From assembly GCF_019357415.1 (NCBI RefSeq), contig NZ_CP048410.1, forward strand, positions 3,250,501 through 3,314,500: a stretch of 64,000 bases of DNA, in the 5' to 3' direction. Below the pieces are notes generated by a model. That model did no database searches, was not told the origin of the DNA, and saw only the letters and a program-made list of their open reading frames with translations. The stretch's first letter is position 1. Every line of letters begins with the position of its first letter. Position numbers and translations under genes: made by a program. Below, piece after piece: positions 1 through 64,000 of the stretch. This stretch comes from Gramella sp. MT6. Lineage in GTDB: Bacteria > Bacteroidota > Bacteroidia > Flavobacteriales > Flavobacteriaceae.

Positions 1-736
1 CATCTTTTGTAGTGATAATAATTACACCATTTGAAGCTCGTGAGCCGTATAAAGAAGATGCAGCTGCATCTTTTAATACAGTTATGCTTTCGATATCTTC
101 TGAATTGATAGTAGAGAGAGGGTTATAACCGGTGGATCCTTCCATGAAATCACCTGCTCGAAGATTTGAGTTAGTATTGATCACCACTCCATCAAGAACA
201 TATAAAGGTTGAGTATTACCGCTAATAGAACTAATCCCTCTTATTTGGACATTTGATTTACCTCCAGGCTGACCTGAGGTAGAAATATTCATACCTGAAA
301 CTTTACCCTGAAGTGCAGTTTCAAAACTAGCCGTGGAACTTCGGGTTAGGGCTTCACTGTTTACGGTCTCTGCGGCACCTGTAAAACTTCGTTTATCTGA
401 AGATCCATAAGCGACAACCATCACTTCATTCAGCGATTCTGCGCTCTTTTCCATATTAATATTGATCTCCGTTCCAGAGCCTACGGTAATATTTACAGGC
501 TTTTTCCCAACAAATGTGAAACTTAGTACGTGACCGGAGTTAGCCTTTATAGAATATTTTCCGTCAAAATCGGTTTGTGTCCCGATTTGAGAATCTTTGA
601 TAGTAACGTTTACCCCTGGCATTGGAATTCCGTTCTCATTTAAAACAGTACCTGTAATGGTCTTTTCCTGTGCAGTGGTCAATTGCACTAATAACACTAT
701 TAAAAGTGTGAAAATAGTTTTTAATTTAATTTTCAT
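1..736 (-). CDS. SusC/RagA-type TonB-dependent outer-membrane receptor, N-terminal part (partial)
   Basis: The reading frame starts at the ATG complementary to 734-736 and runs open off the left edge, so only about 245 residues are seen. Residues 1-22 form a signal peptide ending TTAQ. Residues about 25-110 are a CarboxypepD_reg-like domain (GTVLNENGIPMPGVNV, then TDFDGKYSI), followed by a TonB box-like segment and a plug domain with QIRGISSISGNTQPLYVLDG and the typical SITVLKDAAASSLYGSRASNG. This order is diagnostic of SusC/RagA receptors, which import glycans, peptides or metal chelates through the outer membrane with TonB energy. A SusD partner would be expected downstream, off the window. 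The substrate cannot be told from this part. Confidence 0.95.
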   Translation of the reverse strand, partial: MKIKLKTIFTLLIVLLVQLTTAQEKTITGTVLNENGIPMPGVNVTIKDSQIGTQTDFDGKYSIKANSGHVLSFTFVGKKPVNITVGSGTEININMEKSAESLNEVMVVAYGSSDKRSFTGAAETVNSEALTRSSTASFETALQGKVSGMNISTSGQPGGKSNVQIRGISSISGNTQPLYVLDGVVINTNSNLRAGDFMEGSTGYNPLSTINSEDIESITVLKDAAASSLYGSRASNGVIIITTKD

Positions 737-862
737 AAATATTTGATTTTAGATAAAAATGATTGTCCGGAAAAAATTGGTGTAATACCAATGCTTCCCT
801 ATGGAAATAAAATTTATACTTCCATTAGAACGTAGCTCTATAGCTATCTTTTTAAATAAAAA

Positions 863-1285
863 TCAAATAAGGAATACTTGGTAAAAAACCTGCACATCTG
901 CGAATAGCAAAGGAGGTTTATAGTATTTATGAGGAATTTCCTGAAAAGGTAATTCATAGAGAAAATTCTCTGAAATAAATATAAGCGGAATTATATAATT
1001 GAATTGAAGAAAATCAAATGAGAATGAAGATGTTTTTAATTCATCCTGACCATCTATATTCTCTTTTTTATTTGAGCAGCAAGAATCCTTTTTGGTGTTC
1101 ATATGGCCGCGATCTTCTGCAGCACAGATGTGCATTTCACTGCTACATTTTTTAGCGGAAGAAAAAACTGCTTTTCCAACCAAAGTTTTCCCACAAAAAT
1201 GTTTTTCTACAGTAAAAGATAAAGTAGAAAATACCACTAATAATGCCAGGCTAAGGGAAATAATATTTCTAAAGCTGTTCTTCAT
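863..1285 (-). CDS. HYC_CC_PP family small exported protein
   Basis: A 140-residue protein with an N-terminal hydrophobic export segment (residues 8-26), then HFCG at 29-32, several further cysteines, a CC pair at 69-70 in DSCCSNKK, and a KPP at 123-125. This H-x-C, CC and PP pattern is that of a small Bacteroidetes family known only by these motifs and often found beside TonB receptors and metal genes. The conserved Cys and His suggest metal binding, but no function is established. It lies just upstream of the receptor gene at 1-736 and on the same strand, so the two may be co-transcribed. Confidence 0.75.
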   Translation of the reverse strand: MKNSFRNIISLSLALLVVFSTLSFTVEKHFCGKTLVGKAVFSSAKKCSSEMHICAAEDRGHMNTKKDSCCSNKKENIDGQDELKTSSFSFDFLQFNYIIPLIFISENFLYELPFQEIPHKYYKPPLLFADVQVFYQVFLI

Positions 1286-1494
1286 TCATTTCAAATATAA
1301 ACATATGTTAATACAATTAACAATATTTTTACAAGTCCATTATTAAACCACTGCTTTTCAGCTACTTAATAAAAATTTTTATTAAAAAACGAAAAATATT
1401 CTAAATTTTACATAAAAACTGAATAATATTAAATTATTTTGGGGATTGTGAAAATTATTCTTAAAACTAATCGAATTACACCTAATTTAAACTT

Positions 1495-2979
1495 ATGTCA
1501 TTTCACATAGTATCATCTTCAAACCTTGAAATAGAGATAATTGAAAAAATTATAACTGAAAAGAAAAAGTTAAAGCTAAGTGATGAAGCAAGATTAAAAA
1601 TAACCAGATCGAGAGAATATCTAGATCAAAAATTGGAGAAAAGTCAAGCTCCTGTTTATGGAATAAATACTGGGTTTGGATCATTGTGCAACGTTAAAAT
1701 TTCTCCTAATAAATTAATAGAATTGCAGGAGAATTTGGTGATGTCACATGCATGTGGAACAGGCAATGTAGTTCCAAAATCTATTATCCGATTAATGCTT
1801 TTATTTAAAATACAATCTCTTAGTTATGGCCATTCCGGCGTAACAATTGAGACCGTTAGCAGGCTAATTGATTTTTATAATAATGACGTGCTTCCAGTAG
1901 TATATGAACAAGGCTCATTGGGGGCCTCTGGGGATTTGGCCCCACTTGCTCATCTGGCGCTTCCGTTACTGGGAAAAGGAGAAGTATATTTCAAGGGGGT
2001 TAAGCAGGAATCGGCCGAAGTATTAAGGAAATTTGGATGGAACCCTATAAAATTAAGATCTAAAGAGGGATTGGCTTTATTGAATGGAACTCAATTTATG
2101 AGTGCTTATGGTATTTTCAATTTAATGAAGGGCAGGAAATTATATGAGTTGTCCAATATAATTGGAGCCGTATCTATAGATGCTTTTGATTGTAATTTAT
2201 CGCCGTTTGATGAGTTAGTTCATCTAGTACGACCACACAGAGGTCAGATTAAAACTGCAGAAAGAATACGAAAGATTTTAGAAGGAAGCGAAATTGGAAA
2301 AAGGGAAAAAAATAACGTTCAGGATCCATATTCTTTCAGGTGTATTCCTCAAGTACATGGTGCAACTAAAGATACCCTTTCCTTTGTTGAAAATACTTTT
2401 ATAACCGAGATAAATTCGGTAACTGATAATCCTAATATTTTTGTTGAAGAAGATAAAATAATATCGGGTGGAAATTTTCATGGCCAGCCATTGGCTTTGG
2501 CCTTAGATTATCTTAGTATTTCTATAGCTGAATTAGGCAATATTTCAGAACGTAGGATATACCAGTTAATCTCTGGATTAAGAGATCTTCCTCCATTTTT
2601 AGTAAATAACCCAGGTTTAAATAACGGTTTTATGATTACCCAATATACCGCTGCTAGTATTGTAAGTCAAAATAAACAATATGCTTCTCCTGCCAGTATA
2701 GATTCTATTGTTTCTTCTAACGGGCAGGAAGATCATGTGAGTATGGGAGCAAATGCAGCTACGAAAGCTCTAAAAGTGACTAATAATGTATTGACGATTC
2801 TGGCAATAGAATTATTTAATTCGTCGCAGGCACTTTATTTTAGGGAAGAAGATACCTCGCCTTTCTTAAAGGATTTTATAGAAAATTTCAGATCTAAGGT
2901 GCCAATAGTAAAAGAAGATCAAATTATGTCTTACCACATTCAAAATTCAAAGGATTTTATTTCCGCTTTTAAGGTTTAA
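1495..2979 (+). CDS. hutH: Histidine ammonia-lyase
   Basis: A 494-residue protein of the usual family length that deaminates L-histidine to trans-urocanate and ammonia, the first step of histidine use. The self-forming MIO cofactor triad Ala-Ser-Gly lies at about residues 144-146 in GSLGASGDLAP. The N-terminal YGINTGFGSL, the central GNFHGQP and the SSNGQEDHVSMGANAA segment are all signature stretches of the family. It is followed 50 bp later by urocanate hydratase on the same strand, forming a two-gene hut unit. No hutI or hutG is visible in this window. Confidence 0.97.
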   Translation: MSFHIVSSSNLEIEIIEKIITEKKKLKLSDEARLKITRSREYLDQKLEKSQAPVYGINTGFGSLCNVKISPNKLIELQENLVMSHACGTGNVVPKSIIRLMLLFKIQSLSYGHSGVTIETVSRLIDFYNNDVLPVVYEQGSLGASGDLAPLAHLALPLLGKGEVYFKGVKQESAEVLRKFGWNPIKLRSKEGLALLNGTQFMSAYGIFNLMKGRKLYELSNIIGAVSIDAFDCNLSPFDELVHLVRPHRGQIKTAERIRKILEGSEIGKREKNNVQDPYSFRCIPQVHGATKDTLSFVENTFITEINSVTDNPNIFVEEDKIISGGNFHGQPLALALDYLSISIAELGNISERRIYQLISGLRDLPPFLVNNPGLNNGFMITQYTAASIVSQNKQYASPASIDSIVSSNGQEDHVSMGANAATKALKVTNNVLTILAIELFNSSQALYFREEDTSPFLKDFIENFRSKVPIVKEDQIMSYHIQNSKDFISAFKV

Positions 2980-3029
2980 AGTACATGTTTATATAATAAT
3001 CAGAATTTTATAATAAAAATTTATTTCCA

Positions 3030-5084
3030 ATGGATTTTAAAATGCAGATTTTAGAGGGTATCCCAAATAACATACCTGCACAAAAAATATACGCCTTAGA
3101 TATTAATCATGCGCCAAAACGAAAGGAGATTTTAAACAATCAAGAAAAGAAACTCGCATTGCAAAATGCTCTAAGATATTTTGAACCTAAAGATCATGCC
3201 GCATTACTTCCAGAGTTTCTGGATGAATTGAACACCTATGGTAGAATTTACATGTATCGATATCGTCCTGATTATAAAATATACGCCAGACCTGTAGATG
3301 ATTATCCGGGCAAAAGTATACAAGCCAAAGCTATTATGCATATGATTCATAATAATTTGGACCATAAAGTAGCCCAGCATCCACATGAATTAATAACTTA
3401 CGGGGGGAATGGTGCTGTGTTTCAAAACTGGGCGCAATATAGGCTGGTAATGAAATATTTGGCTGAAATGTCTAATGAACAAACTTTAGTTATTAATTCT
3501 GGTCATCCTTTAGGGCTCTTCCCCTCCCACTCCAATGCGCCAAGAGTGGTCGTAACGAATGGTATGGTGATACCTAACTATTCCAAACCAGATTATTGGG
3601 AGAAATTTAATGCCCTGGGAGTATCACAATATGGACAAATGACAGCAGGGAGTTATATGTATATTGGACCTCAAGGAATAGTTCACGGAACAACGATCAC
3701 AGTGCTAAATGGATTACGCATGGTGGCCAAAAAATTTAACTTATCAACTGGAGCCAATCTTGGCAAGGGATCTCTATTTGTAACTTCTGGATTAGGAGGC
3801 ATGAGCGGAGCTCAGCCTAAAGCTGGAAATATTGCTGGATGCATTACTGTATGTGCTGAAGTCAACCCTAAAGCGGTAGAAGTAAGACACTCTCAGGGAT
3901 GGGTAGATGAAGTAGTAAAAGATATTAAAAGCTTAATTCTCAAAGTAAGAAAGGCAAAAGAAGAGAAAAAAATAATCTCCTTTGCTTATGAGGGAAATGT
4001 GGTCGAAGTATGGGAAGAATTTGATAAAGAAAATATTCATATAGATTTGGGCAGTGATCAGACATCCCTTCATAATCCTTGGTCCGGAGGATACTATCCA
4101 GTAGGTTTATCATTTGAAGAATCAAATCAACTTATGGCTAAAAATCCGGGTGAATTCCAAACAAAGGTGCAAGAAAGTTTGCGGAGGCATGCCGAGGCAA
4201 TTAACAATCACTCAAAAAAGGGAACTTACTTTTTTGATTACGGAAATGCCTTTTTACTGGAAGCCTCTAGAGCAGGTGCTAAGGTTCATAGAGATAAAAG
4301 TGGAAATTTAGTTGCGGCTTCTGAGGCTATAAACAAGGAAGAATTTGCCTATCCTAGTTATGTACAAGATATCATGGGACCTATGTGTTTCGATTACGGT
4401 TTTGGACCTTTTCGGTGGGTGTGTGCATCGGGTAAACCAGAGGATCTTGAAAAAACCGATTTGATTGCAACGAATGTTCTTAACAAATTAAAAGAGAGCT
4501 CCCCTGTTGAAATACAACAGCAGATGCAGGATAACATCAAATGGATTAAAGAAGCACAACAAAATAATCTAGTGGTTGGTTCACAAGCTAGAATTTTGTA
4601 CGCAGATGCTATTGGAAGAATAGAGATTGCAAAAGCTTTTAATGATGCTATCGCTAAAGGAGAAATTGGGCCGGTTGTCCTTGGGCGTGATCATCATGAT
4701 GTGTCGGGAACTGATTCGCCTTATCGCGAAACTTCGAATATCTATGACGGTTCTAAATTTACCGCAGACATGGCTATTCAAAATGTTATAGGCGATGCTT
4801 TTAGAGGAGCTACGTGGGTAAGTATCCACAACGGTGGCGGTGTAGGTTGGGGAGAAGTAATTAATGGTGGATTCGGAATGCTTTTGGAGGGTGATGAAGC
4901 ATCAGAAAAAAGACTACGCTCTATGTTGCATTGGGATGTGAATAATGGAATCACTAGAAGATCATGGGCACGAAATAAGGGGGCTATGTTTGCGATCAAA
5001 CGAGCAATGGAAATTGAACCTAAATTAAAAGTCACCATTCCAAATTTAGTTAAGGAAGAATACTTTAAAGATCTTGATATCTAA
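3030..5084 (+). CDS. hutU: Urocanate hydratase
   Basis: A 684-residue protein, somewhat longer than the classical 550-residue enzyme, as is common in Bacteroidetes. It adds water to urocanate to give imidazolonepropionate, using tightly bound NAD+. Seen motifs include YGGNGAVFQNW, VINSGHPLGLFPSH, the glycine-rich NAD-binding VTSGLGGMSGAQPKAG, the GFGPFRWVCASG stretch with the conserved Cys, and GRDHHDVSGTDSPYRET with IHNGGGVGWGEVINGGFG near the C terminus. It lies directly downstream of hutH. A stem-loop at 5124-5157 follows. Confidence 0.96.
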   Translation: MDFKMQILEGIPNNIPAQKIYALDINHAPKRKEILNNQEKKLALQNALRYFEPKDHAALLPEFLDELNTYGRIYMYRYRPDYKIYARPVDDYPGKSIQAKAIMHMIHNNLDHKVAQHPHELITYGGNGAVFQNWAQYRLVMKYLAEMSNEQTLVINSGHPLGLFPSHSNAPRVVVTNGMVIPNYSKPDYWEKFNALGVSQYGQMTAGSYMYIGPQGIVHGTTITVLNGLRMVAKKFNLSTGANLGKGSLFVTSGLGGMSGAQPKAGNIAGCITVCAEVNPKAVEVRHSQGWVDEVVKDIKSLILKVRKAKEEKKIISFAYEGNVVEVWEEFDKENIHIDLGSDQTSLHNPWSGGYYPVGLSFEESNQLMAKNPGEFQTKVQESLRRHAEAINNHSKKGTYFFDYGNAFLLEASRAGAKVHRDKSGNLVAASEAINKEEFAYPSYVQDIMGPMCFDYGFGPFRWVCASGKPEDLEKTDLIATNVLNKLKESSPVEIQQQMQDNIKWIKEAQQNNLVVGSQARILYADAIGRIEIAKAFNDAIAKGEIGPVVLGRDHHDVSGTDSPYRETSNIYDGSKFTADMAIQNVIGDAFRGATWVSIHNGGGVGWGEVINGGFGMLLEGDEASEKRLRSMLHWDVNNGITRRSWARNKGAMFAIKRAMEIEPKLKVTIPNLVKEEYFKDLDI

Positions 5085-5123
5085 TTTTATAAAACCTATT
5101 TATCTTTTTTTATTAAAAATAAA

Positions 5124-5157
5124 AAAGGATCCTACCGGAGGGAGATTAGTATCCTTT
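5124..5157. terminator. Stem-loop after hutU
   Basis: AAAGGAT at 5124-5130 and ATCCTTT at 5151-5157 form a perfect 7-bp stem with a 20-nt loop, 40 bp after the hutU stop. A T-rich tract lies upstream rather than directly after it, so it could end transcription from either side or be a processing hairpin. Confidence 0.4.
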
Positions 5158-5632
5158 AATTTAGACATAACATAAGTGAAGCATTCACTATACTTTTATA
5201 AATTACTTATTTTATCCAAAATAGTGGTATACAACATACACGGCAAGCACCACACTTAAAGCTAAAATAATATCTCGATAAATATGTGAATAATCTTGTA
5301 TCAATTATGAAATCTTTTTCGGACTATTAAGATAAATATTCAATGAATTTGTGCAAGGTAGGGTTTTCCCTTGTTTTTCAAAATTGTGTCATTTTAGTTT
5401 TTTTCTCAAAATTTCGAAATCATTTGAAGGGTACAGTGACATCAAAAGTATGCCTGGCAGAAGAAAAGTAATGGTCTTTTTTATTTTCAATTGCACGTAC
5501 TTCCTAATGCGGTAATGAATTTCTTATTTCTCATTAATTTTAAGGTTATAACATAAAGAAAGAAATGAGTCAAAACCCATACTTATAAATTGTGCTAAGA
5601 TCTTTCAGTTTTAAATGAATTTGACTTGCCAT
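5158..5632. other. Mostly non-coding spacer, with one possible tiny membrane peptide
   Basis: No long gene is visible. On the minus strand 5304-5212 there is a 30-codon frame from a TTG that encodes a single hydrophobic segment (DIILALSVVLAVYVVYHYFG). It might be a small membrane peptide but has no clear start or promoter. The remainder is AT-rich and unremarkable. Confidence 0.3.
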
Positions 5633-6640
5633 TTAAGAATTTCTTGTGTCTACCTTGCTCCAGGTCCATCCATCCTGCTGTACAAGGTTTAAAAAAATTT
5701 TACGATGATCTTTAGATTTAGTATCTAACAATTGACATCCCTTAGATTGGTCAATTAGACTAAGTTCCTTTAATCTTTGTAGGGTTGAATAGGCTGGAGT
5801 TTCATTACTGGTATTTCTAAGAGTAACCTCTTTTAATACTTCAAAATAATTCTCGAATGCAATTTCTAACGGACGTAAGTCTCCTAGCTTTGGTTTTACC
5901 CTATCATTTAAGTTAAATGCCAGAATAAGATAGGCTTCGTAAAGTCTAGCAAGTTGTAAAATAATGGCATTCTTCTCCTTATGATTATGGAAATAGTGAA
6001 TTACTGGATAAGCCCTATGTTGCTGGCTATATTTTATAATTGATCCAGATAGTTCGTCAACTTTAGAAGTAAAGGATTGAAAGCTTTTGCCATCCCAGAA
6101 GTTTAGGATTATTTTTTCAGGACTGCTCCCTAATATGCTAAGTCTTATTCCCAGTCTTCGTTGCTCTATAACTGCTGATAGTACCGGGATGAAATATGTA
6201 ACCGACATAGTTAATAGAATGAGGCCGGTAAAAGAATAAAAGCTGGTGAGAATCCTGCCCCCATTTCCGGCAGCTATAAAATCTCCCATGCCCAGGGTAG
6301 ATAAGGTATATCCACTGTAGTAAATAATTTCCAAAAGATCTGCAGAAATTTGCGTGCTACTGTTAACAATAATTCCAGGTTGCGATATCAAAATAAGGAC
6401 AAAACTAATCCACAATAAAAATACCCAGATTAAAACAATTGAAATTAACAATATATAACCTGCATGAGATAAGATTTTTGATTTACCATTACCACCGGAA
6501 ACAAAAAGGAAAAATTTCCAGAAAAGATGAGAATACCTGCTTGTTAACCAACCTCCTCCTTGCATAGACAGTGTCGTTTGAAGTATATCCAGTACTGTAG
6601 CCATATAAGCGATGATCCCTAAAGCCAGAAATATTTCCAT
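5633..6640 (-). CDS. Two-pore-type potassium channel family protein (Ion_trans_2)
   Basis: A 335-residue membrane protein. It has an N-terminal membrane helix, a second helix around residues 60-87, a pore loop with the selectivity-filter sequence TLGMGDF at 115-121 (compare TxGxGD of K+ channels), and a following helix (TSFYSFTGLILLTMSVTYF). The C-terminal 180 residues are soluble and unrecognised, probably a regulatory domain. It likely passes K+ across the inner membrane. It lies downstream of the copper genes on the same strand but after a gap of about 160 bp, so it may be its own unit. Confidence 0.8.
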   Translation of the reverse strand: MEIFLALGIIAYMATVLDILQTTLSMQGGGWLTSRYSHLFWKFFLFVSGGNGKSKILSHAGYILLISIVLIWVFLLWISFVLILISQPGIIVNSSTQISADLLEIIYYSGYTLSTLGMGDFIAAGNGGRILTSFYSFTGLILLTMSVTYFIPVLSAVIEQRRLGIRLSILGSSPEKIILNFWDGKSFQSFTSKVDELSGSIIKYSQQHRAYPVIHYFHNHKEKNAIILQLARLYEAYLILAFNLNDRVKPKLGDLRPLEIAFENYFEVLKEVTLRNTSNETPAYSTLQRLKELSLIDQSKGCQLLDTKSKDHRKIFLNLVQQDGWTWSKVDTRNS

Positions 6641-6799
6641 ATCATAAATTATTAGTCTGGTCAGCTGAAATAGAATTTAACCCTGTCATCTAAAAAAATA
6701 TTCGAGTAACGGTGAACTTTTTATCTAATCCTACCTGTTTTCTACACTCATATATAGGCAGATTTAATAATCGCTATACTGAATAATATCCATAAAATT

Positions 6800-7474
6800 T
6801 TAGTGGCTATGATTTTCAGATTCCAGATATTTACCCTGTGGGCCAACTCCTTCCAGATACACCAATTGAGCTCCATAATGTCCTGCTTCAGAAACTGAAT
6901 ATGCTGAAAAAGCCAGCACTAAAAAAACTACAATTTCAAAGATTCTGTTCCTTTTTAATAAAAACAAACTCACCAATTTTAAGGTAGCAGCGACTGCGCT
7001 GGAATAAATGGTCCATTCGGCAAATTTATCGTGCTGTTCCAATACACTTTTAGCCATTGAGGTTAAATCATGCGCATGTGGATGGGCATACACCCCGGCG
7101 ATATAGGCACCGATAAACCCTCCCCCTACGGTTAAAAGGATCACCCAATCTAAGTTTCTTTTTAAAACAAATAATTGAATTAACTGCAATATAGCTCCCA
7201 GCAATAGCAACACTATGGGAAAATGAACCACCAAAGGATGCAGATTGGGAAAATCATCAAATTCAGCTTTTACTTCATTCGTATGATTCCCTAATTCTCC
7301 CTTTTCAGGATGGTCTGCATCCTCATTAGGGTTTAATTCAGGAGTTGAAATACTATCTGCTTCCAATTGCTGCTCCTGATTGTTCGACGAGCGATCATGG
7401 TCTTCATGAGTATCCTGCGCCTGTGTAGCAAGCGTCATACTTATAAAAATGAATAAAAAGAGTATTTTTTTCAT
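6800..7474 (-). CDS. DUF2231-type membrane protein at the end of the copper operon
   Basis: A 224-residue protein with a signal peptide (residues 1-19, ending TQAQ), an acidic His/Asp/Glu-rich stretch to about residue 70, then four membrane helices starting with FPNLHPLVVHFPIVLLLLGA. HPLVVHFPIVLLLLG matches the signature of the DUF2231 group of small membrane proteins, some thought to bind haem or metals. Conserved histidines also occur in YAHPHAHDLTS and GHYGAQLVYLEG. Its position with copper genes suggests a role in metal or redox handling. The exact function is not known. Confidence 0.7.
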   Translation of the reverse strand: MKKILFLFIFISMTLATQAQDTHEDHDRSSNNQEQQLEADSISTPELNPNEDADHPEKGELGNHTNEVKAEFDDFPNLHPLVVHFPIVLLLLGAILQLIQLFVLKRNLDWVILLTVGGGFIGAYIAGVYAHPHAHDLTSMAKSVLEQHDKFAEWTIYSSAVAATLKLVSLFLLKRNRIFEIVVFLVLAFSAYSVSEAGHYGAQLVYLEGVGPQGKYLESENHSH

Positions 7475-7617
7475 GACATTACTTTACATTTTTTCATCCC
7501 TAAAAAGAGAGAATCCGGTTTTTAAGATGATTTAAATTTTATAATAAAGGGAAATGGAGGATAATTAAGAAATTCAACTAATCACTATTAAAACAAACCC
7601 CTCCATTTCCCTGGATT

Positions 7618-7812
7618 TTAATGCGAATGCTCATGTTCATCGTCGTGGTTCATCTTCTCATCATGTTCCATTTCCATACCGTCATTTTCCATCTCCTCAT
7701 GTTGCATTTCCATGTCGTCGTGATCTTCTTCTGTAGTTTCTCTACATGAGATCATCGAAAAGTTAAGCCCTGCTACTAACAAAAAGATCATTAAGGCTCT
7801 TATATTTTTCAT
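7618..7812 (-). CDS. Tiny His/Met/acid-rich lipoprotein, probable metal-binding
   Basis: A 64-residue protein with a lipoprotein signal ending at Cys23 (FSMISCRE). The mature part is almost only Asp, Glu, Met and His, including DDMEMQHEEMENDGMEMEHD and a C-terminal HEHSH. Such a composition is typical of periplasmic copper or other soft-metal buffers. It is 33 bp downstream of the multicopper oxidase gene and surely part of the same transcript. Similar Met/Asp/His stretches lie inside the oxidase itself. Confidence 0.75.
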   Translation of the reverse strand: MKNIRALMIFLLVAGLNFSMISCRETTEEDHDDMEMQHEEMENDGMEMEHDEKMNHDDEHEHSH

Positions 7813-7845
7813 CTGTTTATAGTTTTAGAATTGTAACGAAATTGT

Positions 7846-10209
7846 TTAAAACCTTAAGGATAATCCGCCACCGGCGCCAAACCTATTATCGTAACTTCCC
7901 ATCAACGAAAAGTTTTTTGACAGAAAATATTCCAGACCCGCACTCCAGGTTTCTTCTTTTTTAAAATTATCGCCTTCCGGCAAATCATCTACCCATCCAA
8001 AATCTGCCTGGAATTCATACTCGCCAAACACCGCAAGTCTTGGAAAAATCATGATTTCCCTGGCCAGGCTTATTTGAGGCCTTAATTTATTATCTAATCG
8101 AACATCCAGGCTAAACATATAAGGTGTGAAATACCTAATCCCCCCAATAGCTGTGGTACTAAGTTCTTCCATACTGTTCTCCATCTCATTTTCCACATTA
8201 ACACCTGCAAACAGGCGTAGCCAGTCATTTAAATAATATTCATAGGAGAGTTCTGCTTCAATATTTTCATTCCAGCCATATTCTGCCAGAGCAGTAAACT
8301 GGTTTCTAACATTGGAACTAACCACATTCAACTCTGTCATATGTGAAGCGGCATCTAACATCCCCCAGGTGTAAAATTTATTTGTTTCATTTATCAAATT
8401 ACTTACGGGGTAAGCTTTCATACGTTCATCCCTGGGAGTATCATAGCTAACTACACGGGCCATTCCCGCATCCATATGATATAATATATGGCAGTGCAAG
8501 AACCAGTCTCCATATTCGTTCCCATAAAACTCAATAGTAACCTTTTGCATTGGTGGTACATTTACCGTATGCTTTAAAGGAGAATATTCCCCATTTTCAT
8601 TAATCACCCTAAAGAAATGACCGTGAAGGTGCATAGGATGGTGCATCATCGTAAGGTTATTGAAGGTAATTCTTGTTACCTCGTCTCCCTTGATTGCTAT
8701 CTTATCAGCTTCATCAAGTACCACCCCGTTCATACTCCATACGTAACGAGACATATTACCTGTAAGGTTTAAAAGGACTTCTGTAACAGGATATTCTTTA
8801 TCAAAATTTGTTTTCTCTGGAGACCTGAGGTAGTCATAATTATATTCTGAAAACATATCCATTCCATTATCTTTCATATTTTCCTTTTCATCCATTTTCA
8901 TAGATCCTTCGGCCATATTCATTTTATCGTGCTTCATCTTAGAATGATCCATTTCCATTTGGGTAGTATCCTTCTTCATATTCATTTTGGAATGGTCCAT
9001 GCCATCCATACCATCGTCTTTCTTCATTTCCATTTGCCCATGGTCCATTTCATCCATCTGCATTCCCCATTCATCCATCATCTCATAAGGATCTACATTT
9101 TTAGACCTAAACTTTAAAGCCGGTGCTCCCATTTTCATATCCATTTTTGCCATTTTCTGCATCATGCCAATCTTGTCTGGACTGGGAACATTTGGCGCGG
9201 GTAAAACATCTCCCTGACCTAAAAATGCTGAAGCAGTTCCTGAACCATCCTGAGCAGTAATCTTAAATTCAAGTTTTCTATTTTCAGGAATTTCCACAAT
9301 AAAATCATAGGTTTCTGCTACGGCTATAAATGTTTTATTTCGTTTAACAGGCACCACATTTTTTCCATCGGCTGAAACTAAAGTGGGCGTCTCCCCTCCA
9401 AAAGTCATCCAGAAAGAAGTGGATGCTGAACCATCTACTATTCGTAATCTTACCTTTTCTCCAGGTTTAAATTGAGGATATTCTATTTTCTCTTCCCCGT
9501 TAATCAAAAACGCAGGATAGTAAATATCTGCAATATCGGCTCCTTCCATTCGCTGTTTCCAGAAATTTAGCTGTGCGCCGAAGGCTCCTCTCTTAATCAC
9601 CTGATTTAGGGGTGTTGCTGTTCCTTTCTTAATATTATACCATTCAGTCCCCCTTTTTAAGAACCTTAAAACATCTTTAGGTTTTTCATTGGTCCAGTCT
9701 GAAAGCACCAAAACAAGATCCTTATCATATTCCATCTCTTTCTCCTTAGGGTGTATCAGTAAAGATCCAAACACACCACTTTGTTCCTGCAACATCGTAT
9801 GCGAATGATACCAGTAAGTCCCATTTTGTTTTATTTCAAACTCATATTTAAAGGTGGTACCAGGCTTTATTGGCGGGGTAGTTAAATAAGGCACCCCATC
9901 AAAAAAGTTTGGAAGTAACATTCCATGCCAGTGAATGGAAGTTTCCACATCCATCTTATTCTCCACATAAATCACTGCATACTCCCCTTCAGTAAATTCC
10001 AGGGTTGGGCCGGGAATACCTCCGTTCACGGTCATTCCCATCACTTCCTTTCCGGCTTTGTTTACTTTTTCCTGATTTATGGTTAGCATATATTCCCTTA
10101 CCGGAAGATTATTGACATTCCCTTCAATCGAAGCCTCTAATTCTTCCTGACTATAACCTGTGATGCCCAGTAAAAAGGCTAGTATTATTAAGTAATTTTT
10201 CATTTTCAT
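7846..10209 (-). CDS. Multicopper oxidase (CopA-like) fused to a CopB-like outer-membrane barrel
   Basis: A 787-residue exported protein. Residues 1-20 are a signal peptide. The cupredoxin part shows all four copper-binding motifs: HWHG (His93, His95), YWYHSH (His135, His137), HHPMHLHGHFF near residue 523 and HCHILYHMDAGM near residue 571, giving type 1, 2 and 3 copper ligands. Residues about 353-443 form a linker packed with Met, His and Asp (MDHSKM repeats). After about residue 603 the sequence changes to amphipathic beta strands (LSYEYYLNDWLRLFAGVNVE, FSLMGSYDNRFGAGGGLSLRF ending in Phe), which resembles the CopB copper-resistance outer-membrane barrel. It likely oxidises Cu(I) in the periplasm or at the outer membrane. 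In Proteobacteria CopA and CopB are separate proteins. Confidence 0.9.
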   Translation of the reverse strand: MKMKNYLIILAFLLGITGYSQEELEASIEGNVNNLPVREYMLTINQEKVNKAGKEVMGMTVNGGIPGPTLEFTEGEYAVIYVENKMDVETSIHWHGMLLPNFFDGVPYLTTPPIKPGTTFKYEFEIKQNGTYWYHSHTMLQEQSGVFGSLLIHPKEKEMEYDKDLVLVLSDWTNEKPKDVLRFLKRGTEWYNIKKGTATPLNQVIKRGAFGAQLNFWKQRMEGADIADIYYPAFLINGEEKIEYPQFKPGEKVRLRIVDGSASTSFWMTFGGETPTLVSADGKNVVPVKRNKTFIAVAETYDFIVEIPENRKLEFKITAQDGSGTASAFLGQGDVLPAPNVPSPDKIGMMQKMAKMDMKMGAPALKFRSKNVDPYEMMDEWGMQMDEMDHGQMEMKKDDGMDGMDHSKMNMKKDTTQMEMDHSKMKHDKMNMAEGSMKMDEKENMKDNGMDMFSEYNYDYLRSPEKTNFDKEYPVTEVLLNLTGNMSRYVWSMNGVVLDEADKIAIKGDEVTRITFNNLTMMHHPMHLHGHFFRVINENGEYSPLKHTVNVPPMQKVTIEFYGNEYGDWFLHCHILYHMDAGMARVVSYDTPRDERMKAYPVSNLINETNKFYTWGMLDAASHMTELNVVSSNVRNQFTALAEYGWNENIEAELSYEYYLNDWLRLFAGVNVENEMENSMEELSTTAIGGIRYFTPYMFSLDVRLDNKLRPQISLAREIMIFPRLAVFGEYEFQADFGWVDDLPEGDNFKKEETWSAGLEYFLSKNFSLMGSYDNRFGAGGGLSLRF

Positions 10210-10254
10210 TATGGTATTATCAAAAAGAGAGGGTTTCCCCTCTCCAATCTAAAA

Positions 10255-10746
10255 TCAATTTTCATTTTCCAGACGATAGATTATCTTTTTCATCTGGGCG
10301 ATCTCCCTTTTCTGAGCTTCAATAATTTCTTTAGCAAGTTTTTTAGTTTCCGGATCTTTTAAATCGGCTCTTTTACTGGTTAAAACAGCAATAGAATGGT
10401 GAGGTATCATAGCCTTCATATAAAGTACATCTCCAATAATAGGTCTCTGTGCTCTTACCAGGCCTAAAGCACTAACAAACAGCACCAGACTGCCCACATA
10501 AATAGCAATATTTTTTTTCTTATTCTTATACATATTGAGCATGAGAGACAACATGATTACGGCCATGGCAGCAATACCCAGACAGGTCATATAAAATCTA
10601 GTTAGGCTGAAATAAACATGGTCAAATTCATACGTATTCAAGTACATGGTGATATACATGGCTACAAATGATAATCCCAGCATTGAGAAAAATCTTCCAT
10701 AATTGGTACCACTCATTTTGTGCTGGTTGTTTTCTTCTGAATTCAT
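10255..10746 (-). CDS. DUF305 domain membrane protein
   Basis: A 163-residue protein with three membrane helices (about residues 20-36, 49-70 and 78-97) and a C-terminal DUF305 stretch: YMKAMIPHHSIAVLTSKRAD followed by KLAKEIIEAQKREIAQMK. The MIPHH motif with nearby Met residues is the conserved part of DUF305, a ferritin-like helical family often found beside copper genes. It sits between the DUF3347 lipoprotein and the multicopper oxidase with gaps below 50 bp, so it is part of the copper operon. Confidence 0.85.
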   Translation of the reverse strand: MNSEENNQHKMSGTNYGRFFSMLGLSFVAMYITMYLNTYEFDHVYFSLTRFYMTCLGIAAMAVIMLSLMLNMYKNKKKNIAIYVGSLVLFVSALGLVRAQRPIIGDVLYMKAMIPHHSIAVLTSKRADLKDPETKKLAKEIIEAQKREIAQMKKIIYRLENEN

Positions 10747-10777
10747 ATTTTTGGTTTTAAAGTTAGTTGAGAGGTAT

Positions 10778-11323
10778 TTACTTTTTAATTGTCTTTTTTA
10801 CTGAACCACAATTCAGCATCTTTTCCCCGAAATACGGATTATTTATTTCTTCAACATCAGCATACCAGTAAGCACCTTTATTATTAAAGGCCATTGGGCA
10901 GAATTTTTTATAAATAGTTCCGCCAGAAAGGGCTTCCTCAAACATGGATCCTGCTTTTTCAGTAAATTTTGAAAATAGTTCACGCTGCTTCTCAATATCA
11001 TCTGTAGAGGCAATTTGCCCTGCTAAAGATTTCATCTCTGCTCTCTCTTCAGTAAAAGATTCTTCCATGCTTTTAGCTACATCTTTAACCTGACTGGCAT
11101 CTTCATTGGTTAAGGCTATTTTCATTTCAAGATAGTTATGCCAAATTTTCCCAGTCATACCATCTTTAAAATCCTGATCGGCAACATCTGGCGTTTCTTT
11201 TTCAGCCTTCTTAACTTCCTCAGGGGTATTAATTTCTACCGACTGCTTGCCTTTATCATCCATACAGGAAGTTAATAGTAACACTACTATAGCGACTACA
11301 CTCGTTTTAATAATAAATCTCAT
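10778..11323 (-). CDS. DUF3347 lipoprotein, first gene of the copper operon
   Basis: A 181-residue protein with a lipoprotein signal ending at Cys20 (LLLTSCMDD). The body KIWHNYLEMKIALTNEDASQ, the FSKFTEKAGSMFEE helix and the C-terminal KFCPMAFNNKGAYWYADVEE then NPYFGEKMLNCG are the signature of DUF3347, a family often fused to CusB-like efflux adaptors in Bacteroidetes. Conserved Cys and Met residues (FCPMAF, MLNCG) suggest copper binding in the periplasm. Transcription of the five-gene operon probably starts just upstream, in the AT-rich spacer to 11701. Confidence 0.85.
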   Translation of the reverse strand: MRFIIKTSVVAIVVLLLTSCMDDKGKQSVEINTPEEVKKAEKETPDVADQDFKDGMTGKIWHNYLEMKIALTNEDASQVKDVAKSMEESFTEERAEMKSLAGQIASTDDIEKQRELFSKFTEKAGSMFEEALSGGTIYKKFCPMAFNNKGAYWYADVEEINNPYFGEKMLNCGSVKKTIKK

Positions 11324-11701
11324 AATATTAGTTGTTTGGATAATTGGTTAAACTGTAATTCCCTCCACCTTTTTTTGTTTTAAAAAATTAAAAAATATCC
11401 TATTCTTTATAACTCATATATTTCTATAATTTTTCAAAATTAACTCGATCTTCAATTATTATAATCGTCTAACTTCGAGATATATAAAATTTTAATAAAG
11501 TATAGAATTTTAGTGGAGTTACTATTTTTTAAAAAGCTAAATTAGAAATTGAAGAAGTCAATTCCTTTTGTTTTAATAGAGAAAACTTTCAAAATTATTT
11601 TTTTAACAAAAAAATGAATCTTCGATTTCATATAGAAAATCAAGCAAAGATTACGTAATGAAACATCATAATAAGATTAAACCTAAAATGATAATCTCAA
11701 G
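11324..11701. promoter_or_regulatory. AT-rich spacer holding the presumed copper operon promoter
   Basis: No gene or clear repeat is seen. The stretch is very AT-rich and separates two leftward genes: it must hold the promoter of the copper operon (11323 leftward) and the 3' end of the integrase. No definite promoter box is claimed. Confidence 0.4.
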
Positions 11702-13033
11702 TTAAAAGTTAATGACACTATCCAAAGCCTCATCAGCATCTCTGTGGATAAAATTTGCCTGATAATTTAAAGTGGTTTTTAAATCACTATGTCTATATAA
11801 TTTTTGCAGCATTAAAGGGTGAATTCTATCACCTGCAATATTTCCAAAGCTATGACGGGCTATATGATTCGATAATGTTTTATCAATGCCACAGAGTTTA
11901 GCTATTCTTTTTAAATATTTATTGAGAAGTTTAGTGGTACTCTTTGTCCGCGTATAAATTTGTTCGGCTTGAGTTTGATCTACTTCCCGTAAAAAAGGGA
12001 ATAAATATCCGTTATTGAATTTCTTATCTGGGCGATAGTAATCAATTATAATCCTAGCTTTATCAGGAATTTTTAAACTTAAAGGTTTACCATTTTTTTC
12101 CATGACATAGTATAAACGGTTATCCTTGAAATCAGACCATTTTAATTTAATTACATCTGAGATTCGCATCCCGGCAAAATAAAAAGAAAACAACCATATG
12201 TTGTGAGTATGCCATATAGTTGAGTACTTCTCTAATTCGAGTGATTCTATCTTCTCAATTTCTTCTACATTCAATCCAATTTTATTACCTGAGGATATTC
12301 TAATTTTCTCTTTCTCACCAGCAAAAGGATAATATTTCTGGGCAATTACTCCTTCTTTAATTGCAATATTATAAAGAGTTCTAATGAAAATAAGCTGATT
12401 GGTTATTGTCCTTGGATTTTGATTCAAGTAAGAAGAACAGAATGTCTTATATTTTCTAATAAAAGACTCGTCAATATCGCGGAATCTTAGGTTATCATTT
12501 TTTTTAAAATATGCAACGCCATCCATCCAGTGATATTTAGATCTTCTTGCATCGCTCACTCGCTTTAACCGTCTTTGTTTAATTTCTTGGATGATTTTTG
12601 CCTTACTTCTCGAATTCTTTAGTTGTATAAATTCTTCAATATTATATAGTATTGATAACTGCGACTTAGCAACTGAAAAAACTCCCGTGTCATATTTACT
12701 TTGAATATGTTCAGTGGCAACAGTAAAGAATGATTTAGAGCCATCTGGCCCTTTTAATTTTTGTTTTATCTGCCTTGGCGTAATTTTTTTCTCTGCATTG
12801 AAATAGATATCATTGACTTCAATCATCCTTTTCATCAAAAAGTTATTTAACTGCTTAAAGTTTGGATGAGTCTTTTTAACCTTACAAGCAACATCATCCC
12901 ATTCTTTTTCAAATACAGAATGTCCCAGCCAAACATAATTCGTTTTATAATTTTCGCTAATTCTTAAGGCCAGAGGTATCCTTCCATCCTTCTTTTTCAT
13001 GTTTTTTCTCAAAACAATCTTTAAATTTGCCAT
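11702..13033 (-). CDS. Tyrosine-type site-specific integrase (Bacteroidetes type)
   Basis: A 443-residue integrase. The N-terminal arm-binding region (residues about 1-90) is followed by a SAM-like core-binding domain (about 110-250) and a catalytic domain. The catalytic Arg is in GMRISDV near residue 287, HxxR in NHIARHSFGN near 388, and the last His and nucleophile Tyr in YRHSDLKTTLNYQ near 410-421. It starts about 175 bp from the tRNA 3' fragment at 13208-13250, the usual place for an integrase that targets a tRNA gene. It lacks the additional patch typical of integron IntI. A decayed relative lies at 47444-47935. Confidence 0.93.
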   Translation of the reverse strand: MANLKIVLRKNMKKKDGRIPLALRISENYKTNYVWLGHSVFEKEWDDVACKVKKTHPNFKQLNNFLMKRMIEVNDIYFNAEKKITPRQIKQKLKGPDGSKSFFTVATEHIQSKYDTGVFSVAKSQLSILYNIEEFIQLKNSRSKAKIIQEIKQRRLKRVSDARRSKYHWMDGVAYFKKNDNLRFRDIDESFIRKYKTFCSSYLNQNPRTITNQLIFIRTLYNIAIKEGVIAQKYYPFAGEKEKIRISSGNKIGLNVEEIEKIESLELEKYSTIWHTHNIWLFSFYFAGMRISDVIKLKWSDFKDNRLYYVMEKNGKPLSLKIPDKARIIIDYYRPDKKFNNGYLFPFLREVDQTQAEQIYTRTKSTTKLLNKYLKRIAKLCGIDKTLSNHIARHSFGNIAGDRIHPLMLQKLYRHSDLKTTLNYQANFIHRDADEALDSVINF

Positions 13034-13083
13034 ACAGTTAGGATTTAAAACCTTGTAATATAATAATTTACATCTAAAAACTA

Positions 13084-13150
13084 GTACAGAATAAGTACAG
13101 AATCGGTTGATTTTAGGCCATATTATATAATATCAAAATTTATCAAAATC
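13084..13150 (+). repeat. Possible integrase arm-type sites, left set
   Basis: Two copies of GTACAGA in GTACAGAATAAGTACAGA (from 13084) are followed 45 bp later by AATATCAAAATTTATCAAAA. A similar pair with the same order and nearly equal spacing occurs at 13300 on the other side of the tRNA fragment. Repeated short motifs on both sides of an attachment core are what tyrosine integrase arm sites look like. This is inference. Confidence 0.4.
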
Positions 13151-13207
13151 ACATTAACTAATTGATTTTCAGGTGTTTTAGGTAAATTTGACTTCTAGCA
13201 GAATATT

Positions 13208-13250
13208 TTCATAACCCGGAGGTCCCGAGTTCAAATCTCGGTCTCGCTAC
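13208..13250 (+). other. 3' half of a tRNA(CAU) gene, integrase attachment core
   Basis: The sequence holds TTCATAA (anticodon loop with CAT at 13210-13212), the 3' side of the anticodon stem CCCGG, a variable region, the T-arm CCGAG-TTCAAAT-CTCGG, and an acceptor strand TCTCGCTA. No matching D-arm or 5' acceptor strand lies upstream, so only the 3' half is present. Many integrases cross over in the anticodon loop and leave such a half behind. The tRNA is Met-type by anticodon (Met, fMet or Ile2). The intact gene is presumably outside the window to the left. Confidence 0.8.
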
Positions 13251-13254
13251 AAGT

Positions 13255-13293
13255 AAAAAAGGCTTTCGAGAAATCGAAAGCCTTTAATTTTTT
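13255..13293 (+). terminator. Rho-independent terminator after the tRNA fragment
   Basis: GGCTTTCGA at 13261-13269 pairs perfectly with TCGAAAGCC at 13274-13282 around a GAAA tetraloop, extended by A/T pairs and followed by TTTAATTTTTT. It is the natural terminator of the tRNA gene. Confidence 0.85.
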
Positions 13294-13299
13294 CTCCAG

Positions 13300-13372
13300 G
13301 TACAACATAGGTACAACAACCCAGGTTTTTCGTTATTTGATTACTATCTAATATCAAATAATATCAATTACT
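13300..13372 (+). repeat. Possible integrase arm-type sites, right set
   Basis: GTACAACATAGGTACAAC starts at 13300 and is followed about 50 bp later by AATATCAAATAATATCAATT. This repeats the order seen at 13084 upstream of the integrase. It may be the end of a second element integrated at the same tRNA, or the other arm of the same attachment site. Confidence 0.4.
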
Positions 13373-13475
13373 TACAGTTAAAGTTTTGAGATGCTTTTAC
13401 CTTTAGCACATTAATTCTTGAATATTTATCTTATTTACATATTTATTTTAATTTAGAAGTCTGAAATTATCTTAT

Positions 13476-13556
13476 AAACGATACCCAAACCTGCGCTTAT
13501 CCCGGAACATACTCGAATAAAAATGTATATTGCCGTGGATATAACGAGTTGTAACG
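13476..13556 (+). repeat. attC-like or attI-like site 0 (left boundary of the cassette array)
   Basis: The core GTTGTAACGC at 13548-13557 is the complement of GCGTTACAAC at 14048-14057 at the far end of cassette 1, so 13548 is a cassette boundary. Upstream, AACGATACCCA at about 13478 and TGGATATAACGAGTT form only weak inverted arms, unlike the strong arms of sites 1-8. It may be a short divergent attC or the attI primary site. Confidence 0.45.
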
Positions 13557-13560
13557 CATT

Positions 13561-14007
13561 ATGAGAAAAATTCTACTGATTACATTTCTACTGACTATTT
13601 CATGTCAGGAAAAAGATGAAAAATTTACAGATAAAGAAATTTGTCAGTACTTGGAAAAAATGGTAGAAAATGATCAGAGATATAGATTTGAAATAATGGA
13701 TTCTACCATTTCCAGTATTAAAAAAGATTCGCTTTTAAAACTGCAGAAAAAATTAGATAATCAAAACACAGAATTGTTAATTGAAATAATTAACCAAAAA
13801 GGATGGCCACAACCAGATAGTTTAAATTGTGAGGATAACTACCCTACTTTTTTAGTTTTTAGGCACGCTGATAAAAAGTATTTCGATACAATTCAAAAAT
13901 TAATTAATCACGAAATGGAAAAAGGAAAAATGAATGAATCCAATTATATGTTTATTGAGAATCATTTAAAAGGAAGGCCAGATTTTCAAATTAAAGAAGG
14001 GAAATAA
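13561..14007 (+). CDS. Cassette 1: small lipoprotein, DUF6624-like
   Basis: A 148-residue protein with a lipoprotein signal ending at Cys15 (LLTISCQEK). The C-terminal half, INQKGWPQPD then FLVFRHADKKYF and the LINHEMEKGKMN helix, resembles DUF6624, a family with KxGWP and a HAD-like conserved stretch found often in Bacteroidetes and of unknown role. It starts 13 bp after the cassette boundary and ends 40 bp before the attC-like site, so it fills its cassette. Confidence 0.6.
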   Translation: MRKILLITFLLTISCQEKDEKFTDKEICQYLEKMVENDQRYRFEIMDSTISSIKKDSLLKLQKKLDNQNTELLIEIINQKGWPQPDSLNCEDNYPTFLVFRHADKKYFDTIQKLINHEMEKGKMNESNYMFIENHLKGRPDFQIKEGK

Positions 14008-14047
14008 AATATTCAAAAGTCTATAAAGAAAAATTCAACTGCTTAAC

Positions 14048-14183
14048 GCGTTACAACAACGGTTAATCGCCAATAAGCGGCACCGTTAGTAAGAATATAA
14101 TTAACTTGACCAACAAACTAATACTAAGCCGACAAATCCGCGTCCCTTACTCCGCCAACTGGCGATAACCGAGACCGTTGGCA
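14048..14183 (+). repeat. attC-like site 1
   Basis: It opens with GCGTTACAAC, complementary to the start of cassette 1, then AACGGTTAATCGCCAATAAG. The other arm TGGCGATAACCGAGACCGTT pairs with the first except for a short bulge, and the core ends in GTTGGCAAC at 14177-14185. The middle carries ATTAACTTGACCAACAAAC and the GCCGACAAATCCGCGTCCC stretch shared by its sister sites. Confidence 0.8.
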
Positions 14184-14209
14184 ACAAGGCTAAGAAAAAT
14201 TAGAATTTA

Positions 14210-15070
14210 ATGTTTGAAATATTTAATACCAGAGAAATTGCACTATTCTTTTGGTCAATAATTATTCTGACTTGGATTTTAAGCAAAATGGAAAGTTGGG
14301 GTAGTTTTAAAAAAGTTCTCTCCACATTTTTTAGCGATAAAATTATAACTCCAATTTTACTTTCAATTATTTATGCCGAAACTATAATATTGATTTTAGC
14401 TCTATTTGATTATTGGGATCTTAAATTCTTAAAAGATACTTTATTCTGGTTTATCGGATCCGCAATTATTTCGATCTTTAATGCTAATAAAGCAACAGAA
14501 AATCCAGATTATTTCAAGAAGAATATTCTCGACAATATTAAATTCATTATAGTCTTTGAGTTCATAATAAACTTCTACACTTTACCCTTATTTTGGGAAA
14601 TTATCTTAATCCCGTTTTTATTGATAATTAGCTTAGCAGATAAAATATTTCAAGACAGAAAAGAAATTGCTACTAAAAAATTCACTACTGGAATACTGAC
14701 AATATTTGGAATATTCTTACTCTCTTTTTCAATTACGAATCTTGTAAAAAACTTCGAAGCATTTGCATCATTAAACACTTTGAAAATATTTCTTCTTCCA
14801 ATTATTCTTACAGTTTTATTTATTCCTTTTACATATTTACTTGCAGTCTATATGAAGTATGAAAATATGTTCATCTTCGTGGGCTTCCGGTTTAAGAATA
14901 AACAACAAGAGTTTAATAAAATAAAATGGAGAATATTTAAATTCTGTCTGTTCAATCTAAACAAACAAATAAAGTTAAGGAGATTGCAAAGTTTCTCTTA
15001 TATAATGTCTCTAGATGATTTAAATAAAACAATAAATGAGTATAAAAGCCCAGTTGCCAACAACGGTTAA
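14210..15070 (+). CDS. Cassette 2: multi-pass membrane protein of unknown function
   Basis: A 286-residue protein with about seven predicted membrane helices, for example IALFFWSIIILTWIL, IITPILLSIIYAETIILILA and FTTGILTIFGIFLLSFSI, and a basic C-terminal tail. I do not recognise the family. The last codons (SPVANNG then TAA) lie inside the attC-like site, so the site supplies the C terminus and the stop, a common feature of cassette genes. The start ATG is 33 bp after the cassette boundary. Confidence 0.7.
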   Translation: MFEIFNTREIALFFWSIIILTWILSKMESWGSFKKVLSTFFSDKIITPILLSIIYAETIILILALFDYWDLKFLKDTLFWFIGSAIISIFNANKATENPDYFKKNILDNIKFIIVFEFIINFYTLPLFWEIILIPFLLIISLADKIFQDRKEIATKKFTTGILTIFGIFLLSFSITNLVKNFEAFASLNTLKIFLLPIILTVLFIPFTYLLAVYMKYENMFIFVGFRFKNKQQEFNKIKWRIFKFCLFNLNKQIKLRRLQSFSYIMSLDDLNKTINEYKSPVANNG

Positions 15071-15187
15071 TCGCCAATAAGCGGCACCGTTAGAAAGAAA
15101 ATAATTAACTTGATCAACAAACCAATACTAAGCCGACAAATCCGCGTCCCCTACTCCGCCAACTGGCGATAACCGAGACCGTTACAT
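15053..15187 (+). repeat. attC-like site 2
   Basis: It opens with GTTGCCAAC (15053-15061), the exact complement of GTTGGCAAC that begins cassette 2. Arms AACGGTTAATCGCC and GGCGATAACCGAGACCGTT pair as in site 1, and it ends at GTTACATGC (15181-15189). It is nearly identical in its middle to site 1. Confidence 0.85.
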
Positions 15188-15531
15188 GCCATTCGCCAGC
15201 CCTGGGCGAGCTCTCAGCATCAAGCAAACAGGAAGAAGCTTAGGAATAAAAAATCGTGGAACCGCTAGTCTAGCGAGTTTGCTTGCGGCTAACGAAGAAA
15301 AGCGTGCTTTTTAAAGTGATAGCTGCAAACTCGCTGTAAAGGAAGAAGAAAAAAAGAAATTAAGAAATTAGGGATTCCACTCCTTTTTAGTGATCCTGCT
15401 GTTTGCTCCCCGTTCCAGAACGTCGCCTATCCTAAGGATAAACGCAATTCTAAACGGTTGAAGCGGGATGGCCCGAGGGTCAGGTCCGTCGAACGACGCT
15501 CGCAGCATTTCTGCAAAATGCCGCAACGACT
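15182..15531 (+). other. Cassette 3: cassette without a recognisable gene
   Basis: No convincing ORF fills this stretch. It is richer in GC and structure than its neighbours. AGCGAGTTTGC at 15272-15282 has a perfect 11-bp inverted copy GCAAACTCGCT at 15325-15335, and smaller hairpins occur around 15263-15275 and 15510-15525. It could encode a structured RNA or carry a promoter for its neighbours. A minus-strand 65-codon frame at 15368-15565 runs into the attC-like arm and is probably not a gene. Confidence 0.55.
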
Positions 15532-15659
15532 GCACGTAACAACGAATAAGAAGAATAGGGGGCACTAAATAAATATGTATATATTTAAATCATCAAAACA
15601 GATAATTTAAAACAGAATTCAGAAGCCCCCTACTCTTCCTATTCGTAAACGTTAGCTAA
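15532..15659 (+). repeat. attC-like site 3, of a different sequence type
   Basis: It opens with GCACGTAAC, nearly complementary to GTTACATGC at the start of cassette 3. The arms are AACGAATAAGAAGAATAGGG at 15541 onward and a GCCCCCTACTCTTCCTATTC arm from 15625, which pair over more than 20 bp, with an additional CGTTTA bulge near the end. It ends at GTTAGCTAAC (15651-15660). The arms share no sequence with the sister sites but keep their geometry. Confidence 0.75.
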
Positions 15660-15674
15660 CATTTTTTAGAAAGA

Positions 15675-16489
15675 GTGAAATTAGGAGAAATAATATTCTA
15701 TTTAGCAGTTTCATTAATTGGAATAAACCTTTTATATCAACTTTTAAAGATTATGCTTAAGGGAACTAAAGCAGAAAGGGAATATGAAAAAAGAATTAAT
15801 GAAAGTCTTGCAGATGAATATATCATCGATCCAGAAACTGGTGCTAAACTTACTTTAGAAGAAGCAGAATCTGGACATTGGATTAACCATGACAACGAGT
15901 ATATCACTATCCCAGAAAAAGAAATAGAAAATTACATACTGAAGAACAAAAGGACGCCGAAAGAGCAATAAATCTTCTTAGAAAAAGTAGAGAATATAAA
16001 AGATATAGGTTCTCCAAATCAGAATTACAAATTTTAGAAAGTACAAAGATTCTATCAAAATATGATGATTGGAGTTATTCTGATTGCTTTAAAATTGAAT
16101 ACTGTGATGGTTTTATTTTTATGCCTGCTGTTGTACTAATTGATAAAGTACCAGGATACTTTGAAACTACTTATAATGAATCACAAATAATGATATGGTT
16201 GAGATTGGAAAGTAATATGGGACACTATTACTTAAGAGAAAAAACTGCAACCGAAAAGTTTTTAGATATATTCAAAAACGACGATGATATAAAAATGAGA
16301 GGTTACGAATCATTTACATTTAAAAAATCAGAAAACATTTTTAAAGTCAATCAAACTCTGAAAAAAATAAAAGGTGGTAAGGGATTAGAAATAGAAATCA
16401 TTGAAAACAATCTATTCCTAAAAACAATGAAATTCATAAATGTAGAAGAACTACTTCTGATAGAAAGCCTAGTAAAAAACATTAGCTAA
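15675..16489 (+). pseudogene. Cassette 4: one membrane-anchored protein gene split by a frameshift
   Basis: Frame 1 (15675-15971, GTG start, 98 codons) gives a membrane helix (IIFYLAVSLIGINLLYQLL) and then YIIDPETGAKLTLEEAESG. Frame 2 has no good start of its own until an ATG at 16121, yet reads sensibly from about 15893 (KLHTEEQKDAERAINLLRKS) through to the stop at 16489. Joining them near 15930 gives a single protein of about 270 residues, so a one-base change in the A-rich stretch likely broke it. Alternatively the cassette holds two overlapping genes. I do not recognise the family. The stop is right at the attC-like site. Confidence 0.55.
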
Positions 16490-16618
16490 CAACGGTTAAT
16501 CGCCAATAGCCGGTAGCGTTAGAAAAAAAATAATTAACTTGACCAATAAGCCAATACTAAGCCGACCAATCCGCGTCCCGCACTCCGCCAACTGGCGATA
16601 ACCGAGACCGTTGTAGTG
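16482..16618 (+). repeat. attC-like site 4
   Basis: It opens with TTAGCTAAC, complementary to GTTAGCTAAC that begins cassette 4. It has the standard arms AACGGTTAATCGCC and GGCGATAACCGAGACCGTT and ends at GTTGTAGTGC (16610-16619). Confidence 0.85.
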
Positions 16619-16666
16619 CAATTAACAATTGAATTGATTAAATTTCTAATCTAAAATCAGACGAAC

Positions 16667-17722
16667 TTGTTTTTCAGTAAAAGAATATTGGTCTTTTTCA
16701 TATTTATACTTCAATTAAGTATAATGCAATCTCAAATAAATGTTGAGGGATATAATAGTGAAACAATTACTGTTGATGGATTACGAACACATTATCTAGA
16801 TTTCGGAGGTGAAGGTTTAAATGTGATATTAATACATTCGGAGGCTTGGGATGCATATACATATAAGAATTTCGGTCCTCTCTTGACTGATAATAACAGA
16901 GTTTTAGCCATAACTAGACCTGGATATGGTAAATCTGAGAAAGGAGCTTATGATGTTAAAAAACAAGGCGATCATATAATCAAATTCGCAAATTCGTTAA
17001 ATATAAAAAGAGCTGTATTCATAGGTAATGCTTCAGCTTCAGCAGAATTAACTTATCTAGCGGAGAATTATCCTCAAAAAGTTGCAGGGGTTGTTTATTT
17101 AAATGGATTATCAGTGCCTTGGTTAGAAGAATATTATACGGATCCGTTCAAGAGTTCTGAAATGTTCCTGCGATCAAGTCCTAGTTCCAATCCAGAAACT
17201 AGTTTTATCGACATTAGCAGAGCTAGGAAAAACTATCGCCCTAACCATTATAAATCTGATTCGATAAAAATTAATGTTCCTGCTTTAGCCATTGTAAATA
17301 AAAATGGTCGACAAGGATCTGAAAAAGGACTTGGTATTCTAGTATTTGTCGGTTCATCTTTTATGGAAGAAGTCCGTAACGAGATTCCGCCTTCACCAAC
17401 AAAGGATTTTTTAAACAGAATTGCCGATGACCCTCAATTTAGAGGTGAGTTAATTAATAATATTCAGGATTCTGTTGCACGTCAATATTATCTTAAACTG
17501 GCCAGCGACACAATAATGCAAAGAAAAGTGTATATGTATCATACTCAATCAACCTATCCTGCAATGCTTGAAGCACAAGAAAAATTGAAAAATGCATTTG
17601 GTGAAAATTTACAACTTGAAAAAATTAATGTAAATCAGATTGTAGGATATGAATACAGAGATTCTCCAGAACTCATTATTGAGCCAATAAAAGAATTCCT
17701 AAAACAAATAAATTCGAACTAA
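16667..17722 (+). CDS. Cassette 5: exported alpha/beta-hydrolase-like protein lacking the nucleophile
   Basis: A 351-residue protein starting at TTG 16667, which gives a good signal peptide (residues 1-22). The alpha/beta-hydrolase core is seen in LDFGGEGLNVILIHSEAWDA, RPGYGKSEKG and YLAENYPQKVAGVVYLNG. At the nucleophile elbow, where relatives have GHSxAG-like sequences, it reads GNASAS, so the position of the catalytic Ser appears to be Ala. It may therefore be inactive or have a non-hydrolytic role. It lies in the cassette whose attC-like site was hit by the IS. Confidence 0.75.
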   Translation: MFFSKRILVFFIFILQLSIMQSQINVEGYNSETITVDGLRTHYLDFGGEGLNVILIHSEAWDAYTYKNFGPLLTDNNRVLAITRPGYGKSEKGAYDVKKQGDHIIKFANSLNIKRAVFIGNASASAELTYLAENYPQKVAGVVYLNGLSVPWLEEYYTDPFKSSEMFLRSSPSSNPETSFIDISRARKNYRPNHYKSDSIKINVPALAIVNKNGRQGSEKGLGILVFVGSSFMEEVRNEIPPSPTKDFLNRIADDPQFRGELINNIQDSVARQYYLKLASDTIMQRKVYMYHTQSTYPAMLEAQEKLKNAFGENLQLEKINVNQIVGYEYRDSPELIIEPIKEFLKQINSN

Positions 17723-17729
17723 GTTAAAC

Positions 17730-17740
17730 GCACTACAACA
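17730..17740 (+). repeat. attC-like site 5, left piece
   Basis: GCACTACAACA is the complement of GTTGTAGTGC that opens cassette 5, so it is the start of that cassette's end site. The rest of the site resumes at 18943 after the inserted IS. Confidence 0.8.
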
Positions 17741-17767
17741 AAGAACTAAGGTAAAATCCAAGTACTT

Positions 17768-18772
17768 CTAAGCTAATTTCGATATATAATTTTCCTGGTA
17801 AGAAGTTCCTGATTTAGCTATGGCAAATGCCTGTTTCAGGAGCTTATTGCACACAGCTATAAGTGCCAGTTTCTTACTCTTACCCTTCTCAACTATTCGT
17901 TCATAAATTTCCCTGCAAGCTTTATTAGTTTTGCAAGCAGTGAAACTACACATGAATAGTAAATTCCGAAGCTTTCGATTGCCTACTTTACTAATTCGAC
18001 TGCGTCCTCTTACACTGGTTCCGGATTGCCTGATCGTTGGGGTGATCCCGGTAAAACAGCAAAGCTGCCTGGCATTCTCAAAACTGGTAAATCCGTCTGT
18101 AAGCACAATTAACAACATCGCTGTCTTCTTACCCATCCCTGGAATACTAGTTAATTGCTCCAGTTGATCTTCCTGGGTTTGCCTGACTAAGAATTCCAGC
18201 TTGGTTTCAATCTGATCTAATTCCTTCTCTAATTGCTTTAGCATTCGGACGAGTGATCTACTAACAGTCTTTGAAGGTGTACCGAGAGCTTTCTCTCCGT
18301 GTATCTTATTCTTCACCGCAGTGCGTTGTTTCAAATAAAGATCCTGAAGACTTAGTAGCTGCAAACACTCTGCCTGCATGGCGTTTCTGGCTGTGTACAA
18401 AGGAACTTTTGTAGCCTGTGCATATTCACAGATCGCTTTGGCATCACTTTTATCGGTCTTGATCTTGGAGAGTTTCATCTGAATAAAACGCTTCACCGAA
18501 AGTGGATTCACAACCGATACCGTTATACCTTTCTCATATAAATACTGGGCTAATCTGTAATGATAATAACCAGTAGCTTCCATAACTACCAGGCTGTCAT
18601 TCTTAATTAACTTCAGCAAGCCTTTAAAGCCTTTTACATCATTAGAGAACTGGTCATGCCTTCCATTTTGATCAACCACATCAAAGAATGATTTACTAAT
18701 GTCTACTCCGTAAAAATGTTTAAATTTATCCATATGAGAATGATTGGAAAGAACAGCTACTTTGGTTTTCAT
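17768..18772 (-). CDS. IS110-family transposase (DEDD recombinase)
   Basis: A 334-residue protein. The N-terminal RuvC-like domain has the DEDD residues in YGVDISKSFFD, VVMEATGYY and KTDKSDAKAI. The C-terminal Transposase_20 domain has LTSIPGMGKKTAMLL, FTGITPTIRQSGTSVRGRS (with the conserved Ser) and KVGNRKLRNLL. This two-part enzyme cuts and joins DNA guided by a bridge RNA in the families studied. A second ATG 13 codons in (MDKFKHFYGVD) may be the true start. Confidence 0.95.
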   Translation of the reverse strand: MKTKVAVLSNHSHMDKFKHFYGVDISKSFFDVVDQNGRHDQFSNDVKGFKGLLKLIKNDSLVVMEATGYYHYRLAQYLYEKGITVSVVNPLSVKRFIQMKLSKIKTDKSDAKAICEYAQATKVPLYTARNAMQAECLQLLSLQDLYLKQRTAVKNKIHGEKALGTPSKTVSRSLVRMLKQLEKELDQIETKLEFLVRQTQEDQLEQLTSIPGMGKKTAMLLIVLTDGFTSFENARQLCCFTGITPTIRQSGTSVRGRSRISKVGNRKLRNLLFMCSFTACKTNKACREIYERIVEKGKSKKLALIAVCNKLLKQAFAIAKSGTSYQENYISKLA

Positions 18773-18942
18773 CGACTTAAAAACGAGATCTAGGTCTCAC
18801 AGAACTAAACGAAATTAAAGTAGAAAAGAGAGGGGATTATCATTGTTGACGGAATCTCAAGTTCCCACGGTTCATGTAATCTTATTCCTCTCTTTTGTTC
18901 TTTCTGGTTATACAATCAAAATTTAGAGAAATTAAACTTAAG
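18773..18942 (-). ncRNA. Putative IS110 bridge RNA with target and donor loops
   Basis: On the minus strand a 10-bp stem AAAAGAGAGG/CCTCTCTTTT encloses a second stem GATTA/TAATC, an internal loop and a GGAA/TTCC hairpin. The loop's left side ATGAACCGT (18867-18875) equals the flank of the insertion, ACGGTTCAT at 18943-18951 on the plus strand. Its right side CAACAA (18843-18848) matches the other flank in the opposite sense. A second loop around GAGA/TCTC has TTAGTTCT (18801-18808), matching the IS end at 17742-17749, and TTAAG (18776-18780), complementary to the other IS end. These are the four guides of a bridge RNA. Confidence 0.75.
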
Positions 18943-19069
18943 ACGGTTCATCGCCAATAGCCGGCACCGTTAGAAAGAAAATAATTAACTTGACCAACGA
19001 ACCATTACAAAGCCGACAAATCGGCGTCCCGTACTCCGCCAACTGGCGATAACCGAGACCGTTGTAGTG
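18943..19069 (+). repeat. attC-like site 5, right piece
   Basis: ACGGTTCATCGCCAATAGCC resumes the site, with the usual middle and the arm GGCGATAACCGAGACCGTT. It ends at GTTGTAGTGC (19061-19070). The arm has TTCATC where most sister sites have TTAATC. Confidence 0.85.
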
Positions 19070-19079
19070 CATTTATAAT

Positions 19080-19667
19080 ATGAAAATTCTAAGATTCTTT
19101 TTTCTTTTATCATTATTTCAAGTTGGTTGTAAAAATCAAAAGGGTAACCAAATAGAATCAGAAAAACCTATTTGCTCTACTGCCGCAAAACTTGAACAAA
19201 TAAAATTTATTAGGTATCACAAATGGGATGGTTTAAGACCTAATAAGATAAAATTCACTTTTAACTTCACATCAGATAATCTTGTAAGGCTTCAGATAGT
19301 AGATTCTACTAAAAAACATCATGGTTCTGATGTAAATTTTTCCTGTTGGAAAATGGTTATCAATGATTCTTTGAATGCTCCATTATTTACGCTTAGGCAA
19401 GAAAATGAAATAATAGAGATTAATAAGTCAAAAAAAGAGCAAGTATTTTACCTGGATTTTTACGAAATGATAGGTCTAACTTTAAAAGAAATGGATGATT
19501 TGATTCCACCTATAAATAACATTAATCTAGTAAACAATTGCAATTCCACTTGTGTATCATTAAATCAAGATTTTTCGCAAATCAAGATGCTCTATGAACT
19601 TGATACAAAAATCATCCAAAAATCTGATTCAATTAATATGAACTTAGATCATAATTACGGTTTATAA
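19080..19667 (+). CDS. Cassette 6: lipoprotein of unknown function
   Basis: A 195-residue protein with a lipoprotein signal ending at Cys17 (SLFQVGCKNQ). The mature part has several Cys and looks beta-rich, with IKFIRYHKWDGLRPNKIKFT and VFYLDFYEMIGLTLKEMD, and resembles no family I know. The ATG lies about 20 bp after the cassette boundary at 19061, and the stop is 3 bp before the next core at 19670. It is a typical single-gene cassette. Confidence 0.65.
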   Translation: MKILRFFFLLSLFQVGCKNQKGNQIESEKPICSTAAKLEQIKFIRYHKWDGLRPNKIKFTFNFTSDNLVRLQIVDSTKKHHGSDVNFSCWKMVINDSLNAPLFTLRQENEIIEINKSKKEQVFYLDFYEMIGLTLKEMDDLIPPINNINLVNNCNSTCVSLNQDFSQIKMLYELDTKIIQKSDSINMNLDHNYGL

Positions 19668-19669
19668 AC

Positions 19670-19807
19670 GCACAACAACAACGGTTAATCGCCATTAAGC
19701 GGCAGCTTTAGAAAGAAAATAATTAACTTAACCAACAAACCAATACTTAGCCGACAACTCCGCGTCCCTTACTCCGCCAACTGGCGATAACCGAGACCGT
19801 TAGTGAC
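19670..19807 (+). repeat. attC-like site 6
   Basis: It opens with GCACAACAAC, complementary with one mismatch to GTTGTAGTGC that begins cassette 6. It has arms AACGGTTAATCGCC and GGCGATAACCGAGACCGTT and ends at GTTAGTGAC (19799-19807). Confidence 0.85.
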
Positions 19808-19851
19808 AAGTTTTACACGAGATTATCATCTAATAATTTTTCAATAAGAAA

Positions 19852-22200
19852 ATGCCTAAGAGTAGAAAACGAAAAATAAAAAAGAAGAAGAAAAAGCAAC
19901 AATCAAGGAAAAAAGAATACCAACCATATGAGGTTGTAAAGCAAAGATTTGTAAAATTTGAAAATCCTGTAACTGAGAATATTTCATTCCAAGAAAGAAA
20001 GGAAAAACTACTTGAGATTGCAAATAAGGCTTCTATTGAATTTGAAGATGAATTCAAAGAATTGCTAAGTTTTTTTCGAAATTATGATGCTCTATATTTA
20101 TGCTCTTTTGCCGCATACTATTTTGCTAAACAAGAAGAGGGAATTGATGAAGAAGCAATTAATGGCTATTTGGATTTCCCTCCTTTTTATTTAGAAATTC
20201 TACAATGTTTAGCTTTAATTCAAAAGAGAACAATTAATCCTAAACCGCTACATGAAAATGTCGAAAATTTTAAAACTTTAATTCAGACGGTAAACCAAAG
20301 TCAGTCCGCTCGATACTTTAAACTAGCAGAAAATGCAAAAGATGAAAAAGATATTGGTGCAATAATGCTACGAACCGATATGATGGTTCAAACTTTAGCC
20401 GTTAGAAACTGGGCCTATGTACAACAAATGGAAGAGGTTTCTTATGAACTCGCTAATCTTATAAAAGATGATTTCAAAGATGAAATTGGTTTTAACCCAA
20501 TATCATTATTAGAAATTTTATTTGGATTAGTTTCTTTAACCGAAAGAAAAATCAACGCGCACCATAAGAAGATATTCAGCTTTGTCAAAGAAAAGTCTTA
20601 CGACAAGGTTTTCACTAAATATGAAGAAGCTTTTAAAGACGTACAAAAAACAACCTCCTCAGAAAGGAAAACAATTTGGGAGAAAACAGGAAAAAACATA
20701 AAACTTCTGAAAGCTTCCATCATGGAACATTCTGACTATAATTTACAAGGTGTTTTCACCCACGACATACATGAAATATATGAACATTTCGAAGGTAAAT
20801 TTTTAGAAGAAGAAATTACTCAGATAATGAATAGTTTATGTCTAAAATTTCAGAGTCTATCAGAAATTAATAAAGATCATATATTCTTAAATAATCCTAT
20901 CCACACTAAACCTTTTATAAAGGTATCGGACAACAGCTATTTTTCAATAATAGCTCATATGTTTACTCATTTAGGAATAGAAATTCTTGAAACTTTTATA
21001 TCTAAAAACGATAAATTAAGAGAAAAATATGCTTTAAGGAAGGGACATTTTTTAGAAAATAAGGTTGAAACTTTATTCAGAGAATCATTCCCCAATGCAA
21101 AAATTTATATAGGTAGCCAATGGGAATGTAGAAAAGAGAATAAAGTTTTTGAAAACGACCTGATTATGGTCTTAGAAGAGTTCGTAATAATAGTTGAATC
21201 AAAATCGGGAACTGTCACACCTCCTGCAAAACGTGGAGCTCCAAAAAGACTATTTAGAACTATGGAAGACTTGGTCGTTGATCCATCGGAGCAAGCAATT
21301 CGTTTTGAAAATTATTTAAAAGAAAACGTACAAATTAATGAATTCAAGACCAGATCGGGTGAAATTAATACAATAGATAATACAAAAGTTAAATATTATG
21401 TCCCTCTCGGGATAACTCTCTCAAATCTTGGGTCGGTAGGTTGTAATCTGAAAAAATTAATAAAAGCAAATATAATTCCACATTCAATTGATGAATTAGC
21501 TCCATCTATTAGTTATACTGATCTAGAAATTATTTTTGAAATACTCACATTTCAGTCGGAGAAAATTCATTATTTATCAAGGAGAAGAGAATTTGAAGCT
21601 CATCTAAACTTTCAAGGTGATGAGATGGATCTTTTCGGGTTCTATTTAGATAATGGATTTAATATTGGAGAAACGGAATACGAGGGAAATATGTATTTTA
21701 ATCTAACATTAAAATCAAAAGAACTAGACCCTTATTTTATAGGCAAGTATAGAGGAATAAAAGTAAAAAAACCTGCGCTCGAAAAATCTAAATATTGGGT
21801 GGATCTTCTTTCCATGATTGAAAAAAGGGCTAAAAATTGGCTTTTGGCTGGCTATATATTGTTGAATTTACCAAAGGAAGATCAAATAAAATATGAGAAA
21901 AATTTGAAAGAACTCTCTACAAGATTAGTTCAAGGTAAATGTCCTAAAAAATACAATTATATGCTTATGGGGGTGGGACCGAAAAGAAGGCAATATGTAA
22001 TAGCAGGCTTCCCATATATCAATACAGATAGAGCAACGAGAAATGCACTAGTGAATGATATCGTCAATGATATCAAAAAAAATAACAATATTAGAGGTTA
22101 TATTATTTTAGGATATGATCTTGACAATTACAATTATCCATACACTATGATGGCAGGTAGTATCAATACAGAGTTTTTTGATAGTCTGGAATTGGATTAA
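19852..22200 (+). CDS. Cassette 7: large protein with a PD-(D/E)XK-like nuclease domain
   Basis: A 782-residue protein, very large for a cassette. The N terminus is a run of Lys/Arg (residues 2-22). Residues about 50-380 look all-helical and I do not recognise them. Residues about 395-460 (HFLENKVETLFRESFPNAKI, then FENDLIMVLEEFVIIVESKS) have the E, D and E-x-K arrangement of PD-(D/E)XK nucleases, with D near 434, E near 447 and K near 449. The C-terminal 300 residues are unknown. It may be a nucleic-acid or defence enzyme, a type of cargo often found in cassette arrays. Confidence 0.65.
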   Translation: MPKSRKRKIKKKKKKQQSRKKEYQPYEVVKQRFVKFENPVTENISFQERKEKLLEIANKASIEFEDEFKELLSFFRNYDALYLCSFAAYYFAKQEEGIDEEAINGYLDFPPFYLEILQCLALIQKRTINPKPLHENVENFKTLIQTVNQSQSARYFKLAENAKDEKDIGAIMLRTDMMVQTLAVRNWAYVQQMEEVSYELANLIKDDFKDEIGFNPISLLEILFGLVSLTERKINAHHKKIFSFVKEKSYDKVFTKYEEAFKDVQKTTSSERKTIWEKTGKNIKLLKASIMEHSDYNLQGVFTHDIHEIYEHFEGKFLEEEITQIMNSLCLKFQSLSEINKDHIFLNNPIHTKPFIKVSDNSYFSIIAHMFTHLGIEILETFISKNDKLREKYALRKGHFLENKVETLFRESFPNAKIYIGSQWECRKENKVFENDLIMVLEEFVIIVESKSGTVTPPAKRGAPKRLFRTMEDLVVDPSEQAIRFENYLKENVQINEFKTRSGEINTIDNTKVKYYVPLGITLSNLGSVGCNLKKLIKANIIPHSIDELAPSISYTDLEIIFEILTFQSEKIHYLSRRREFEAHLNFQGDEMDLFGFYLDNGFNIGETEYEGNMYFNLTLKSKELDPYFIGKYRGIKVKKPALEKSKYWVDLLSMIEKRAKNWLLAGYILLNLPKEDQIKYEKNLKELSTRLVQGKCPKKYNYMLMGVGPKRRQYVIAGFPYINTDRATRNALVNDIVNDIKKNNNIRGYIILGYDLDNYNYPYTMMAGSINTEFFDSLELD

Positions 22201-22205
22201 AACCT

Positions 22206-22342
22206 GTCACTAACAGCGGTTCATCTCAAATTCCGGGTTTTACAAAAAAGAATTAAATTAGATTCCTAACAAACTAAAGCGTTAGCCGACAAGTCCGCGT
22301 CCCTACTCCCGCAACTTGCGATAACCGCAAACCGTTGGCGGT
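22206..22342 (+). repeat. attC-like site 7, second subtype
   Basis: GTCACTAAC at 22206-22214 is the exact complement of GTTAGTGAC that opens cassette 7. The arms are AGCGGTTCATCTCAAATTCC and CCCGCAACTTGCGATAACCG, related to but distinct from sites 1-6. It ends at GTTGGCGGTC (22334-22343). Confidence 0.8.
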
Positions 22343-22371
22343 CATTCTACCTAACGACACCTTAGAATCTA

Positions 22372-23142
22372 ATGAAGTACAAAAAAGTAAAACCTTTCAA
22401 AGAATTAGAACCCTATATTCATTTCTATTGGGAACTGAAAGGAAACGAAGTTGAAAGACAATGGGAACGGGTTTTTCCAGATGGCTGTGCCGGTATTGTA
22501 ATGAATTTGGGAGACACTTGTTTGACTGACAACGGATCGACTAAAATGGAATTTGGGAAAACTTATGTTGTAGGAGCAATGACTTCATTTAAAGACAGTT
22601 TTATTGAGAACGATACGCACCTAATAGGTGTTTGTTTAAAACCTGCAACTTTTTCAAATTTTTATTGCTATACTTCACAAAATGAACTGACTAACGACAC
22701 CGTTGAATTTGAAAAATCTAATTCATTTAATGTTGATAAAACAATAGAGAATCCATTTAATTATTTTGACCTTTTTTATTCCGAAAGGTTAATTACCAAA
22801 GCCAATGAATTACAAAACGTTATTGATGATATTCATTTAACAAACGGACAAATGAGTATTTATGAACTTTCAAAAAGACATTTCATAACGACAAGACAAT
22901 TGGAGCGAAACTTTAAAAGGTTCATTGGACTGTCACCAAAGGAATATTCGAACATTATTCGCTTTCAAAATGCTTTGAACGTAATCAAAAATTCAAGTGA
23001 AAATCGCAGTCTTTTAGATATTGCATTTGAGTGTGGTTATTATGACCATTCACATCTTAATAATGAAATCAAGCGAAATACAGGACTTCCACCATCACAG
23101 CTTGAAATGTCGTATTTATACAAAGCGCAATTGGTTGTCTAA
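22372..23142 (+). CDS. Cassette 8a: AraC-family transcriptional regulator
   Basis: A 256-residue protein. The N-terminal part (YKKVKPFKELEPYIHFYWEL, FPDGCAGIVMNLG) is a DUF6597-like sensor domain. The C-terminal AraC DNA-binding domain has two helix-turn-helix units, with ISIYELSKRHFITTRQLERN-like sequence and then DIAFECGYYDHSHLNNEIK. It shares its cassette with the RibD-like gene 36 bp downstream, so the two were probably moved together and may be functionally linked. Confidence 0.88.
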   Translation: MKYKKVKPFKELEPYIHFYWELKGNEVERQWERVFPDGCAGIVMNLGDTCLTDNGSTKMEFGKTYVVGAMTSFKDSFIENDTHLIGVCLKPATFSNFYCYTSQNELTNDTVEFEKSNSFNVDKTIENPFNYFDLFYSERLITKANELQNVIDDIHLTNGQMSIYELSKRHFITTRQLERNFKRFIGLSPKEYSNIIRFQNALNVIKNSSENRSLLDIAFECGYYDHSHLNNEIKRNTGLPPSQLEMSYLYKAQLVV

Positions 23143-23178
23143 AATTAATTTTGCCAAAACATTAAAAATTTAAAACAG

Positions 23179-23712
23179 ATGCGAAAAATATCACTTTTCA
23201 TTGCCACAAGTTTAGACGGCTACATTGCAAAACCTAATGACGATTTGAGTTTCTTAAAACTCGTAGAAAAAGAAGGTGAAGACTATGGTTATAAAGAATT
23301 TACGGATACCATTGACACTTTAATTATTGGTAGAAAAACTTATGATTATGTCCTTAAGGAAATTGGTTCATCATTTTACGACAATGGACAAAGGGACGTG
23401 TATGTGATAACAAGAACTCCTAGACCAAGTGTTGGTAGAACAACTTTTCACACAGGAAAATTGACCGATTTGGTAGAACAACTCAAATCTGAAAACGGAA
23501 AAAACATTTATTGTGATGGTGGTGCAGAAGTAATTAATGAACTATTAAAAGATGACTTGATTGATGAATTTATTATCTCTGTCGTTCCAGTTTTGTTAGG
23601 TAATGGTACAAGATTATTTAAAGACGAACGACCCGAACAGTCACTAGAATTTGTAAAAGCAAAAACATTTGAAACAGGATTAGCACAACTGCATTACAAA
23701 CGAAAAGAATAA
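23179..23712 (+). CDS. Cassette 8b: dihydrofolate reductase family (RibD C-terminal) protein
   Basis: A 177-residue protein with RKISLFIATSLDGYIA at the N terminus, LIIGRKTYDYVL, IYCDGGAEVINELLKDDLID and a VVPVLLGNGTRLF strand, all typical of the RibD C-terminal/DHFR-like fold that binds NADPH. Small free-standing members are common and of unknown substrate. It is the second gene of the two-gene cassette 8. Confidence 0.88.
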   Translation: MRKISLFIATSLDGYIAKPNDDLSFLKLVEKEGEDYGYKEFTDTIDTLIIGRKTYDYVLKEIGSSFYDNGQRDVYVITRTPRPSVGRTTFHTGKLTDLVEQLKSENGKNIYCDGGAEVINELLKDDLIDEFIISVVPVLLGNGTRLFKDERPEQSLEFVKAKTFETGLAQLHYKRKE

Positions 23713-23717
23713 AAAAC

Positions 23718-23856
23718 GAACCGCCAACAGCGGTTCATCTCAAATTACGGGTTTAATCGAAAAATTGTAATTTTAGAAACCAACAAACTAATGGTTAATC
23801 CGACAAGCCCGGGTCCCTACTCCCGCAACTTGTGATAACCGTAAACCGTTGGCCAC
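23718..23856 (+). repeat. attC-like site 8, second subtype
   Basis: GAACCGCCAAC complements GTTGGCGGT that opens cassette 8. The arms AGCGGTTCATCTCAAATTAC and CCCGCAACTTGTGATAACCG match site 7. It ends at GTTGGCCAC (23848-23856). Confidence 0.8.
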
Positions 23857-23866
23857 AAGCAAGAAA

Positions 23867-24451
23867 ATGAAATTAACTAAGAAGAAAAACTACTTAAAAG
23901 GAAAAACCGTCTTTATAGTTTCAATGATTGTAATTCTAGCAACATTCTTAACGGTTTGGCTGACTGGAGTAAATTACAACAGAGAAATAACATCTAATTT
24001 ATATTTATCACTCTCCATAATAGGTGTAATTCTATTTCTATTCATGACATACGGACTATACAAAGGAGTTGGAATAGAAGATAATTTTCCAAAATACAGA
24101 AGTTTTAAAAAAGAAGATCTTATTGGAAGTACTCATCCAGGAACGATAGAAACACCAGATGCAGATGTGGGAGATGGAATTGCAGGATTAATCCTATCCA
24201 TCGTATTATGGATATTGATGACAATCGCAATGATTGTATTATTAATCTTATTAGAAGCAATTTTCTGGTTCTCTTTATTTATAATTATCATGATGCTCTA
24301 TTGGATATTTTTTAGAGCTCTAAAATTAGTTTTTAGCAAATCAGACAAAACTTTCGGAGACATATTTTCGTCTATCTCATATTCTTTGACATATACAATT
24401 CTATATTTAGGATGGATATATGGAATAGTTTATCTGACAGAAATTTTATAG
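23867..24451 (+). CDS. Cassette 9: membrane protein of unknown function
   Basis: A protein of 194 residues from the ATG at 23867. A TTG at 23849 would extend it by six codons but lies inside the attC-like core. There are two N-terminal membrane helices (FIVSMIVILATFLTVWL and LYLSLSIIGVILFLFMTYGL) and three more in the C-terminal half, with a short soluble loop between. I do not recognise a family. The stop is 8 bp before the complementary core GTGGCCAAC at 24460. Confidence 0.65.
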   Translation: MKLTKKKNYLKGKTVFIVSMIVILATFLTVWLTGVNYNREITSNLYLSLSIIGVILFLFMTYGLYKGVGIEDNFPKYRSFKKEDLIGSTHPGTIETPDADVGDGIAGLILSIVLWILMTIAMIVLLILLEAIFWFSLFIIIMMLYWIFFRALKLVFSKSDKTFGDIFSSISYSLTYTILYLGWIYGIVYLTEIL

Positions 24452-24696
24452 ACAAGCCAGTGGCCAACAAAGAACTAAAGGAAATATCTCAAACTGATTT
24501 AAAAAGTTTATTTGATACCTTAAGCAAATTAATCTATCAACTCAACAAAAACGGCATCCTAACGGTTCAACGTACTTGTTATGCATGTAAGTTTTATAAA
24601 AGAAAAGAAAATAAAGATCATTGTAATTTGTTGAATAAAGAATTACTCAATACTGATATTCGATTAGATTGTCCCGAATTTGTGGAAAATAAATGA
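24412..24696 (+). pseudogene. C-terminal fragment of a MarR-type regulator gene
   Basis: A 94-codon frame spans the array end. From about 24475 the sequence reads like the C terminus of Bacteroidetes MarR-family regulators: SLFDTLSKLIYQLNKNG, TVQRTCYACKFY, then CNLLNKELL and IRLDCPEF. The DNA-binding part is missing, cut off exactly where the array ends. Only the fragment from about 24475 is original coding sequence. Confidence 0.6.
24460..24481 (+). repeat. Remnant of attC-like site 9 joined to an IS110-end scar
   Basis: GTGGCCAAC at 24460-24468 complements the start of cassette 9, but the usual AACGG arm does not follow. Instead AACAAAGAACTAA continues, identical over 13 bases to the junction of the IS110 left end with site 5 (17737-17749). 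The likely history is a second IS insertion at the same point followed by deletion. Confidence 0.5.
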
Positions 24697-25092
24697 AGGT
24701 ATTAATCCGAAATTCCTTCAATATGAGATAAATGGAAAATGAAAGCAGTTATAATGAGTGATTAAATTTTTATTTACTTCGCTTTCATTTCAAAACTTTT
24801 GCAGCGTGTTGAAAAAGAACATATTTTAAAAAATATGTTAACGTAGACAAAAACTACTATGATTTTTTAAGTTGTACGGAAAACTCTCCGGAAAAACTTA
24901 GTTAAAGCCAAAGTCCTCCGGTACTTTTCTCCCCTACCGGGTCTTTTCTCCTCGATAAAAAATTCCTAAAATATTTTTTACACTGACTCAATCAACTGTA
25001 TACAAGGGTTTTACATTATTACAACCAATTTATTCTTATTAGCGGGCATAGCATTTGACTTTCTGTAACCAAAGAAGTTAAATCTAATCCAA
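24697..25092. other. Spacer with possible sigma-54 promoter at its right end
   Basis: No gene of more than 40 codons is convincing. A short AT-rich palindrome ACATATTTT-AAAAAATATGT lies near 24820, and two related CCGG-rich, C/T-rich stretches at about 24920-24960 (TACTTTTCTCC and GGTCTTTTCTCC) form an imperfect direct repeat. Confidence 0.5.
25044..25058 (+). promoter_or_regulatory. Sigma-54-like promoter
   Basis: GGGCAT-N5-TTGA has the 5-base spacing of the sigma-54 -24/-12 consensus TGGCAC-N5-TTGC, but with mismatches at both elements. It lies 34 bp upstream of the start of the small Cys protein gene at 25093. A sigma-54-like site also precedes the related small gene at 38282. Confidence 0.4.
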
Positions 25093-25254
25093 ATGAATTT
25101 GATTAAGGATAAAACACGAACCACCTTTTCCCAAAAAGAATATCATAATGGTCTAACCCAAGAAATACTCAAGGGACTCTGTTTTAATTGCGATCATCGT
25201 AAAACCTGTACCTGGAAAGAGAATAGAAAAATTTATTGTGAACACTTTGAATAA
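25093..25254 (+). CDS. Small Cys-rich protein, possible metal-binding
   Basis: A 53-residue protein. The C-terminal part CFNCDHRKTCTW and YCEHFE gives a C-x2-C-x5-C pattern with another C near the end, typical of small zinc-ribbon-like proteins. It ends 6 bp before the glutamate dehydrogenase gene, so it leads that operon. A similar small Cys protein is encoded at 38282-38440. Confidence 0.6.
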   Translation: MNLIKDKTRTTFSQKEYHNGLTQEILKGLCFNCDHRKTCTWKENRKIYCEHFE

Positions 25255-25260
25255 GATAAA

Positions 25261-26541
25261 ATGATAAACACTAAAAAAGTAATCAAACAATCGATGTATG
25301 AGACCGTAATGAACCAATTCAATAAAACGGCAGATATTATACATCTAAACCCTAACATTCGTAAGATCTTAGGGATAACTAATAATGAAATTATCGTGCA
25401 TTTTCCGGTAAAAATGGACAATGGCAAGGTAGAAATTTTTACAGGATACCGGGTTCAGCACAACAATGCTTTGGGACCTTATAAGGGTGGTTTACGCTAT
25501 CATGATACGGTAGATATTGATGCCGCCAAAGCATTGGCGATGTGGATGACCTGGAAAACTTCCCTGGCTGGTCTTCCGTTTGGTGGGGCTAAAGGCGGAA
25601 TAAAAATCGATCCACGAAATTATTCCGATTCAGAATTAGAACGTATAACAAGACGTTTTACTTATGCTTTAGGTGAAAACATAGGACCCGAACATGATAT
25701 TCCTGCTCCCGATATAAACACTAATTCGCAGACAATGGCATGGATCGTAGACACTTATATGTCTACTATTTCTTCTTCAGAAAGATCACACAATCAACAT
25801 GTCGTCACTGGAAAACCGGTTGGTGCCGGAGGGCTGGAAGGTAGAGATAGGGCTACAGGATTTGGAGTCTATCTAAGTATCAAATTGTTATTAAAAACAA
25901 AAAATGAGGAATTAAAAGATAAAAAATTTATAGTCCAGGGCTTTGGGAATGTTGGATATTGGGCATCTCACTTTTTAACTCAAGATGGCGCTAAGTTAAT
26001 AGCAGTGCAGGATGCTCACGCCACATTATACAATGCTAAGGGAATAGACACTAAAGCCCTGGCACAACATTGCGAACCCAGAAAGGGTTCGATTAAAGGA
26101 TTTGACGGAGCAGATGAAATGCAGGCAAATGATTTCTTTGGATTGGACTGTGATTTTGTCATCCCTGCTGCCCTAGGAAATCAAATAACTGCAGAAAATG
26201 CATTTAAGATCAAAGCTTCGATAGTTGCCGAGGGAGCTAATGGTCCTACAGATAAAGAAGGAGAACAAATATTGCTTGAAAAAGGGATCACTATTATCCC
26301 TGATATCTTTTGTAATTCAGGAGGAGTAATTGGTAGTTATTTTGAGTGGCTACAAAATAGAAATGGTGAATTGTGGCAACTGGACGAAGTGATGTCAAAA
26401 ATTGAGAAAAAGCTTACTGAAAATTTTCACAAAATTAATGCTGAAGTAAATAAACGCAAAGTGGATTGGAGAACAGCAGCTTTTATACTTGCTATATCCA
26501 GAGTAGAGACCGCTTATGTTCAAAGAGGAATCTTCCCTTAA
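25261..26541 (+). CDS. Glutamate dehydrogenase family protein (Glu/Leu/Phe/Val dehydrogenase)
   Basis: A 426-residue enzyme that interconverts glutamate and 2-oxoglutarate with NAD(P). Motifs include NNALGPYKGGLRYH, the active-site LPFGGAKGGIKIDP (catalytic Lys), PAPDINTNSQTM, the Rossmann FVIPAALGNQIT and VQGFGNVGYWASH. It follows the small Cys protein by 6 bp and precedes a GreA-like gene by 25 bp, which looks like one operon. Confidence 0.93.
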   Translation: MINTKKVIKQSMYETVMNQFNKTADIIHLNPNIRKILGITNNEIIVHFPVKMDNGKVEIFTGYRVQHNNALGPYKGGLRYHDTVDIDAAKALAMWMTWKTSLAGLPFGGAKGGIKIDPRNYSDSELERITRRFTYALGENIGPEHDIPAPDINTNSQTMAWIVDTYMSTISSSERSHNQHVVTGKPVGAGGLEGRDRATGFGVYLSIKLLLKTKNEELKDKKFIVQGFGNVGYWASHFLTQDGAKLIAVQDAHATLYNAKGIDTKALAQHCEPRKGSIKGFDGADEMQANDFFGLDCDFVIPAALGNQITAENAFKIKASIVAEGANGPTDKEGEQILLEKGITIIPDIFCNSGGVIGSYFEWLQNRNGELWQLDEVMSKIEKKLTENFHKINAEVNKRKVDWRTAAFILAISRVETAYVQRGIFP

Positions 26542-26566
26542 TCATAATTAATTAAAGAGAAATGAA

Positions 26567-27010
26567 ATGAAATACGGAGAATTGATTATAGAAAAGAAAG
26601 AATATGATTTTTTAAAACAAATCATGTCGCTGGCAAAATATTATAAGGACACTTCTTATAAAGCGTCAATATATAAACTTAATGAGGAACTAAAAGATGC
26701 AAGAATTGTAACTAATAAAAAGATGCCGGCAGATGTCATTAGGTTGAATTCAATTGTTACCATAGAAACACTTAATGAAGTAGAGAAGACATATCAAATC
26801 GTCACTCCAGAAAAAGGGGATATCAGAAAAGATAAAATTTCTGTATTGGCCCCTATGGGCTTGGCTCTCTTCGGTTATGCTAAGGGAGATCATATCACCT
26901 GGACATTTCCTCTGGGCGAGAGCCACATTAAGATTAAAGATGTAAAACAAATTGAACCTGAATTAATGAAAATGAATCATGATAAAAAACATTCAAGAAC
27001 ATCACACTAG
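26567..27010 (+). CDS. GreA/GreB-family (Rnk-like) protein, copy 1
   Basis: A 147-residue protein with a GreA/GreB C-terminal fold. IRLNSIVTIETLNEVEKTYQ, ISVLAPMGLALFGYAKGDHI and FPLGESHIKIKDVKQIEPEL match the family, and a short helical N terminus lacks the long coiled-coil of true GreA. Such free-standing proteins are thought to bind RNA polymerase. It overlaps the next gene by 32 bp. A close paralogue lies at 38809-39228. Confidence 0.85.
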   Translation: MKYGELIIEKKEYDFLKQIMSLAKYYKDTSYKASIYKLNEELKDARIVTNKKMPADVIRLNSIVTIETLNEVEKTYQIVTPEKGDIRKDKISVLAPMGLALFGYAKGDHITWTFPLGESHIKIKDVKQIEPELMKMNHDKKHSRTSH

Positions 27011-27419
27011 TGAGGAAATAGAAATTATTAGACTTCAACATGAAATAAAACAATGGAAATTAGAATTAAATTTTCTAACTCATGAGATTGAATTCTACCT
27101 TAATATTTTTGAGTCTTTTTTAAATAAAAAAATTAATATTAATCAGGCAGACGCTAAATATATACATGAACAGTTTTCCAATCTGAGAGAAACAAATGGT
27201 ACAATTCTTCAAGGATGTGAAACATTTCATCCAAAATTAGAGGAAATGAATGAATGCGAAGATGTTCAATGTGACCATGTTTATCTTACTACTCATCTAT
27301 CCTTACGGTCAAAAATTGAAAACCACATAAGTGAGTTAAGAGATATAAAGTATTCTGCATTCAATTATTTGAAAAACAGTATAGAAAAGTTTTCAATATC
27401 AAATAATGACTTGTCTTAG
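26979..27419 (+). CDS. Helical protein with an ECEDxQCD motif, copy 1
   Basis: A 146-residue, mostly helical protein, with long heptad-like stretches (IIRLQHEIKQWKLELNFLTHE) and a conserved ECEDVQCDH near residue 90. The gene overlaps the GreA-like gene by 32 bp, so it is translationally coupled. A homologue with ECEDAQCDM follows the second GreA-like gene at 39232. I do not know the family. The motif may bind metal. Confidence 0.65.
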   Translation: MIKNIQEHHTSEEIEIIRLQHEIKQWKLELNFLTHEIEFYLNIFESFLNKKININQADAKYIHEQFSNLRETNGTILQGCETFHPKLEEMNECEDVQCDHVYLTTHLSLRSKIENHISELRDIKYSAFNYLKNSIEKFSISNNDLS

Positions 27420-27523
27420 TTGATCCAGATAGGTCCAGATACAATCTTCTCATACATCTATGTAGAGGGAGTTAAAATTTCAGCAAAAGTATCAGGCCTG
27501 TCTGGTTTTTAAACCTAAAAATT

Positions 27524-27721
27524 ATGAAAAATAAATTTATTAAAACCTTAATTATTGTACTCACAATAATTTTCTTCAGATCTTTCTATTTTAATCAAGA
27601 ATTTTATGGCAGACTGTGGGAAGAAAATCAAATAACAATTTTATTTCTAGGATTTCTATTTGCCATACTAATTTTCGTAGTAATCAGGTTTCAAAAATTT
27701 ACTGAAATTGATAATGATTAA
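27524..27721 (+). CDS. Small two-helix membrane protein
   Basis: A 65-residue protein with two predicted membrane helices, TLIIVLTIIFFRSFYF and TILFLGFLFAILIFVVIRF, and a polar end. No family is recognised. It is preceded by 100 bp of spacer and lies between stress-like genes on the same strand. Confidence 0.5.
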   Translation: MKNKFIKTLIIVLTIIFFRSFYFNQEFYGRLWEENQITILFLGFLFAILIFVVIRFQKFTEIDND

Positions 27722-27858
27722 AAGATTTATTCTATAGTTATAATATCTGTAGAAATACAATTGTATGAATATAATAACCTAAATCCATTCCATCCAGGTT
27801 GAATAATTTCATATACAATTTAATACCACAAGCATTGAATTTATCCATCTTAAAAAAA

Positions 27859-28299
27859 ATGATGTCATCTGAATTCTGGAATCTTTTAAGCACAAAAAGT
27901 TTAAAGCAAATTCCTAAACCAGAAGAAGGAAATATAAAACTACTATCAGGAAATAAAGAGACGATCACACTTTTGTGGTTAGATGATAGAATTAACCCTC
28001 TGGAACGAAGAATGGATTGGTTGGCTTACAGTCCTATTGGCAGAAATGTAAATGTGGTATGGGTGAAAAATTATGTTGATTTTAAAAACTGGATTCAGAA
28101 TAATGGACTGCCCGGTGCCATATGTTTTGATTATGATTTAGGAGAAAAAACACCAACGGGATATGATTGTGCGAAATGGCTCGTAGACTATTGTCAGAAG
28201 AATCATTTACCTCCCCCACCATGGGCATCTCAAAGTACTAATCCTGAAGGAAAGGCTAATATTAATAGACTCCTTAAGAATTATTTAAATAGCTTTTAA
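27859..28299 (+). CDS. Cyclic-phosphate-processing receiver-domain protein
   Basis: A protein of about 146 residues if it starts at the ATG at 27859; a TTG at 27799 would add 20 codons. The body TITLLWLDDRINPLERRMDW, the VWVKNYVDFKNWI stretch, AICFDYDLGEKTPTGYDCAK and the PPPPWASQSTNPEGKANI end are typical of cREC, a receiver-like domain with the acidic pocket and phosphoacceptor Asp (FDYDLG). It is linked in other genomes to RNA 2',3'-cyclic-phosphate processing. The substrate is unknown. Confidence 0.75.
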   Translation: MMSSEFWNLLSTKSLKQIPKPEEGNIKLLSGNKETITLLWLDDRINPLERRMDWLAYSPIGRNVNVVWVKNYVDFKNWIQNNGLPGAICFDYDLGEKTPTGYDCAKWLVDYCQKNHLPPPPWASQSTNPEGKANINRLLKNYLNSF

Positions 28300-28661
28300 A
28301 TAATTAACTGTTACTGTTTTTCTTCATTTTGAGGATCTCTTAACTCATTTCAATATCTAAAGTCTATCTTGATATTGATAACTCATTTAATTTTTCCAAC
28401 TGAATTATAAATAATTATAGAAAAATAAAATATTAATCTTTCGATAAAAGGGACATGACTTGGCTTAAGAACTATAAAATCTAATTTAACCTAAAAAACT
28501 AAGCCAATAGATAAAAAATGTTGAGCATATCACAACCACACCCTTTTAATTTACTATCACTATAAAAATTGCTAAACCTCCTAAAATTAAAAAGCCGAAT
28601 AAAGAAAAATTGCTTCAAAAAATAAATGATTACAAATAAAATATTATAAAAAGCAACTGGA
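28300..28661. other. Non-coding spacer with an 8-bp inverted repeat
   Basis: TTGGCTTA at 28460-28467 and TAAGCCAA at 28500-28507 form a perfect inverted repeat with a 32-nt gap. It may be a weak hairpin or a binding site for the downstream lipoprotein gene. No ORF is seen. Confidence 0.4.
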
Positions 28662-29453
28662 ATGAAAAATAAAATATTTGCACTGGTGCTTCTAATGATA
28701 ACCGCATTAGGCTGCAATTCAACTAAAAAGAATACCGAATCAAACAAAAAAAATCAAAACGCAATTGTCGGAGAAAAATGGACACTTATAAAACTGGAAA
28801 AACGGTAAGTGCCTCAACAAGATAAGTCGGTTTATTTTATGCTAAACCCTGAAGACAAGAAATTAAACGGTTTTTCAGGTTGTAATAATATGATGGGGAC
28901 TTATTCTCTAAAACACGGAAACCAAATCCGTTTTACAAAAATCGCCACTACTCGAATGGCTTGTCCAAAAACAGATATTGATGAATCCAAGGTTTTAAAA
29001 ATCTTTGAAATTACCGATAATTATACAATTACCGGAGACACATTAAGGCTACATATTGGCCGGCGGGCAACTTTGGTAGTTTTTATAAAAAACACACCCC
29101 AGATTACCGAAAAGCACTGGAAATTAGTAGAATTGGAAGGACAACCAGTAAAAATGGTCGAAAATCAGGAGAAAGAAGTTTATTTCCGACTTAAAACTGA
29201 AGAAAACAGAGTTCAGGGTTTTGCTGGCTGTAATTCTTTTAATGGAACCTATTCTATAGAAAAAGAAAATCGAATCCGTTTTTCACAAATGGCAGCTACT
29301 CTAAAAGTCTGTCCAAATGTTGATATAAATGAGACTGAATTTCTTAAAGTATTTCAAACGGCAGATAATTACACCGTCAATGAAGATACCTTAAGGCTAA
29401 ATGTTGGCAAAAGAGCATCTTTAGCTGTTTTTGAAGCGGTATATTTTGAATAA
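28662..29453 (+). pseudogene. META-domain lipoprotein with an in-frame stop
   Basis: The frame from ATG 28662 gives a lipoprotein signal ending in ALGCNS, then GEKWTLIKLEK, then TAA at 28806-28808, and continues unbroken to 29453. The rest has two tandem META (HslJ-like) domains, each with GFSGCNNMMGTYS or GFAGCNSFNGTYS and a final L-R-L strand. The simplest view is that a lipoprotein gene of 263 codons was interrupted by one stop. A GTG at 28809 could start a truncated, signal-less version. Confidence 0.75.
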
Positions 29454-29482
29454 AAATAAGATTAACTTTAAATTAAAGGAAT

Positions 29483-30259
29483 ATGAATACCTCAAAATTA
29501 TTTGACTTGCAAGGTAAAACTGCCATTTTAACCGGTGGTGCAAACGGAATTGGCAAAGCCAGTTGTAGAATACTCGCCGCATACGGTGCTAACGTTGTGG
29601 TTTCAGATTATAACCTGGAAGACGCTAAAAAAACTGCCAAAGAAATTAATGATGAAGGTGGAAAAGCCATCGCCATAGATTGCGATGTGACTAAAGATGA
29701 TGCACTGGTGAGTTTGGTCGAAAAAACGATCGACAAATTCAGTGGGATTCACATTCTGGTAAATAACGTAGGTGGCGGCGGTGCCGGAAAAGAAAGTCCG
29801 TTTGAAATGAATGTGGAGCAATTCAAAAAAGTGTACGAAATGAACGTTTTTAGTATGTGGCGATTATGCCAATTGGTGGCACCACATATGAAAATTGCCG
29901 GTTATGGTGGCATTATTAACATGTCCTCCATGGCTTCTATCAATAAGAGTCCGGCGATTAGTGCTTACGCTTCTTCCAAAGCCGCAATTAACCACATGAC
30001 ACGTAACCTCGCCTTCGATTATGGCCCGGCTGAAATTCGTATCAACGCCATTGGACCCGGAGCAGTAAAGACCCACGCTCTTAGTACGGTGCTCACCCCA
30101 GAAATTGAAAGGAAAATGTTGGAGCATACACCTATTAAACGATTAGGCGAACCCGAAGATATTGCCGGAGCGGTATTATATTTTGCCGCGCCCATTTCCA
30201 GCTGGACCAGCGGACAAGTGATTTTTGTTAATGGTGGCGGCGTGCAGACTTTAGATTGA
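29483..30259 (+). CDS. SDR-family dehydrogenase, 7-alpha-hydroxysteroid dehydrogenase-like
   Basis: A 258-residue enzyme with the SDR NAD(P) motif TGGANGIGK, the NNVGGGGAG strand, the catalytic Ser in MSSMASINKSP, the YxxxK in SAYASSKAA, and IRINAIGPGAVKTHA. It is closely similar in layout to E. coli 7-alpha-hydroxysteroid dehydrogenase (LVAPHMK, NVFSMWRL, HTPIKRLGEPEDIA). The true substrate here is not known. It lies between the META lipoprotein and MscS genes on the same strand. Confidence 0.9.
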   Translation: MNTSKLFDLQGKTAILTGGANGIGKASCRILAAYGANVVVSDYNLEDAKKTAKEINDEGGKAIAIDCDVTKDDALVSLVEKTIDKFSGIHILVNNVGGGGAGKESPFEMNVEQFKKVYEMNVFSMWRLCQLVAPHMKIAGYGGIINMSSMASINKSPAISAYASSKAAINHMTRNLAFDYGPAEIRINAIGPGAVKTHALSTVLTPEIERKMLEHTPIKRLGEPEDIAGAVLYFAAPISSWTSGQVIFVNGGGVQTLD

Positions 30260-30347
30260 TTATTGGTTATGTTCGCTTTATAGAACCCAGCTATTTTGAC
30301 CTAAAGCTAGTTTGTATTTAAAAACATATAAATTTTAAAAATAAGAA

Positions 30348-31454
30348 ATGGAAGATTTTCTTGAAGCTTATAAACCGCATATTATCTACGCAACTATAAT
30401 AATTGCTGCAGTTGTAATATTGCATCTTCTAACTAACTTATTTCATAAATGGTTGGTAAGGCAGGAACATAAAAATTTTCCTGGTGAGAAAACAGCACCG
30501 GTAAATTTGGTAAAACGTGTGCTGAATACATTATGGCTAGTTCTTGGCCTTATAGCTTTAAGCTTCATTTTTGTTGAGCAAGAAAAATATGATTCTTTAA
30601 TATCAAATTTCAAACTTGTCCTCTATTTAGGTTTTTTAGCGGTCTTTACTATTGTTGCAGCTACTTCAACCAATTTGTGGTTTAAAAAAAGTATCAATAA
30701 AAAAATACAAAACAAATACGATCCTACCAGTTTTAAATTTCTAAGGTATGTGGCTGTATTTACTATCTATTTTACTGGAATTTTATTTGGATTACTCGCA
30801 TTTCCCTCACTTCGTGGTGTTGCCCAAACCGCACTTGGAGGCGCAGGGGTTGTTGCAATCGTGATTGGTGTAGCTTCCCAAGAGGCTTTGGCAAACCTGG
30901 TTGGGGGCGTTTTTATAATTTCCTTTAAACCGTTTAGAGTAGGTGATCTTATAAAAGTCACGGACACCATGGTGGGCACCGTAACCGATATCACTTTGCG
31001 CCATACCGTAATTCGTAACTTTGAAAACAAGATGATCGTAATCCCGAATTCGATCATCAATAAAGAAAAACTGATCAATTATGATCTTGGCGAACTCAAA
31101 TGTTGTGAGCGTATAGAAATTGGAATTTCCTACGACAGTGATATTGATTTAGCAAAAAAAATTATGCAAGAAGAATGTGAAAATCATCCGCTCATTTATG
31201 ACAATAGATCTGCACTGGATAAAAAAGATGATCACCCAATTGTTAAAACCGCCGTCCTTTCCTTAAATGATTTTTCCATAACTATACGCGCCTGGGCTTG
31301 GGGAAAAACTTTTGATGACTGTTTTGAACTTAAAATTTCGGTATTAGAAAGTATCAAAAAACGATTTGATAAAGAAGGTATTGAAATACCGTTTCCTTAC
31401 CGAACCATCGTAATGAAAGATAAGAAAGAAATTAATGGGACAAGGAAAAATTAA
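30348..31454 (+). CDS. MscS-type mechanosensitive ion channel
   Basis: A 368-residue membrane protein. Three membrane helices (about residues 12-30, 55-73 and 85-103) are followed by the MscS pore region VAQTALGGAGVVAIVIGVAS and QEALANLVGGVFIISFKPF. The beta domain RVGDLIKVTDTMVGTVTDIT and FENKMIVIPNSIINKE come next. It likely opens under membrane tension to release solutes. Neighbours suggest stress function. Confidence 0.95.
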   Translation: MEDFLEAYKPHIIYATIIIAAVVILHLLTNLFHKWLVRQEHKNFPGEKTAPVNLVKRVLNTLWLVLGLIALSFIFVEQEKYDSLISNFKLVLYLGFLAVFTIVAATSTNLWFKKSINKKIQNKYDPTSFKFLRYVAVFTIYFTGILFGLLAFPSLRGVAQTALGGAGVVAIVIGVASQEALANLVGGVFIISFKPFRVGDLIKVTDTMVGTVTDITLRHTVIRNFENKMIVIPNSIINKEKLINYDLGELKCCERIEIGISYDSDIDLAKKIMQEECENHPLIYDNRSALDKKDDHPIVKTAVLSLNDFSITIRAWAWGKTFDDCFELKISVLESIKKRFDKEGIEIPFPYRTIVMKDKKEINGTRKN

Positions 31455-31489
31455 AATTCAGCTTAGAAAACTATCAAAAATAAATAATT

Positions 31490-31774
31490 ATGGCAAGAAT
31501 AGAGCGCGAAGCCAATGGTAAAAAAGGTCGATTTATCATTTATGCAGATAATGAATATGCAGGCGAAATGACCTTTACCTGGGCAGGAAAGAAGAAGTTT
31601 ATCATTGACCATACCGGCGTGGAAGACAAGTTTGGCGGGAAAGGCATGGCAAAACAACTAGTTATGGAAGGTGTGGAATATGCCCGAAAAAATGACTTGA
31701 AAATCATTCCGCTATGTCCGTATGCAAAAAGTAGGTTTAATAAAGATGAAAGCATAAAAGACGTATTGGCATAA
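31490..31774 (+). CDS. Small GNAT-family acetyltransferase (YjdJ-like)
   Basis: A 94-residue protein of the minimal GNAT type. It has GRFIIYADNEYAGEMTF, FIIDHTGVEDKFGGKGMAKQ and the CoA-binding and core part LVMEGVEYARKNDLKIIPLC with PYAKSRF. It probably acetylates a small molecule or protein, but the substrate is not known. It is 35 bp downstream of the MscS gene. Confidence 0.85.
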   Translation: MARIEREANGKKGRFIIYADNEYAGEMTFTWAGKKKFIIDHTGVEDKFGGKGMAKQLVMEGVEYARKNDLKIIPLCPYAKSRFNKDESIKDVLA

Positions 31775-31816
31775 ATTCAATGCTAAAACCAGTTATTAAA
31801 ATTTAAAATTCATGAT

Positions 31817-32690
31817 ATGTCAAATACCCAATTGATTAAAGAAGAACACGCCGCCGATATTGGGAACTTTATGGTGGGAAGATTATTTCCTTTTAGACAA
31901 AAAAGGTCTGTTGGCCCATTCTCATTTATCGATCATATGGGACCGGCGGAAATGGACGAGGAAATCAATCTGGATGTGGCGCCGCATCCACCTATTGGAT
32001 TATCTACCCTCACCTATTTATTTGAAGGCTCCATTCAGCACAAAGATAGCCTGGGCTCCGATATTGAAATTAAACCCGAAGCTGTTAATTGGATGACTGC
32101 AGGAAAAGGAGTGGTTCATTCGGAAAGAACACCAGAATATTTGCGGGGCAAAGAAAAGTCGCTACACGGATTACAGATTTGGGTAGCATTGCCAAAACAT
32201 TTAGAACAATCAGAACCAGCTTAGCACATATTAAAGAAAAAGAAGTTCCACATTGGAAAGAACAAGGAGCAAAATTCAAATTAATAGCCGGCAAGGCTTT
32301 TAATAAAACATCCCCTGCTCCTGTACATAGTGAATTGTATTTTATTGAAAGAAAAAGCAGCAAAAAACAGCAAATCAATATAGAAAAAGACCTTTATGGA
32401 GAAAGTGCTTTGTATATTTTAGAGGTTAGTATTAAAGCCGATGAATATAATTACGATCTCAAACAAATTCTCGTAGCCAAAGATAGTAGCCTTTGTTCTT
32501 TTGAAATGGAGGCTGAAACTACCATTTATATTTTTGGGGGGGCACTCTCTTTGAGGAGGAACGTAATATCCATTGAAATTTTGTGATTTTTGATAAGGAG
32601 GTTATTGAAAAATTCAAAAAAGATTAGGAAAATAAGGATTTGGATGCTTTTCCAAAAGTAGTTGGAGACGAGGTTGATTATGTGCCGCAA
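31817..32690 (+). pseudogene. Pirin-family pseudogene with several disabling changes
   Basis: The first frame (31817-32224) gives a good pirin N terminus: GRLFPFRQKRSVGPFSFIDH, APHPPIGLSTLTYLFEG, and WMTAGKGVVHSER. It breaks near 32220, after LEQSEPA, and continues in another frame (AHIKEKEVPHWKEQG, YIFGG). Near 32540 the reading shifts again, and FEEERNIH-stop and KFKKD-stop replace Trp codons by TGA and TAG before PKVVGDEVDYVPQPK. At least two frameshifts and two stops are present. Confidence 0.85.
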
Positions 32691-32708
32691 CCAAAAACGG
32701 CGCATTCG

Positions 32709-33260
32709 ATGAAAACAGGTATATTGAAAGCCCTTAGCAATGGCGTACTTGCTATCATCATAACCATTATGGTTTTGGGCATGAGCGCGCCAGACGGTTA
32801 TACTTTTGATGCTTTAAAACTCATACTCCTCATTTTTCTTACCTATGTGTTAAGCTTTATATATCTCGGAATTTATTGGAATAATCATCATCATTTACTG
32901 CAAGCCGTAAATAAGGTAAATGAAAAAATTTTGTGGGCCAACCTGAATTTGCTGGTTTGGCTTTCACTTTTTCCGTTTGAAACAGATTGGATGGGGAAAA
33001 ATCAATTCGAAGAAAACCCGACGGCAATCTAAGGAACAGTGTTGTGTATGGACGCTGTGACATATAAAATTATGGTGTATTGCGTTATACAGATTGAAGG
33101 CAAAAATTTCAGTACTGGAAAGGTTTATAGCAAGGATAAAAGATTGAATATATTACTGATACTGTATTTTTCAGGGATTGTGATTTCTTTTTTTCTACCA
33201 ATTTTAAGTCTTGTGATCTATTCTATACTGGCCCGTAATATGGACCATGCCAGACCCTAG
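32709..33260 (+). pseudogene. TMEM175-like (DUF1211) channel pseudogene
   Basis: From ATG 32709 the frame MKTGILKALSNGVLAIIITI with the YLGIYWNNHHHLLQAVNKVN segment is the signature of the TMEM175 potassium-channel family. It stops at about 33032 near FEENPTAI, and the C-terminal half continues in another frame (33039-33260, ending SLVIYSILARNMDHARP). It is probably inactive, broken by one frameshift and by substitutions. Confidence 0.7.
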
Positions 33261-33339
33261 AATCGATTAGACATTAAAAGACCAAACCCATTAAGTGAAA
33301 ATATAAATAATTGAATATCAAACTCTTTAAACCAGAAAA

Positions 33340-33760
33340 TGAAAACTATATATCATAAAGCAAATAGCTAGAGGAGATGCCAATCATGGATGGTTATATT
33401 CAAAACACAGCTTCAGCTTTGCCAAATACCATAACCCGGAACGTATGAATTTTGGAGTGGTACGCGTTCTTAATGACGATACTGTTTCAGAAGATACGGG
33501 ATTTGGCAGCCATCCGTATAGAGATATGGAAATCGTATCCATTCAGTTGGGGGTGATTTGAAACACCAGGATAATATGGTGAATTAAACCATTATCAAGG
33601 AAGGAGATATCAAGGTGATGAGTGCTAGAACGGGCGTAATGCATTCTGAATCAAACAACAATCCGGATAAACCTGTAAAGTTCTTACAGATTTGGATAAT
33701 CCCCAATAAAATGAATGTAAAGCCTCGTTACGACCAGATAACAGTATTCATATATTAAAA
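33340..33760 (+). pseudogene. N-terminal part of a second pirin-type (YhaK-like) gene, broken
   Basis: MKTIYHKANS then a stop in the starting frame, but in other frames the stretch reads on as WLYSKHSFSFA-like, NPERMNFGVVRVLNDDTVSE, FGSHPYRDMEIVS, and VMSARTGVMHSESNNNP to KFLQIWIIPNKMNVKPRYDQ. It is a pirin-fold gene with several stops and frameshifts, cut after about residue 140. A matching C-terminal part lies 7 kb away at 40665-41027. Confidence 0.65.
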
Positions 33761-33920
33761 GATTTCATATGTCTTAAGATCCTCGGATTACCACCTATTG
33801 AGTGCGTAAGCTTACTTATAAACCTTTTAGTTAAGACAAACAGATTCTAATCTAAAACAATCCTTTATTTCATCAATCTTGTATGTTGAAAAAACTTTGT
33901 ATAATTTTTAGGCACTGTAT

Positions 33921-35429
33921 CTATATTAACCAGACATCTTTCTCTGTATAGGGGTATATTTCGTCATAGGTCTGTACATTATACATCCCTACCCTTTTGC
34001 TAATATGGCTACGATTTAATTCTTCCGGACCATTGAGCCCCGCTGCCGCAATTAATTCTAAAAAGCTATGAATTGTAGCTTCATGATATCTTTTAACCCT
34101 TGGCGCTTTATCATCTACCACCAATCCCTTAACTAAGGCCTTATTTTGAGTGGTCACCCCCACGGGACAGGTATTATTGTTACATTGTAAAGCCTGAATA
34201 CAACCTACAGAAAGCATCATTGCACGAGCGCTATTACACCCATCTGCACCCAGTGCAATAGCTCTGGCCATATGAAATCCTGTTATAATTTTTCCGGCCA
34301 CTATCACTTTAATTTCTTTTCTTAATCCAAAACCCACCAGGCTATCGTGTACAAAAATGAGACCTTCGAGCAGGGGCATTCCCATAGAGTTTGAAAATTC
34401 TACAGGTGCAGCACCAGTACCACCTTCTCCCCCATCTACAGTAATGAAATCAGGTTTTATATTCGTAAACAGCATTGCTTCACAGAAGTCCATAAATTCT
34501 TGTTTACGCCCCAAACACAGTTTAAAACCTATAGGTTTTCCCTCTGAAAGGTTCCGCAGCTTTTTAATAAAATGCATAAACTGAATAGGATCGGAAAAAA
34601 CAGAGTGAGATGGAGGAGAATGTACCGCAATTCCAGGTTTAATGTGTCTTATTCTCGCAATTTCTTCTGTATTTTTCACAGCTGGTAATATACCTCCATG
34701 ACCAGGCTTGGCTCCTTGAGACAATTTTATTTCTATCATTTTCACCTGAGGCCTAAGGGCATTTTCCCTGAAGGTTTCCTCATTGAAACTTCCATCTTCT
34801 TTTCGGCAACCAAAATATCCAGTCCCAATTTGCCATATAAGGTCCCCACCGTGTTCTAAATGATAGTCACTAATACCACCTTCACCGGTATTTTGGGCAA
34901 AATTGCCCATTTTAGCTCCTTTATTCATTGCCAAAACTGCATTCTTACTTGAAGAACCAAAACTCATCGCCGAAATATTTAATAAACTTGAGAAATACGT
35001 TTGTTTACAATCTTTACCTCCAATTTTTAACCTTGGAAATTCACCAATATTCTTAGGATTATTTTTTGCATACATAGAATGTTCCATCCATTCATATCCA
35101 GAATGATAAATGTCCATTAGAGTACCAAATGGCTCCGTATCATTCTCCCCTTTTGCCCTCCTATATACCAATGAACGCAAAATACGATTGAGTGGTCTTC
35201 CCTCAGTGCCGGTTTCAACAAAATACTGCATTATCTCAGGTCTGATTGACTCTAACATATATCTAAAACGACCAATCACAGGGTAGTTTCTACGTATAGT
35301 ATGAGACTTTTGAAAAATATCAAATACCCCCATTAATATTATTGGAACAACCAATAGAAAAAGCCATATAACTGGTTGCCAGAATATAGTGATGCTTATA
35401 ATGCTAATAACAACGATTACTGAAATCAA
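33921..35429 (-). CDS. FMN-binding glutamate synthase-like protein
   Basis: A 502-residue protein. N-terminal membrane segments (about residues 1-40) precede a glutamate-synthase FMN domain: LLNISAMSFGSSSKNAVLAM, NTGEGGISDYHLEHGGDLIW, KLSQGAKPGHGGILPA and DFITVDGGEGGTGAAP, which bind FMN and the ammonia-using site. The lone GltB-like protein is common in Bacteroidetes and of unknown substrate. It stands alone on the minus strand, convergent with the pirin remnants. Confidence 0.9.
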   Translation of the reverse strand: MISVIVVISIISITIFWQPVIWLFLLVVPIILMGVFDIFQKSHTIRRNYPVIGRFRYMLESIRPEIMQYFVETGTEGRPLNRILRSLVYRRAKGENDTEPFGTLMDIYHSGYEWMEHSMYAKNNPKNIGEFPRLKIGGKDCKQTYFSSLLNISAMSFGSSSKNAVLAMNKGAKMGNFAQNTGEGGISDYHLEHGGDLIWQIGTGYFGCRKEDGSFNEETFRENALRPQVKMIEIKLSQGAKPGHGGILPAVKNTEEIARIRHIKPGIAVHSPPSHSVFSDPIQFMHFIKKLRNLSEGKPIGFKLCLGRKQEFMDFCEAMLFTNIKPDFITVDGGEGGTGAAPVEFSNSMGMPLLEGLIFVHDSLVGFGLRKEIKVIVAGKIITGFHMARAIALGADGCNSARAMMLSVGCIQALQCNNNTCPVGVTTQNKALVKGLVVDDKAPRVKRYHEATIHSFLELIAAAGLNGPEELNRSHISKRVGMYNVQTYDEIYPYTEKDVWLI

Positions 35430-35670
35430 AATAAACTGTTCACGGACTTTAATAAGCTAATTTTTGAAAACATTAAATATACCTAACCCCAAAGTGATTA
35501 AAAAAAGAAACCTAATATTTAGTTTTGATCAGGATAAGTTTTTCAATAAAAATTATAGAGTTTTGCTTGAGGAATTTAATTAAAAGACTTAAAGACATTA
35601 CCTTTATTTGCAGAAAAACCGTTTTAAAGATTTTGAGTGTATAGTATCTTTAAAATTATTGATAATGTAA

Positions 35671-36747
35671 ATGAAAAATACGGGAAAAGAGCTCGAAGAA
35701 CGAATTAAAGAACTTACCTGTTTATACGAAGTATCTTCTATAATTGGAAATACAGAGGTTAGTCAGTTGCATGAAAGTTTTAATGCAATAGCCCTGAGCC
35801 TAAAAAAAGGATTTCAATATCCTGATCAAACTGAAATAGCCATTGAAACTCCTATTTGTTCAGTCGAAGCAAAGCAAATAAACGACACCTTTCAATTGAC
35901 TTCTGAAATTCAGGTTTTCAATGAACAGAAGGGTTGCATTATCGCATATTTAAATGGAGAAACTTCATTCTTAATAGAGGAAAAGCAACTCCTGGATAAT
36001 GTTGCTTTAAAAATTGGAAACCTCTTAGAACGGATAGAAATTCAGCAAAATGAAGCTTCCTTAAAACGACAGATGGAACGTGTTGACCGCTTAGGAATAT
36101 TAGGCGAAATTACCGCGGGCATAGCACACGAACTCAATACTCCTCTGGCGAATATACTCGGTTTTGCTGAATTATTAAAAGATGAATTTCATGAGGATAA
36201 ACATATTTTACAAGATCTAGATAAAATCATTGAAAATGCCATTTTTTCTCGTGAGGTGGTAAAAAAATTAATGTTTTTTGCGTGCGAAATGCCTCAGGAA
36301 ATGCAAATGGTAAACTTGGTTCCCAGCATAAAAAACTCGCTTTCATTATTAGATGCATCGTTTAAAAAGGCGGGTGTAAAATACATTGTGAAATTAGACG
36401 ATGATAAACTTATTCTGCGGGCAGACACCATACAGCTTACCCAAATCATTTTTAATTTAATAATCAACGCAATCTATTTCTCACCTAAAGATGGCCTGGT
36501 GACCATTGAGGCTTCGCAAACTAAAAATCATATCATTTTAAAAATTTCTGACGAAGGACCTGGTTTATCCGAAGAAGCATTGGAAAAAGTTTTCCAACCA
36601 TTTTTTACTACAAAACCTACCGGTGATGGTTCCGGGCTGGGTTTAAGTGTCGTGCATGGAATTATATCCAGTCATAAAGGGCTTATTGCTGTAGAAAACA
36701 ATAAAAGTAAAGGTGCCACTTTCACGGTAACTTTGCCTAAATCTTAA
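35671..36747 (+). CDS. Sensor histidine kinase
   Basis: A 358-residue soluble kinase. N-terminal about 120 residues look like a GAF-type sensor (LTCLYEVSSIIGNTEVSQL). The H-box is in GEITAGIAHELNTPLANIL, with the phosphorylated His near 155. The N-box IFNLIINAIYFSP and G-boxes ISDEGPGLSEE, FTTKPTGDGSGLGLSVVHG complete the HATPase. It is followed 16 bp later by an NtrC-type regulator, a cognate pair. Confidence 0.93.
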   Translation: MKNTGKELEERIKELTCLYEVSSIIGNTEVSQLHESFNAIALSLKKGFQYPDQTEIAIETPICSVEAKQINDTFQLTSEIQVFNEQKGCIIAYLNGETSFLIEEKQLLDNVALKIGNLLERIEIQQNEASLKRQMERVDRLGILGEITAGIAHELNTPLANILGFAELLKDEFHEDKHILQDLDKIIENAIFSREVVKKLMFFACEMPQEMQMVNLVPSIKNSLSLLDASFKKAGVKYIVKLDDDKLILRADTIQLTQIIFNLIINAIYFSPKDGLVTIEASQTKNHIILKISDEGPGLSEEALEKVFQPFFTTKPTGDGSGLGLSVVHGIISSHKGLIAVENNKSKGATFTVTLPKS

Positions 36748-36763
36748 TAATTTGAATCACTCC

Positions 36764-38092
36764 ATGAAATTTAAAAAAGAAAATATATTAATTGTAGATG
36801 ATGACATCCAAATCCTTGAATTATTGCAGCGTCATTTGCACTCATGGAGTTATCATACCTACAAAGCAGTATCGGTTAAAGAAGCTGTTCAAATATTGCG
36901 CGATACACAGATTGACTTACTGATTACCGATCTTAAAATGCCCGAAATAGACGGTATGGAGCTTATCAAATTTGTATCAGAACATTATCCACACTTGCCC
37001 AAACTAGTGGTGACTGGCTATCCATCACTTCAGGATTCATTGGTTGCCATTAAGTCTGGCGTGGTAGATTATTTAACCAAGCCTTTTACAAAAAATGAGT
37101 TAAAACAAGCGGTCGATAAATCTTTAGGAATTAATAATGAGACTAATGGTACTAGATTAAATTCGGAAATCAAAACTGACAAAGCCTATGGTGAAATTAT
37201 TGGAAACTCAGAAAAGATAAATGATATTATCCAGATTATTGAGCGGGTAAAAGATAACAAAGCAACCATATTCATTAAGGGCGAGAGTGGAACGGGGAAA
37301 GAACTTGTAGCACGTGCTATACATTATCAAGGGAAATTTTCCAGAGCACCATTTATTGCAGTCAACTGCGGCGGTATTCCGGAAAACTTATTGGAAGCGG
37401 AATTATTTGGTTATACTAAAGGTGCCTTTACAGGAGCAGAAAAGAACCGGGATGGATTCTTCCAGGCGGCTAAAGGGGGTACGATTTTTCTCGATGAAAT
37501 AGGAAACGCATCCACTACCGTTCAATCCCGTTTACTACGAGTACTACAAGAAAAAGAAGTTGTTAAGGTAGGAGCTCAGAAAGCAGAAAAAATAGATTTG
37601 CGCATCATTGCAGCAACCAATAGTAACCTGAAGGAGTTAATTAAAAAAGGTAGTTTTAGAGAAGACCTTTATTATCGTTTGACTGTAGTGGAAATTGAGG
37701 TAGCACCTTTGCGGGAACGTAAAGATGATATTCCTTTATTAACTGAAAAATTTCTTTTTAAATATGGTGTGGAATATAAAGACCGCTTTATAAAAATAGA
37801 TCCGGAAGCTTCAGCTATTTTGTTTCGATATGATTGGCCAGGTAATATACGTGAACTGGAAAATGTGATTCAGCGAGCTGTTATTATGTGCGATAAAATT
37901 GTAACGGTCGAACATCTTCCTGATTCTTTAAAATACAATATAGACTTCCCTGAGCAGGAACTTCATCCTTTAAAAGAAATGGAAAAACGATATATCCAAA
38001 AAGTTTTGAATGCAACCAATAATAATAAAACAAAAGCAGCCGAAATTTTAGGAATTGATAGAAAAACCATCAGGCAAAAACTTTCAGGTTAA
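36764..38092 (+). CDS. Sigma-54-dependent response regulator (NtrC family)
   Basis: A protein of 442 residues from ATG 36764; a TTG at 36752 would add four codons. The receiver domain has the phosphoacceptor Asp in LLITDLKMPEIDG. The AAA+ domain shows Walker A GESGTGKELVARA, the sigma-54-contacting motif GYTKGAFTGAEK, Walker B GGTIFLDEIG and the DWPGNIRELENV sensor motif. The C-terminal Fis-type HTH is NNKTKAAEILGIDRKTIRQK. It activates sigma-54 promoters; sigma-54-like sites occur at 25044 and 38240. Confidence 0.95.
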   Translation: MKFKKENILIVDDDIQILELLQRHLHSWSYHTYKAVSVKEAVQILRDTQIDLLITDLKMPEIDGMELIKFVSEHYPHLPKLVVTGYPSLQDSLVAIKSGVVDYLTKPFTKNELKQAVDKSLGINNETNGTRLNSEIKTDKAYGEIIGNSEKINDIIQIIERVKDNKATIFIKGESGTGKELVARAIHYQGKFSRAPFIAVNCGGIPENLLEAELFGYTKGAFTGAEKNRDGFFQAAKGGTIFLDEIGNASTTVQSRLLRVLQEKEVVKVGAQKAEKIDLRIIAATNSNLKELIKKGSFREDLYYRLTVVEIEVAPLRERKDDIPLLTEKFLFKYGVEYKDRFIKIDPEASAILFRYDWPGNIRELENVIQRAVIMCDKIVTVEHLPDSLKYNIDFPEQELHPLKEMEKRYIQKVLNATNNNKTKAAEILGIDRKTIRQKLSG

Positions 38093-38112
38093 GTCTATTT
38101 TCAATGATACCT

Positions 38113-38132
38113 ATTTACCCTTCCGGGTAAAT
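38113..38132 (+). terminator. Stem-loop after the NtrC-type regulator
   Basis: ATTTACCC at 38113-38120 and GGGTAAAT at 38125-38132 form a perfect 8-bp stem with a TTCC loop, 20 bp after the stop. There is no long T-tract, so termination is only likely. Confidence 0.5.
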
Positions 38133-38239
38133 TAGTCCCACCCTATAATTCTCTCTAAAATCTATTAATAAAACACGAAGCTTTGTATAACAAGGTTTTT
38201 TCAGCTTCTTTAACTATATAGCTCAGAGCTCTCTCTAAG

Positions 38240-38254
38240 TGGCATATGGATTGT
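38240..38254 (+). promoter_or_regulatory. Sigma-54-like promoter
   Basis: TGGCAT-N5-TTGT has the exact spacing and near-consensus sequence of a sigma-54 promoter (TGGCAC-N5-TTGC). It lies about 28 bp before the ATG of the small Cys protein and directly downstream of the NtrC-type regulator gene, which suggests that regulator may act here. Confidence 0.5.
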
Positions 38255-38281
38255 CTTTAGTATATAAAATTAATGTATACT

Positions 38282-38440
38282 ATGAAATCCAATCACTTCA
38301 ATATATGCCCTACCTGTATTCATAAGAATTCCTGTGTACTTACCTCTCAGAAAAGCAAGGTATGGTCCTGTAGTGAATATGAGGAAAATATCCGGGATCC
38401 AACTTCTTCAATTAATTCATCAAGGGTTTTGATTCAATAA
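38282..38440 (+). CDS. Small Cys-rich protein
   Basis: A 52-residue protein with CPTCIHKNSC near the N terminus and a further Cys in VWSCSEYEE, a likely metal site. It is unrelated in most of its sequence to the product at 25093 but has a similar size, Cys pattern and sigma-54-like promoter. Confidence 0.55.
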   Translation: MKSNHFNICPTCIHKNSCVLTSQKSKVWSCSEYEENIRDPTSSINSSRVLIQ

Positions 38441-38477
38441 CATTAAATAATTCTATTAAAACAATAATATAATAAAA

Positions 38478-38624
38478 ATGATTTTACACGATTTAACCAC
38501 GTTTCTTACAGGAAAAAATGAAAAGCAAACCAAACTTAGTTTTTCTACTGTACGTAATAGTCCTTTTAGGCTAGCAAATAAACGTCACCTCAGAAATAGA
38601 GGTTTACTTAAAAATCCATTTTAA
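38478..38624 (+). CDS. Small basic protein
   Basis: A 48-residue ORF (ILHDLTTFLTGKNEKQTK and FRLANKRHLRNRGLLKN) with many Lys and Arg. It lies between two stress-type genes and has no recognised family. It starts at an ATG with AT-rich upstream sequence; expression is uncertain. Confidence 0.45.
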   Translation: MILHDLTTFLTGKNEKQTKLSFSTVRNSPFRLANKRHLRNRGLLKNPF

Positions 38625-38808
38625 AATAACAATATGTATTTAATCTCACTCCTGTAACTTCTAAGGGAAAAATTCCAATGAAGAAATAAAGCTGAGTTGG
38701 TTAATTATAGAAATCTAAAAAACTGTGGATGTGATGTCACGAAATTTAAAAAGCTTAATTACAATTTGGGGTTTTCCCTTAAATTAAATAACAATAATAA
38801 TTTATATA

Positions 38809-39228
38809 ATGAAGTATGGTAGTTTAATAATAGAAAAAAAAGAGTATGTGTATTTAAAGCGTATACTCAATATTTCAGGATATGTTGAAGATTTTGAAAC
38901 TCAGAAATCGTTGCAGCTGTTAATCAATGAATTAAAAAATGCTCAAATAGTAGATGAAACCGATATGCCAGATGATGTAATTCGGTTTAATAGCAAAATC
39001 AGAATATCCTCTGAAAAAGCGTGTAAAAAAAACTTAGAACTTGTGATTCCATCCCAACAGGACAGAAAGAAAGGAAAAATATCCGTTCTTACTCAATTGG
39101 GAGCTGCTCTTTTTGGTCATTCTAAAGGAGATATTATGGAATATAACTTTCCTTCGGGCAGTCAGAAACTAAAAATTACTGATGTAAAACAAGAAAAAAG
39201 CGAAAAAAAAATTTCTATAAAAATTTAA
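38809..39228 (+). CDS. GreA/GreB-family (Rnk-like) protein, copy 2
   Basis: A 139-residue paralogue of the protein at 26567-27010. The start MKYGSLIIEKKEYVYLKRIL and the ends VLTQLGAALFGHSKGDIMEY and FPSGSQKLKITDVKQ align with MKYGELIIEKKEYDFLKQIM and its counterparts. It is followed 3 bp later by the second ECEDxQCD gene, so the pair is duplicated as a unit. Confidence 0.85.
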   Translation: MKYGSLIIEKKEYVYLKRILNISGYVEDFETQKSLQLLINELKNAQIVDETDMPDDVIRFNSKIRISSEKACKKNLELVIPSQQDRKKGKISVLTQLGAALFGHSKGDIMEYNFPSGSQKLKITDVKQEKSEKKISIKI

Positions 39229-39231
39229 ATA

Positions 39232-39654
39232 ATGAAAAATTTAGAACCAGAAATATATCAATATGATACAGAAATTGAGGTGACGCATAAATTAAACACT
39301 ATAGAACTGGACTACTGGATTGGTCATTTAAAATATGTAAAAAAGGAAATGATCAATCTTATAGGGATTTGCAACAAAGATTTAGACAAAGATTTTGATG
39401 ATGAAGGACTGCTCCAGAAACTTCAAAAAAAATATATAGAAAGCGAAACTTTATTAAATGCGCTTCTAAAATATAAGGATTCAAGAGAAAGTATTTTAGA
39501 ATGTGAAGATGCTCAATGTGATATGGATTTTGTCGTTGAACACGAGAACTATAGACGAAGTTACCTCTATCATCTGGATAAATATCGCAGGTTAAAATAT
39601 AATTTTTTTCAAAAGGCGAAAGATAGGTTCACTTTACTCAACAAAATAGCCTAG
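39232..39654 (+). CDS. Helical protein with an ECEDxQCD motif, copy 2
   Basis: A 140-residue homologue of the protein at 26979-27419, sharing its length, helical character and the ECEDAQCDMDF motif around residue 100, followed by an R-rich helix (YRRSYLYHLDKYRRLKY). It is 3 bp downstream of the GreA-like gene. Confidence 0.65.
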   Translation: MKNLEPEIYQYDTEIEVTHKLNTIELDYWIGHLKYVKKEMINLIGICNKDLDKDFDDEGLLQKLQKKYIESETLLNALLKYKDSRESILECEDAQCDMDFVVEHENYRRSYLYHLDKYRRLKYNFFQKAKDRFTLLNKIA

Positions 39655-39757
39655 GAAGTAAGGTTATGGAATGTTGAGCGTTAAAGAAAGATTAATTAAT
39701 AAAAAAGATAATTGAGCAAACGGCTTAATTATTCGAATAGTATAAATAATAAATTAA

Positions 39758-40255
39758 ATGAATACAAATATTGGAATTACAAAAGAAAATAGAGAAATAG
39801 TAGCAGAAATACTGAGCGTACTTTTGGCTGATGAATTCGTGCTTTACACAAAAACTCTAGGTGCACATTGGAACCTTGAAGGACACGACTTCCATACGAA
39901 ACATTTGTTTTTCGAAGAGCATTATAACAGCATCAAGAAAACCATCGATGGTGTTGCTGAACGAATCCGTAAAATCGGATCTTACGCTCCTGCCACTTTA
40001 CAGCAGTTTCTGGACTTGACTCATTTAAACGAAAACTCTATAAATGGCAATTCTAGCCAGGATTATATTAAGACACTCTTAAAAGATCATTACACTATTA
40101 TTCAATTCGTTAGGGGGATAATTTCTGAGATAGAAGAAAAACACAATGATGCAGGTACAGCCGATTTCCTTACCGGATTAATGATGGAACATGAAGAAAT
40201 GGCCTGGATGCTTAGAGCAAGTATATCAATAAAAAGCACTATTAAAAACGGATAA
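39758..40255 (+). CDS. dps: Dps-family DNA-protection protein
   Basis: A 165-residue ferritin-like protein. The ferroxidase-site motif LGAHWNLEGHDFHTKHLFFE with H and D ligands, VAERIRKIGSYAP, and DAGTADFLTGLMMEHEEMAW are typical of Dps, which oxidises and stores iron and shields DNA under stress. It lies at the end of the stress cluster. Confidence 0.95.
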   Translation: MNTNIGITKENREIVAEILSVLLADEFVLYTKTLGAHWNLEGHDFHTKHLFFEEHYNSIKKTIDGVAERIRKIGSYAPATLQQFLDLTHLNENSINGNSSQDYIKTLLKDHYTIIQFVRGIISEIEEKHNDAGTADFLTGLMMEHEEMAWMLRASISIKSTIKNG

Positions 40256-40368
40256 TGTAACACCTAAGTTTTTTTTTAATATAAAGAAAAAAACGAGTGT
40301 GTTTCGTTAAACCTATTTTGGAATTCGGTCAAGTTCCAGCGTTAATTTAGAAAAAAGTAAAATATCTA

Positions 40369-40584
40369 ATGGACATAATTAATAAAGCGAATAAATTCGA
40401 AAGGAAAAAAATGAGTAATATGTCGATGAGCGACCGTGTTGCTGCTTCCCGTGAAGCAAAGGAACTAATTTTGGGAATAAATGAAATTTACAAAGAAAAC
40501 AGCGATCCCAAATTAATGGATTTAATGAAAAGGCTAACTGTTAAAAAAAAGAAAATTGAAGTTAGATTAAAAGGCAGATCATAA
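40369..40584 (+). CDS. Small protein of unknown function
   Basis: A 71-residue, Lys-rich protein (MSNMSMSDRVAASREAKELI then LMDLMKRLTVKKKKIEVRLK). It has a short helical core. No family is recognised. Confidence 0.5.
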   Translation: MDIINKANKFERKKMSNMSMSDRVAASREAKELILGINEIYKENSDPKLMDLMKRLTVKKKKIEVRLKGRS

Positions 40585-40664
40585 TTAATCTTTTTCAAAT
40601 AATAAAGTTTATTAAAAATTATGAAATTCATCCAGTAAAACTTAGAGACCGGAAAATTTCGAAT

Positions 40665-41027
40665 AAAATAAGTGTAGAGCTTCGCTACGACCGTATAACA
40701 ATAATATCGGATAGTTCGACGCAAGATGAATTTCAACAAATTTTTTTACTTAATAGATATGATGAAGGCGTTTGAATATACCAGGACGCTTGTTTGCACA
40801 TGGCTAATTTCGATAAAAGAACCATAAAGAAATATATCTAAAAAAAAGATTGAAATGGCGTATATATTTTTTTCTTTGAGAGCATGGCTAAAATCGGGGA
40901 TCAAATTTTGGATAAGAGAAATGCATTAGGATTATCGGAGACCACTTCTATTAAATTTGAAACTCTTGAAATTCAAAAAATACTTTTTATGGAAGCACCT
41001 ATGGAGGTATACCTGAGTAAAATCTAA
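40665..41027 (+). pseudogene. C-terminal part of a pirin-type (YhaK-like) gene, broken
   Basis: It reads ELRYDRITII, then broken frames YQDACLHMANFDK, AYIFF-like, KIGDQILDKRNALGLSETTS, EIQKILFMEAPMEVY, which resembles the C-terminal half of YhaK-like pirins. It has several stops and frameshifts. Its start overlaps, over about ten residues, the end of the N-terminal pirin fragment at 33340-33760, so the two are pieces of one or two decayed genes. No other gene is seen in 40585-41133. Confidence 0.55.
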
Positions 41028-41133
41028 AGTTCTGAGACTATATTTTATACCAGTTACCTACAAGGTGGGGAAGAATTAAATGGAAATGATACTTTCCTGT
41101 TTAAAGGCATTCATTTTAGAACTAAAAATCCTT

Positions 41134-41841
41134 TTATTTCTTCTTCTTTTTCTTATCCCAGTAAACATAGACTCCAAAAATTACCAGACTTACCAGGGAA
41201 CCCCACAATAATCCGCTTTTTAAAGCATCGGTGCTTTCGCCAATTATCGCAATAAAAACTGTTAGCGGAGCAATCCCAACCAAAGTGGCGCCAATAAAAC
41301 GCCAATATCCCATTTTTAATATCCCCCCAACAAAACTAATCGCGTCATTTGACAGGAATGGGTTAAGCCTTGTAACAATCACTGCCCAAAACCCGTAATC
41401 TTGGAGAAAACCGGCAATTTTCCTTTCTGATTTTTGTCCTATCAGCTTTTGTACAATCACCGGCCCAAAATAACGGCCTATCCAGTATCCGATAGAAGAA
41501 GCGGTAAAAATAGACACCAACAATATAAAACTTCCCCAAACAGGACCATAGGCCAAAATCGAAACCACCATCAGGGCTATGGATGGAATCACCAGTAGAA
41601 ACATTTGCGCGACCATACAAACAACAAGCAGAAGTGGCCCAAACCAGCCAAATCCATCCACCCAATTCTGGATTTTTTGGTTATCATTACTGGTGAGCAC
41701 ATTCCAGCTTTCATTTAGAAATTCTTGAACGTTGGGTATAAAGAAATAAGAACCAATAATCAGGATCACAATAGAAATTGAAATGTAAAGTGGAGTTTTG
41801 CTTTTTTCTACCGAAGCAGTTTCCAGGGAGGTAGTATTCAT
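41134..41841 (-). CDS. TVP38/TMEM64-family membrane protein (DedA-like)
   Basis: A 235-residue membrane protein with about five helices. The conserved core GPLLLVVCMVAQMFLLVIPS, IFTASSIGYWIGRYFG, VTRLNPFLSNDAISFVGGIL and FIGATLVGIAPLTVFIAIIG is the SNARE-associated/DedA fold, thought to handle lipid head groups. It is 3 bp downstream of the SdiA-regulated-like gene. Confidence 0.9.
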   Translation of the reverse strand: MNTTSLETASVEKSKTPLYISISIVILIIGSYFFIPNVQEFLNESWNVLTSNDNQKIQNWVDGFGWFGPLLLVVCMVAQMFLLVIPSIALMVVSILAYGPVWGSFILLVSIFTASSIGYWIGRYFGPVIVQKLIGQKSERKIAGFLQDYGFWAVIVTRLNPFLSNDAISFVGGILKMGYWRFIGATLVGIAPLTVFIAIIGESTDALKSGLLWGSLVSLVIFGVYVYWDKKKKKK

Positions 41842-41844
41842 ATT

Positions 41845-42699
41845 CTATTTATTTTTCAATTCAATTTCTAAAATATTCGCAGGGTCGCTCCCAGCTTCAT
41901 TCGAAATATAGAGGCTGCCTTCTGGTTTAAAAGTGAGACCTTCCGGCTGATTAAATTCATCTTTACTTAAGGCATACACACTTTTAAATTTTCCGCCTGC
42001 ATCCATAATGAGCAACCTGGGATCTTTGGCATCCAGAAGATAGATTTCACCAGTTTCAGGATGGATTTCAATTTCTGAAGGGCGGAATTTTTTACTCATT
42101 TTCTTTTCGGAATTATTCAGAAGCTTGTCTTTCATATTTAACTTAAAAACGGGCGTTTTAGCCAGTTCTTTATTTTTTAGATTAAATGCATATACCCCCT
42201 TGTATTCTTCGCTATCGTTTTCCTTATCCTTAATAGCCAGCATTAGGCGGTTATTTGATTTATCTAGGCAGAGTCCTTCCACATTATGGGCTTCCGTTAA
42301 AAAAGTTTCAAATTTGAAGGTCTTTGGATCCTCGCTATCAAAATTTGAGATTTCAAAAATAGTTCCGTCATTGCGCACCACGTAAGCGGTGTTTCCATTG
42401 ATGGCAAGACCTTCATAATCGCCGGCATCGGCAAAATCTATTCTCTTTTCAATTTCAGAAGTTTCAAGATTATAGATAAAGACGATCCCGTCTTCATCCT
42501 GGACACATGCAATTCTATTTTGATCCAGCCATTCTATTCCGGAAACTTCATCTAGAATTTTGGGAAGTTCCCATTTAGACTCAATTTTATACTCGTATTT
42601 TTTTTCTTTGGAAAGTGTTGCTTTACGATCAAATGAAAAAATCAATCCACCCGCAAAAACAACAACTCCCAGTACGATCAATACAGCTGACTTATTCAT
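41845..42699 (-). CDS. SdiA-regulated-like beta-propeller protein
   Basis: A 284-residue protein with an N-terminal membrane anchor (residues 4-22). The rest (LPKILDEVSGIEWLDQNRIA, GDYEGLAINGNTAYVVRNDG, HNVEGLCLDKSNNRLMLAIK, FRPSEIEIHPETGEIYLLDA) is an NHL-like propeller of the SdiA-regulated type. It faces the periplasm. Function is unknown. It is transcribed leftward with the DedA-like gene, and PepSY-like gene lies just upstream. Confidence 0.85.
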   Translation of the reverse strand: MNKSAVLIVLGVVVFAGGLIFSFDRKATLSKEKKYEYKIESKWELPKILDEVSGIEWLDQNRIACVQDEDGIVFIYNLETSEIEKRIDFADAGDYEGLAINGNTAYVVRNDGTIFEISNFDSEDPKTFKFETFLTEAHNVEGLCLDKSNNRLMLAIKDKENDSEEYKGVYAFNLKNKELAKTPVFKLNMKDKLLNNSEKKMSKKFRPSEIEIHPETGEIYLLDAKDPRLLIMDAGGKFKSVYALSKDEFNQPEGLTFKPEGSLYISNEAGSDPANILEIELKNK

Positions 42700-42714
42700 G
42701 ATTTCATTTTATAA

Positions 42715-43161
42715 TTAATCCAAATATTCTATATCAGGATTCACCTCTCCGGAAACATTATAAACAGCCTGCTCATCCTTCAGCGTTCTTTCAAACTCTA
42801 CCTGATAATAAGTGACCCCGTCAATTATCAAAATTTCAGTATCGTCTATTTCATTAGACTCATACTTTGTGTTGATGATTTCTGTTATCGGTCCTGGCAA
42901 ATCAGATATTAAAATGTCATATTTATATTTGAGTAAATTCCCATCATTGCTAAGAATGGCTGTGTGGTCTATATTATCAACTTCGAATTCCACTTCGTAA
43001 TCCTCCTGGAGTTTTTCCCATTCTACATCTGTAGCATCAGGGAATTCACGCTGAAAAGTATTTAATACTACTGAAGGTGTTTCAACATTGGGACTGTCGT
43101 CATTATCACAGGAAATGAACATACCTGCCAAAATCGCTGTCATTAAAATTATCCGTTTCAT
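42715..43161 (-). CDS. PepSY-like lipoprotein
   Basis: A 148-residue protein with a lipoprotein signal ending at Cys19 (GMFISCDND). The domain FPDATDVEWEKLQEDYEVEF is the PepSY-like/BLIP-like fold (DUF2874), common in Bacteroidetes periplasmic proteins. A homologue lies beyond the two-component genes at 45506. Confidence 0.85.
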   Translation of the reverse strand: MKRIILMTAILAGMFISCDNDDSPNVETPSVVLNTFQREFPDATDVEWEKLQEDYEVEFEVDNIDHTAILSNDGNLLKYKYDILISDLPGPITEIINTKYESNEIDDTEILIIDGVTYYQVEFERTLKDEQAVYNVSGEVNPDIEYLD

Positions 43162-43344
43162 ATTTTTATGATTTACATTTTTAAATTAAAACAAAGGTGT
43201 GACCCAAAACTGGAAAGAATTTGGAATAGAAAATTATGGCTTGGATACTTCGCCATCCGTAAAATGGACGCTTTGAAAAAATTTAAGAGTGGGAACTGGA
43301 AAGAATCAGAAATTCAATTCCTTGAGATAGATTTTAGAAAAGGT

Positions 43345-44613
43345 TTATTTCTTGGGAAACCCTACTTTAAAAATATGCTTTTCATCAAAGTGATATGACA
43401 GCGCGAGGTTATATTCGTCGGCTATGGCTTTTGAGATTGCCAGGCCAAGTCCGTTTGAATTTTTGTCCCTTATTTTATAAAGCCGGGTAAATAATTTTTC
43501 CTTTTTAAGTTCTTTATTTTCCGAAAAATTGGAAATATTGACTATGCTATTATCAGTTTTAATTTCAATCTTACTTCCGCTTTCACCATGAAAAATGGCA
43601 TTTTTAATGAGGTTGGTGAAAAGAATAATTGCTAGATCCTTGTTCATTTCAAATTCTATCGCTTCCTTTAGATCCATAACCACCTCCATATTTTTATGCC
43701 TTGAAAAATCTGAAAAGTCATCCACCAGATTTTCGATAATGGTATTTATAGACACTCTTTCTTCGGCAACAAACTGCTGATTTTCAATTTTACTTAATAG
43801 CAATAAAGATTTATTAAATCGGGTTAAACGCTCCAGGTTATTAAGTACCGCAGCGATTTGCTTTAGTTCATCCTCGTTTAGCTCGTTGTTTTCAATATAT
43901 AATTCCAGTTTATTAATACTAATTGCCAAAGGGGTCTGTAACTCGTGGGAGGCATTTTCAATAAACTGCTTTTGCCCGGTAAAACTATCTTTGGATTTTT
44001 GCAATAGCTGCTGAATTTGCTTATTAAGCAAATTGAATTCTTCAATAGAAGTTTTTTCGACCTTTATATTTTCATCTTTTTCAATATTGAAATTTTTAAG
44101 CTCACTTATAAGCTTATAAAAAGGGTTCCATACTTTTTTTAGCACAATGTTATTCAGAAGAATAATAGAAAATATTAGTCCTAAATATAACCACAGCAGA
44201 GAATACAACAGGTCTTCAATAAGATCGTCCTCCTCTACCATGGAGGTAATCACCTTTAACTTATAATATTCCCCATTTTGCTGAAAAACACTTTCCAGTA
44301 AGCGTACGGGTTCAAAATCTTCTTCATTATGCATATACATTAAGGTGTCGCGATAATTGTCCTTGAGGTTTTGAACATTTTCTAATTCCACTTTTTTAAT
44401 AGTATAATAGCCTTCCCCGAACTCATTTTTCTCTAAAATAGCAGCATCTTCTTTCACACGACGTATCACCAACATTTTCTGGTTTTCAAGTCCATCATCC
44501 ATGCTATCATATATTTCATCCAGCATTTCAAAATAGAATAAAACAGCCCATACTGAAAGCAAGATCAAAAGGATAATTGCAAAATACCGGGTGGTATAAT
44601 TCAGCAGTTTCAT
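43345..44613 (-). CDS. Sensor histidine kinase of an OmpR-type pair
   Basis: A 422-residue membrane kinase. Two membrane helices (residues 7-29 and about 138-155) flank a periplasmic sensor. The H-box FIENASHELQTPLAISINKL, N-box LFTNLIKNAIFHG and G-box SNGLGLAISKAIADEY are seen. Its ATG overlaps the response-regulator stop by four bases. Confidence 0.93.
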   Translation of the reverse strand: MKLLNYTTRYFAIILLILLSVWAVLFYFEMLDEIYDSMDDGLENQKMLVIRRVKEDAAILEKNEFGEGYYTIKKVELENVQNLKDNYRDTLMYMHNEEDFEPVRLLESVFQQNGEYYKLKVITSMVEEDDLIEDLLYSLLWLYLGLIFSIILLNNIVLKKVWNPFYKLISELKNFNIEKDENIKVEKTSIEEFNLLNKQIQQLLQKSKDSFTGQKQFIENASHELQTPLAISINKLELYIENNELNEDELKQIAAVLNNLERLTRFNKSLLLLSKIENQQFVAEERVSINTIIENLVDDFSDFSRHKNMEVVMDLKEAIEFEMNKDLAIILFTNLIKNAIFHGESGSKIEIKTDNSIVNISNFSENKELKKEKLFTRLYKIRDKNSNGLGLAISKAIADEYNLALSYHFDEKHIFKVGFPKK

Positions 44614-45287
44614 AAGCCTATTAATTTGTATCCAATTCCATAAACGGCTTTAATTTCAATTTCTGCGTTTTGTTCATTCAGCTTTTTTCGCAAGTTTTTT
44701 ATTTGCGAATAGATAAATTCAAAATTATCTGACTGGTCAATATAATCGCCCCAAACATGCTCGGCAAGCGCCGATTTATTGACCAAGCGGTCTTTGTTGG
44801 TGGCAAGGTACATCAGGATATCAAATTCTTTTCTGTTTAAAGTGATTTCAGTTTTATCAATAGACACCACATGTTTATCCATATCTATAGAAACATTTCC
44901 GATTTGCAGAATATTGGAACCTTCCAATTTTTTCCGCCTTAAAACCGCATTGATCCTGGCATGTAATTCTGCCATATGAAAAGGTTTGGGCAAATAATCA
45001 TCGGCGCCCAGATCCAGTCCCTTAATTTTATCGTCCAGGGAATCTTTAGCTGAAACTATGATCACACTGTCTAAAATTCCTTTATTTTTTAACTCCTTAA
45101 GAATCTGAAACCCATCCCCATCGGGCAGAGAGATATCCAGTAAAATACAATCATATTCGTAAACACCAATTTTCGAAAAAGCTTCCCTGTAACTGCTAGC
45201 TGTTTCCACCACAAATTCTTCTTTTTCTAGAGAATTCTGCATGTTTTCGAGCATTTCCTGTTCGTCTTCTATAATTAGTATTTTCAT
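44610..45287 (-). CDS. OmpR-family response regulator
   Basis: A 225-residue regulator. The receiver has acidic residues in LIIEDEQEM and phosphoacceptor Asp in CILLDISLPDGDGF, and the conserved Lys in YLPKPFHMAEL. The winged-helix output has NRKEFDILMYLATNKDRLVN and YSQIKNLRKKL, YGIGYKL. The pair is divergent from the PepSY-like gene at 45506, which may be its target. Confidence 0.95.
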   Translation of the reverse strand: MKILIIEDEQEMLENMQNSLEKEEFVVETASSYREAFSKIGVYEYDCILLDISLPDGDGFQILKELKNKGILDSVIIVSAKDSLDDKIKGLDLGADDYLPKPFHMAELHARINAVLRRKKLEGSNILQIGNVSIDMDKHVVSIDKTEITLNRKEFDILMYLATNKDRLVNKSALAEHVWGDYIDQSDNFEFIYSQIKNLRKKLNEQNAEIEIKAVYGIGYKLIGL

Positions 45288-45505
45288 GTTCTGCAGCTTT
45301 GGAGCTAAAATACGTTCGAAATCTAGAAAGATTTGGGAATTACAATTTTAAACATTCCTAATTTTTTCCAGTTTTGGTGCTTTTATTTGTGTCAAAATCA
45401 AAAACCTCACGGAAAGTCCAAGAGATTTGAATTTGAATTAATTTAAAAATACGAGGTAAGCCTCGGGAATCAAACCCCTCAATGAGGGTTAAAAATAAGA
45501 AAGAT

Positions 45506-45943
45506 ATGAAAAGTTTAAAAGTAGCTGCACTTGCCTTACTTGCAACTGCAACAGTAAGTGCCCAGGATTTAAAAAAGGAGGAAGTCCCATCTGATTTGAT
45601 GTCTAATTTCGAAAAAGAGTACGCTAACGCTACAGATGTAGAATGGGAAAAAGAAGACGAATTGTACAAAGTGGAATTTGACATGGACCGCAACGAATAT
45701 GAGCTTTGGTATGATGCATCCGGGAGAATGACCAAAATAGAAAAAGAATTGAAGGTTACAGAATTGCCTCAAGCTATTAAATCTAAAATCAGTAGCTCTT
45801 ACGCTTCATATAAAATTGATGATATTGAAATCAAGGAAGAAAATGAAAAAACTACCTATGAAGTTGAACTAGAAGATGGTAGAAAAGAAATAACTGTGAT
45901 TTTCGACGAATCCGGTTCTGTAATCAAGGAGTTTGAAGATTAG
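45506..45943 (+). CDS. PepSY-like exported protein
   Basis: A 145-residue protein starting at the ATG at 45506; an upstream ATG at 45482 would put eight extra residues before the signal peptide (SLKVAALALLATATVSAQ). Two PepSY-like repeats, FEKEYANATDVEWEKEDELY and ITVIFDESGSVIKEFED end it. It is divergent from the two-component genes and has a strong terminator at 45969. Confidence 0.88.
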   Translation: MKSLKVAALALLATATVSAQDLKKEEVPSDLMSNFEKEYANATDVEWEKEDELYKVEFDMDRNEYELWYDASGRMTKIEKELKVTELPQAIKSKISSSYASYKIDDIEIKEENEKTTYEVELEDGRKEITVIFDESGSVIKEFED

Positions 45944-45968
45944 AAAAGATCAAGAACAATTTAGTTTT

Positions 45969-45997
45969 AAAGGCTCAAGTAATTTGAGCCTTTTTTT
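45969..45997 (+). terminator. Rho-independent terminator
   Basis: AAAGGCTCAA at 45969-45978 and TTGAGCCTTT at 45984-45993 form a perfect 10-bp stem with a 5-nt loop, followed by a run of T. It ends the PepSY-like gene. Confidence 0.9.
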
Positions 45998-46096
45998 ATT
46001 GGTTAAAAGAAGATTTTTACTTGCCGTTTAAAAATTATAAACTACCCCTAATATTAAATGATTTGTAAATTTGCATAATACCAAATCTTACCCCTT

Positions 46097-47377
46097 TTGA
46101 AAACAAAGAACAAGCGGAAACTAATTACCTATCTAAATATTTTAGATCAGCCCTTAAAGTTTAATCCTTTTCTATTCAGCAGAACATTTTTTCTCTGGGC
46201 ACTTCTAGGTATTCTTGGCGGACTTATTTCCGGTACTTATTGGATTATACTAGAATTTTTAACCCATGGCTTGGCTTTTTTTGATGGCTGGCTGGTGATC
46301 CCTACAATGGCGGTTGCCGGGCTTCTGGCCGGTTTTATTATTCATGTTATTGGAGATCCGGGGGAAATCCATTTAATCGTCAATAATATCAGGTTTAATA
46401 AAGGTAAACTAGATCCAAAAAACAATCCGTCTATGGTGCTTTCATCTTTACTTTGTGTGGCTTCTGGCGGTAGCCTTGGACCCGAAGCTCCTTTAGTACA
46501 GGTAACGGGATCTACCGGAACCTGGCTTGGGAGAGTATTGAGAATGAAAGGTGAAGAGCTTCGGTCTATGAGTATAGCCGGGATGGCTTCAGGCTTTACT
46601 GCTTTATTTGGAGCTCCCTTGGGAGGAAGTTTGTTTTCATTGGAAATTTTGCATCACAAACATGCCGTAGAATATTACAAAGCAATCATTCCAGCCTTTG
46701 TGGCCAGTTGCTTCAGCTATATTATATTCGCGTTAATCATACATTTAGGACTTGGTCCAATTTGGGACCTACCCTCTTATGAAATGCAGGATAAATTTGA
46801 TTTTGTCTATGCGATCCTTTTTGGCGTGGCGGGAACCATCATTGCCTGGACTTTTATTTTCTGTACTAAAATTTTAAAAATTGCTTTTCAAAAAATTAAT
46901 TTTCCTATATATATCAAAACCTTAATAGGTGGGGTGATTTTAGGAGTAATTGCTTTCTATTATCCGCTCACCCGTTACTTCGGACACCATCAGATAAATG
47001 ACCTCCTCCTGAATAATCTCTCCCTACAGTTCCTTCTTGCGATATTAGTTTTTAAAATAATTGCCATTGCTGTTACCGTAACTTCCGGATGGCGTGGAGG
47101 ATTTATTATTCCATTATTTTTTACTGGGGCTACATTAGGATTGATTATTCACCATTTATTTCCTGAAACTAATTTGTCCCTGGCAGTAATTACCTGCATG
47201 GCAGCAATAAATTCTTGCGTTACAAGAACTCCCATGAGTACCACAATCCTACTAGCTACTCTTACAGGCTTCACCTACTTTATCCCTATATTGTTTGCTA
47301 GTTTAACAGGATATTTTCTAGCTCCCAGAATACCATTTATAGGTTCACAAATGGAAAAACCATTATACTTAGAATAA
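46097..47377 (+). CDS. ClC-family chloride channel or transporter
   Basis: A 426-residue membrane protein from a TTG start at 46097. The ClC motifs are seen: ASGGSLGPEAPLVQVTGSTG, FGAPLGGSLFSLEILHHKHA, and GWRGGFIIPLFFTGATLG. It moves chloride or other anions, perhaps coupled to protons. Conserved Glu is in the GPEAP motif. It stands alone on the plus strand. Confidence 0.92.
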   Translation: MKTKNKRKLITYLNILDQPLKFNPFLFSRTFFLWALLGILGGLISGTYWIILEFLTHGLAFFDGWLVIPTMAVAGLLAGFIIHVIGDPGEIHLIVNNIRFNKGKLDPKNNPSMVLSSLLCVASGGSLGPEAPLVQVTGSTGTWLGRVLRMKGEELRSMSIAGMASGFTALFGAPLGGSLFSLEILHHKHAVEYYKAIIPAFVASCFSYIIFALIIHLGLGPIWDLPSYEMQDKFDFVYAILFGVAGTIIAWTFIFCTKILKIAFQKINFPIYIKTLIGGVILGVIAFYYPLTRYFGHHQINDLLLNNLSLQFLLAILVFKIIAIAVTVTSGWRGGFIIPLFFTGATLGLIIHHLFPETNLSLAVITCMAAINSCVTRTPMSTTILLATLTGFTYFIPILFASLTGYFLAPRIPFIGSQMEKPLYLE

Positions 47378-47443
47378 TCAGCAATTAATGAACATTAAAA
47401 AAATACTCAATAAAATTTGATTGTAGTTTTCTCGAAAATTTTA

Positions 47444-47935
47444 TTAAAAATTAATTACACTATCCAAAGCATCATCTGCATCGCGATGAATAAAATTGGT
47501 CTGATAATTTAAAGTTGTTTTTAAGTCACTATGTCTATATAATTTCTGTAGCATTAAAGGGTGGATTCTATCCCCTGCAATATTTCCGAAACTATGACGG
47601 GCAATATGATTCGATAATGTTTTATTAATATTACAAAGTTTGGCTATTTTTTTAAATAATTATTGAGGAGTTTAGTAGTGCTTTTTGTCCGAGTATAAAT
47701 TTATTCAGCTTGAGTTTGATCTACATCCCTTAAAAAGGGAAATAAATATCCATTATTGATTTTTTTATCCGGCCTATAATAATCAATGATAGTCTTAGCC
47801 TTATCAGGAATTTTAAGGCTTAATGGCTTACCATTTTTTTCCATTACATAATATAGACGGTTATCCTTGAAGTCTGACCATTTTAATTTAATTACGTCTC
47901 AGATTCGCATTCCGTTAATATAAAAAGAAAACAAC
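47444..47935 (-). pseudogene. 3' part of a second tyrosine integrase gene, broken
   Basis: It aligns along its length with the 3' part of the integrase at 11702-13033, from the stop codon through the catalytic Arg motif. It has a one-base deletion near 47655 and a TCA-to-TGA stop in the GMRISDV motif. Similarity ends abruptly at 47935, and unrelated ICE sequence follows. It is a truncated, inactive paralogue in the same orientation as the intact copy. Confidence 0.9.
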
Positions 47936-47965
47936 GGATAAATTCAGTATAGCTCACCAAACTTC

Positions 47966-48622
47966 TCACTTCCTTTTATCAGGAGTATTCTGCTCAAAGG
48001 CTATTAGATTAAATAATTCGCGCATTCTACTTCTTACCCGTTCTCCATATTTCTCTTCTAACTCATCGGCGTTCAGGTTTGTTGTGCCATGAGTTTTTAA
48101 AGGTGTATGTAAAAATAATTCATATCTGGAAAGCAGAATTTCTCCGATTACATTACAATCTTTTCCATAGTGTCTTCCAATCGGTTCAACTCCCATATCG
48201 TCAAAACAGAAAACACCGCTTTCTCCATAATCCTCAATTGTTTTGTATCCCAGGTGATTAAAAGCGAATACGATGTTCCTACAGGGCATTACTGCATATT
48301 TTCGCTGGTGAGGCACCAGGTTTGGTAAAAGCTTCATGAGGCTGGTCTTTCCACAACCTACAGGCCCTGAGAGCAGCAAACCTTTGTTAGGATCTATTTC
48401 ATATTTTTTACAGTTAATAGGATCTTTGATGAAATAAGAGCAAAGTTTAAGAAGTATTTCTTTGTCCCCCTTGTAGATCTTGAACCGTTTTCCAAACAGC
48501 AATTTCCCTTTGGCACCGAGATAAACCAAGATCTTTGGAAAATCATATTTTACAGATTGCCCGTCGAATTTGCCCAGCGAATATTCCACGCCACCTTCCA
48601 TGATTTTAGAGGGGTTCTCCAT
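47966..48622 (-). CDS. P-loop ATPase of the mobile element, DnaC/IstB-like
   Basis: A 218-residue ATPase. Walker A is in LLSGPVGCGKTSLMKLLPN and the acidic motif in CFDDMGVEP. The rest LKTHGTTNLNADELEEKYGE fits an AAA+ helicase loader. It overlaps the upstream gene by 17 bp. It is likely involved in replication of the excised element. Confidence 0.75.
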   Translation of the reverse strand: MENPSKIMEGGVEYSLGKFDGQSVKYDFPKILVYLGAKGKLLFGKRFKIYKGDKEILLKLCSYFIKDPINCKKYEIDPNKGLLLSGPVGCGKTSLMKLLPNLVPHQRKYAVMPCRNIVFAFNHLGYKTIEDYGESGVFCFDDMGVEPIGRHYGKDCNVIGEILLSRYELFLHTPLKTHGTTNLNADELEEKYGERVRSRMRELFNLIAFEQNTPDKRK

Positions 48623-49355
48623 AGTTCTTATTTTTAGATGTTTTTAGATTTTCGTCCTTTAAAGAATTTAGCTTTTGTTTTTCTTTTTTCACTTTGCCTA
48701 TAGATTTGCTACTTTCTATCCAACTTAAAGCTAAAGCTTTCCAGTTATAAACTGGTTGCTTATCGCCTGTATGCCAATGATGAGACTCATAGTACTCGAA
48801 AAATGTTTTTGCATAATTAGCATCAGATCCCATTTTTTTAAAAAAAATTAAAACAGCCTTCCTGTTTGGTGGTTTATAATGTTTATTCTGTTTATTAATG
48901 TTTATATTAGATACCAGCGCTTGTCCAATTTTGGGATGGTATGAGTTTAGTACTTTATCATCTATGGAATTGTAGTGTTCCGCAACTTGATCTGAAATTG
49001 GATCGTAGTGTTCCGCAACTTGATCTAAAATGGGATTGTAGGGTCCCGCTACAGTATCATCAGTAGGTAAAAATACGATCATCTTAACTTTACTGCCTTT
49101 AAAAGGATTGTTTGACGGAAAGTAGGTGAGATAATTCCAGGAGTGTAAATCTGTGATGCATCTGTGGTAAGTTGTTGGTGAACCGATCTTTGCTATTTGC
49201 ATCATTTCTTTGCGGTTCACAAAAAATTCATTGGTGAATCTGCATACATTCCATGTCTGGAACAGAGCCATATACAAACTAATATGTGACGGATTGAGGC
49301 GTTGATCATGGTAGAAATTTTCAAACGCCGCAGTAAGTAATTTAATATAGTTCAT
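48606..49355 (-). CDS. Replication-type protein with internal repeats
   Basis: A 249-residue protein with an N-terminal winged-helix-like region (LSLYMALFQTWNVCRF-like, MMQIAKIGSPTTYHRCITDL) that resembles replication initiators of Bacteroidetes elements. A 12-residue unit repeats in the middle (ILDQVAEHYDP, ISDQVAEHYNS, IDDKVLNSYHP). The C-terminal part is helical (KKMGSDANYAKTFFEYYESH). Its stop region overlaps the ATPase gene. Family assignment is tentative. Confidence 0.6.
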   Translation of the reverse strand: MNYIKLLTAAFENFYHDQRLNPSHISLYMALFQTWNVCRFTNEFFVNRKEMMQIAKIGSPTTYHRCITDLHSWNYLTYFPSNNPFKGSKVKMIVFLPTDDTVAGPYNPILDQVAEHYDPISDQVAEHYNSIDDKVLNSYHPKIGQALVSNININKQNKHYKPPNRKAVLIFFKKMGSDANYAKTFFEYYESHHWHTGDKQPVYNWKALALSWIESSKSIGKVKKEKQKLNSLKDENLKTSKNKNYGEPL

Positions 49356-49358
49356 AGC

Positions 49359-49652
49359 CTAAAAATTAAAATTGTGCTGCACCCGGTTCTCTTCCATAAT
49401 TTGTTGAATTTCCTGGGCGTCATAATAAATGATCCCGCCTATTTTAGTGTAGGGAAGTGTACCATTGATTCGAAGATTTTGTAACGTCCCAGGGCTGATT
49501 TGTAGAAGGTCCATGACTTCAGACGATTTCAAGTATCGTTTAAGAGTTAACTGGGTATTTTGCTTAGAAAGAATACTTTTAAATTCTTCGAGCAATTCAA
49601 GTTTAAATTCTCTTAGGTCATCTGTGGTGATAATATTGCTTGCCATAATCAA
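49359..49652 (-). CDS. Helix-turn-helix, excisionase-like protein
   Basis: A 97-residue protein whose centre, YLKSSEVMDLLQISPGTLQN and the LRINGTLPYTKIGGIIYYDA stretch, is a MerR/excisionase-type HTH. It probably helps excision and controls the element. It is followed 3 bp by the replication-type gene on the same strand. Confidence 0.85.
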   Translation of the reverse strand: MIMASNIITTDDLREFKLELLEEFKSILSKQNTQLTLKRYLKSSEVMDLLQISPGTLQNLRINGTLPYTKIGGIIYYDAQEIQQIMEENRVQHNFNF

Positions 49653-49945
49653 AGGGTTTTAAAGGAAGAGGCTACCAAATGGTTAAAACTTTTTAATTGA
49701 TAGCCCCTAACATAGATTGACTTTCGTTGTACAAAATTGTGGAGTTTTACCGAATAAAAATCACAAGATGACCGGACTCCGGTTAAAATTTAACAGTGAA
49801 CAAATAGCACTAAATCAGAGGGTTTAAAATGAAATTTAGCTGAAATTTTCATCTTAATGAGTCCATTATTTATGATTTCAAGTTGAAAATAAAAAAACCG
49901 GAGATGGACCGTATACGGTCGTTTTTTAACAAAAAAAAAGAAGTG
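49653..49945. promoter_or_regulatory. Spacer with two palindromes
   Basis: GACCGTATACGGTC at 49907-49920 is a perfect 14-bp palindrome followed by a T-run. ACCGGA-C-TCCGGT at 49771-49783 is a second palindrome. They may be binding sites for the excisionase or a regulator, or a terminator for the RteC-like gene (whose 3' end is at 49946). No gene is seen. Confidence 0.45.
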
Positions 49946-50785
49946 TTAGATCTCCCTCATTCGGGAAGATAGATTGAAGGACAATTCATCTAAAAATTGT
50001 GTTTGGCTCTTTTTCCTGGATTTTAATTCTGTGAAAGTTTTGTACATATCTGCATTATCGAAGTCATAAACATTTTGAAAAAAACTTGCAATGTCTTTGA
50101 GGTCCACTCTGCCCCCATTAAAGGCTTTTTGCTCATGTAGCGCATATATGAGTTCAATTAATGCTGCTTTACTTTCTGTCCATTCCAGCTTTTTCGCGAT
50201 ATTGATGTTAGCTTTATTGGAATCATTTATGTTTTCTAACTCTTTCTTCAAAAACCTTAAATACAGGCCGTTTGCGTTTAATTCACTTAATACTAAATCA
50301 TGAGAAGTACTGAAATTAAGATCTCTGAAATAGTGATGGGTTTTACAGGATAAGGAAAAATTATATTTTCTGGTGAAGTAGAACTCATCAAAATGATTGT
50401 GATTTAATTCCATGTATCGTGAGAATTCTGATTCGTGCTGAAAAAAATTATTGAGCCTATTTATTTCGAGTTCTATAAAATTTTCCTGGAATTTCTTTCC
50501 GCCTTTTGGAAAATTATTAAGGTAAGAGTACAGATTAGAATAGTAAACCAAGTAAGTTAAAGGGATTTGCTTTTGAACTTTAAAGAAAAGAATTTCGGAA
50601 GGAGTATCAGGAAAGCCATTCAAATAAATTTCCTTTCTATATTTTTCTAAAATATTTCGGCAATACTTAATTACTTCTAAGTAGATAGTATTCTTATTCA
50701 GGAAGGTTTCTTCAATTTCCTGGATTTCATTCTTCACCTCATTTTCAGTAACCAAAACCATAAATCGATATTTAAGGAATACCAC
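49946..50785 (-). CDS. RteC-family protein
   Basis: A 279-residue protein of the RteC type, seen in FYFTRKYNFSLSCKTHHYFR, KLEWTESKAALIELIYALHE, and KAFNGGRVDLKDIASFFQNV. RteC controls excision of Bacteroides conjugative transposons. The closeness to tra genes supports an ICE. It may take part in excision control here. Confidence 0.85.
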   Translation of the reverse strand: MVFLKYRFMVLVTENEVKNEIQEIEETFLNKNTIYLEVIKYCRNILEKYRKEIYLNGFPDTPSEILFFKVQKQIPLTYLVYYSNLYSYLNNFPKGGKKFQENFIELEINRLNNFFQHESEFSRYMELNHNHFDEFYFTRKYNFSLSCKTHHYFRDLNFSTSHDLVLSELNANGLYLRFLKKELENINDSNKANINIAKKLEWTESKAALIELIYALHEQKAFNGGRVDLKDIASFFQNVYDFDNADMYKTFTELKSRKKSQTQFLDELSFNLSSRMREI

Positions 50786-51244
50786 CTTAAATATCCTGCG
50801 ATTCAGTCACTTTTCATAAAATTAGAAATCTGGTTTTATAAACTGAAGGCCGGCATATATAAACGATTGGAGATACTTTTTATAATAAAATTAGAGGGAT
50901 TTGGTTAAAGGCTCATAATCCAGATTGGATTTGCCAAAACTGAAAATCTTACTAAAAAGGCGAATGGTTTCATTATAATCACCGGTAGTTTCATTCCCAT
51001 TTTGGAAATTCATATAATTAATTGGTACTTAAAAAACTTTTAATACCTAAAAAAATTATCCCCAATTAAAAATGGAATATTAGGATATAGAAATTATACT
51101 ATCCTAATTCAAAGTTATTAATGTTTGTAAAATTGTTTACAATCTTACTTCTAGTTTTTAACATAAATAAAATTTAAACTAGGTTTTTTTCATTGTTCCC
51201 ACCGGTCAGAAAGCTAGATTCTCCCTCCTATGTTTACAATTTTT
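50786..51244. other. Non-coding spacer
   Basis: AT-rich sequence between two leftward genes, with the promoter of the RteC-like gene at its left side. No convincing ORF or strong hairpin was seen. Confidence 0.4.
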
Positions 51245-52942
51245 CTAGCGTATTCTTAATTCCTTTAAATATTTTGAAGGGTAAACCCCTGTTTTTTTAA
51301 AAAAGGCTTTCGAAAATGATTCTCCTGTTTTAAAACCAAAAATTTCCGCCAGGCCTTGGTAATTATATTTCAATAAGTCTGGGTTTTTACTTAGCTGATT
51401 TATTGCCATTTTAATCTTTAAATCCTTTATATAGGTTGGGAAATTCATCTTTTTATAATGATTGATAACAATCGATAAATAGGTGGTGTTGGTTCTCATG
51501 TGCTGAGCAAGACTATACATATCTAAATCTTTACTCATAAATTGCTCTGAATTTTCAAATAAAACCAGTTTTTCTAAAAGATCCTTTCTGATTTCTTCTG
51601 GTACGGATGAGGGGTGGTCTTTAATTGTAATGTTTTTTTCCTCCTCTATTTCCTGTCCTTTCATGAGAAGTTTTAATCTGGCATTCATTTTTTGTGATCG
51701 AATATGTAAGTATATAACAGTAAAAATTGCTAGAACGGCCAGAATGGCGACTAAAATTATATATTGGCTTTGTGCCTTAAGTTGGTTTTCAGCTTTGTTT
51801 TTTTGTCTTTGAAGATCTGGAATATCATATCCAACTACAGCCTTATTGGTTACATTTTGATGGTCAAGGGATAGGATGCTATCATAATAGATAAGCTTTT
51901 CAATGTATCCTATTTGTTCTTTCGCATGATTATTTAAAGTCGAATTGATTATTAATTGGTGATAAACATCTTTAACTTCCTCAAAAGGGTCCTGTGTCGA
52001 TGAGACTATCGAATCTATATTTTCGAAATAATTAATGGCCGCTTCTTTATTCCCCTTATAGTTTTCAATTTTTCCTAAATAGTAAAGTTTGATAGCCTTG
52101 CTGGTTCCCTCTAATCCATTAATATATTTCAACAGTGTATCTTTCGACCTATTATAATCCTTATTGAAATAATTTATTTGCGCATCCACCAGGACAAAAT
52201 CTTTAAAATCTTCTTTCTTATTCTTTATACTGGATAAATCAATGCCCTGTTGGACATAAAATTTTGCAGAGTCGAGTTGGGATAATCTCAAATGTGTAAG
52301 GGAGAGATTATAATATAAAGTAGAAAAGTCGTCGTAGAATTCCACTGGACTTGATTTTTCCTTTAATAAATTAAGTACACGCGTATATATATCAACAGCG
52401 GCATCATGTTGTCCGTTAATATTCCTTATGGCAGCGATGGCCAGAGAAATATCGCGCTGATCTTCAATATTATCCTTTTGTATGGCCAGATTATAAGCTA
52501 TTAAAAAGTTATCCAGGGCAAGCTGAAATTTTCCCTGATCATAAAGAATGTTTCCTTTAAGAATATAGCCAAGAGTCGGATAGTTTGGATGTAGGCTGTT
52601 TTCGGTAATATTAATCATGGAATCTGAATAAATCAATCCTAGTTCAGGTTCCTCAGTTAAAATTCTATAATAAAAGGCTCTGCCTATTTCAATGTTATTA
52701 TTTTCTTTTTTGGCCCTCCTAAGATGAAATTTCACAATCTCCCGAAGATTACCTAAATTCGACTCAGCCAGAGCATTCTCCTCAAGTTCATGAAATTTCT
52801 GATAGGGTATATTAACTGAATAGTCAGTCTTATTTTTACGTATTCCCTTTTGAGCTATTAAAGATCCGTTATTGAATAAAATAGAAATTATACATATCAA
52901 AATATAATTTCGTTTATCCTTTATTTGGTAATAAAAAATCAT
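51245..52942 (-). CDS. TPR-type AraC-family regulator (membrane-anchored)
   Basis: From the ATG at 52942 it is 565 residues with a signal-like helix (ILICIISILFNNGSLIAQ); an upstream ATG at 53059 would add 39 residues. Tetratricopeptide-like repeats fill about residues 60-370, then a membrane helix (YIILVAILAVLAIFTVIYL), and an AraC HTH at the end (HMRTNTTYLSIVINHYKKMN, IFGFKTGESFSKAFFKKTG). It is likely a membrane-bound regulator whose TPR part senses a signal and which controls the neighbouring ICE genes. Confidence 0.85.
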   Translation of the reverse strand: MIFYYQIKDKRNYILICIISILFNNGSLIAQKGIRKNKTDYSVNIPYQKFHELEENALAESNLGNLREIVKFHLRRAKKENNNIEIGRAFYYRILTEEPELGLIYSDSMINITENSLHPNYPTLGYILKGNILYDQGKFQLALDNFLIAYNLAIQKDNIEDQRDISLAIAAIRNINGQHDAAVDIYTRVLNLLKEKSSPVEFYDDFSTLYYNLSLTHLRLSQLDSAKFYVQQGIDLSSIKNKKEDFKDFVLVDAQINYFNKDYNRSKDTLLKYINGLEGTSKAIKLYYLGKIENYKGNKEAAINYFENIDSIVSSTQDPFEEVKDVYHQLIINSTLNNHAKEQIGYIEKLIYYDSILSLDHQNVTNKAVVGYDIPDLQRQKNKAENQLKAQSQYIILVAILAVLAIFTVIYLHIRSQKMNARLKLLMKGQEIEEEKNITIKDHPSSVPEEIRKDLLEKLVLFENSEQFMSKDLDMYSLAQHMRTNTTYLSIVINHYKKMNFPTYIKDLKIKMAINQLSKNPDLLKYNYQGLAEIFGFKTGESFSKAFFKKTGVYPSKYLKELRIR

Positions 52943-53059
52943 CTTATCAATTATTAGGTTGCTGTTTAACAATAGGTTATAAAGAACTAAAATAATATAA
53001 AACGCAAGAGAAGATAGAAGAAGATGCTTGTCATTTATAAATGATATAATAATCGTCAA

Positions 53060-53371
53060 AACACCATAACCTTACCTTTCGGGAGGATATAGATTTTATC
53101 ATGCAGTATATTAAGCGTAATAAATGAAACTTATTTTCCTTGAAGGAGATGGTAAAATTGACGTTTTATAATTCTCTCGAAAATTCCGGTTTTAAGTTAT
53201 CAACAAGCCCACCTAAAAAATCCATAGAATTTATTGCTAAATAATATCAAAAAAGCACAGCCTAACTCAATCTTTATTTTATCCACAAAACGCTGATTTA
53301 CAATTTTTTAAAGCCTTCTATTTGTAATTTTCTCATAACGATATTTTCACCCAAACTAAAACCGAGTCGTT
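53060..53371. promoter_or_regulatory. Divergent control region of the tra operon
   Basis: About 310 bp between the leftward regulator and the rightward tra operon. It should hold the tra promoter. No clear gene is seen. No promoter box is claimed. Confidence 0.4.
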
Positions 53372-53659
53372 ATGAAAAAAACTCTTCTTCTAATCAGTCT
53401 TATCACTTTTACCTCCTCTTCAGCTTTTGCACAGATAGGTGGAATTGAAGATTCTGTTAATGATGTATCTGATACCATTAGAACCATCTTCCCCATCATC
53501 CTTGGCGTGATCTTCCTGGTGGGTTTCCTTTTCAATGCAGGCCACTTTTTCGGCGAAAACGCCGACCTTAAGAAAGGGATAACCCGGGTATTGGTCTTTG
53601 TTCTCATCGCTGGAGCTGTAGTTGGTATTTTCACTTACCTGATTACAATCGTGGTCTAA
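53372..53659 (+). CDS. traE: TraE-like conjugal transfer protein (DUF4134)
   Basis: A 95-residue protein with a signal peptide (residues 1-20) and two membrane helices (IFPIILGVIFLVGFLFNA and VFVLIAGAVVGIFTYLITIV), typical of DUF4134/TraE, a VirB2-like pilin candidate of Bacteroidetes conjugation systems. Its last base is shared with the next start. Confidence 0.85.
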   Translation: MKKTLLLISLITFTSSSAFAQIGGIEDSVNDVSDTIRTIFPIILGVIFLVGFLFNAGHFFGENADLKKGITRVLVFVLIAGAVVGIFTYLITIVV

Positions 53660-53943
53660 TGAAAAGCTTTCAGCCATATAAGAACATCCGTAAGAAGGCA
53701 ATGATCTTTGGCCTGCCATTATCTTCATTTGCATTGATGATGGTTTCCATCATAGCTTGTTTACTCGTCATAATTTTTTCATTCAGTTTCATCATGGTGA
53801 TTGGAGTTCTTTGCTTCAATACCACACTATATATTTCCCTGCTCAGATTAACCAACACCCCCCGGTTCTTTCTGATAAAAGCTTCCTATCCGGAAATCAT
53901 AAGCAATAGAAAACAATCAAACCTCTATTATGAAAAGCCTTAA
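53659..53943 (+). CDS. traF: TraF-like membrane protein (DUF4133)
   Basis: A 94-residue protein with two membrane helices (SFALMMVSIIACLLVIIFSF and the MVIGVLCFNTTLYISLL segment) like DUF4133/TraF, the VirB3-like component. It overlaps TraE and TraG genes by a few bases, as in tight tra operons. Confidence 0.8.
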   Translation: MKSFQPYKNIRKKAMIFGLPLSSFALMMVSIIACLLVIIFSFSFIMVIGVLCFNTTLYISLLRLTNTPRFFLIKASYPEIISNRKQSNLYYEKP

Positions 53944-56335
53944 ACTTTCTGCATACCATCCAATTTCAGATATTCAGGAGAATATCATCTTTTCCACTAA
54001 CGGTAATGTGGTGGCTTGCTATGAGGTAATTTTACCGGAAATCTATTCCTTATCTGAAAAGGATTTTGAAGATCTGCACAATATTTGGTTCCAGGCAATT
54101 AAAAGCCTACCGGCCGGAACGGTAATTCATAAACAGGATATCTATCTGAAGAAGTCTTATTCTTCGGAACGTTTACCTAAATCTACCTATTTAGCAGAGG
54201 CAACACATACATATTTCAAAAGGCGAAATTATATTGATCATAGCTCTTACCTCTTTTTCATTTCAAGCCGTAATAAGGCACTTAATAATCCCAAATTCGT
54301 AAATCCTTTCCGGCAAATTCAGAAAGCTGTTATCAGCGAGTTGGATGAAAATGTAAAGGCCTTTTTAAACTCGGTTAGAGATGCGGTTTCATTTATCAAT
54401 AACAGTCGCAAGATCAACCTAATTCCAGCGCAAGAAGGTATGATCCAGAACCTGACCAATGCTTATTTCAATGGGTTTAATGAAGGTTTTGATACCGATA
54501 TACTCCTGGATAAGGAACAGTTCAACATTGGAAAAAACTATTTTGATGTGCTTGCTGTCAATAGTGAGCTATGCTTTGGGGAAAACGTTCAAACTAGCAA
54601 GACCAATGATAGGTTCACTTCAGATGACTTTAAATTTCATCAGGGATTTATTGACGGGTTTGGACTTGCCTTAAAAGAAAATCATATTGTTAACCAGGTT
54701 CTTTATTTAGACGACAAGCATAAATGGAGAAAACTGCTTGATAAGAAAGTCGAGGAATTAAAAAAAAGCTCCAATTTCGGATCTCAGAACAAGGTAATCC
54801 TTGGGAAAATTCAGGATATCCTGGAGCAGATCAACGCCGATGATACTTCCCGGATCATCAGGGGGCATTTGAACATAATTTTCTGGGATCAGGAGATCAA
54901 AACCCTGAATACGATTGCTTCAAGAATTAAAACCGAATTCAAGGAGCTTGACATCGTTCCCTATTACCCGAAAGGAACAGAACGCAAAAATTACATTCTG
55001 AATAGCTACTGTTGCTTCTCTTCTAACTTTTCGAATGAGGATCTATATGTAACCGATCTTAAACATGGACTCTGCCTCTTACTAAATAACACAAATTATA
55101 AATCAGATCCTGAAGGCATTATTTTCAATGACCGGGAGCATAACATTCCTGTTGTTAAAGATGTCTGGGATGAAGCCAAGAAACGAATCAAAGCACGAAA
55201 CTTCGCGATCTTCGCTCCTACTGGAGAAGGAAAATCATTCCTGGCTAATAATATCCTTCGGCAGTACTTTGAAAACGGGGTTCGCCTGGTCATAATCGAT
55301 TTAGGAGGATCTTATACCAAGTTTGCTAAACTTTATCCTGGTAAGTTCACCGTTTTACGCTACGAAAGCGGAAAGAATTTAGGAATTAATCCCTTCTATG
55401 TCCATGACACCTCAGATATAAGCCCAGAACGCCTGGAAGAACTTTCGGTATTCCTGTTTGAACTATTGGCCTCAGGCCATAAGATCACCAAGGCCGAATC
55501 GGTTTCTATCAAAAAGATATTGCGCTTTTATTACGATAGTCTTCCAGCTAATCATTCCCTGAATAACTTTTATCATTTTATTGAAAACAACCAAAAGGAT
55601 CTCCTGGAGGGTCTGAAGATCCATGCGGATTACTTCAATATTTCAAACTTTCTCCACATCATGTCTGAATATGTAGATGACGGTCTCTACAGTTTCCTGT
55701 TCGAGGTAAATGAGGACCAAACATATAAGATTGAAGATAAACGACTGATCGTTTTCGAATTGGATGAAGTAAAGGATAACAAGGAAATCCTATCCGTCAT
55801 GTTGAAGCTTATCAAATCGGCTATCCAGAGAACAATCTGGAGAAACAGGTCAGAGAAAGGAATTATCCTCTTTGATGAATTTGCCAAGCAATTAAAGTTC
55901 GAGAATGTCCTGGAAAGCGTGGAGTTCTATTACCAGGCCATCCGGAAACAGAACGGTGCCATTGGCATTATCCTGCAATCCATAAATCAGCTTCCGGAGA
56001 ATAGTACTTCAGCAAGTATCCTTGAGAATACCCAGGTGATCTATAGCCTTCATAATGAAAAAGGATATGAGGAACTGGTTAGGAGATTAAAGTTGTCAAG
56101 CCATGATCTAAACCAGTTAAAATCGATACGAAACAATCTTACCGGTGATCGAAAATACACCGAGATATTCATAAAAATAGGTAAGGAAAGCAATGTATTT
56201 CGCCTGGAAGTTCCCAGAGAAGTATATGCAGCCTATCTCACCGATGGATCTGAAAACGAGCAGATAATGGCTCTTTATGAAAAACATAAATCCATGGAAC
56301 AAGCAATTAATGAATTTATCTCAAAAACCCGATAA
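53930..56335 (+). CDS. traG: TraG-type conjugation ATPase (VirB4-like)
   Basis: An 801-residue ATPase. The Walker A FAPTGEGKSFLANNILRQYF is at about 430, and the acidic motif GIILFDEFAKQL is near 645. The N-terminal part (LKLSAYHPISDIQENIIFST) is TraG-type. It provides energy for assembly of the transfer channel and is 800 residues, normal for the family. Confidence 0.93.
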   Translation: MKSLKLSAYHPISDIQENIIFSTNGNVVACYEVILPEIYSLSEKDFEDLHNIWFQAIKSLPAGTVIHKQDIYLKKSYSSERLPKSTYLAEATHTYFKRRNYIDHSSYLFFISSRNKALNNPKFVNPFRQIQKAVISELDENVKAFLNSVRDAVSFINNSRKINLIPAQEGMIQNLTNAYFNGFNEGFDTDILLDKEQFNIGKNYFDVLAVNSELCFGENVQTSKTNDRFTSDDFKFHQGFIDGFGLALKENHIVNQVLYLDDKHKWRKLLDKKVEELKKSSNFGSQNKVILGKIQDILEQINADDTSRIIRGHLNIIFWDQEIKTLNTIASRIKTEFKELDIVPYYPKGTERKNYILNSYCCFSSNFSNEDLYVTDLKHGLCLLLNNTNYKSDPEGIIFNDREHNIPVVKDVWDEAKKRIKARNFAIFAPTGEGKSFLANNILRQYFENGVRLVIIDLGGSYTKFAKLYPGKFTVLRYESGKNLGINPFYVHDTSDISPERLEELSVFLFELLASGHKITKAESVSIKKILRFYYDSLPANHSLNNFYHFIENNQKDLLEGLKIHADYFNISNFLHIMSEYVDDGLYSFLFEVNEDQTYKIEDKRLIVFELDEVKDNKEILSVMLKLIKSAIQRTIWRNRSEKGIILFDEFAKQLKFENVLESVEFYYQAIRKQNGAIGIILQSINQLPENSTSASILENTQVIYSLHNEKGYEELVRRLKLSSHDLNQLKSIRNNLTGDRKYTEIFIKIGKESNVFRLEVPREVYAAYLTDGSENEQIMALYEKHKSMEQAINEFISKTR

Positions 56336-56337
56336 CA

Positions 56338-56919
56338 ATGAAAAACAAGATTTTCACCCTGGTACTGGCTTTGGCATTTACCTTTATAATGCCTGGAAGA
56401 GCAACCGCACAAGGGATGCCCGTATATGATAATACTAATTTTCTAAGCCTGGCAAAATCCCTAATCGAATCGGCTAAACAAACATCCCAGTTGCTCAAAA
56501 CGGTAGATTTTCTAAGGCAGCAAAAAGAAAACCTCGAAAAGGTTAATAATGTGGTCAAACAATTACAGGCTGTACAGGAAATTACCAAGAATAATCAACG
56601 GCTTTTTGACCTGGTAAGAGAGGATCTTCAAGAGATACTTAATTCTCCCTATATCAAACCGGAAGAAATTAACCGCATTTCAGAATCCTTTAATTCAATT
56701 ATCCAGAATTCCCTGGATGACCTTGCTTTTATAGATCAGATCCTTTCCAGTGATTATTTAAAAATGACCGATGCAGAACGTGCCGCCATTTTAAAAGAAA
56801 AGGAAATTCAGTCCAAAGAAATGGTTTCTGAAATCCAGCTTAAAACCCAGCGCTATCGTGATATCATTTCCTTCAGGGAGATGCAGGATAAGATCAATAA
56901 TCGGGAAACCGGGTTTTAA
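56338..56919 (+). CDS. TraI-like periplasmic conjugation protein
   Basis: A 193-residue protein with a signal peptide (residues 1-24) and a long helical body (KQKENLEKVNNVVKQLQ-like, SQLLKTVDFLRQQKENLEK). Its place between TraG and TraJ fits the TraI-like/VirB5-like protein of Bacteroidetes conjugation. Family assignment rests on position and shape. Confidence 0.65.
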   Translation: MKNKIFTLVLALAFTFIMPGRATAQGMPVYDNTNFLSLAKSLIESAKQTSQLLKTVDFLRQQKENLEKVNNVVKQLQAVQEITKNNQRLFDLVREDLQEILNSPYIKPEEINRISESFNSIIQNSLDDLAFIDQILSSDYLKMTDAERAAILKEKEIQSKEMVSEIQLKTQRYRDIISFREMQDKINNRETGF

Positions 56920-56927
56920 GTGAGCTG

Positions 56928-57764
56928 ATGGGCATCTTTTTAGGAATCGGCTTGGAATATGTAGACGCTGTTTTCCAGGTCATTAAGAACAGTGATTTCT
57001 CCCAGTATACCATTGCCGGTATGAAAACCCTTGCCGTATTGTTCTTCCTGGCAAACATCCTTAAAAAGTATAACGAGGGGATCGCCGATAAAGATGGCTA
57101 TACCTGGGGACTGAGCCCTGGAGAACTGGCAAAAAATTTTGCAGTAGTACTACTGGTGATCTTTTCAACGCAGGTTCTTGATTTTTTCGATAGTATACTG
57201 GTCTCCATTGAAACCCAATATAAAGATACTGCTTCTGCCCTGATCCCTCTGCAGCTTCAGGATATAGACCTGGAAACCGAAGTTGGCCCATTTGAGGTCG
57301 CCACCAAAGCGATGGCATTACTCCATGATGCCCTGGTAACTCCATTGTATCCCGTAAAAGTCATTTCTTTTATTGTTGGTTTGTTCCTATGGGTATTAGA
57401 TCTATTCATTTACCCGCTCTTCCTGGCTGAACGCTATTTCCTGCTGGGGATCTTACAGGCATTCTTTCCCCTGGTCATCAGCCTGGCCGTTTTCGAGAAA
57501 TTCAGGGATATGGCCTATAATTTTTTCAAGTTGTACGCCGCGGTATATATGCTGGTGCCCGCCTTCTTCCTGGTCAATGTATTTGTAAACAACCTTTATT
57601 CAGAGATCAATACTAACTTCTGGTCTAATCTTTTAGGAAACTCGACAGACAATAATATCATCAGGATCATAGTAGAGGCCGGATCCATAGGTTTTATCGT
57701 ATTCCTGAAATTCAAACTTTACAGCCGGGCCACTTCTTTCACCTTTAAACTCTTCAACTCTTAA
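56928..57764 (+). CDS. traJ: TraJ-like inner-membrane protein
   Basis: A 278-residue protein with about six membrane helices (TLAVLFFLANILKKYNEG, NFAVVLLVIFSTQVLDFFDS, VISFIVGLFLWVLDLFIYPL, YFLLGILQAFFPLVISLAVF). It resembles TraJ/VirB6-like proteins that form the inner-membrane platform. It ends 12 bp before TraK. Confidence 0.8.
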   Translation: MGIFLGIGLEYVDAVFQVIKNSDFSQYTIAGMKTLAVLFFLANILKKYNEGIADKDGYTWGLSPGELAKNFAVVLLVIFSTQVLDFFDSILVSIETQYKDTASALIPLQLQDIDLETEVGPFEVATKAMALLHDALVTPLYPVKVISFIVGLFLWVLDLFIYPLFLAERYFLLGILQAFFPLVISLAVFEKFRDMAYNFFKLYAAVYMLVPAFFLVNVFVNNLYSEINTNFWSNLLGNSTDNNIIRIIVEAGSIGFIVFLKFKLYSRATSFTFKLFNS

Positions 57765-57776
57765 ACCGAACCAATT

Positions 57777-58391
57777 ATGAAAACAGCTTACCGAAATATC
57801 TATTCAGTTTTAAAATTAAACCGGCTGGTAGTGATTAGTGTAGTGATCCTTGCCATGGTTTCCAGCGGATTCTCTGGCTGGATGGTCTATAATATTTACA
57901 AGGAAGCCATCAACAGTTCTTTCGCGGTTAATACAGACGGATCTGTAATTCCATTAAAATGGGTAAAGCAAAAAGAAAATATGGAAGTAGAAGCATTGGC
58001 CCACCTGGAACTCTTTCATACCTACTTCTATAATATAGATGCCAGTAATTATAAAAGCAACCTGGATAAGGCTCTCTGGCTGGGTAACAGCTCAGTAGAT
58101 GATCTTTACCGCCAGAAAAAAGCCGATGGGGTCTATAACCGGCTCATTCAGTATTCCCTGGTTCAGAAAGTACTGAGCATAGAATCTGAAGTTGACCTGT
58201 CGGTGGAACCCTATTTATTCCGAACCAAAACCATTTTTGAGATCAATCGCGGTACGATCACCGATACCTACGAACTGATCTCGACCGGGAACATCATCCT
58301 GGTAGATCGAAATTACCCGAATAATACCCATGGCTTTCTCATCACCAATTATTTCGAAGAATCCTTAAAAAAACTGAATTATGAAAATTGA
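57777..58391 (+). CDS. traK: TraK-like conjugal transfer protein
   Basis: A 204-residue protein with one membrane helix near residues 17-38 and a soluble part (LAHLELFHTYFYNIDASNYK, YLFRTKTIFEINRGTITDTY, GFLITNYFEESLKKLNYEN), typical of TraK/VirB8-like proteins. It overlaps TraM by 11 bp. Confidence 0.88.
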   Translation: MKTAYRNIYSVLKLNRLVVISVVILAMVSSGFSGWMVYNIYKEAINSSFAVNTDGSVIPLKWVKQKENMEVEALAHLELFHTYFYNIDASNYKSNLDKALWLGNSSVDDLYRQKKADGVYNRLIQYSLVQKVLSIESEVDLSVEPYLFRTKTIFEINRGTITDTYELISTGNIILVDRNYPNNTHGFLITNYFEESLKKLNYEN

Positions 58392-59313
58392 AAAGAACAA
58401 GGTGGTTTTTGCCAGTGTACTGGCCGTAGTACTCATTTTCATAACCGCCTATACCTACATGGTATACTCTGAAGATGAAAATGAAACTGAAAACCTGGAT
58501 CAAACAACAGTTCCCAAATTAGAGGGCGAAGAGAAAGAATATGAATCAAAATTAGATGCCATTAATGCGCTTAAGGAGATAAGAGAAACCAATGCACCCA
58601 GTATTTATGATGAAAGCCTGATAGATACCGCCGGTTATTATGATCCTGAACTTAGTGAACGTGTAAAACAAAGGATGATCGATAGCATTTATGAGCTGGG
58701 AAGCCTGAGAAGCGAGAAGCTGAACCAGCAATGGCAGCAGGAAGAAATCATCAAACCTGAAATTACCCTGAATGACCCTGAGGAACAAATCAATGCTGAA
58801 ATAAAACAACCCCTCTCTGCCCGGGAACTGGGGCTTGAACATCTGCTTTTCTTTAGCTCGAACCCTGCTCCTATAGTGGGAATGGACAACCCGAATACCA
58901 ATAACTGGATCTATGCTGAAGTGGACGGTACCCAGGTGGTAAAAAAGAATTCCAGGTTACGTATGCGGCTTAGCGAGGATGCAAAAATAGCTGGGCGGAT
59001 TTATACAAAAAATAGCCTGGTATATGGCTTTATCAGCTTTCAGCCTAACCGTGCCCTTATCGAAATTGAACACATAGATCACCAGCCGGTAAAACTCAGG
59101 GCTTTTGACCTGCAGGACGGTAGCGAAGGCATCTATATAGAAAACAGTATGAGAGCCGAGGCCACCCGGGAAGTAGTTGATGATCTAATCCAGGATATCA
59201 ATATCGCCGGTGTACCCCAGGTGAGCGGGATCAAAAATGTCTTCCAGCGTAATAACCGGAACATCAGGGTAACGGTCACCAATAATTATAAACTCATTTT
59301 AAAACCTAACTAA
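58381..59313 (+). CDS. traM: TraM-like conjugal transfer protein
   Basis: A 310-residue protein with an N-terminal membrane helix (VVFASVLAVVLIFITAYTYM), an acidic linker, and a C-terminal beta-rich domain (RLSEDAKIAGRIYTKNSLVY, DLQDGSEGIYIENSMR) like TraM/VirB10-type proteins. It bridges inner and outer membrane parts of the channel. Confidence 0.88.
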   Translation: MKIEKNKVVFASVLAVVLIFITAYTYMVYSEDENETENLDQTTVPKLEGEEKEYESKLDAINALKEIRETNAPSIYDESLIDTAGYYDPELSERVKQRMIDSIYELGSLRSEKLNQQWQQEEIIKPEITLNDPEEQINAEIKQPLSARELGLEHLLFFSSNPAPIVGMDNPNTNNWIYAEVDGTQVVKKNSRLRMRLSEDAKIAGRIYTKNSLVYGFISFQPNRALIEIEHIDHQPVKLRAFDLQDGSEGIYIENSMRAEATREVVDDLIQDINIAGVPQVSGIKNVFQRNNRNIRVTVTNNYKLILKPN

Positions 59314-59333
59314 AGAAATTAAATCCACGAATT

Positions 59334-60194
59334 ATGAAGACTTTATTAATAACCCAAATCCTTTTTTTGCCCTTTCTTGCTGGAAATATATTTGCCCAGG
59401 CAACAATTTCCAGCCGACCAAGTAGTCACGTCTTGGATACCATTTTCGCCAATGATTCCAAGAATGTGGCCCTGTTCTTCCCTGCCCCTATCAGGCAGGG
59501 AATTACGGGATCAGAAAACTTTGTATTTACCTATAACCGGGAAAAAGAACAGAATTTTGGTCTGCTACAGGCCCAGCCGGGAGATGAAAGTAATTTGCTC
59601 ATTATCAGCAGTAGTGGCGCGGTTTTTTCGTATATTGTAGCTTATAAAAATCAGCTCGAAAGGCTGAATTATTTTATCTCCGAAGATCAACGTATTGGCA
59701 GTTTAAGACCTGCCAATGAGGATACTCTCCAAACGAAGGTAACGGCACAAAAGGCCGGGAATATAGATACTTATTTTAAAAGATTTAGTGAATTTTTAAT
59801 TGGTAGAAACCAGCGAATAGGCAGGATCAAAAAGCGACAAAACGGTATTAGTCTAAGTGTAGAAAATATCGTTTTCCAGAAGGAAGCCCTGTATTTTGTA
59901 GTTGAGATCGATAATGGCTCAACGCTGGATTATGACCTGGACTTTTTAAAGTTCTATACCCAGACCAGGAAACAGGGAAAGAAGAAATCCATTCAAAAGC
60001 TGGAAATAGAACCGCTTTATGTGTACAGGCTTCCGGTGATGATCCCGGAACAGCAAAGCAGGAGAATGGTATTTGTAGTTCCAAAATTCTCCCTGGCCAA
60101 TGACAAACAATTGCTAGTGGAACTCAAAGAACTCAACGGGGAGCGTGCTGTAGAATTAATTGTAAAACCCCGTTTTATTAATAACCCTAATTGA
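59334..60194 (+). CDS. traN: TraN-like conjugal transfer protein (DUF4138)
   Basis: A 286-residue exported protein with a signal peptide (residues 1-21, ending NIFAQ) and a beta-rich body (VLDTIFANDSKNVALFFPAP, FVFTYNREKEQNFGLLQAQP, ISLSVENIVFQKEALYFVVE), the pattern of DUF4138/TraN, a VirB9-like outer-membrane component. Confidence 0.88.
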   Translation: MKTLLITQILFLPFLAGNIFAQATISSRPSSHVLDTIFANDSKNVALFFPAPIRQGITGSENFVFTYNREKEQNFGLLQAQPGDESNLLIISSSGAVFSYIVAYKNQLERLNYFISEDQRIGSLRPANEDTLQTKVTAQKAGNIDTYFKRFSEFLIGRNQRIGRIKKRQNGISLSVENIVFQKEALYFVVEIDNGSTLDYDLDFLKFYTQTRKQGKKKSIQKLEIEPLYVYRLPVMIPEQQSRRMVFVVPKFSLANDKQLLVELKELNGERAVELIVKPRFINNPN

Positions 60195-60200
60195 CCAACT

Positions 60201-60563
60201 ATGAAACGACTTCTTATAATAGGAATGCTGACTTTCCTTATCTCTTGTAGCGAAAGCCCCAAAACACCGGTAGAAACTTCCCAAATCGTGGTGGAAAGCT
60301 TTTACCAGCGAAACAATGGACAGTTGGAGGAGTATACCACTCTCGGTCTTTATAACTCTTATATGGCCGTCCAGGAACAGATGACCAATGGCAAAAATGG
60401 AAGCTCGAACTTCAAGGTTGTCAAAGACACCATCTATGGTGATACTGCCTGGGTAAAGTTTAATTCTGCCTATGCCGACCGGCCGGAGACTTTTAAACTG
60501 ATCAAGCAGAATGGCAAATGGAAGGTAACTGAAACCGGTTTACGGGAACGGAGTCCATTTTAA
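60201..60563 (+). CDS. Lipoprotein, DUF4878-like, at the end of the tra operon
   Basis: A 120-residue protein with a lipoprotein signal ending at Cys16 (LTFLISCSESP). The body VVESFYQRNNGQLEEYTTLG to TFKLIKQNGKWKVTETGL is an NTF2-like/DUF4878-type fold. It is 6 bp after TraN on the same strand. The role in conjugation is not known. Confidence 0.65.
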   Translation: MKRLLIIGMLTFLISCSESPKTPVETSQIVVESFYQRNNGQLEEYTTLGLYNSYMAVQEQMTNGKNGSSNFKVVKDTIYGDTAWVKFNSAYADRPETFKLIKQNGKWKVTETGLRERSPF

Positions 60564-60567
60564 ACGC

Positions 60568-60714
60568 CTATTTCGAATTATCTTCCTTAGGCCTCAAACT
60601 GGTTGAAGGTTTAGGAATATTTGCTCCATTCTGAGACTTCTTCAATGGACTGTCCCAATTTGTGTTTTTTCCAATACTGGGTTCTTTTGAAATGGATTTT
60701 TTATTTTCAGCCAT
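60568..60714 (-). CDS. Tiny disordered protein 3 of 3
   Basis: A 48-residue ORF starting MAENKKSISKEPSIGKNT and ending PSTSLRPKEDNSK, rich in Lys, Ser, Asn and Pro. The SLRPKEDNSK end resembles NNLRPTTDKENKK of the middle ORF. The three small ORFs lie head to tail with gaps of a few bases. Function is unknown. Confidence 0.6.
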   Translation of the reverse strand: MAENKKSISKEPSIGKNTNWDSPLKKSQNGANIPKPSTSLRPKEDNSK

Positions 60715-60718
60715 ATGT

Positions 60719-60835
60719 TTATTTTTTGTTTTCTTTATCAGTTGTCGGCCTTAAATTGTTGCTAGGTTTTTTAATCGGGTTACCTAAATCTATTTTTCCT
60801 TTTTTTGTCTCGCTTTTGTTTTTATCGTTAGCCAT
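60719..60835 (-). CDS. Tiny disordered protein 2 of 3
   Basis: A 38-residue ORF starting MANDKNKSETKKGKIDLG and ending KKPSNNLRPTTDKENKK. It is very similar in style to its neighbours: starts MA, then Asn/Asp/Lys, and ends in Lys-rich. It starts 3 bp after ORF 1 ends and ends 4 bp before ORF 3 starts. Confidence 0.6.
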   Translation of the reverse strand: MANDKNKSETKKGKIDLGNPIKKPSNNLRPTTDKENKK

Positions 60836-60838
60836 AGG

Positions 60839-60976
60839 TTATTTATTTTTGGAATTATTATTAAGTTTCGAATCTGGTTTTTGTATAGTTTGTCCCTTTT
60901 GTTCGTAATTTTTGGGTTTGGGTTGTTGCCTGTTCTGAGGTTTTGAATTCTGATCCTGATTGTTCTTTTTTGCCAT
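60839..60976 (-). CDS. Tiny disordered protein 1 of 3
   Basis: A 45-residue ORF starting MAKKNNQDQNSKPQNRQQPK and ending NNNSKNK, rich in Gln, Asn and Lys. It overlaps the 3' part of the 60861-61442 gene in another frame by about 115 bp, so either it is an overlapping gene or the upstream gene really ends earlier. Confidence 0.55.
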   Translation of the reverse strand: MAKKNNQDQNSKPQNRQQPKPKNYEQKGQTIQKPDSKLNNNSKNK

Positions 60977-61442
60977 TATAAATATTTATTGTTACGTACA
61001 TAATTATTGCTGTTAAACCAATTCCTAGTGACCATATTGTAATCTTATTCAACCTATCAATATTCCTATTTCGGTTTTCAAGGTTGCTGTTGAAATCATC
61101 AAATGTTAAATCATAAGATATAACCTGATCTATTTCATCCGCACTCTTATTTAATGATTTGCTCGACAAATAATGACTTACCAGATTTACGAAAAGGGTT
61201 ATTGCCAAAAGTCCCCAGCCAGCAGCTATTAGGAATATAGCTTTTGCATTACCTACGGGAACTATTTTATCATGAAAAGTAAGAGTTAAAGCTAGGGCTC
61301 CAGAGGTTATAAATGTCATGGCTTTCTCAAAGGAATCATGACTTTTAGTTTGTTGATCGTAAATTGATGATCTATACTCTTCCCAACCTTTTAATTGTTC
61401 TGCACTAAATTTCGAATTCGTAATATTTTCTGTTTTATCCAT
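60861..61442 (-). CDS. Membrane protein of unknown function
   Basis: From the ATG at 61442 it is 193 residues; an upstream ATG would run into the restriction gene. Two membrane helix hairpins are seen (AMTFITSGALALTLTFHD, AIFLIAAGWGLLAITLFVNL, and IWSLGIGLTAIIMYVTINIY). The last 40 residues are polar and overlap the small ORF 60839-60976. I do not recognise a family. Confidence 0.65.
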   Translation of the reverse strand: MDKTENITNSKFSAEQLKGWEEYRSSIYDQQTKSHDSFEKAMTFITSGALALTLTFHDKIVPVGNAKAIFLIAAGWGLLAITLFVNLVSHYLSSKSLNKSADEIDQVISYDLTFDDFNSNLENRNRNIDRLNKITIWSLGIGLTAIIMYVTINIYNGKKEQSGSEFKTSEQATTQTQKLRTKGTNYTKTRFET

Positions 61443-61446
61443 TATA

Positions 61447-64000
61447 TTATGAATTCTCCACAATCTCAATCTCCTCCTCCGTCAACCCATATAGCTCATA
61501 AACCAGCCGGTCGATTTCTTTTTCCAAAGAAGAGTTGTCGGCGCTAGGGTTTTCTTTTTTTATTTTCAGCAGGCTGGCAACTTGAGACTTCAATTTATCT
61601 TCTATTTCTGGTGCCACCTTTTTGGGCAAAGGAAAGGGATTCAGATAATTAGTTTTAAAGGTTCTGGCATCTCCTTGTAAAGTATCACCAGTAGTTTTGA
61701 GAAACCACCATAACAATTTTGAATTCGCTATAGCTAAAAGAAATTCGTAAGATTCTTTGACATTTTCTTTTTTTGACCCAACTGTAAACTTTTGTGGTAT
61801 GGTATAAATTTTTCTTATTTAATGTAACATTGGGATGAGTTGCACAAATTTCCATTGAAGATAATTTTGGTTGTTCAAATTTGCTTAGGTTTTTGGGATA
61901 TATGTAAGCGTTCCAGTGAAGCTTTTTACCAGCTTTCCCACTTTCTCTTGCCTTAAATACTTTTTCATGGTCTTTAACGTAATTGTAGGTCTCAGGAAAT
62001 TTTTTCTTTATTTCATCAAGAGAAATTATCTCAGCTGTATTATTAATAATTCGGTAGGGAAAAAACACGTATTTATCTGTCACAAGATGCCCATAACGAT
62101 GTACATCTTTACCCATTAAAAATGGCTTAAATAAATCAGTTTCTAAATCATAAGTTTTGTCACTGATAGGTACTCGCAATGTAAAATCTGAACCATCCAC
62201 TTTCTCTAAAACGAAGAGAGAATCTCTACTCGTCTGCAATCCTACAAAGATGTCTTCAAAAACTTCAGAAAATAATCTAGCTTCAGAATAGATTTTATTA
62301 AATACATTAAAACCTAAATTTTTTTCAAAAAGGACCCATTGATTGCCTCCGTAAAGTTCGGATGATCTTTTAATCATTTCAAAAGTAATGAAGGTATAGA
62401 GCTTTTTATCTAACATTAAATTCCTAAAATCTGATTTATATTTAAATCGTTGAAAGAGGAATCCAATTTTCGGTCTCCTATTAAACTGGCAAACACAAGT
62501 GTAAGTATCAGCATCTTCAAAGACCATGTTCGCACCAAAATGTGCTACTTCTTCAATAAAATGTCCCTTCTCGAGGTATTCCCTAAACACTTCAGATGAT
62601 GCCGAATTAAAAAATTTATGAGGGAAAATAAAAGCATTATTGCCCTCTAGAGAGGAAATATTATTAGCCAATTCAAAAAAAATGTTTGCTATGTCATAAG
62701 CTCCTTTTGCATTTTCGTAATTCGATTCATAAAAATTTTTCTCTTGAGGTTGAGATGATTGAATCTCCTGCACTCTCATATATGGTGGATTTCCAATTAC
62801 CACATCAAAACCTCTAAAGTCCCCCTCATCATCCAATACTTCGGGAAATTCAAAGCGCCACTCAAAGGCGTTTTCATAGATCTTATTGTCCTTGATCTCT
62901 GCGATCTCGGTTTCCAGCTTTTTACTCTCCTTGGTCAGTTTCTCCAGCTTTTTGTTCCAGGCCGCTTTTTCCCGTTTAGATTGTTCAAAAAGTTTGGTCT
63001 GGTTGGCCATGATAAAGATCTCTCCCTTCACCTTTTGCAGCCTCTTTACTTTGGGGTCATTAGAAGATATCTCGCTTCTAAAATCATTCTTGATATCGTG
63101 GATGATGCGCTCCATCTCCCGCTTCTGCTCCTTATTCTCGGCATTCCGGTAAGTATCCACCGCCACCCGGTAGCTGTCGATGCTCCATTTGCTATCCTTT
63201 AAGGCCTTGCTCAGGTCGGCATCCAGGTCGAAACGGCTTATCAGGGAGTTCCCACACTTGATGTTGATATCGATATTGGGCAGGGTTTCCAGTTCGGTCT
63301 CATTTCTATAATAAGCATTCTTTAATAGCTCTATCCATAATCGCAGGCGGCAGATCTTAACAGAGTTGGAATTTATATCCACACCAAAAAGACAGTTCTC
63401 AATGATCTGTTGCTTTTCATGGAAAAGCGCTTCCTGTACCCGCTGGCTTTCCTTAGAATTAGGATTGTATTCAAATAGTTCGCCTTCTTCATCGGTCACC
63501 ACCAGTTCGTCGTTTACCACCTCCACCTGGTACTCCTTTAATCTTCTGCCACTACGATCCTGCAGGATATTCAGGTCGTTCTTAATGGAGATCATTTCAT
63601 TTAAAGCAGAAACTAAAAAGTGTCCAGATCCTACAGCGGGATCACAGATCTTCAGACTGTTTATAATTTTATTGGCTTCCTCACGGTCTTCTATACAATC
63701 GTATAGTTCATCCAGGTCTTTACAATTCCAGCCTTTGGTTTCGTTGAACTTTTGCACCACCGCTTTCCTGATGGTTTCCCGGCACATATACATAGTGATA
63801 AAACCGGGAGTAAAGAAAGACCCGTCTTTATACCCATTGATCTTTTCAAAGATAAGCCCCAGCACCGAGGCATTGATAAGCGTTTTATTATCCTCCTGTA
63901 TGGTCTCCCCACCTTCACTGCTAAAGTCATAGGCATTCAGAAATTCAAACAGGTATTCCAGGGCATTCAGCTCTCCGGTTCTCTTCTTTCCTTTTTTATC
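61447..64000 (-). CDS. Type IIG/Eco57I-like restriction-modification enzyme, frameshifted, partial
   Basis: The frame runs open to the right edge, so the start is off the window. The methyltransferase part has FFTPGFITMYM, DPAVGSGHFLVSAL (motif I), LFGVDINSNSVKICRLRLW, and the catalytic IGNPPYMRVQ. The C-terminal part (AIANSKLLWWF) is the specificity-like region. Near 61768-61774 a run of seven A on the coding strand shifts the frame after VYSWVKK. The last part (61447-61716, LKTTGDTLQGDARTF and TEEEIEIVENS) restores the protein in the other frame. It may be inactive or phase-variable. Confidence 0.85.

Follow-up and report, generated by a model that had tools for sequence, protein, structure and literature searches.

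A putative bridge RNA places an IS110-group insertion sequence of Flavobacteriaceae in attC-like cassette sites

Introduction

According to the accessible portions of two papers, IS110-group elements carry bridge RNAs (PMC11208160) and IS1111 elements are guided by seekRNA at attC sites (PMC11187229). In a stretch of 64,000 nucleotides from Gramella sp. MT6 (contig NZ_CP048410.1), here called the window, an IS110-group insertion sequence (IS) divides an attC-like site. A preliminary description of the window had read it as an RNA-guided element homing to cassette sites. This reading was supported: the left target guide covaries with the flanking DNA among relatives and the position in the attC-like site is fixed. 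Judged by comparison of sequences, the IS is very probably a bridge-RNA IS110-group element of Flavobacteriaceae, moving as a circle and guided to attC-like cassette sites.

Results and Discussion

The insertion sequence and its position

The IS occupies 17741..18942 on the minus strand (1202 bp). No target duplication was observed, and the junction falls between NN and TGTTG. The ends have a one-base ambiguity, 17742-18943 being equivalent to 17741-18942, and were fixed by the four copies in the same genome and by junctions of right end (RE) to left end (LE) in the tandem copies L112 and L124. The tnp open reading frame (17768..18772, minus strand) codes for 334 aa as listed. Both IS110 domains (the DEDD_Tnp_IS110 / Transposase_20 pair) are present in the product, PF01548 with 79 bits and PF02371 with 78 bits, and NF033542 (IS110 family RNA-guided transposase) was matched with 228 bits at a cut-off of 140. 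The closest solved proteins by sequence are the transposases of ISCro4 (136 bits) and IS621 (134 bits). Translation probably starts at ATG 18733, giving 321 aa, because the last helix of the bridge RNA covers 18757-18762, the first codons of the listed frame; 321 aa is also the transposase length in many relatives. The non-coding LE upstream of tnp is 170 nt long (209 nt to the likely start), compared to 27 nt downstream at the RE. Exact inverted repeats shared by the outer 45 nt of the two IS ends reach at most 7 nt.

A search of the Gramella sp. MT6 genome returned five rows for four IS copies, one copy appearing as two overlapping pieces. All four are located at one position of attC-like sites, with the left flank GATGAACCGT and a right flank of TTGTT followed by differing bases. 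Together with the two domains and the NF033542 score above cut-off, this agrees with the initial identification of an IS110 element in an attC-like site. In one of the copies (L004/L005, G000:C1:2615609-2616609) the transposase gene is interrupted and present as two overlapping open frames. Viral contigs gave 21 pattern matches, none of which was a relative.

The attC-like site split by the IS has its distal part, from L'' to R', at 18943..19063 and its proximal part, the R'' arm CGCACTACAACAA, at 17729..17741, both on the plus strand. The R'' arm is complementary to the cassette start GTTGTAGTGC at 16610-16619. Intact attC-like sites were found on the plus strand at 14055..14179, 15059..15183, 16488..16612 and 19677..19801, and sites of a second subtype (AACAGCGGTT) at 22212..22335 and 23726..23849, also on the plus strand. 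Similar sites with a GCCGT arm, resembling this second subtype (AACAGCGGTTCATCT...), hold the copies L082 and L084. Altogether the attC-like unit had 26 matches in the genome. None of 24 genus genomes had an empty allele of the window's own cassette. Another tyrosine recombinase (PF00589, 48 bits, 476-aa open frame) was recognised at 11753-12184 on the minus strand, close to where the cassette cluster begins.

Guide segments in the window copy

Four candidate guide segments were read from the minus strand of the non-coding region (NCR). The left target guide (LTG) ATGAACCGT at 18867..18875, read from 18875 to 18867, is identical to the left flank at 18951-18943. The right target guide (RTG) CAACAA at 18843..18848, read from 18848 to 18843, is complementary to the right flank, TTGTTG at 17741-17736. 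The left donor guide (LDG) TTAGTTCT at 18801..18808, read from 18808 to 18801, is identical to the right IS end at 17749-17742, and the proposed right donor guide (RDG) TTAAG at 18776..18780 is complementary to CTTAA of the LE. Both flank matches had been pointed out before and are present. A junction-anchored left match of 9 nt occurred in 77 of 100,000 NCR shuffles and is far beyond chance, though the 6-nt right match occurred in 9,215 of 100,000 and is, taken alone, within chance; left and right matches together occurred in 5 of 100,000.

The RDG remains weak, because CTTAAG is a palindrome that hardly varies, and where the left end does differ, as GTTAAG in L087 and as ATTAAG in L111, no fitting change of the RDG goes with it. 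No covariation of the RDG was detected; it varies on its own across relatives, while the LE hardly changes. All four segments read earlier from this copy are present; LTG and LDG are supported by covariation and the RDG is not.

When the genome was searched with the inferred target AACAACGGTTCAT, allowing up to two mismatches, 60 forward and 63 reverse matches were obtained, compared to 36 and 38 for the reversed control. All four exact matches abut attC-like sites of the genome. The 18 one-mismatch matches comprise nine attC-like sites, three positions in the same clusters and six elsewhere.

Covariation of guides and flanks among relatives

Matches at E <= 1e-60 were present in 42 of 299 genomes in a search of the family. 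The best 79 of 224 loci from a scan of named genomes were taken as relatives and, with the four own copies, formed a set of 83 records. Judged by genus, nearly all of these best 79 loci belong to Flavobacteriaceae; the nearest among them are from Christiangramia, and two metagenome-assembled genomes are labelled Saprospiraceae (L122) and Bacteroidetes (L145). The guide was scored in 72 records. Of the other 11, nine had no readable guide or a left flank shorter than 12 nt, and two are tandem copies in which a further RE takes the place of the left flank.

Guide and own left flank were identical at a mean of 7.43 of 9 positions in the 72 copies, compared to 5.41 for permuted pairs, and 0 of 20,000 permutations reached the mean of the own pairs. 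Collapsing the copies to 21 guide classes gave 7.08 for own and 5.30 for permuted flanks, again with 0 of 20,000. The preliminary description had proposed this comparison as a check, and its outcome was positive. Agreement was high at the variable positions from -9 to -4 (kappa 0.69-0.91; -6 is invariant), lower at -3 (0.49) and about zero at -12 to -10, just beyond the guide edge. At -2 and -1 the kappa values were 0.06 and 0.18 and the target is not tracked there; therefore the last two guide bases are not read in this manner.

Descent was controlled for with a transposase tree of 71 copies, from which 22 edge-disjoint pairs with differing guides were taken. Own pairing was better than swapped pairing in 17 contrasts, worse in one (L140/L150) and neutral in four (p = 1.4e-4). 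In three of the 17 the advantage of own pairing is the minimum possible, 1; clear cases are L088/L096, L102/L104 and L141/L149. Sign tests for single positions had too few pairs among those listed, and the pooled contrast was used in their place.

The right flank is mostly constant. Using an RE pattern without a look-ahead biased to TTGTT, 73 of 82 copies tried could be scored (L091 was left out), and 67 of the 73 right flanks begin with TTGTT, the constant part of the site. The six exceptions are TCTTA in L098, L106 and L108, TAGTT in L132, TTGTC in L144 and TTGCT in L150. The TCTTA after the RE of L098, L106 and L108 resembles the start of the LE and might stem from faulty excision or from tandem copies being resolved. 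Nearly every loop listed has CAACA in its RTG; in L088 the guide reads AAACA and the flank TGTTT, a covarying change. The bases after TTGTTR are mixed in 65 flanks, whose ends, like those used below for the LDG, promoter and folding counts, come from an earlier, TTGTT-biased RE pattern; therefore the end of the RTG roughly coincides with that of the constant part of the site.

The LDG changed together with the RE. Five types were found in 71 scored loci, with variable core positions changing jointly: TTCAGTTCT/CTCAGTTCT (51 loci), TTTAGTTCT/CTTAGTTCT (16), ATCAGTTCT/CTCAGTTCT (2), TTCAGATCT/CTCAGATCT (1) and TTTAATTCT/TTTAATTCT (1). A two-base core common to donor and target, as in IS621, could not be demonstrated; a single T is common to both junctions.

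Within the genus, 34 matches to the LE sequence were spread over 14 of the 24 genomes. Thirty of the 34 loci were fetched, own copies included; L241 was unreadable, and in 29 the left end could be recognised. The preliminary description had named copies that share the loop but sit in unrelated sites as speaking against the reading. Such copies did not turn up: 4/4 copies of the own genome and, by eye, 27/29 of the genus occupy one and the same arm of an attC-like site. The exceptions are L220 and the fragment L238. L220 interrupts the central part of an attC-like site at GGCTTAGTTCTT, which resembles the RE, perhaps by an LDG-directed event. The left flanks of L112 and L124 are RE-T-LE junctions (AGTTCTTCTTAAG) and thus mark tandem copies or what remains of them. 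A second copy of the own site within about 2.5 kb was found for 27 of 70 loci and not for the other 43; all matches listed have the same orientation.

Could the transposase protein alone recognise a folded attC-like hairpin, the guide matches being leftovers of past recombination or descent? The targets are indeed structured and the insertion position is fixed. Empty sites of relatives, rejoined in silico from the flanks, had a fold z-score below -2 in 28 of 52 cases (both tandem copies included) compared to 1 of 66 controls, and in six own empty sites the bottom strand had modest z-scores of -0.5 to -3.0 and was more stable than the top strand in 6/6. Moreover, IS110 and attC lineages may both be inherited vertically within genera and therefore some matching by descent is expected; four of the 22 tree contrasts are neutral and one goes against the guide. 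However, in 17 of the 22 contrasts sister elements that differ in guide differ in target too, and in the same sense, the match stops sharply at the guide edge, and IS110 and IS1111 relatives are RNA-guided by experiment, as reported in the available text of PMC11187229 and PMC11208160. Recognition by protein alone is accordingly considered highly improbable, and targeting by the guide is preferred.

Fold of the putative bridge RNA

The core of the putative bridge RNA is located at 18757..18905 on the minus strand, with a target loop, a donor loop and six helices drawn from covariation in the alignment of relatives. The alignment fold has 31 pairs with 98.5% of cells paired in 34 chosen sequences. 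Changes on both sides were found for 12 pairs (81 cells) compared to 7.3 pairs (22.6 cells) in shuffles, and 0 of 500 shuffles reached this number. Sliding the helix partners destroyed the covariation signal, with the structure being derived from the same alignment on which it was tested and thereby favoured over the slid versions. The alignments were hand-picked, an earlier one from 36 of the 83 records and the later one from 34, L087 and L126 having been dropped; L087 does not have the 5' strand of helix 4. In the fold, one internal loop would hold LTG opposite RTG and the other LDG opposite RDG, and both loops are closed by covarying helices, e.g. TTC/GAA, CAC/GTG, ATC/GAT and TAC/GTA. A helix proposed by RNAalifold between AGAAAGAAC and the LDG was dropped, 0 of 8 pairs having changes on both sides. 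The single-sequence fold of the window copy was no better than its shuffles (z = 0.34), and the support for the fold therefore comes from the alignment of relatives only. Rfam gave nothing at gathering score and one chance miRNA match (E 0.63).

The preliminary description had suggested folding as a check, with loss of the loop matches as a contrary result. The relatives' alignment covaries and leaves both loops unpaired, but the window sequence by itself is not special.

A putative promoter at the proposed circle junction

A -7 element, TAAGTTTA, was found in the LE at 18933..18940 (minus strand) and conforms to TAAGTTTG/A in 64 of 69 loci. A TTG at 17759..17761 in the RE (minus strand) would serve as -33 element; joining the ends brings it to a distance of 20 nt from the -7 element. 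With RE and LE joined, again using ends from the earlier RE pattern, 68 of 69 loci have a TTG ahead of the LE's TAAGT box, at 20 nt in 67 and at 21 nt in one, compared to 5.3 expected and at most 13 in 200 trials with shuffled RE. The Bacteroidetes promoter consensus is TTTG/TANNTTTG according to the available part of PMC6847099, where G is rare at -10 and -9; the AG of the -7 element is not ideal for this reason. The joined ends would thus form a Bacteroidetes-type promoter in 68/69 loci. RE-LE junctions themselves were observed only in the tandem copies L112 and L124.

The following course of events is proposed. The IS would move as a circle, in which RE joined to LE makes the promoter TTG-N20-TAAGTTTA. 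Transcription from this junction promoter would yield first the bridge RNA and after it the recombinase. The joined ends would be recognised by the donor loop; in the target loop the LTG would read the lineage-specific L'' arm (7-9 nt) and the RTG the constant AACA of the R'' side. RNA-guided catalysis would then insert the IS in one orientation between R'' and L'', because the LTG reads the L'' arm and the RTG the R'' side. The site is split thereby, and the cassette at a split site may lose its mobility.

The host cassette system

The target of the IS appears to be the cassette site of an integron-like system. Arrays of sites in one orientation were found in four genome stretches, with 43 (G312), 33 (G306), 40 (G304) and 41 (G319) sites, and smaller sets in the G303 stretch (6) and in three stretches of the own genome (6, 5 and 4). 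The ends of the cassettes are complementary: over 154 cassettes, the seven bases that follow GTT at the start matched the reverse complement of the end of the cassette at 5.75 of 7 positions, compared to 2.62 after permutation (maximum 3.06 in 5,000). An integrase homologue is present exactly once in 23 of 24 genus genomes (E <= 1e-40) and was found in 147 of 299 genomes of the family sample (E <= 1e-60). The array is located on the 3' side of the integrase gene in G312, G306, G304 and G319. In the own genome the cluster at 3.51-3.53 Mb adjoins the integrase; the window cluster (3.26-3.27 Mb) is far from it, and the cluster at 2.61-2.62 Mb does not adjoin it either. An attI-like motif, ATATA[AG]C-N2-GT[TA], follows at most 60 nt from the integrase stop codon in 21 of 22 genus loci scored (23 loci in all) and in 24 of 28 family loci. 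At L033/L189 (G000:C1:3511509-3529900) and the genus loci L190-L211, a XerA-type integrase is followed directly after the stop by ATATAAC-N2-GTT and by cassette arrays with complementary ends.

Outside the genus, four genomes were selected for having IS and integrase near each other; they had 52 (G113), 14 (G024), 11 (G061) and 0 (G274) same-strand repeats, not all of which are attC-like, and the attI-like motif was seen in 2/4.

The integrase scored 221 bits with NF040815 (site-specific tyrosine recombinase/integron integrase; cut-off 220). With TIGR02249 it reached 198 bits, below the cut-off of 265, and it aligns to IntI4 in two pieces, without about 45 residues. Single-strand recombination has been linked to a helix gained by IntI, as stated in the accessible part of PMC7790495.

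The sites could be REP- or MITE-like palindromes, in which case the element would be RNA-guided and the link to integrons wrong. Repetitive elements, REPs among them, are frequent targets of IS110 elements (PMC11208160, in the portion available), the integrase has neither the IntI-specific stretch nor a TIGR02249 score above cut-off, and the window cluster is distant from it. This explanation is nevertheless unlikely in view of the four long one-orientation arrays, the complementary cassette ends and the single integrase gene followed by an attI-like motif. An integron-like system is therefore preferred. A further step, to which we give even chances, is that Flavobacteriaceae carry an overlooked class of integron with a dedicated IS110 family, whose guide RNAs keep pace with the attC arms as these drift. 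Such a class would have a XerA-like integrase without the IntI4 stretch, attI directly 3' of it, arrays of at least 40 cassettes and cassette-specific arms. If so, IS110 elements would track, split and probably lock cassette sites across Flavobacteriaceae.

The elements form what seems to be a natural retargeting series, in which one IS lineage keeps a constant insertion point and its guides change along with the host sites; therefore rules of bridge-RNA reprogramming may be readable from genomes. They also suggest cassette-site parasitism in an IS110-group lineage, as by IS1111-attC elements elsewhere, and expose cassette arrays with integrase and attI-like motif in a group of Bacteroidota that the literature available covers thinly.

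Comparison with known systems

The IS1111-attC group is reportedly the subject of work by Tetu and Holmes (2008) and by Post and Hall (2009). Its members, such as ISKpn4 and ISPst6 with their seekRNA, resemble the present element in RNA-guided attC targeting, according to the accessible part of PMC11187229. The IS1111 group has a downstream NCR and subterminal inverted repeats of 11-13 bp; neither is seen here, as the NCR lies upstream of tnp with only 27 nt downstream and the longest repeat is 7 nt. The element also differs from IS1111-attC elements in its targets, the attC-like sites of Flavobacteriaceae, whose arms and integrase are not the same.

IS621 and ISCro4 are similar in domain make-up, the long LE, target and donor loops with guides to both strands, and a promoter at the RE-LE junction, as described in the available text of PMC11208160. 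They differ in that the transposases match with only 134-136 bits, cassette sites rather than REP elements are occupied, the promoter is of the Bacteroidetes type, and one T is common to the junctions with no CT core demonstrated.

In the literature covered, which lies mostly outside the subscription journals and was available in part, no description of an IS110-group element in Flavobacteriaceae cassette sites, or of such integrons in this family, was recognised. The accessible part of PMC9024848 (IntegronFinder 2.0) gives one complete integron for Bacteroidetes proper, in Salinibacter ruber, and otherwise only integrase-without-cassette elements, taken from an earlier study. The Bacteroidetes/Chlorobi group or Bacteroidota are counted among integron carriers in the portions available of PMC2426708 and PMC8618304, with Flavobacteriaceae unnamed.

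Chromosomal integrons share with the present system an integrase gene, an adjacent attI-like site, a cassette array, and cassettes ending in imperfect palindromes with AAC/GTT boxes. The integrase here is XerA-like and without about 45 residues of IntI4, and the array lies 3' of its gene. GTTRRRY is the form at cassette sites of chromosomal integrons, whereas cassette-specific arms adjoin GTTR here. Both this class of element and the targeting of attC by a guide RNA were known before, the seekRNA-bearing IS1111-attC elements being parallels, so that the present IS is a variant and no new principle is involved; the less expected part is the host cassette system that the element exposes.
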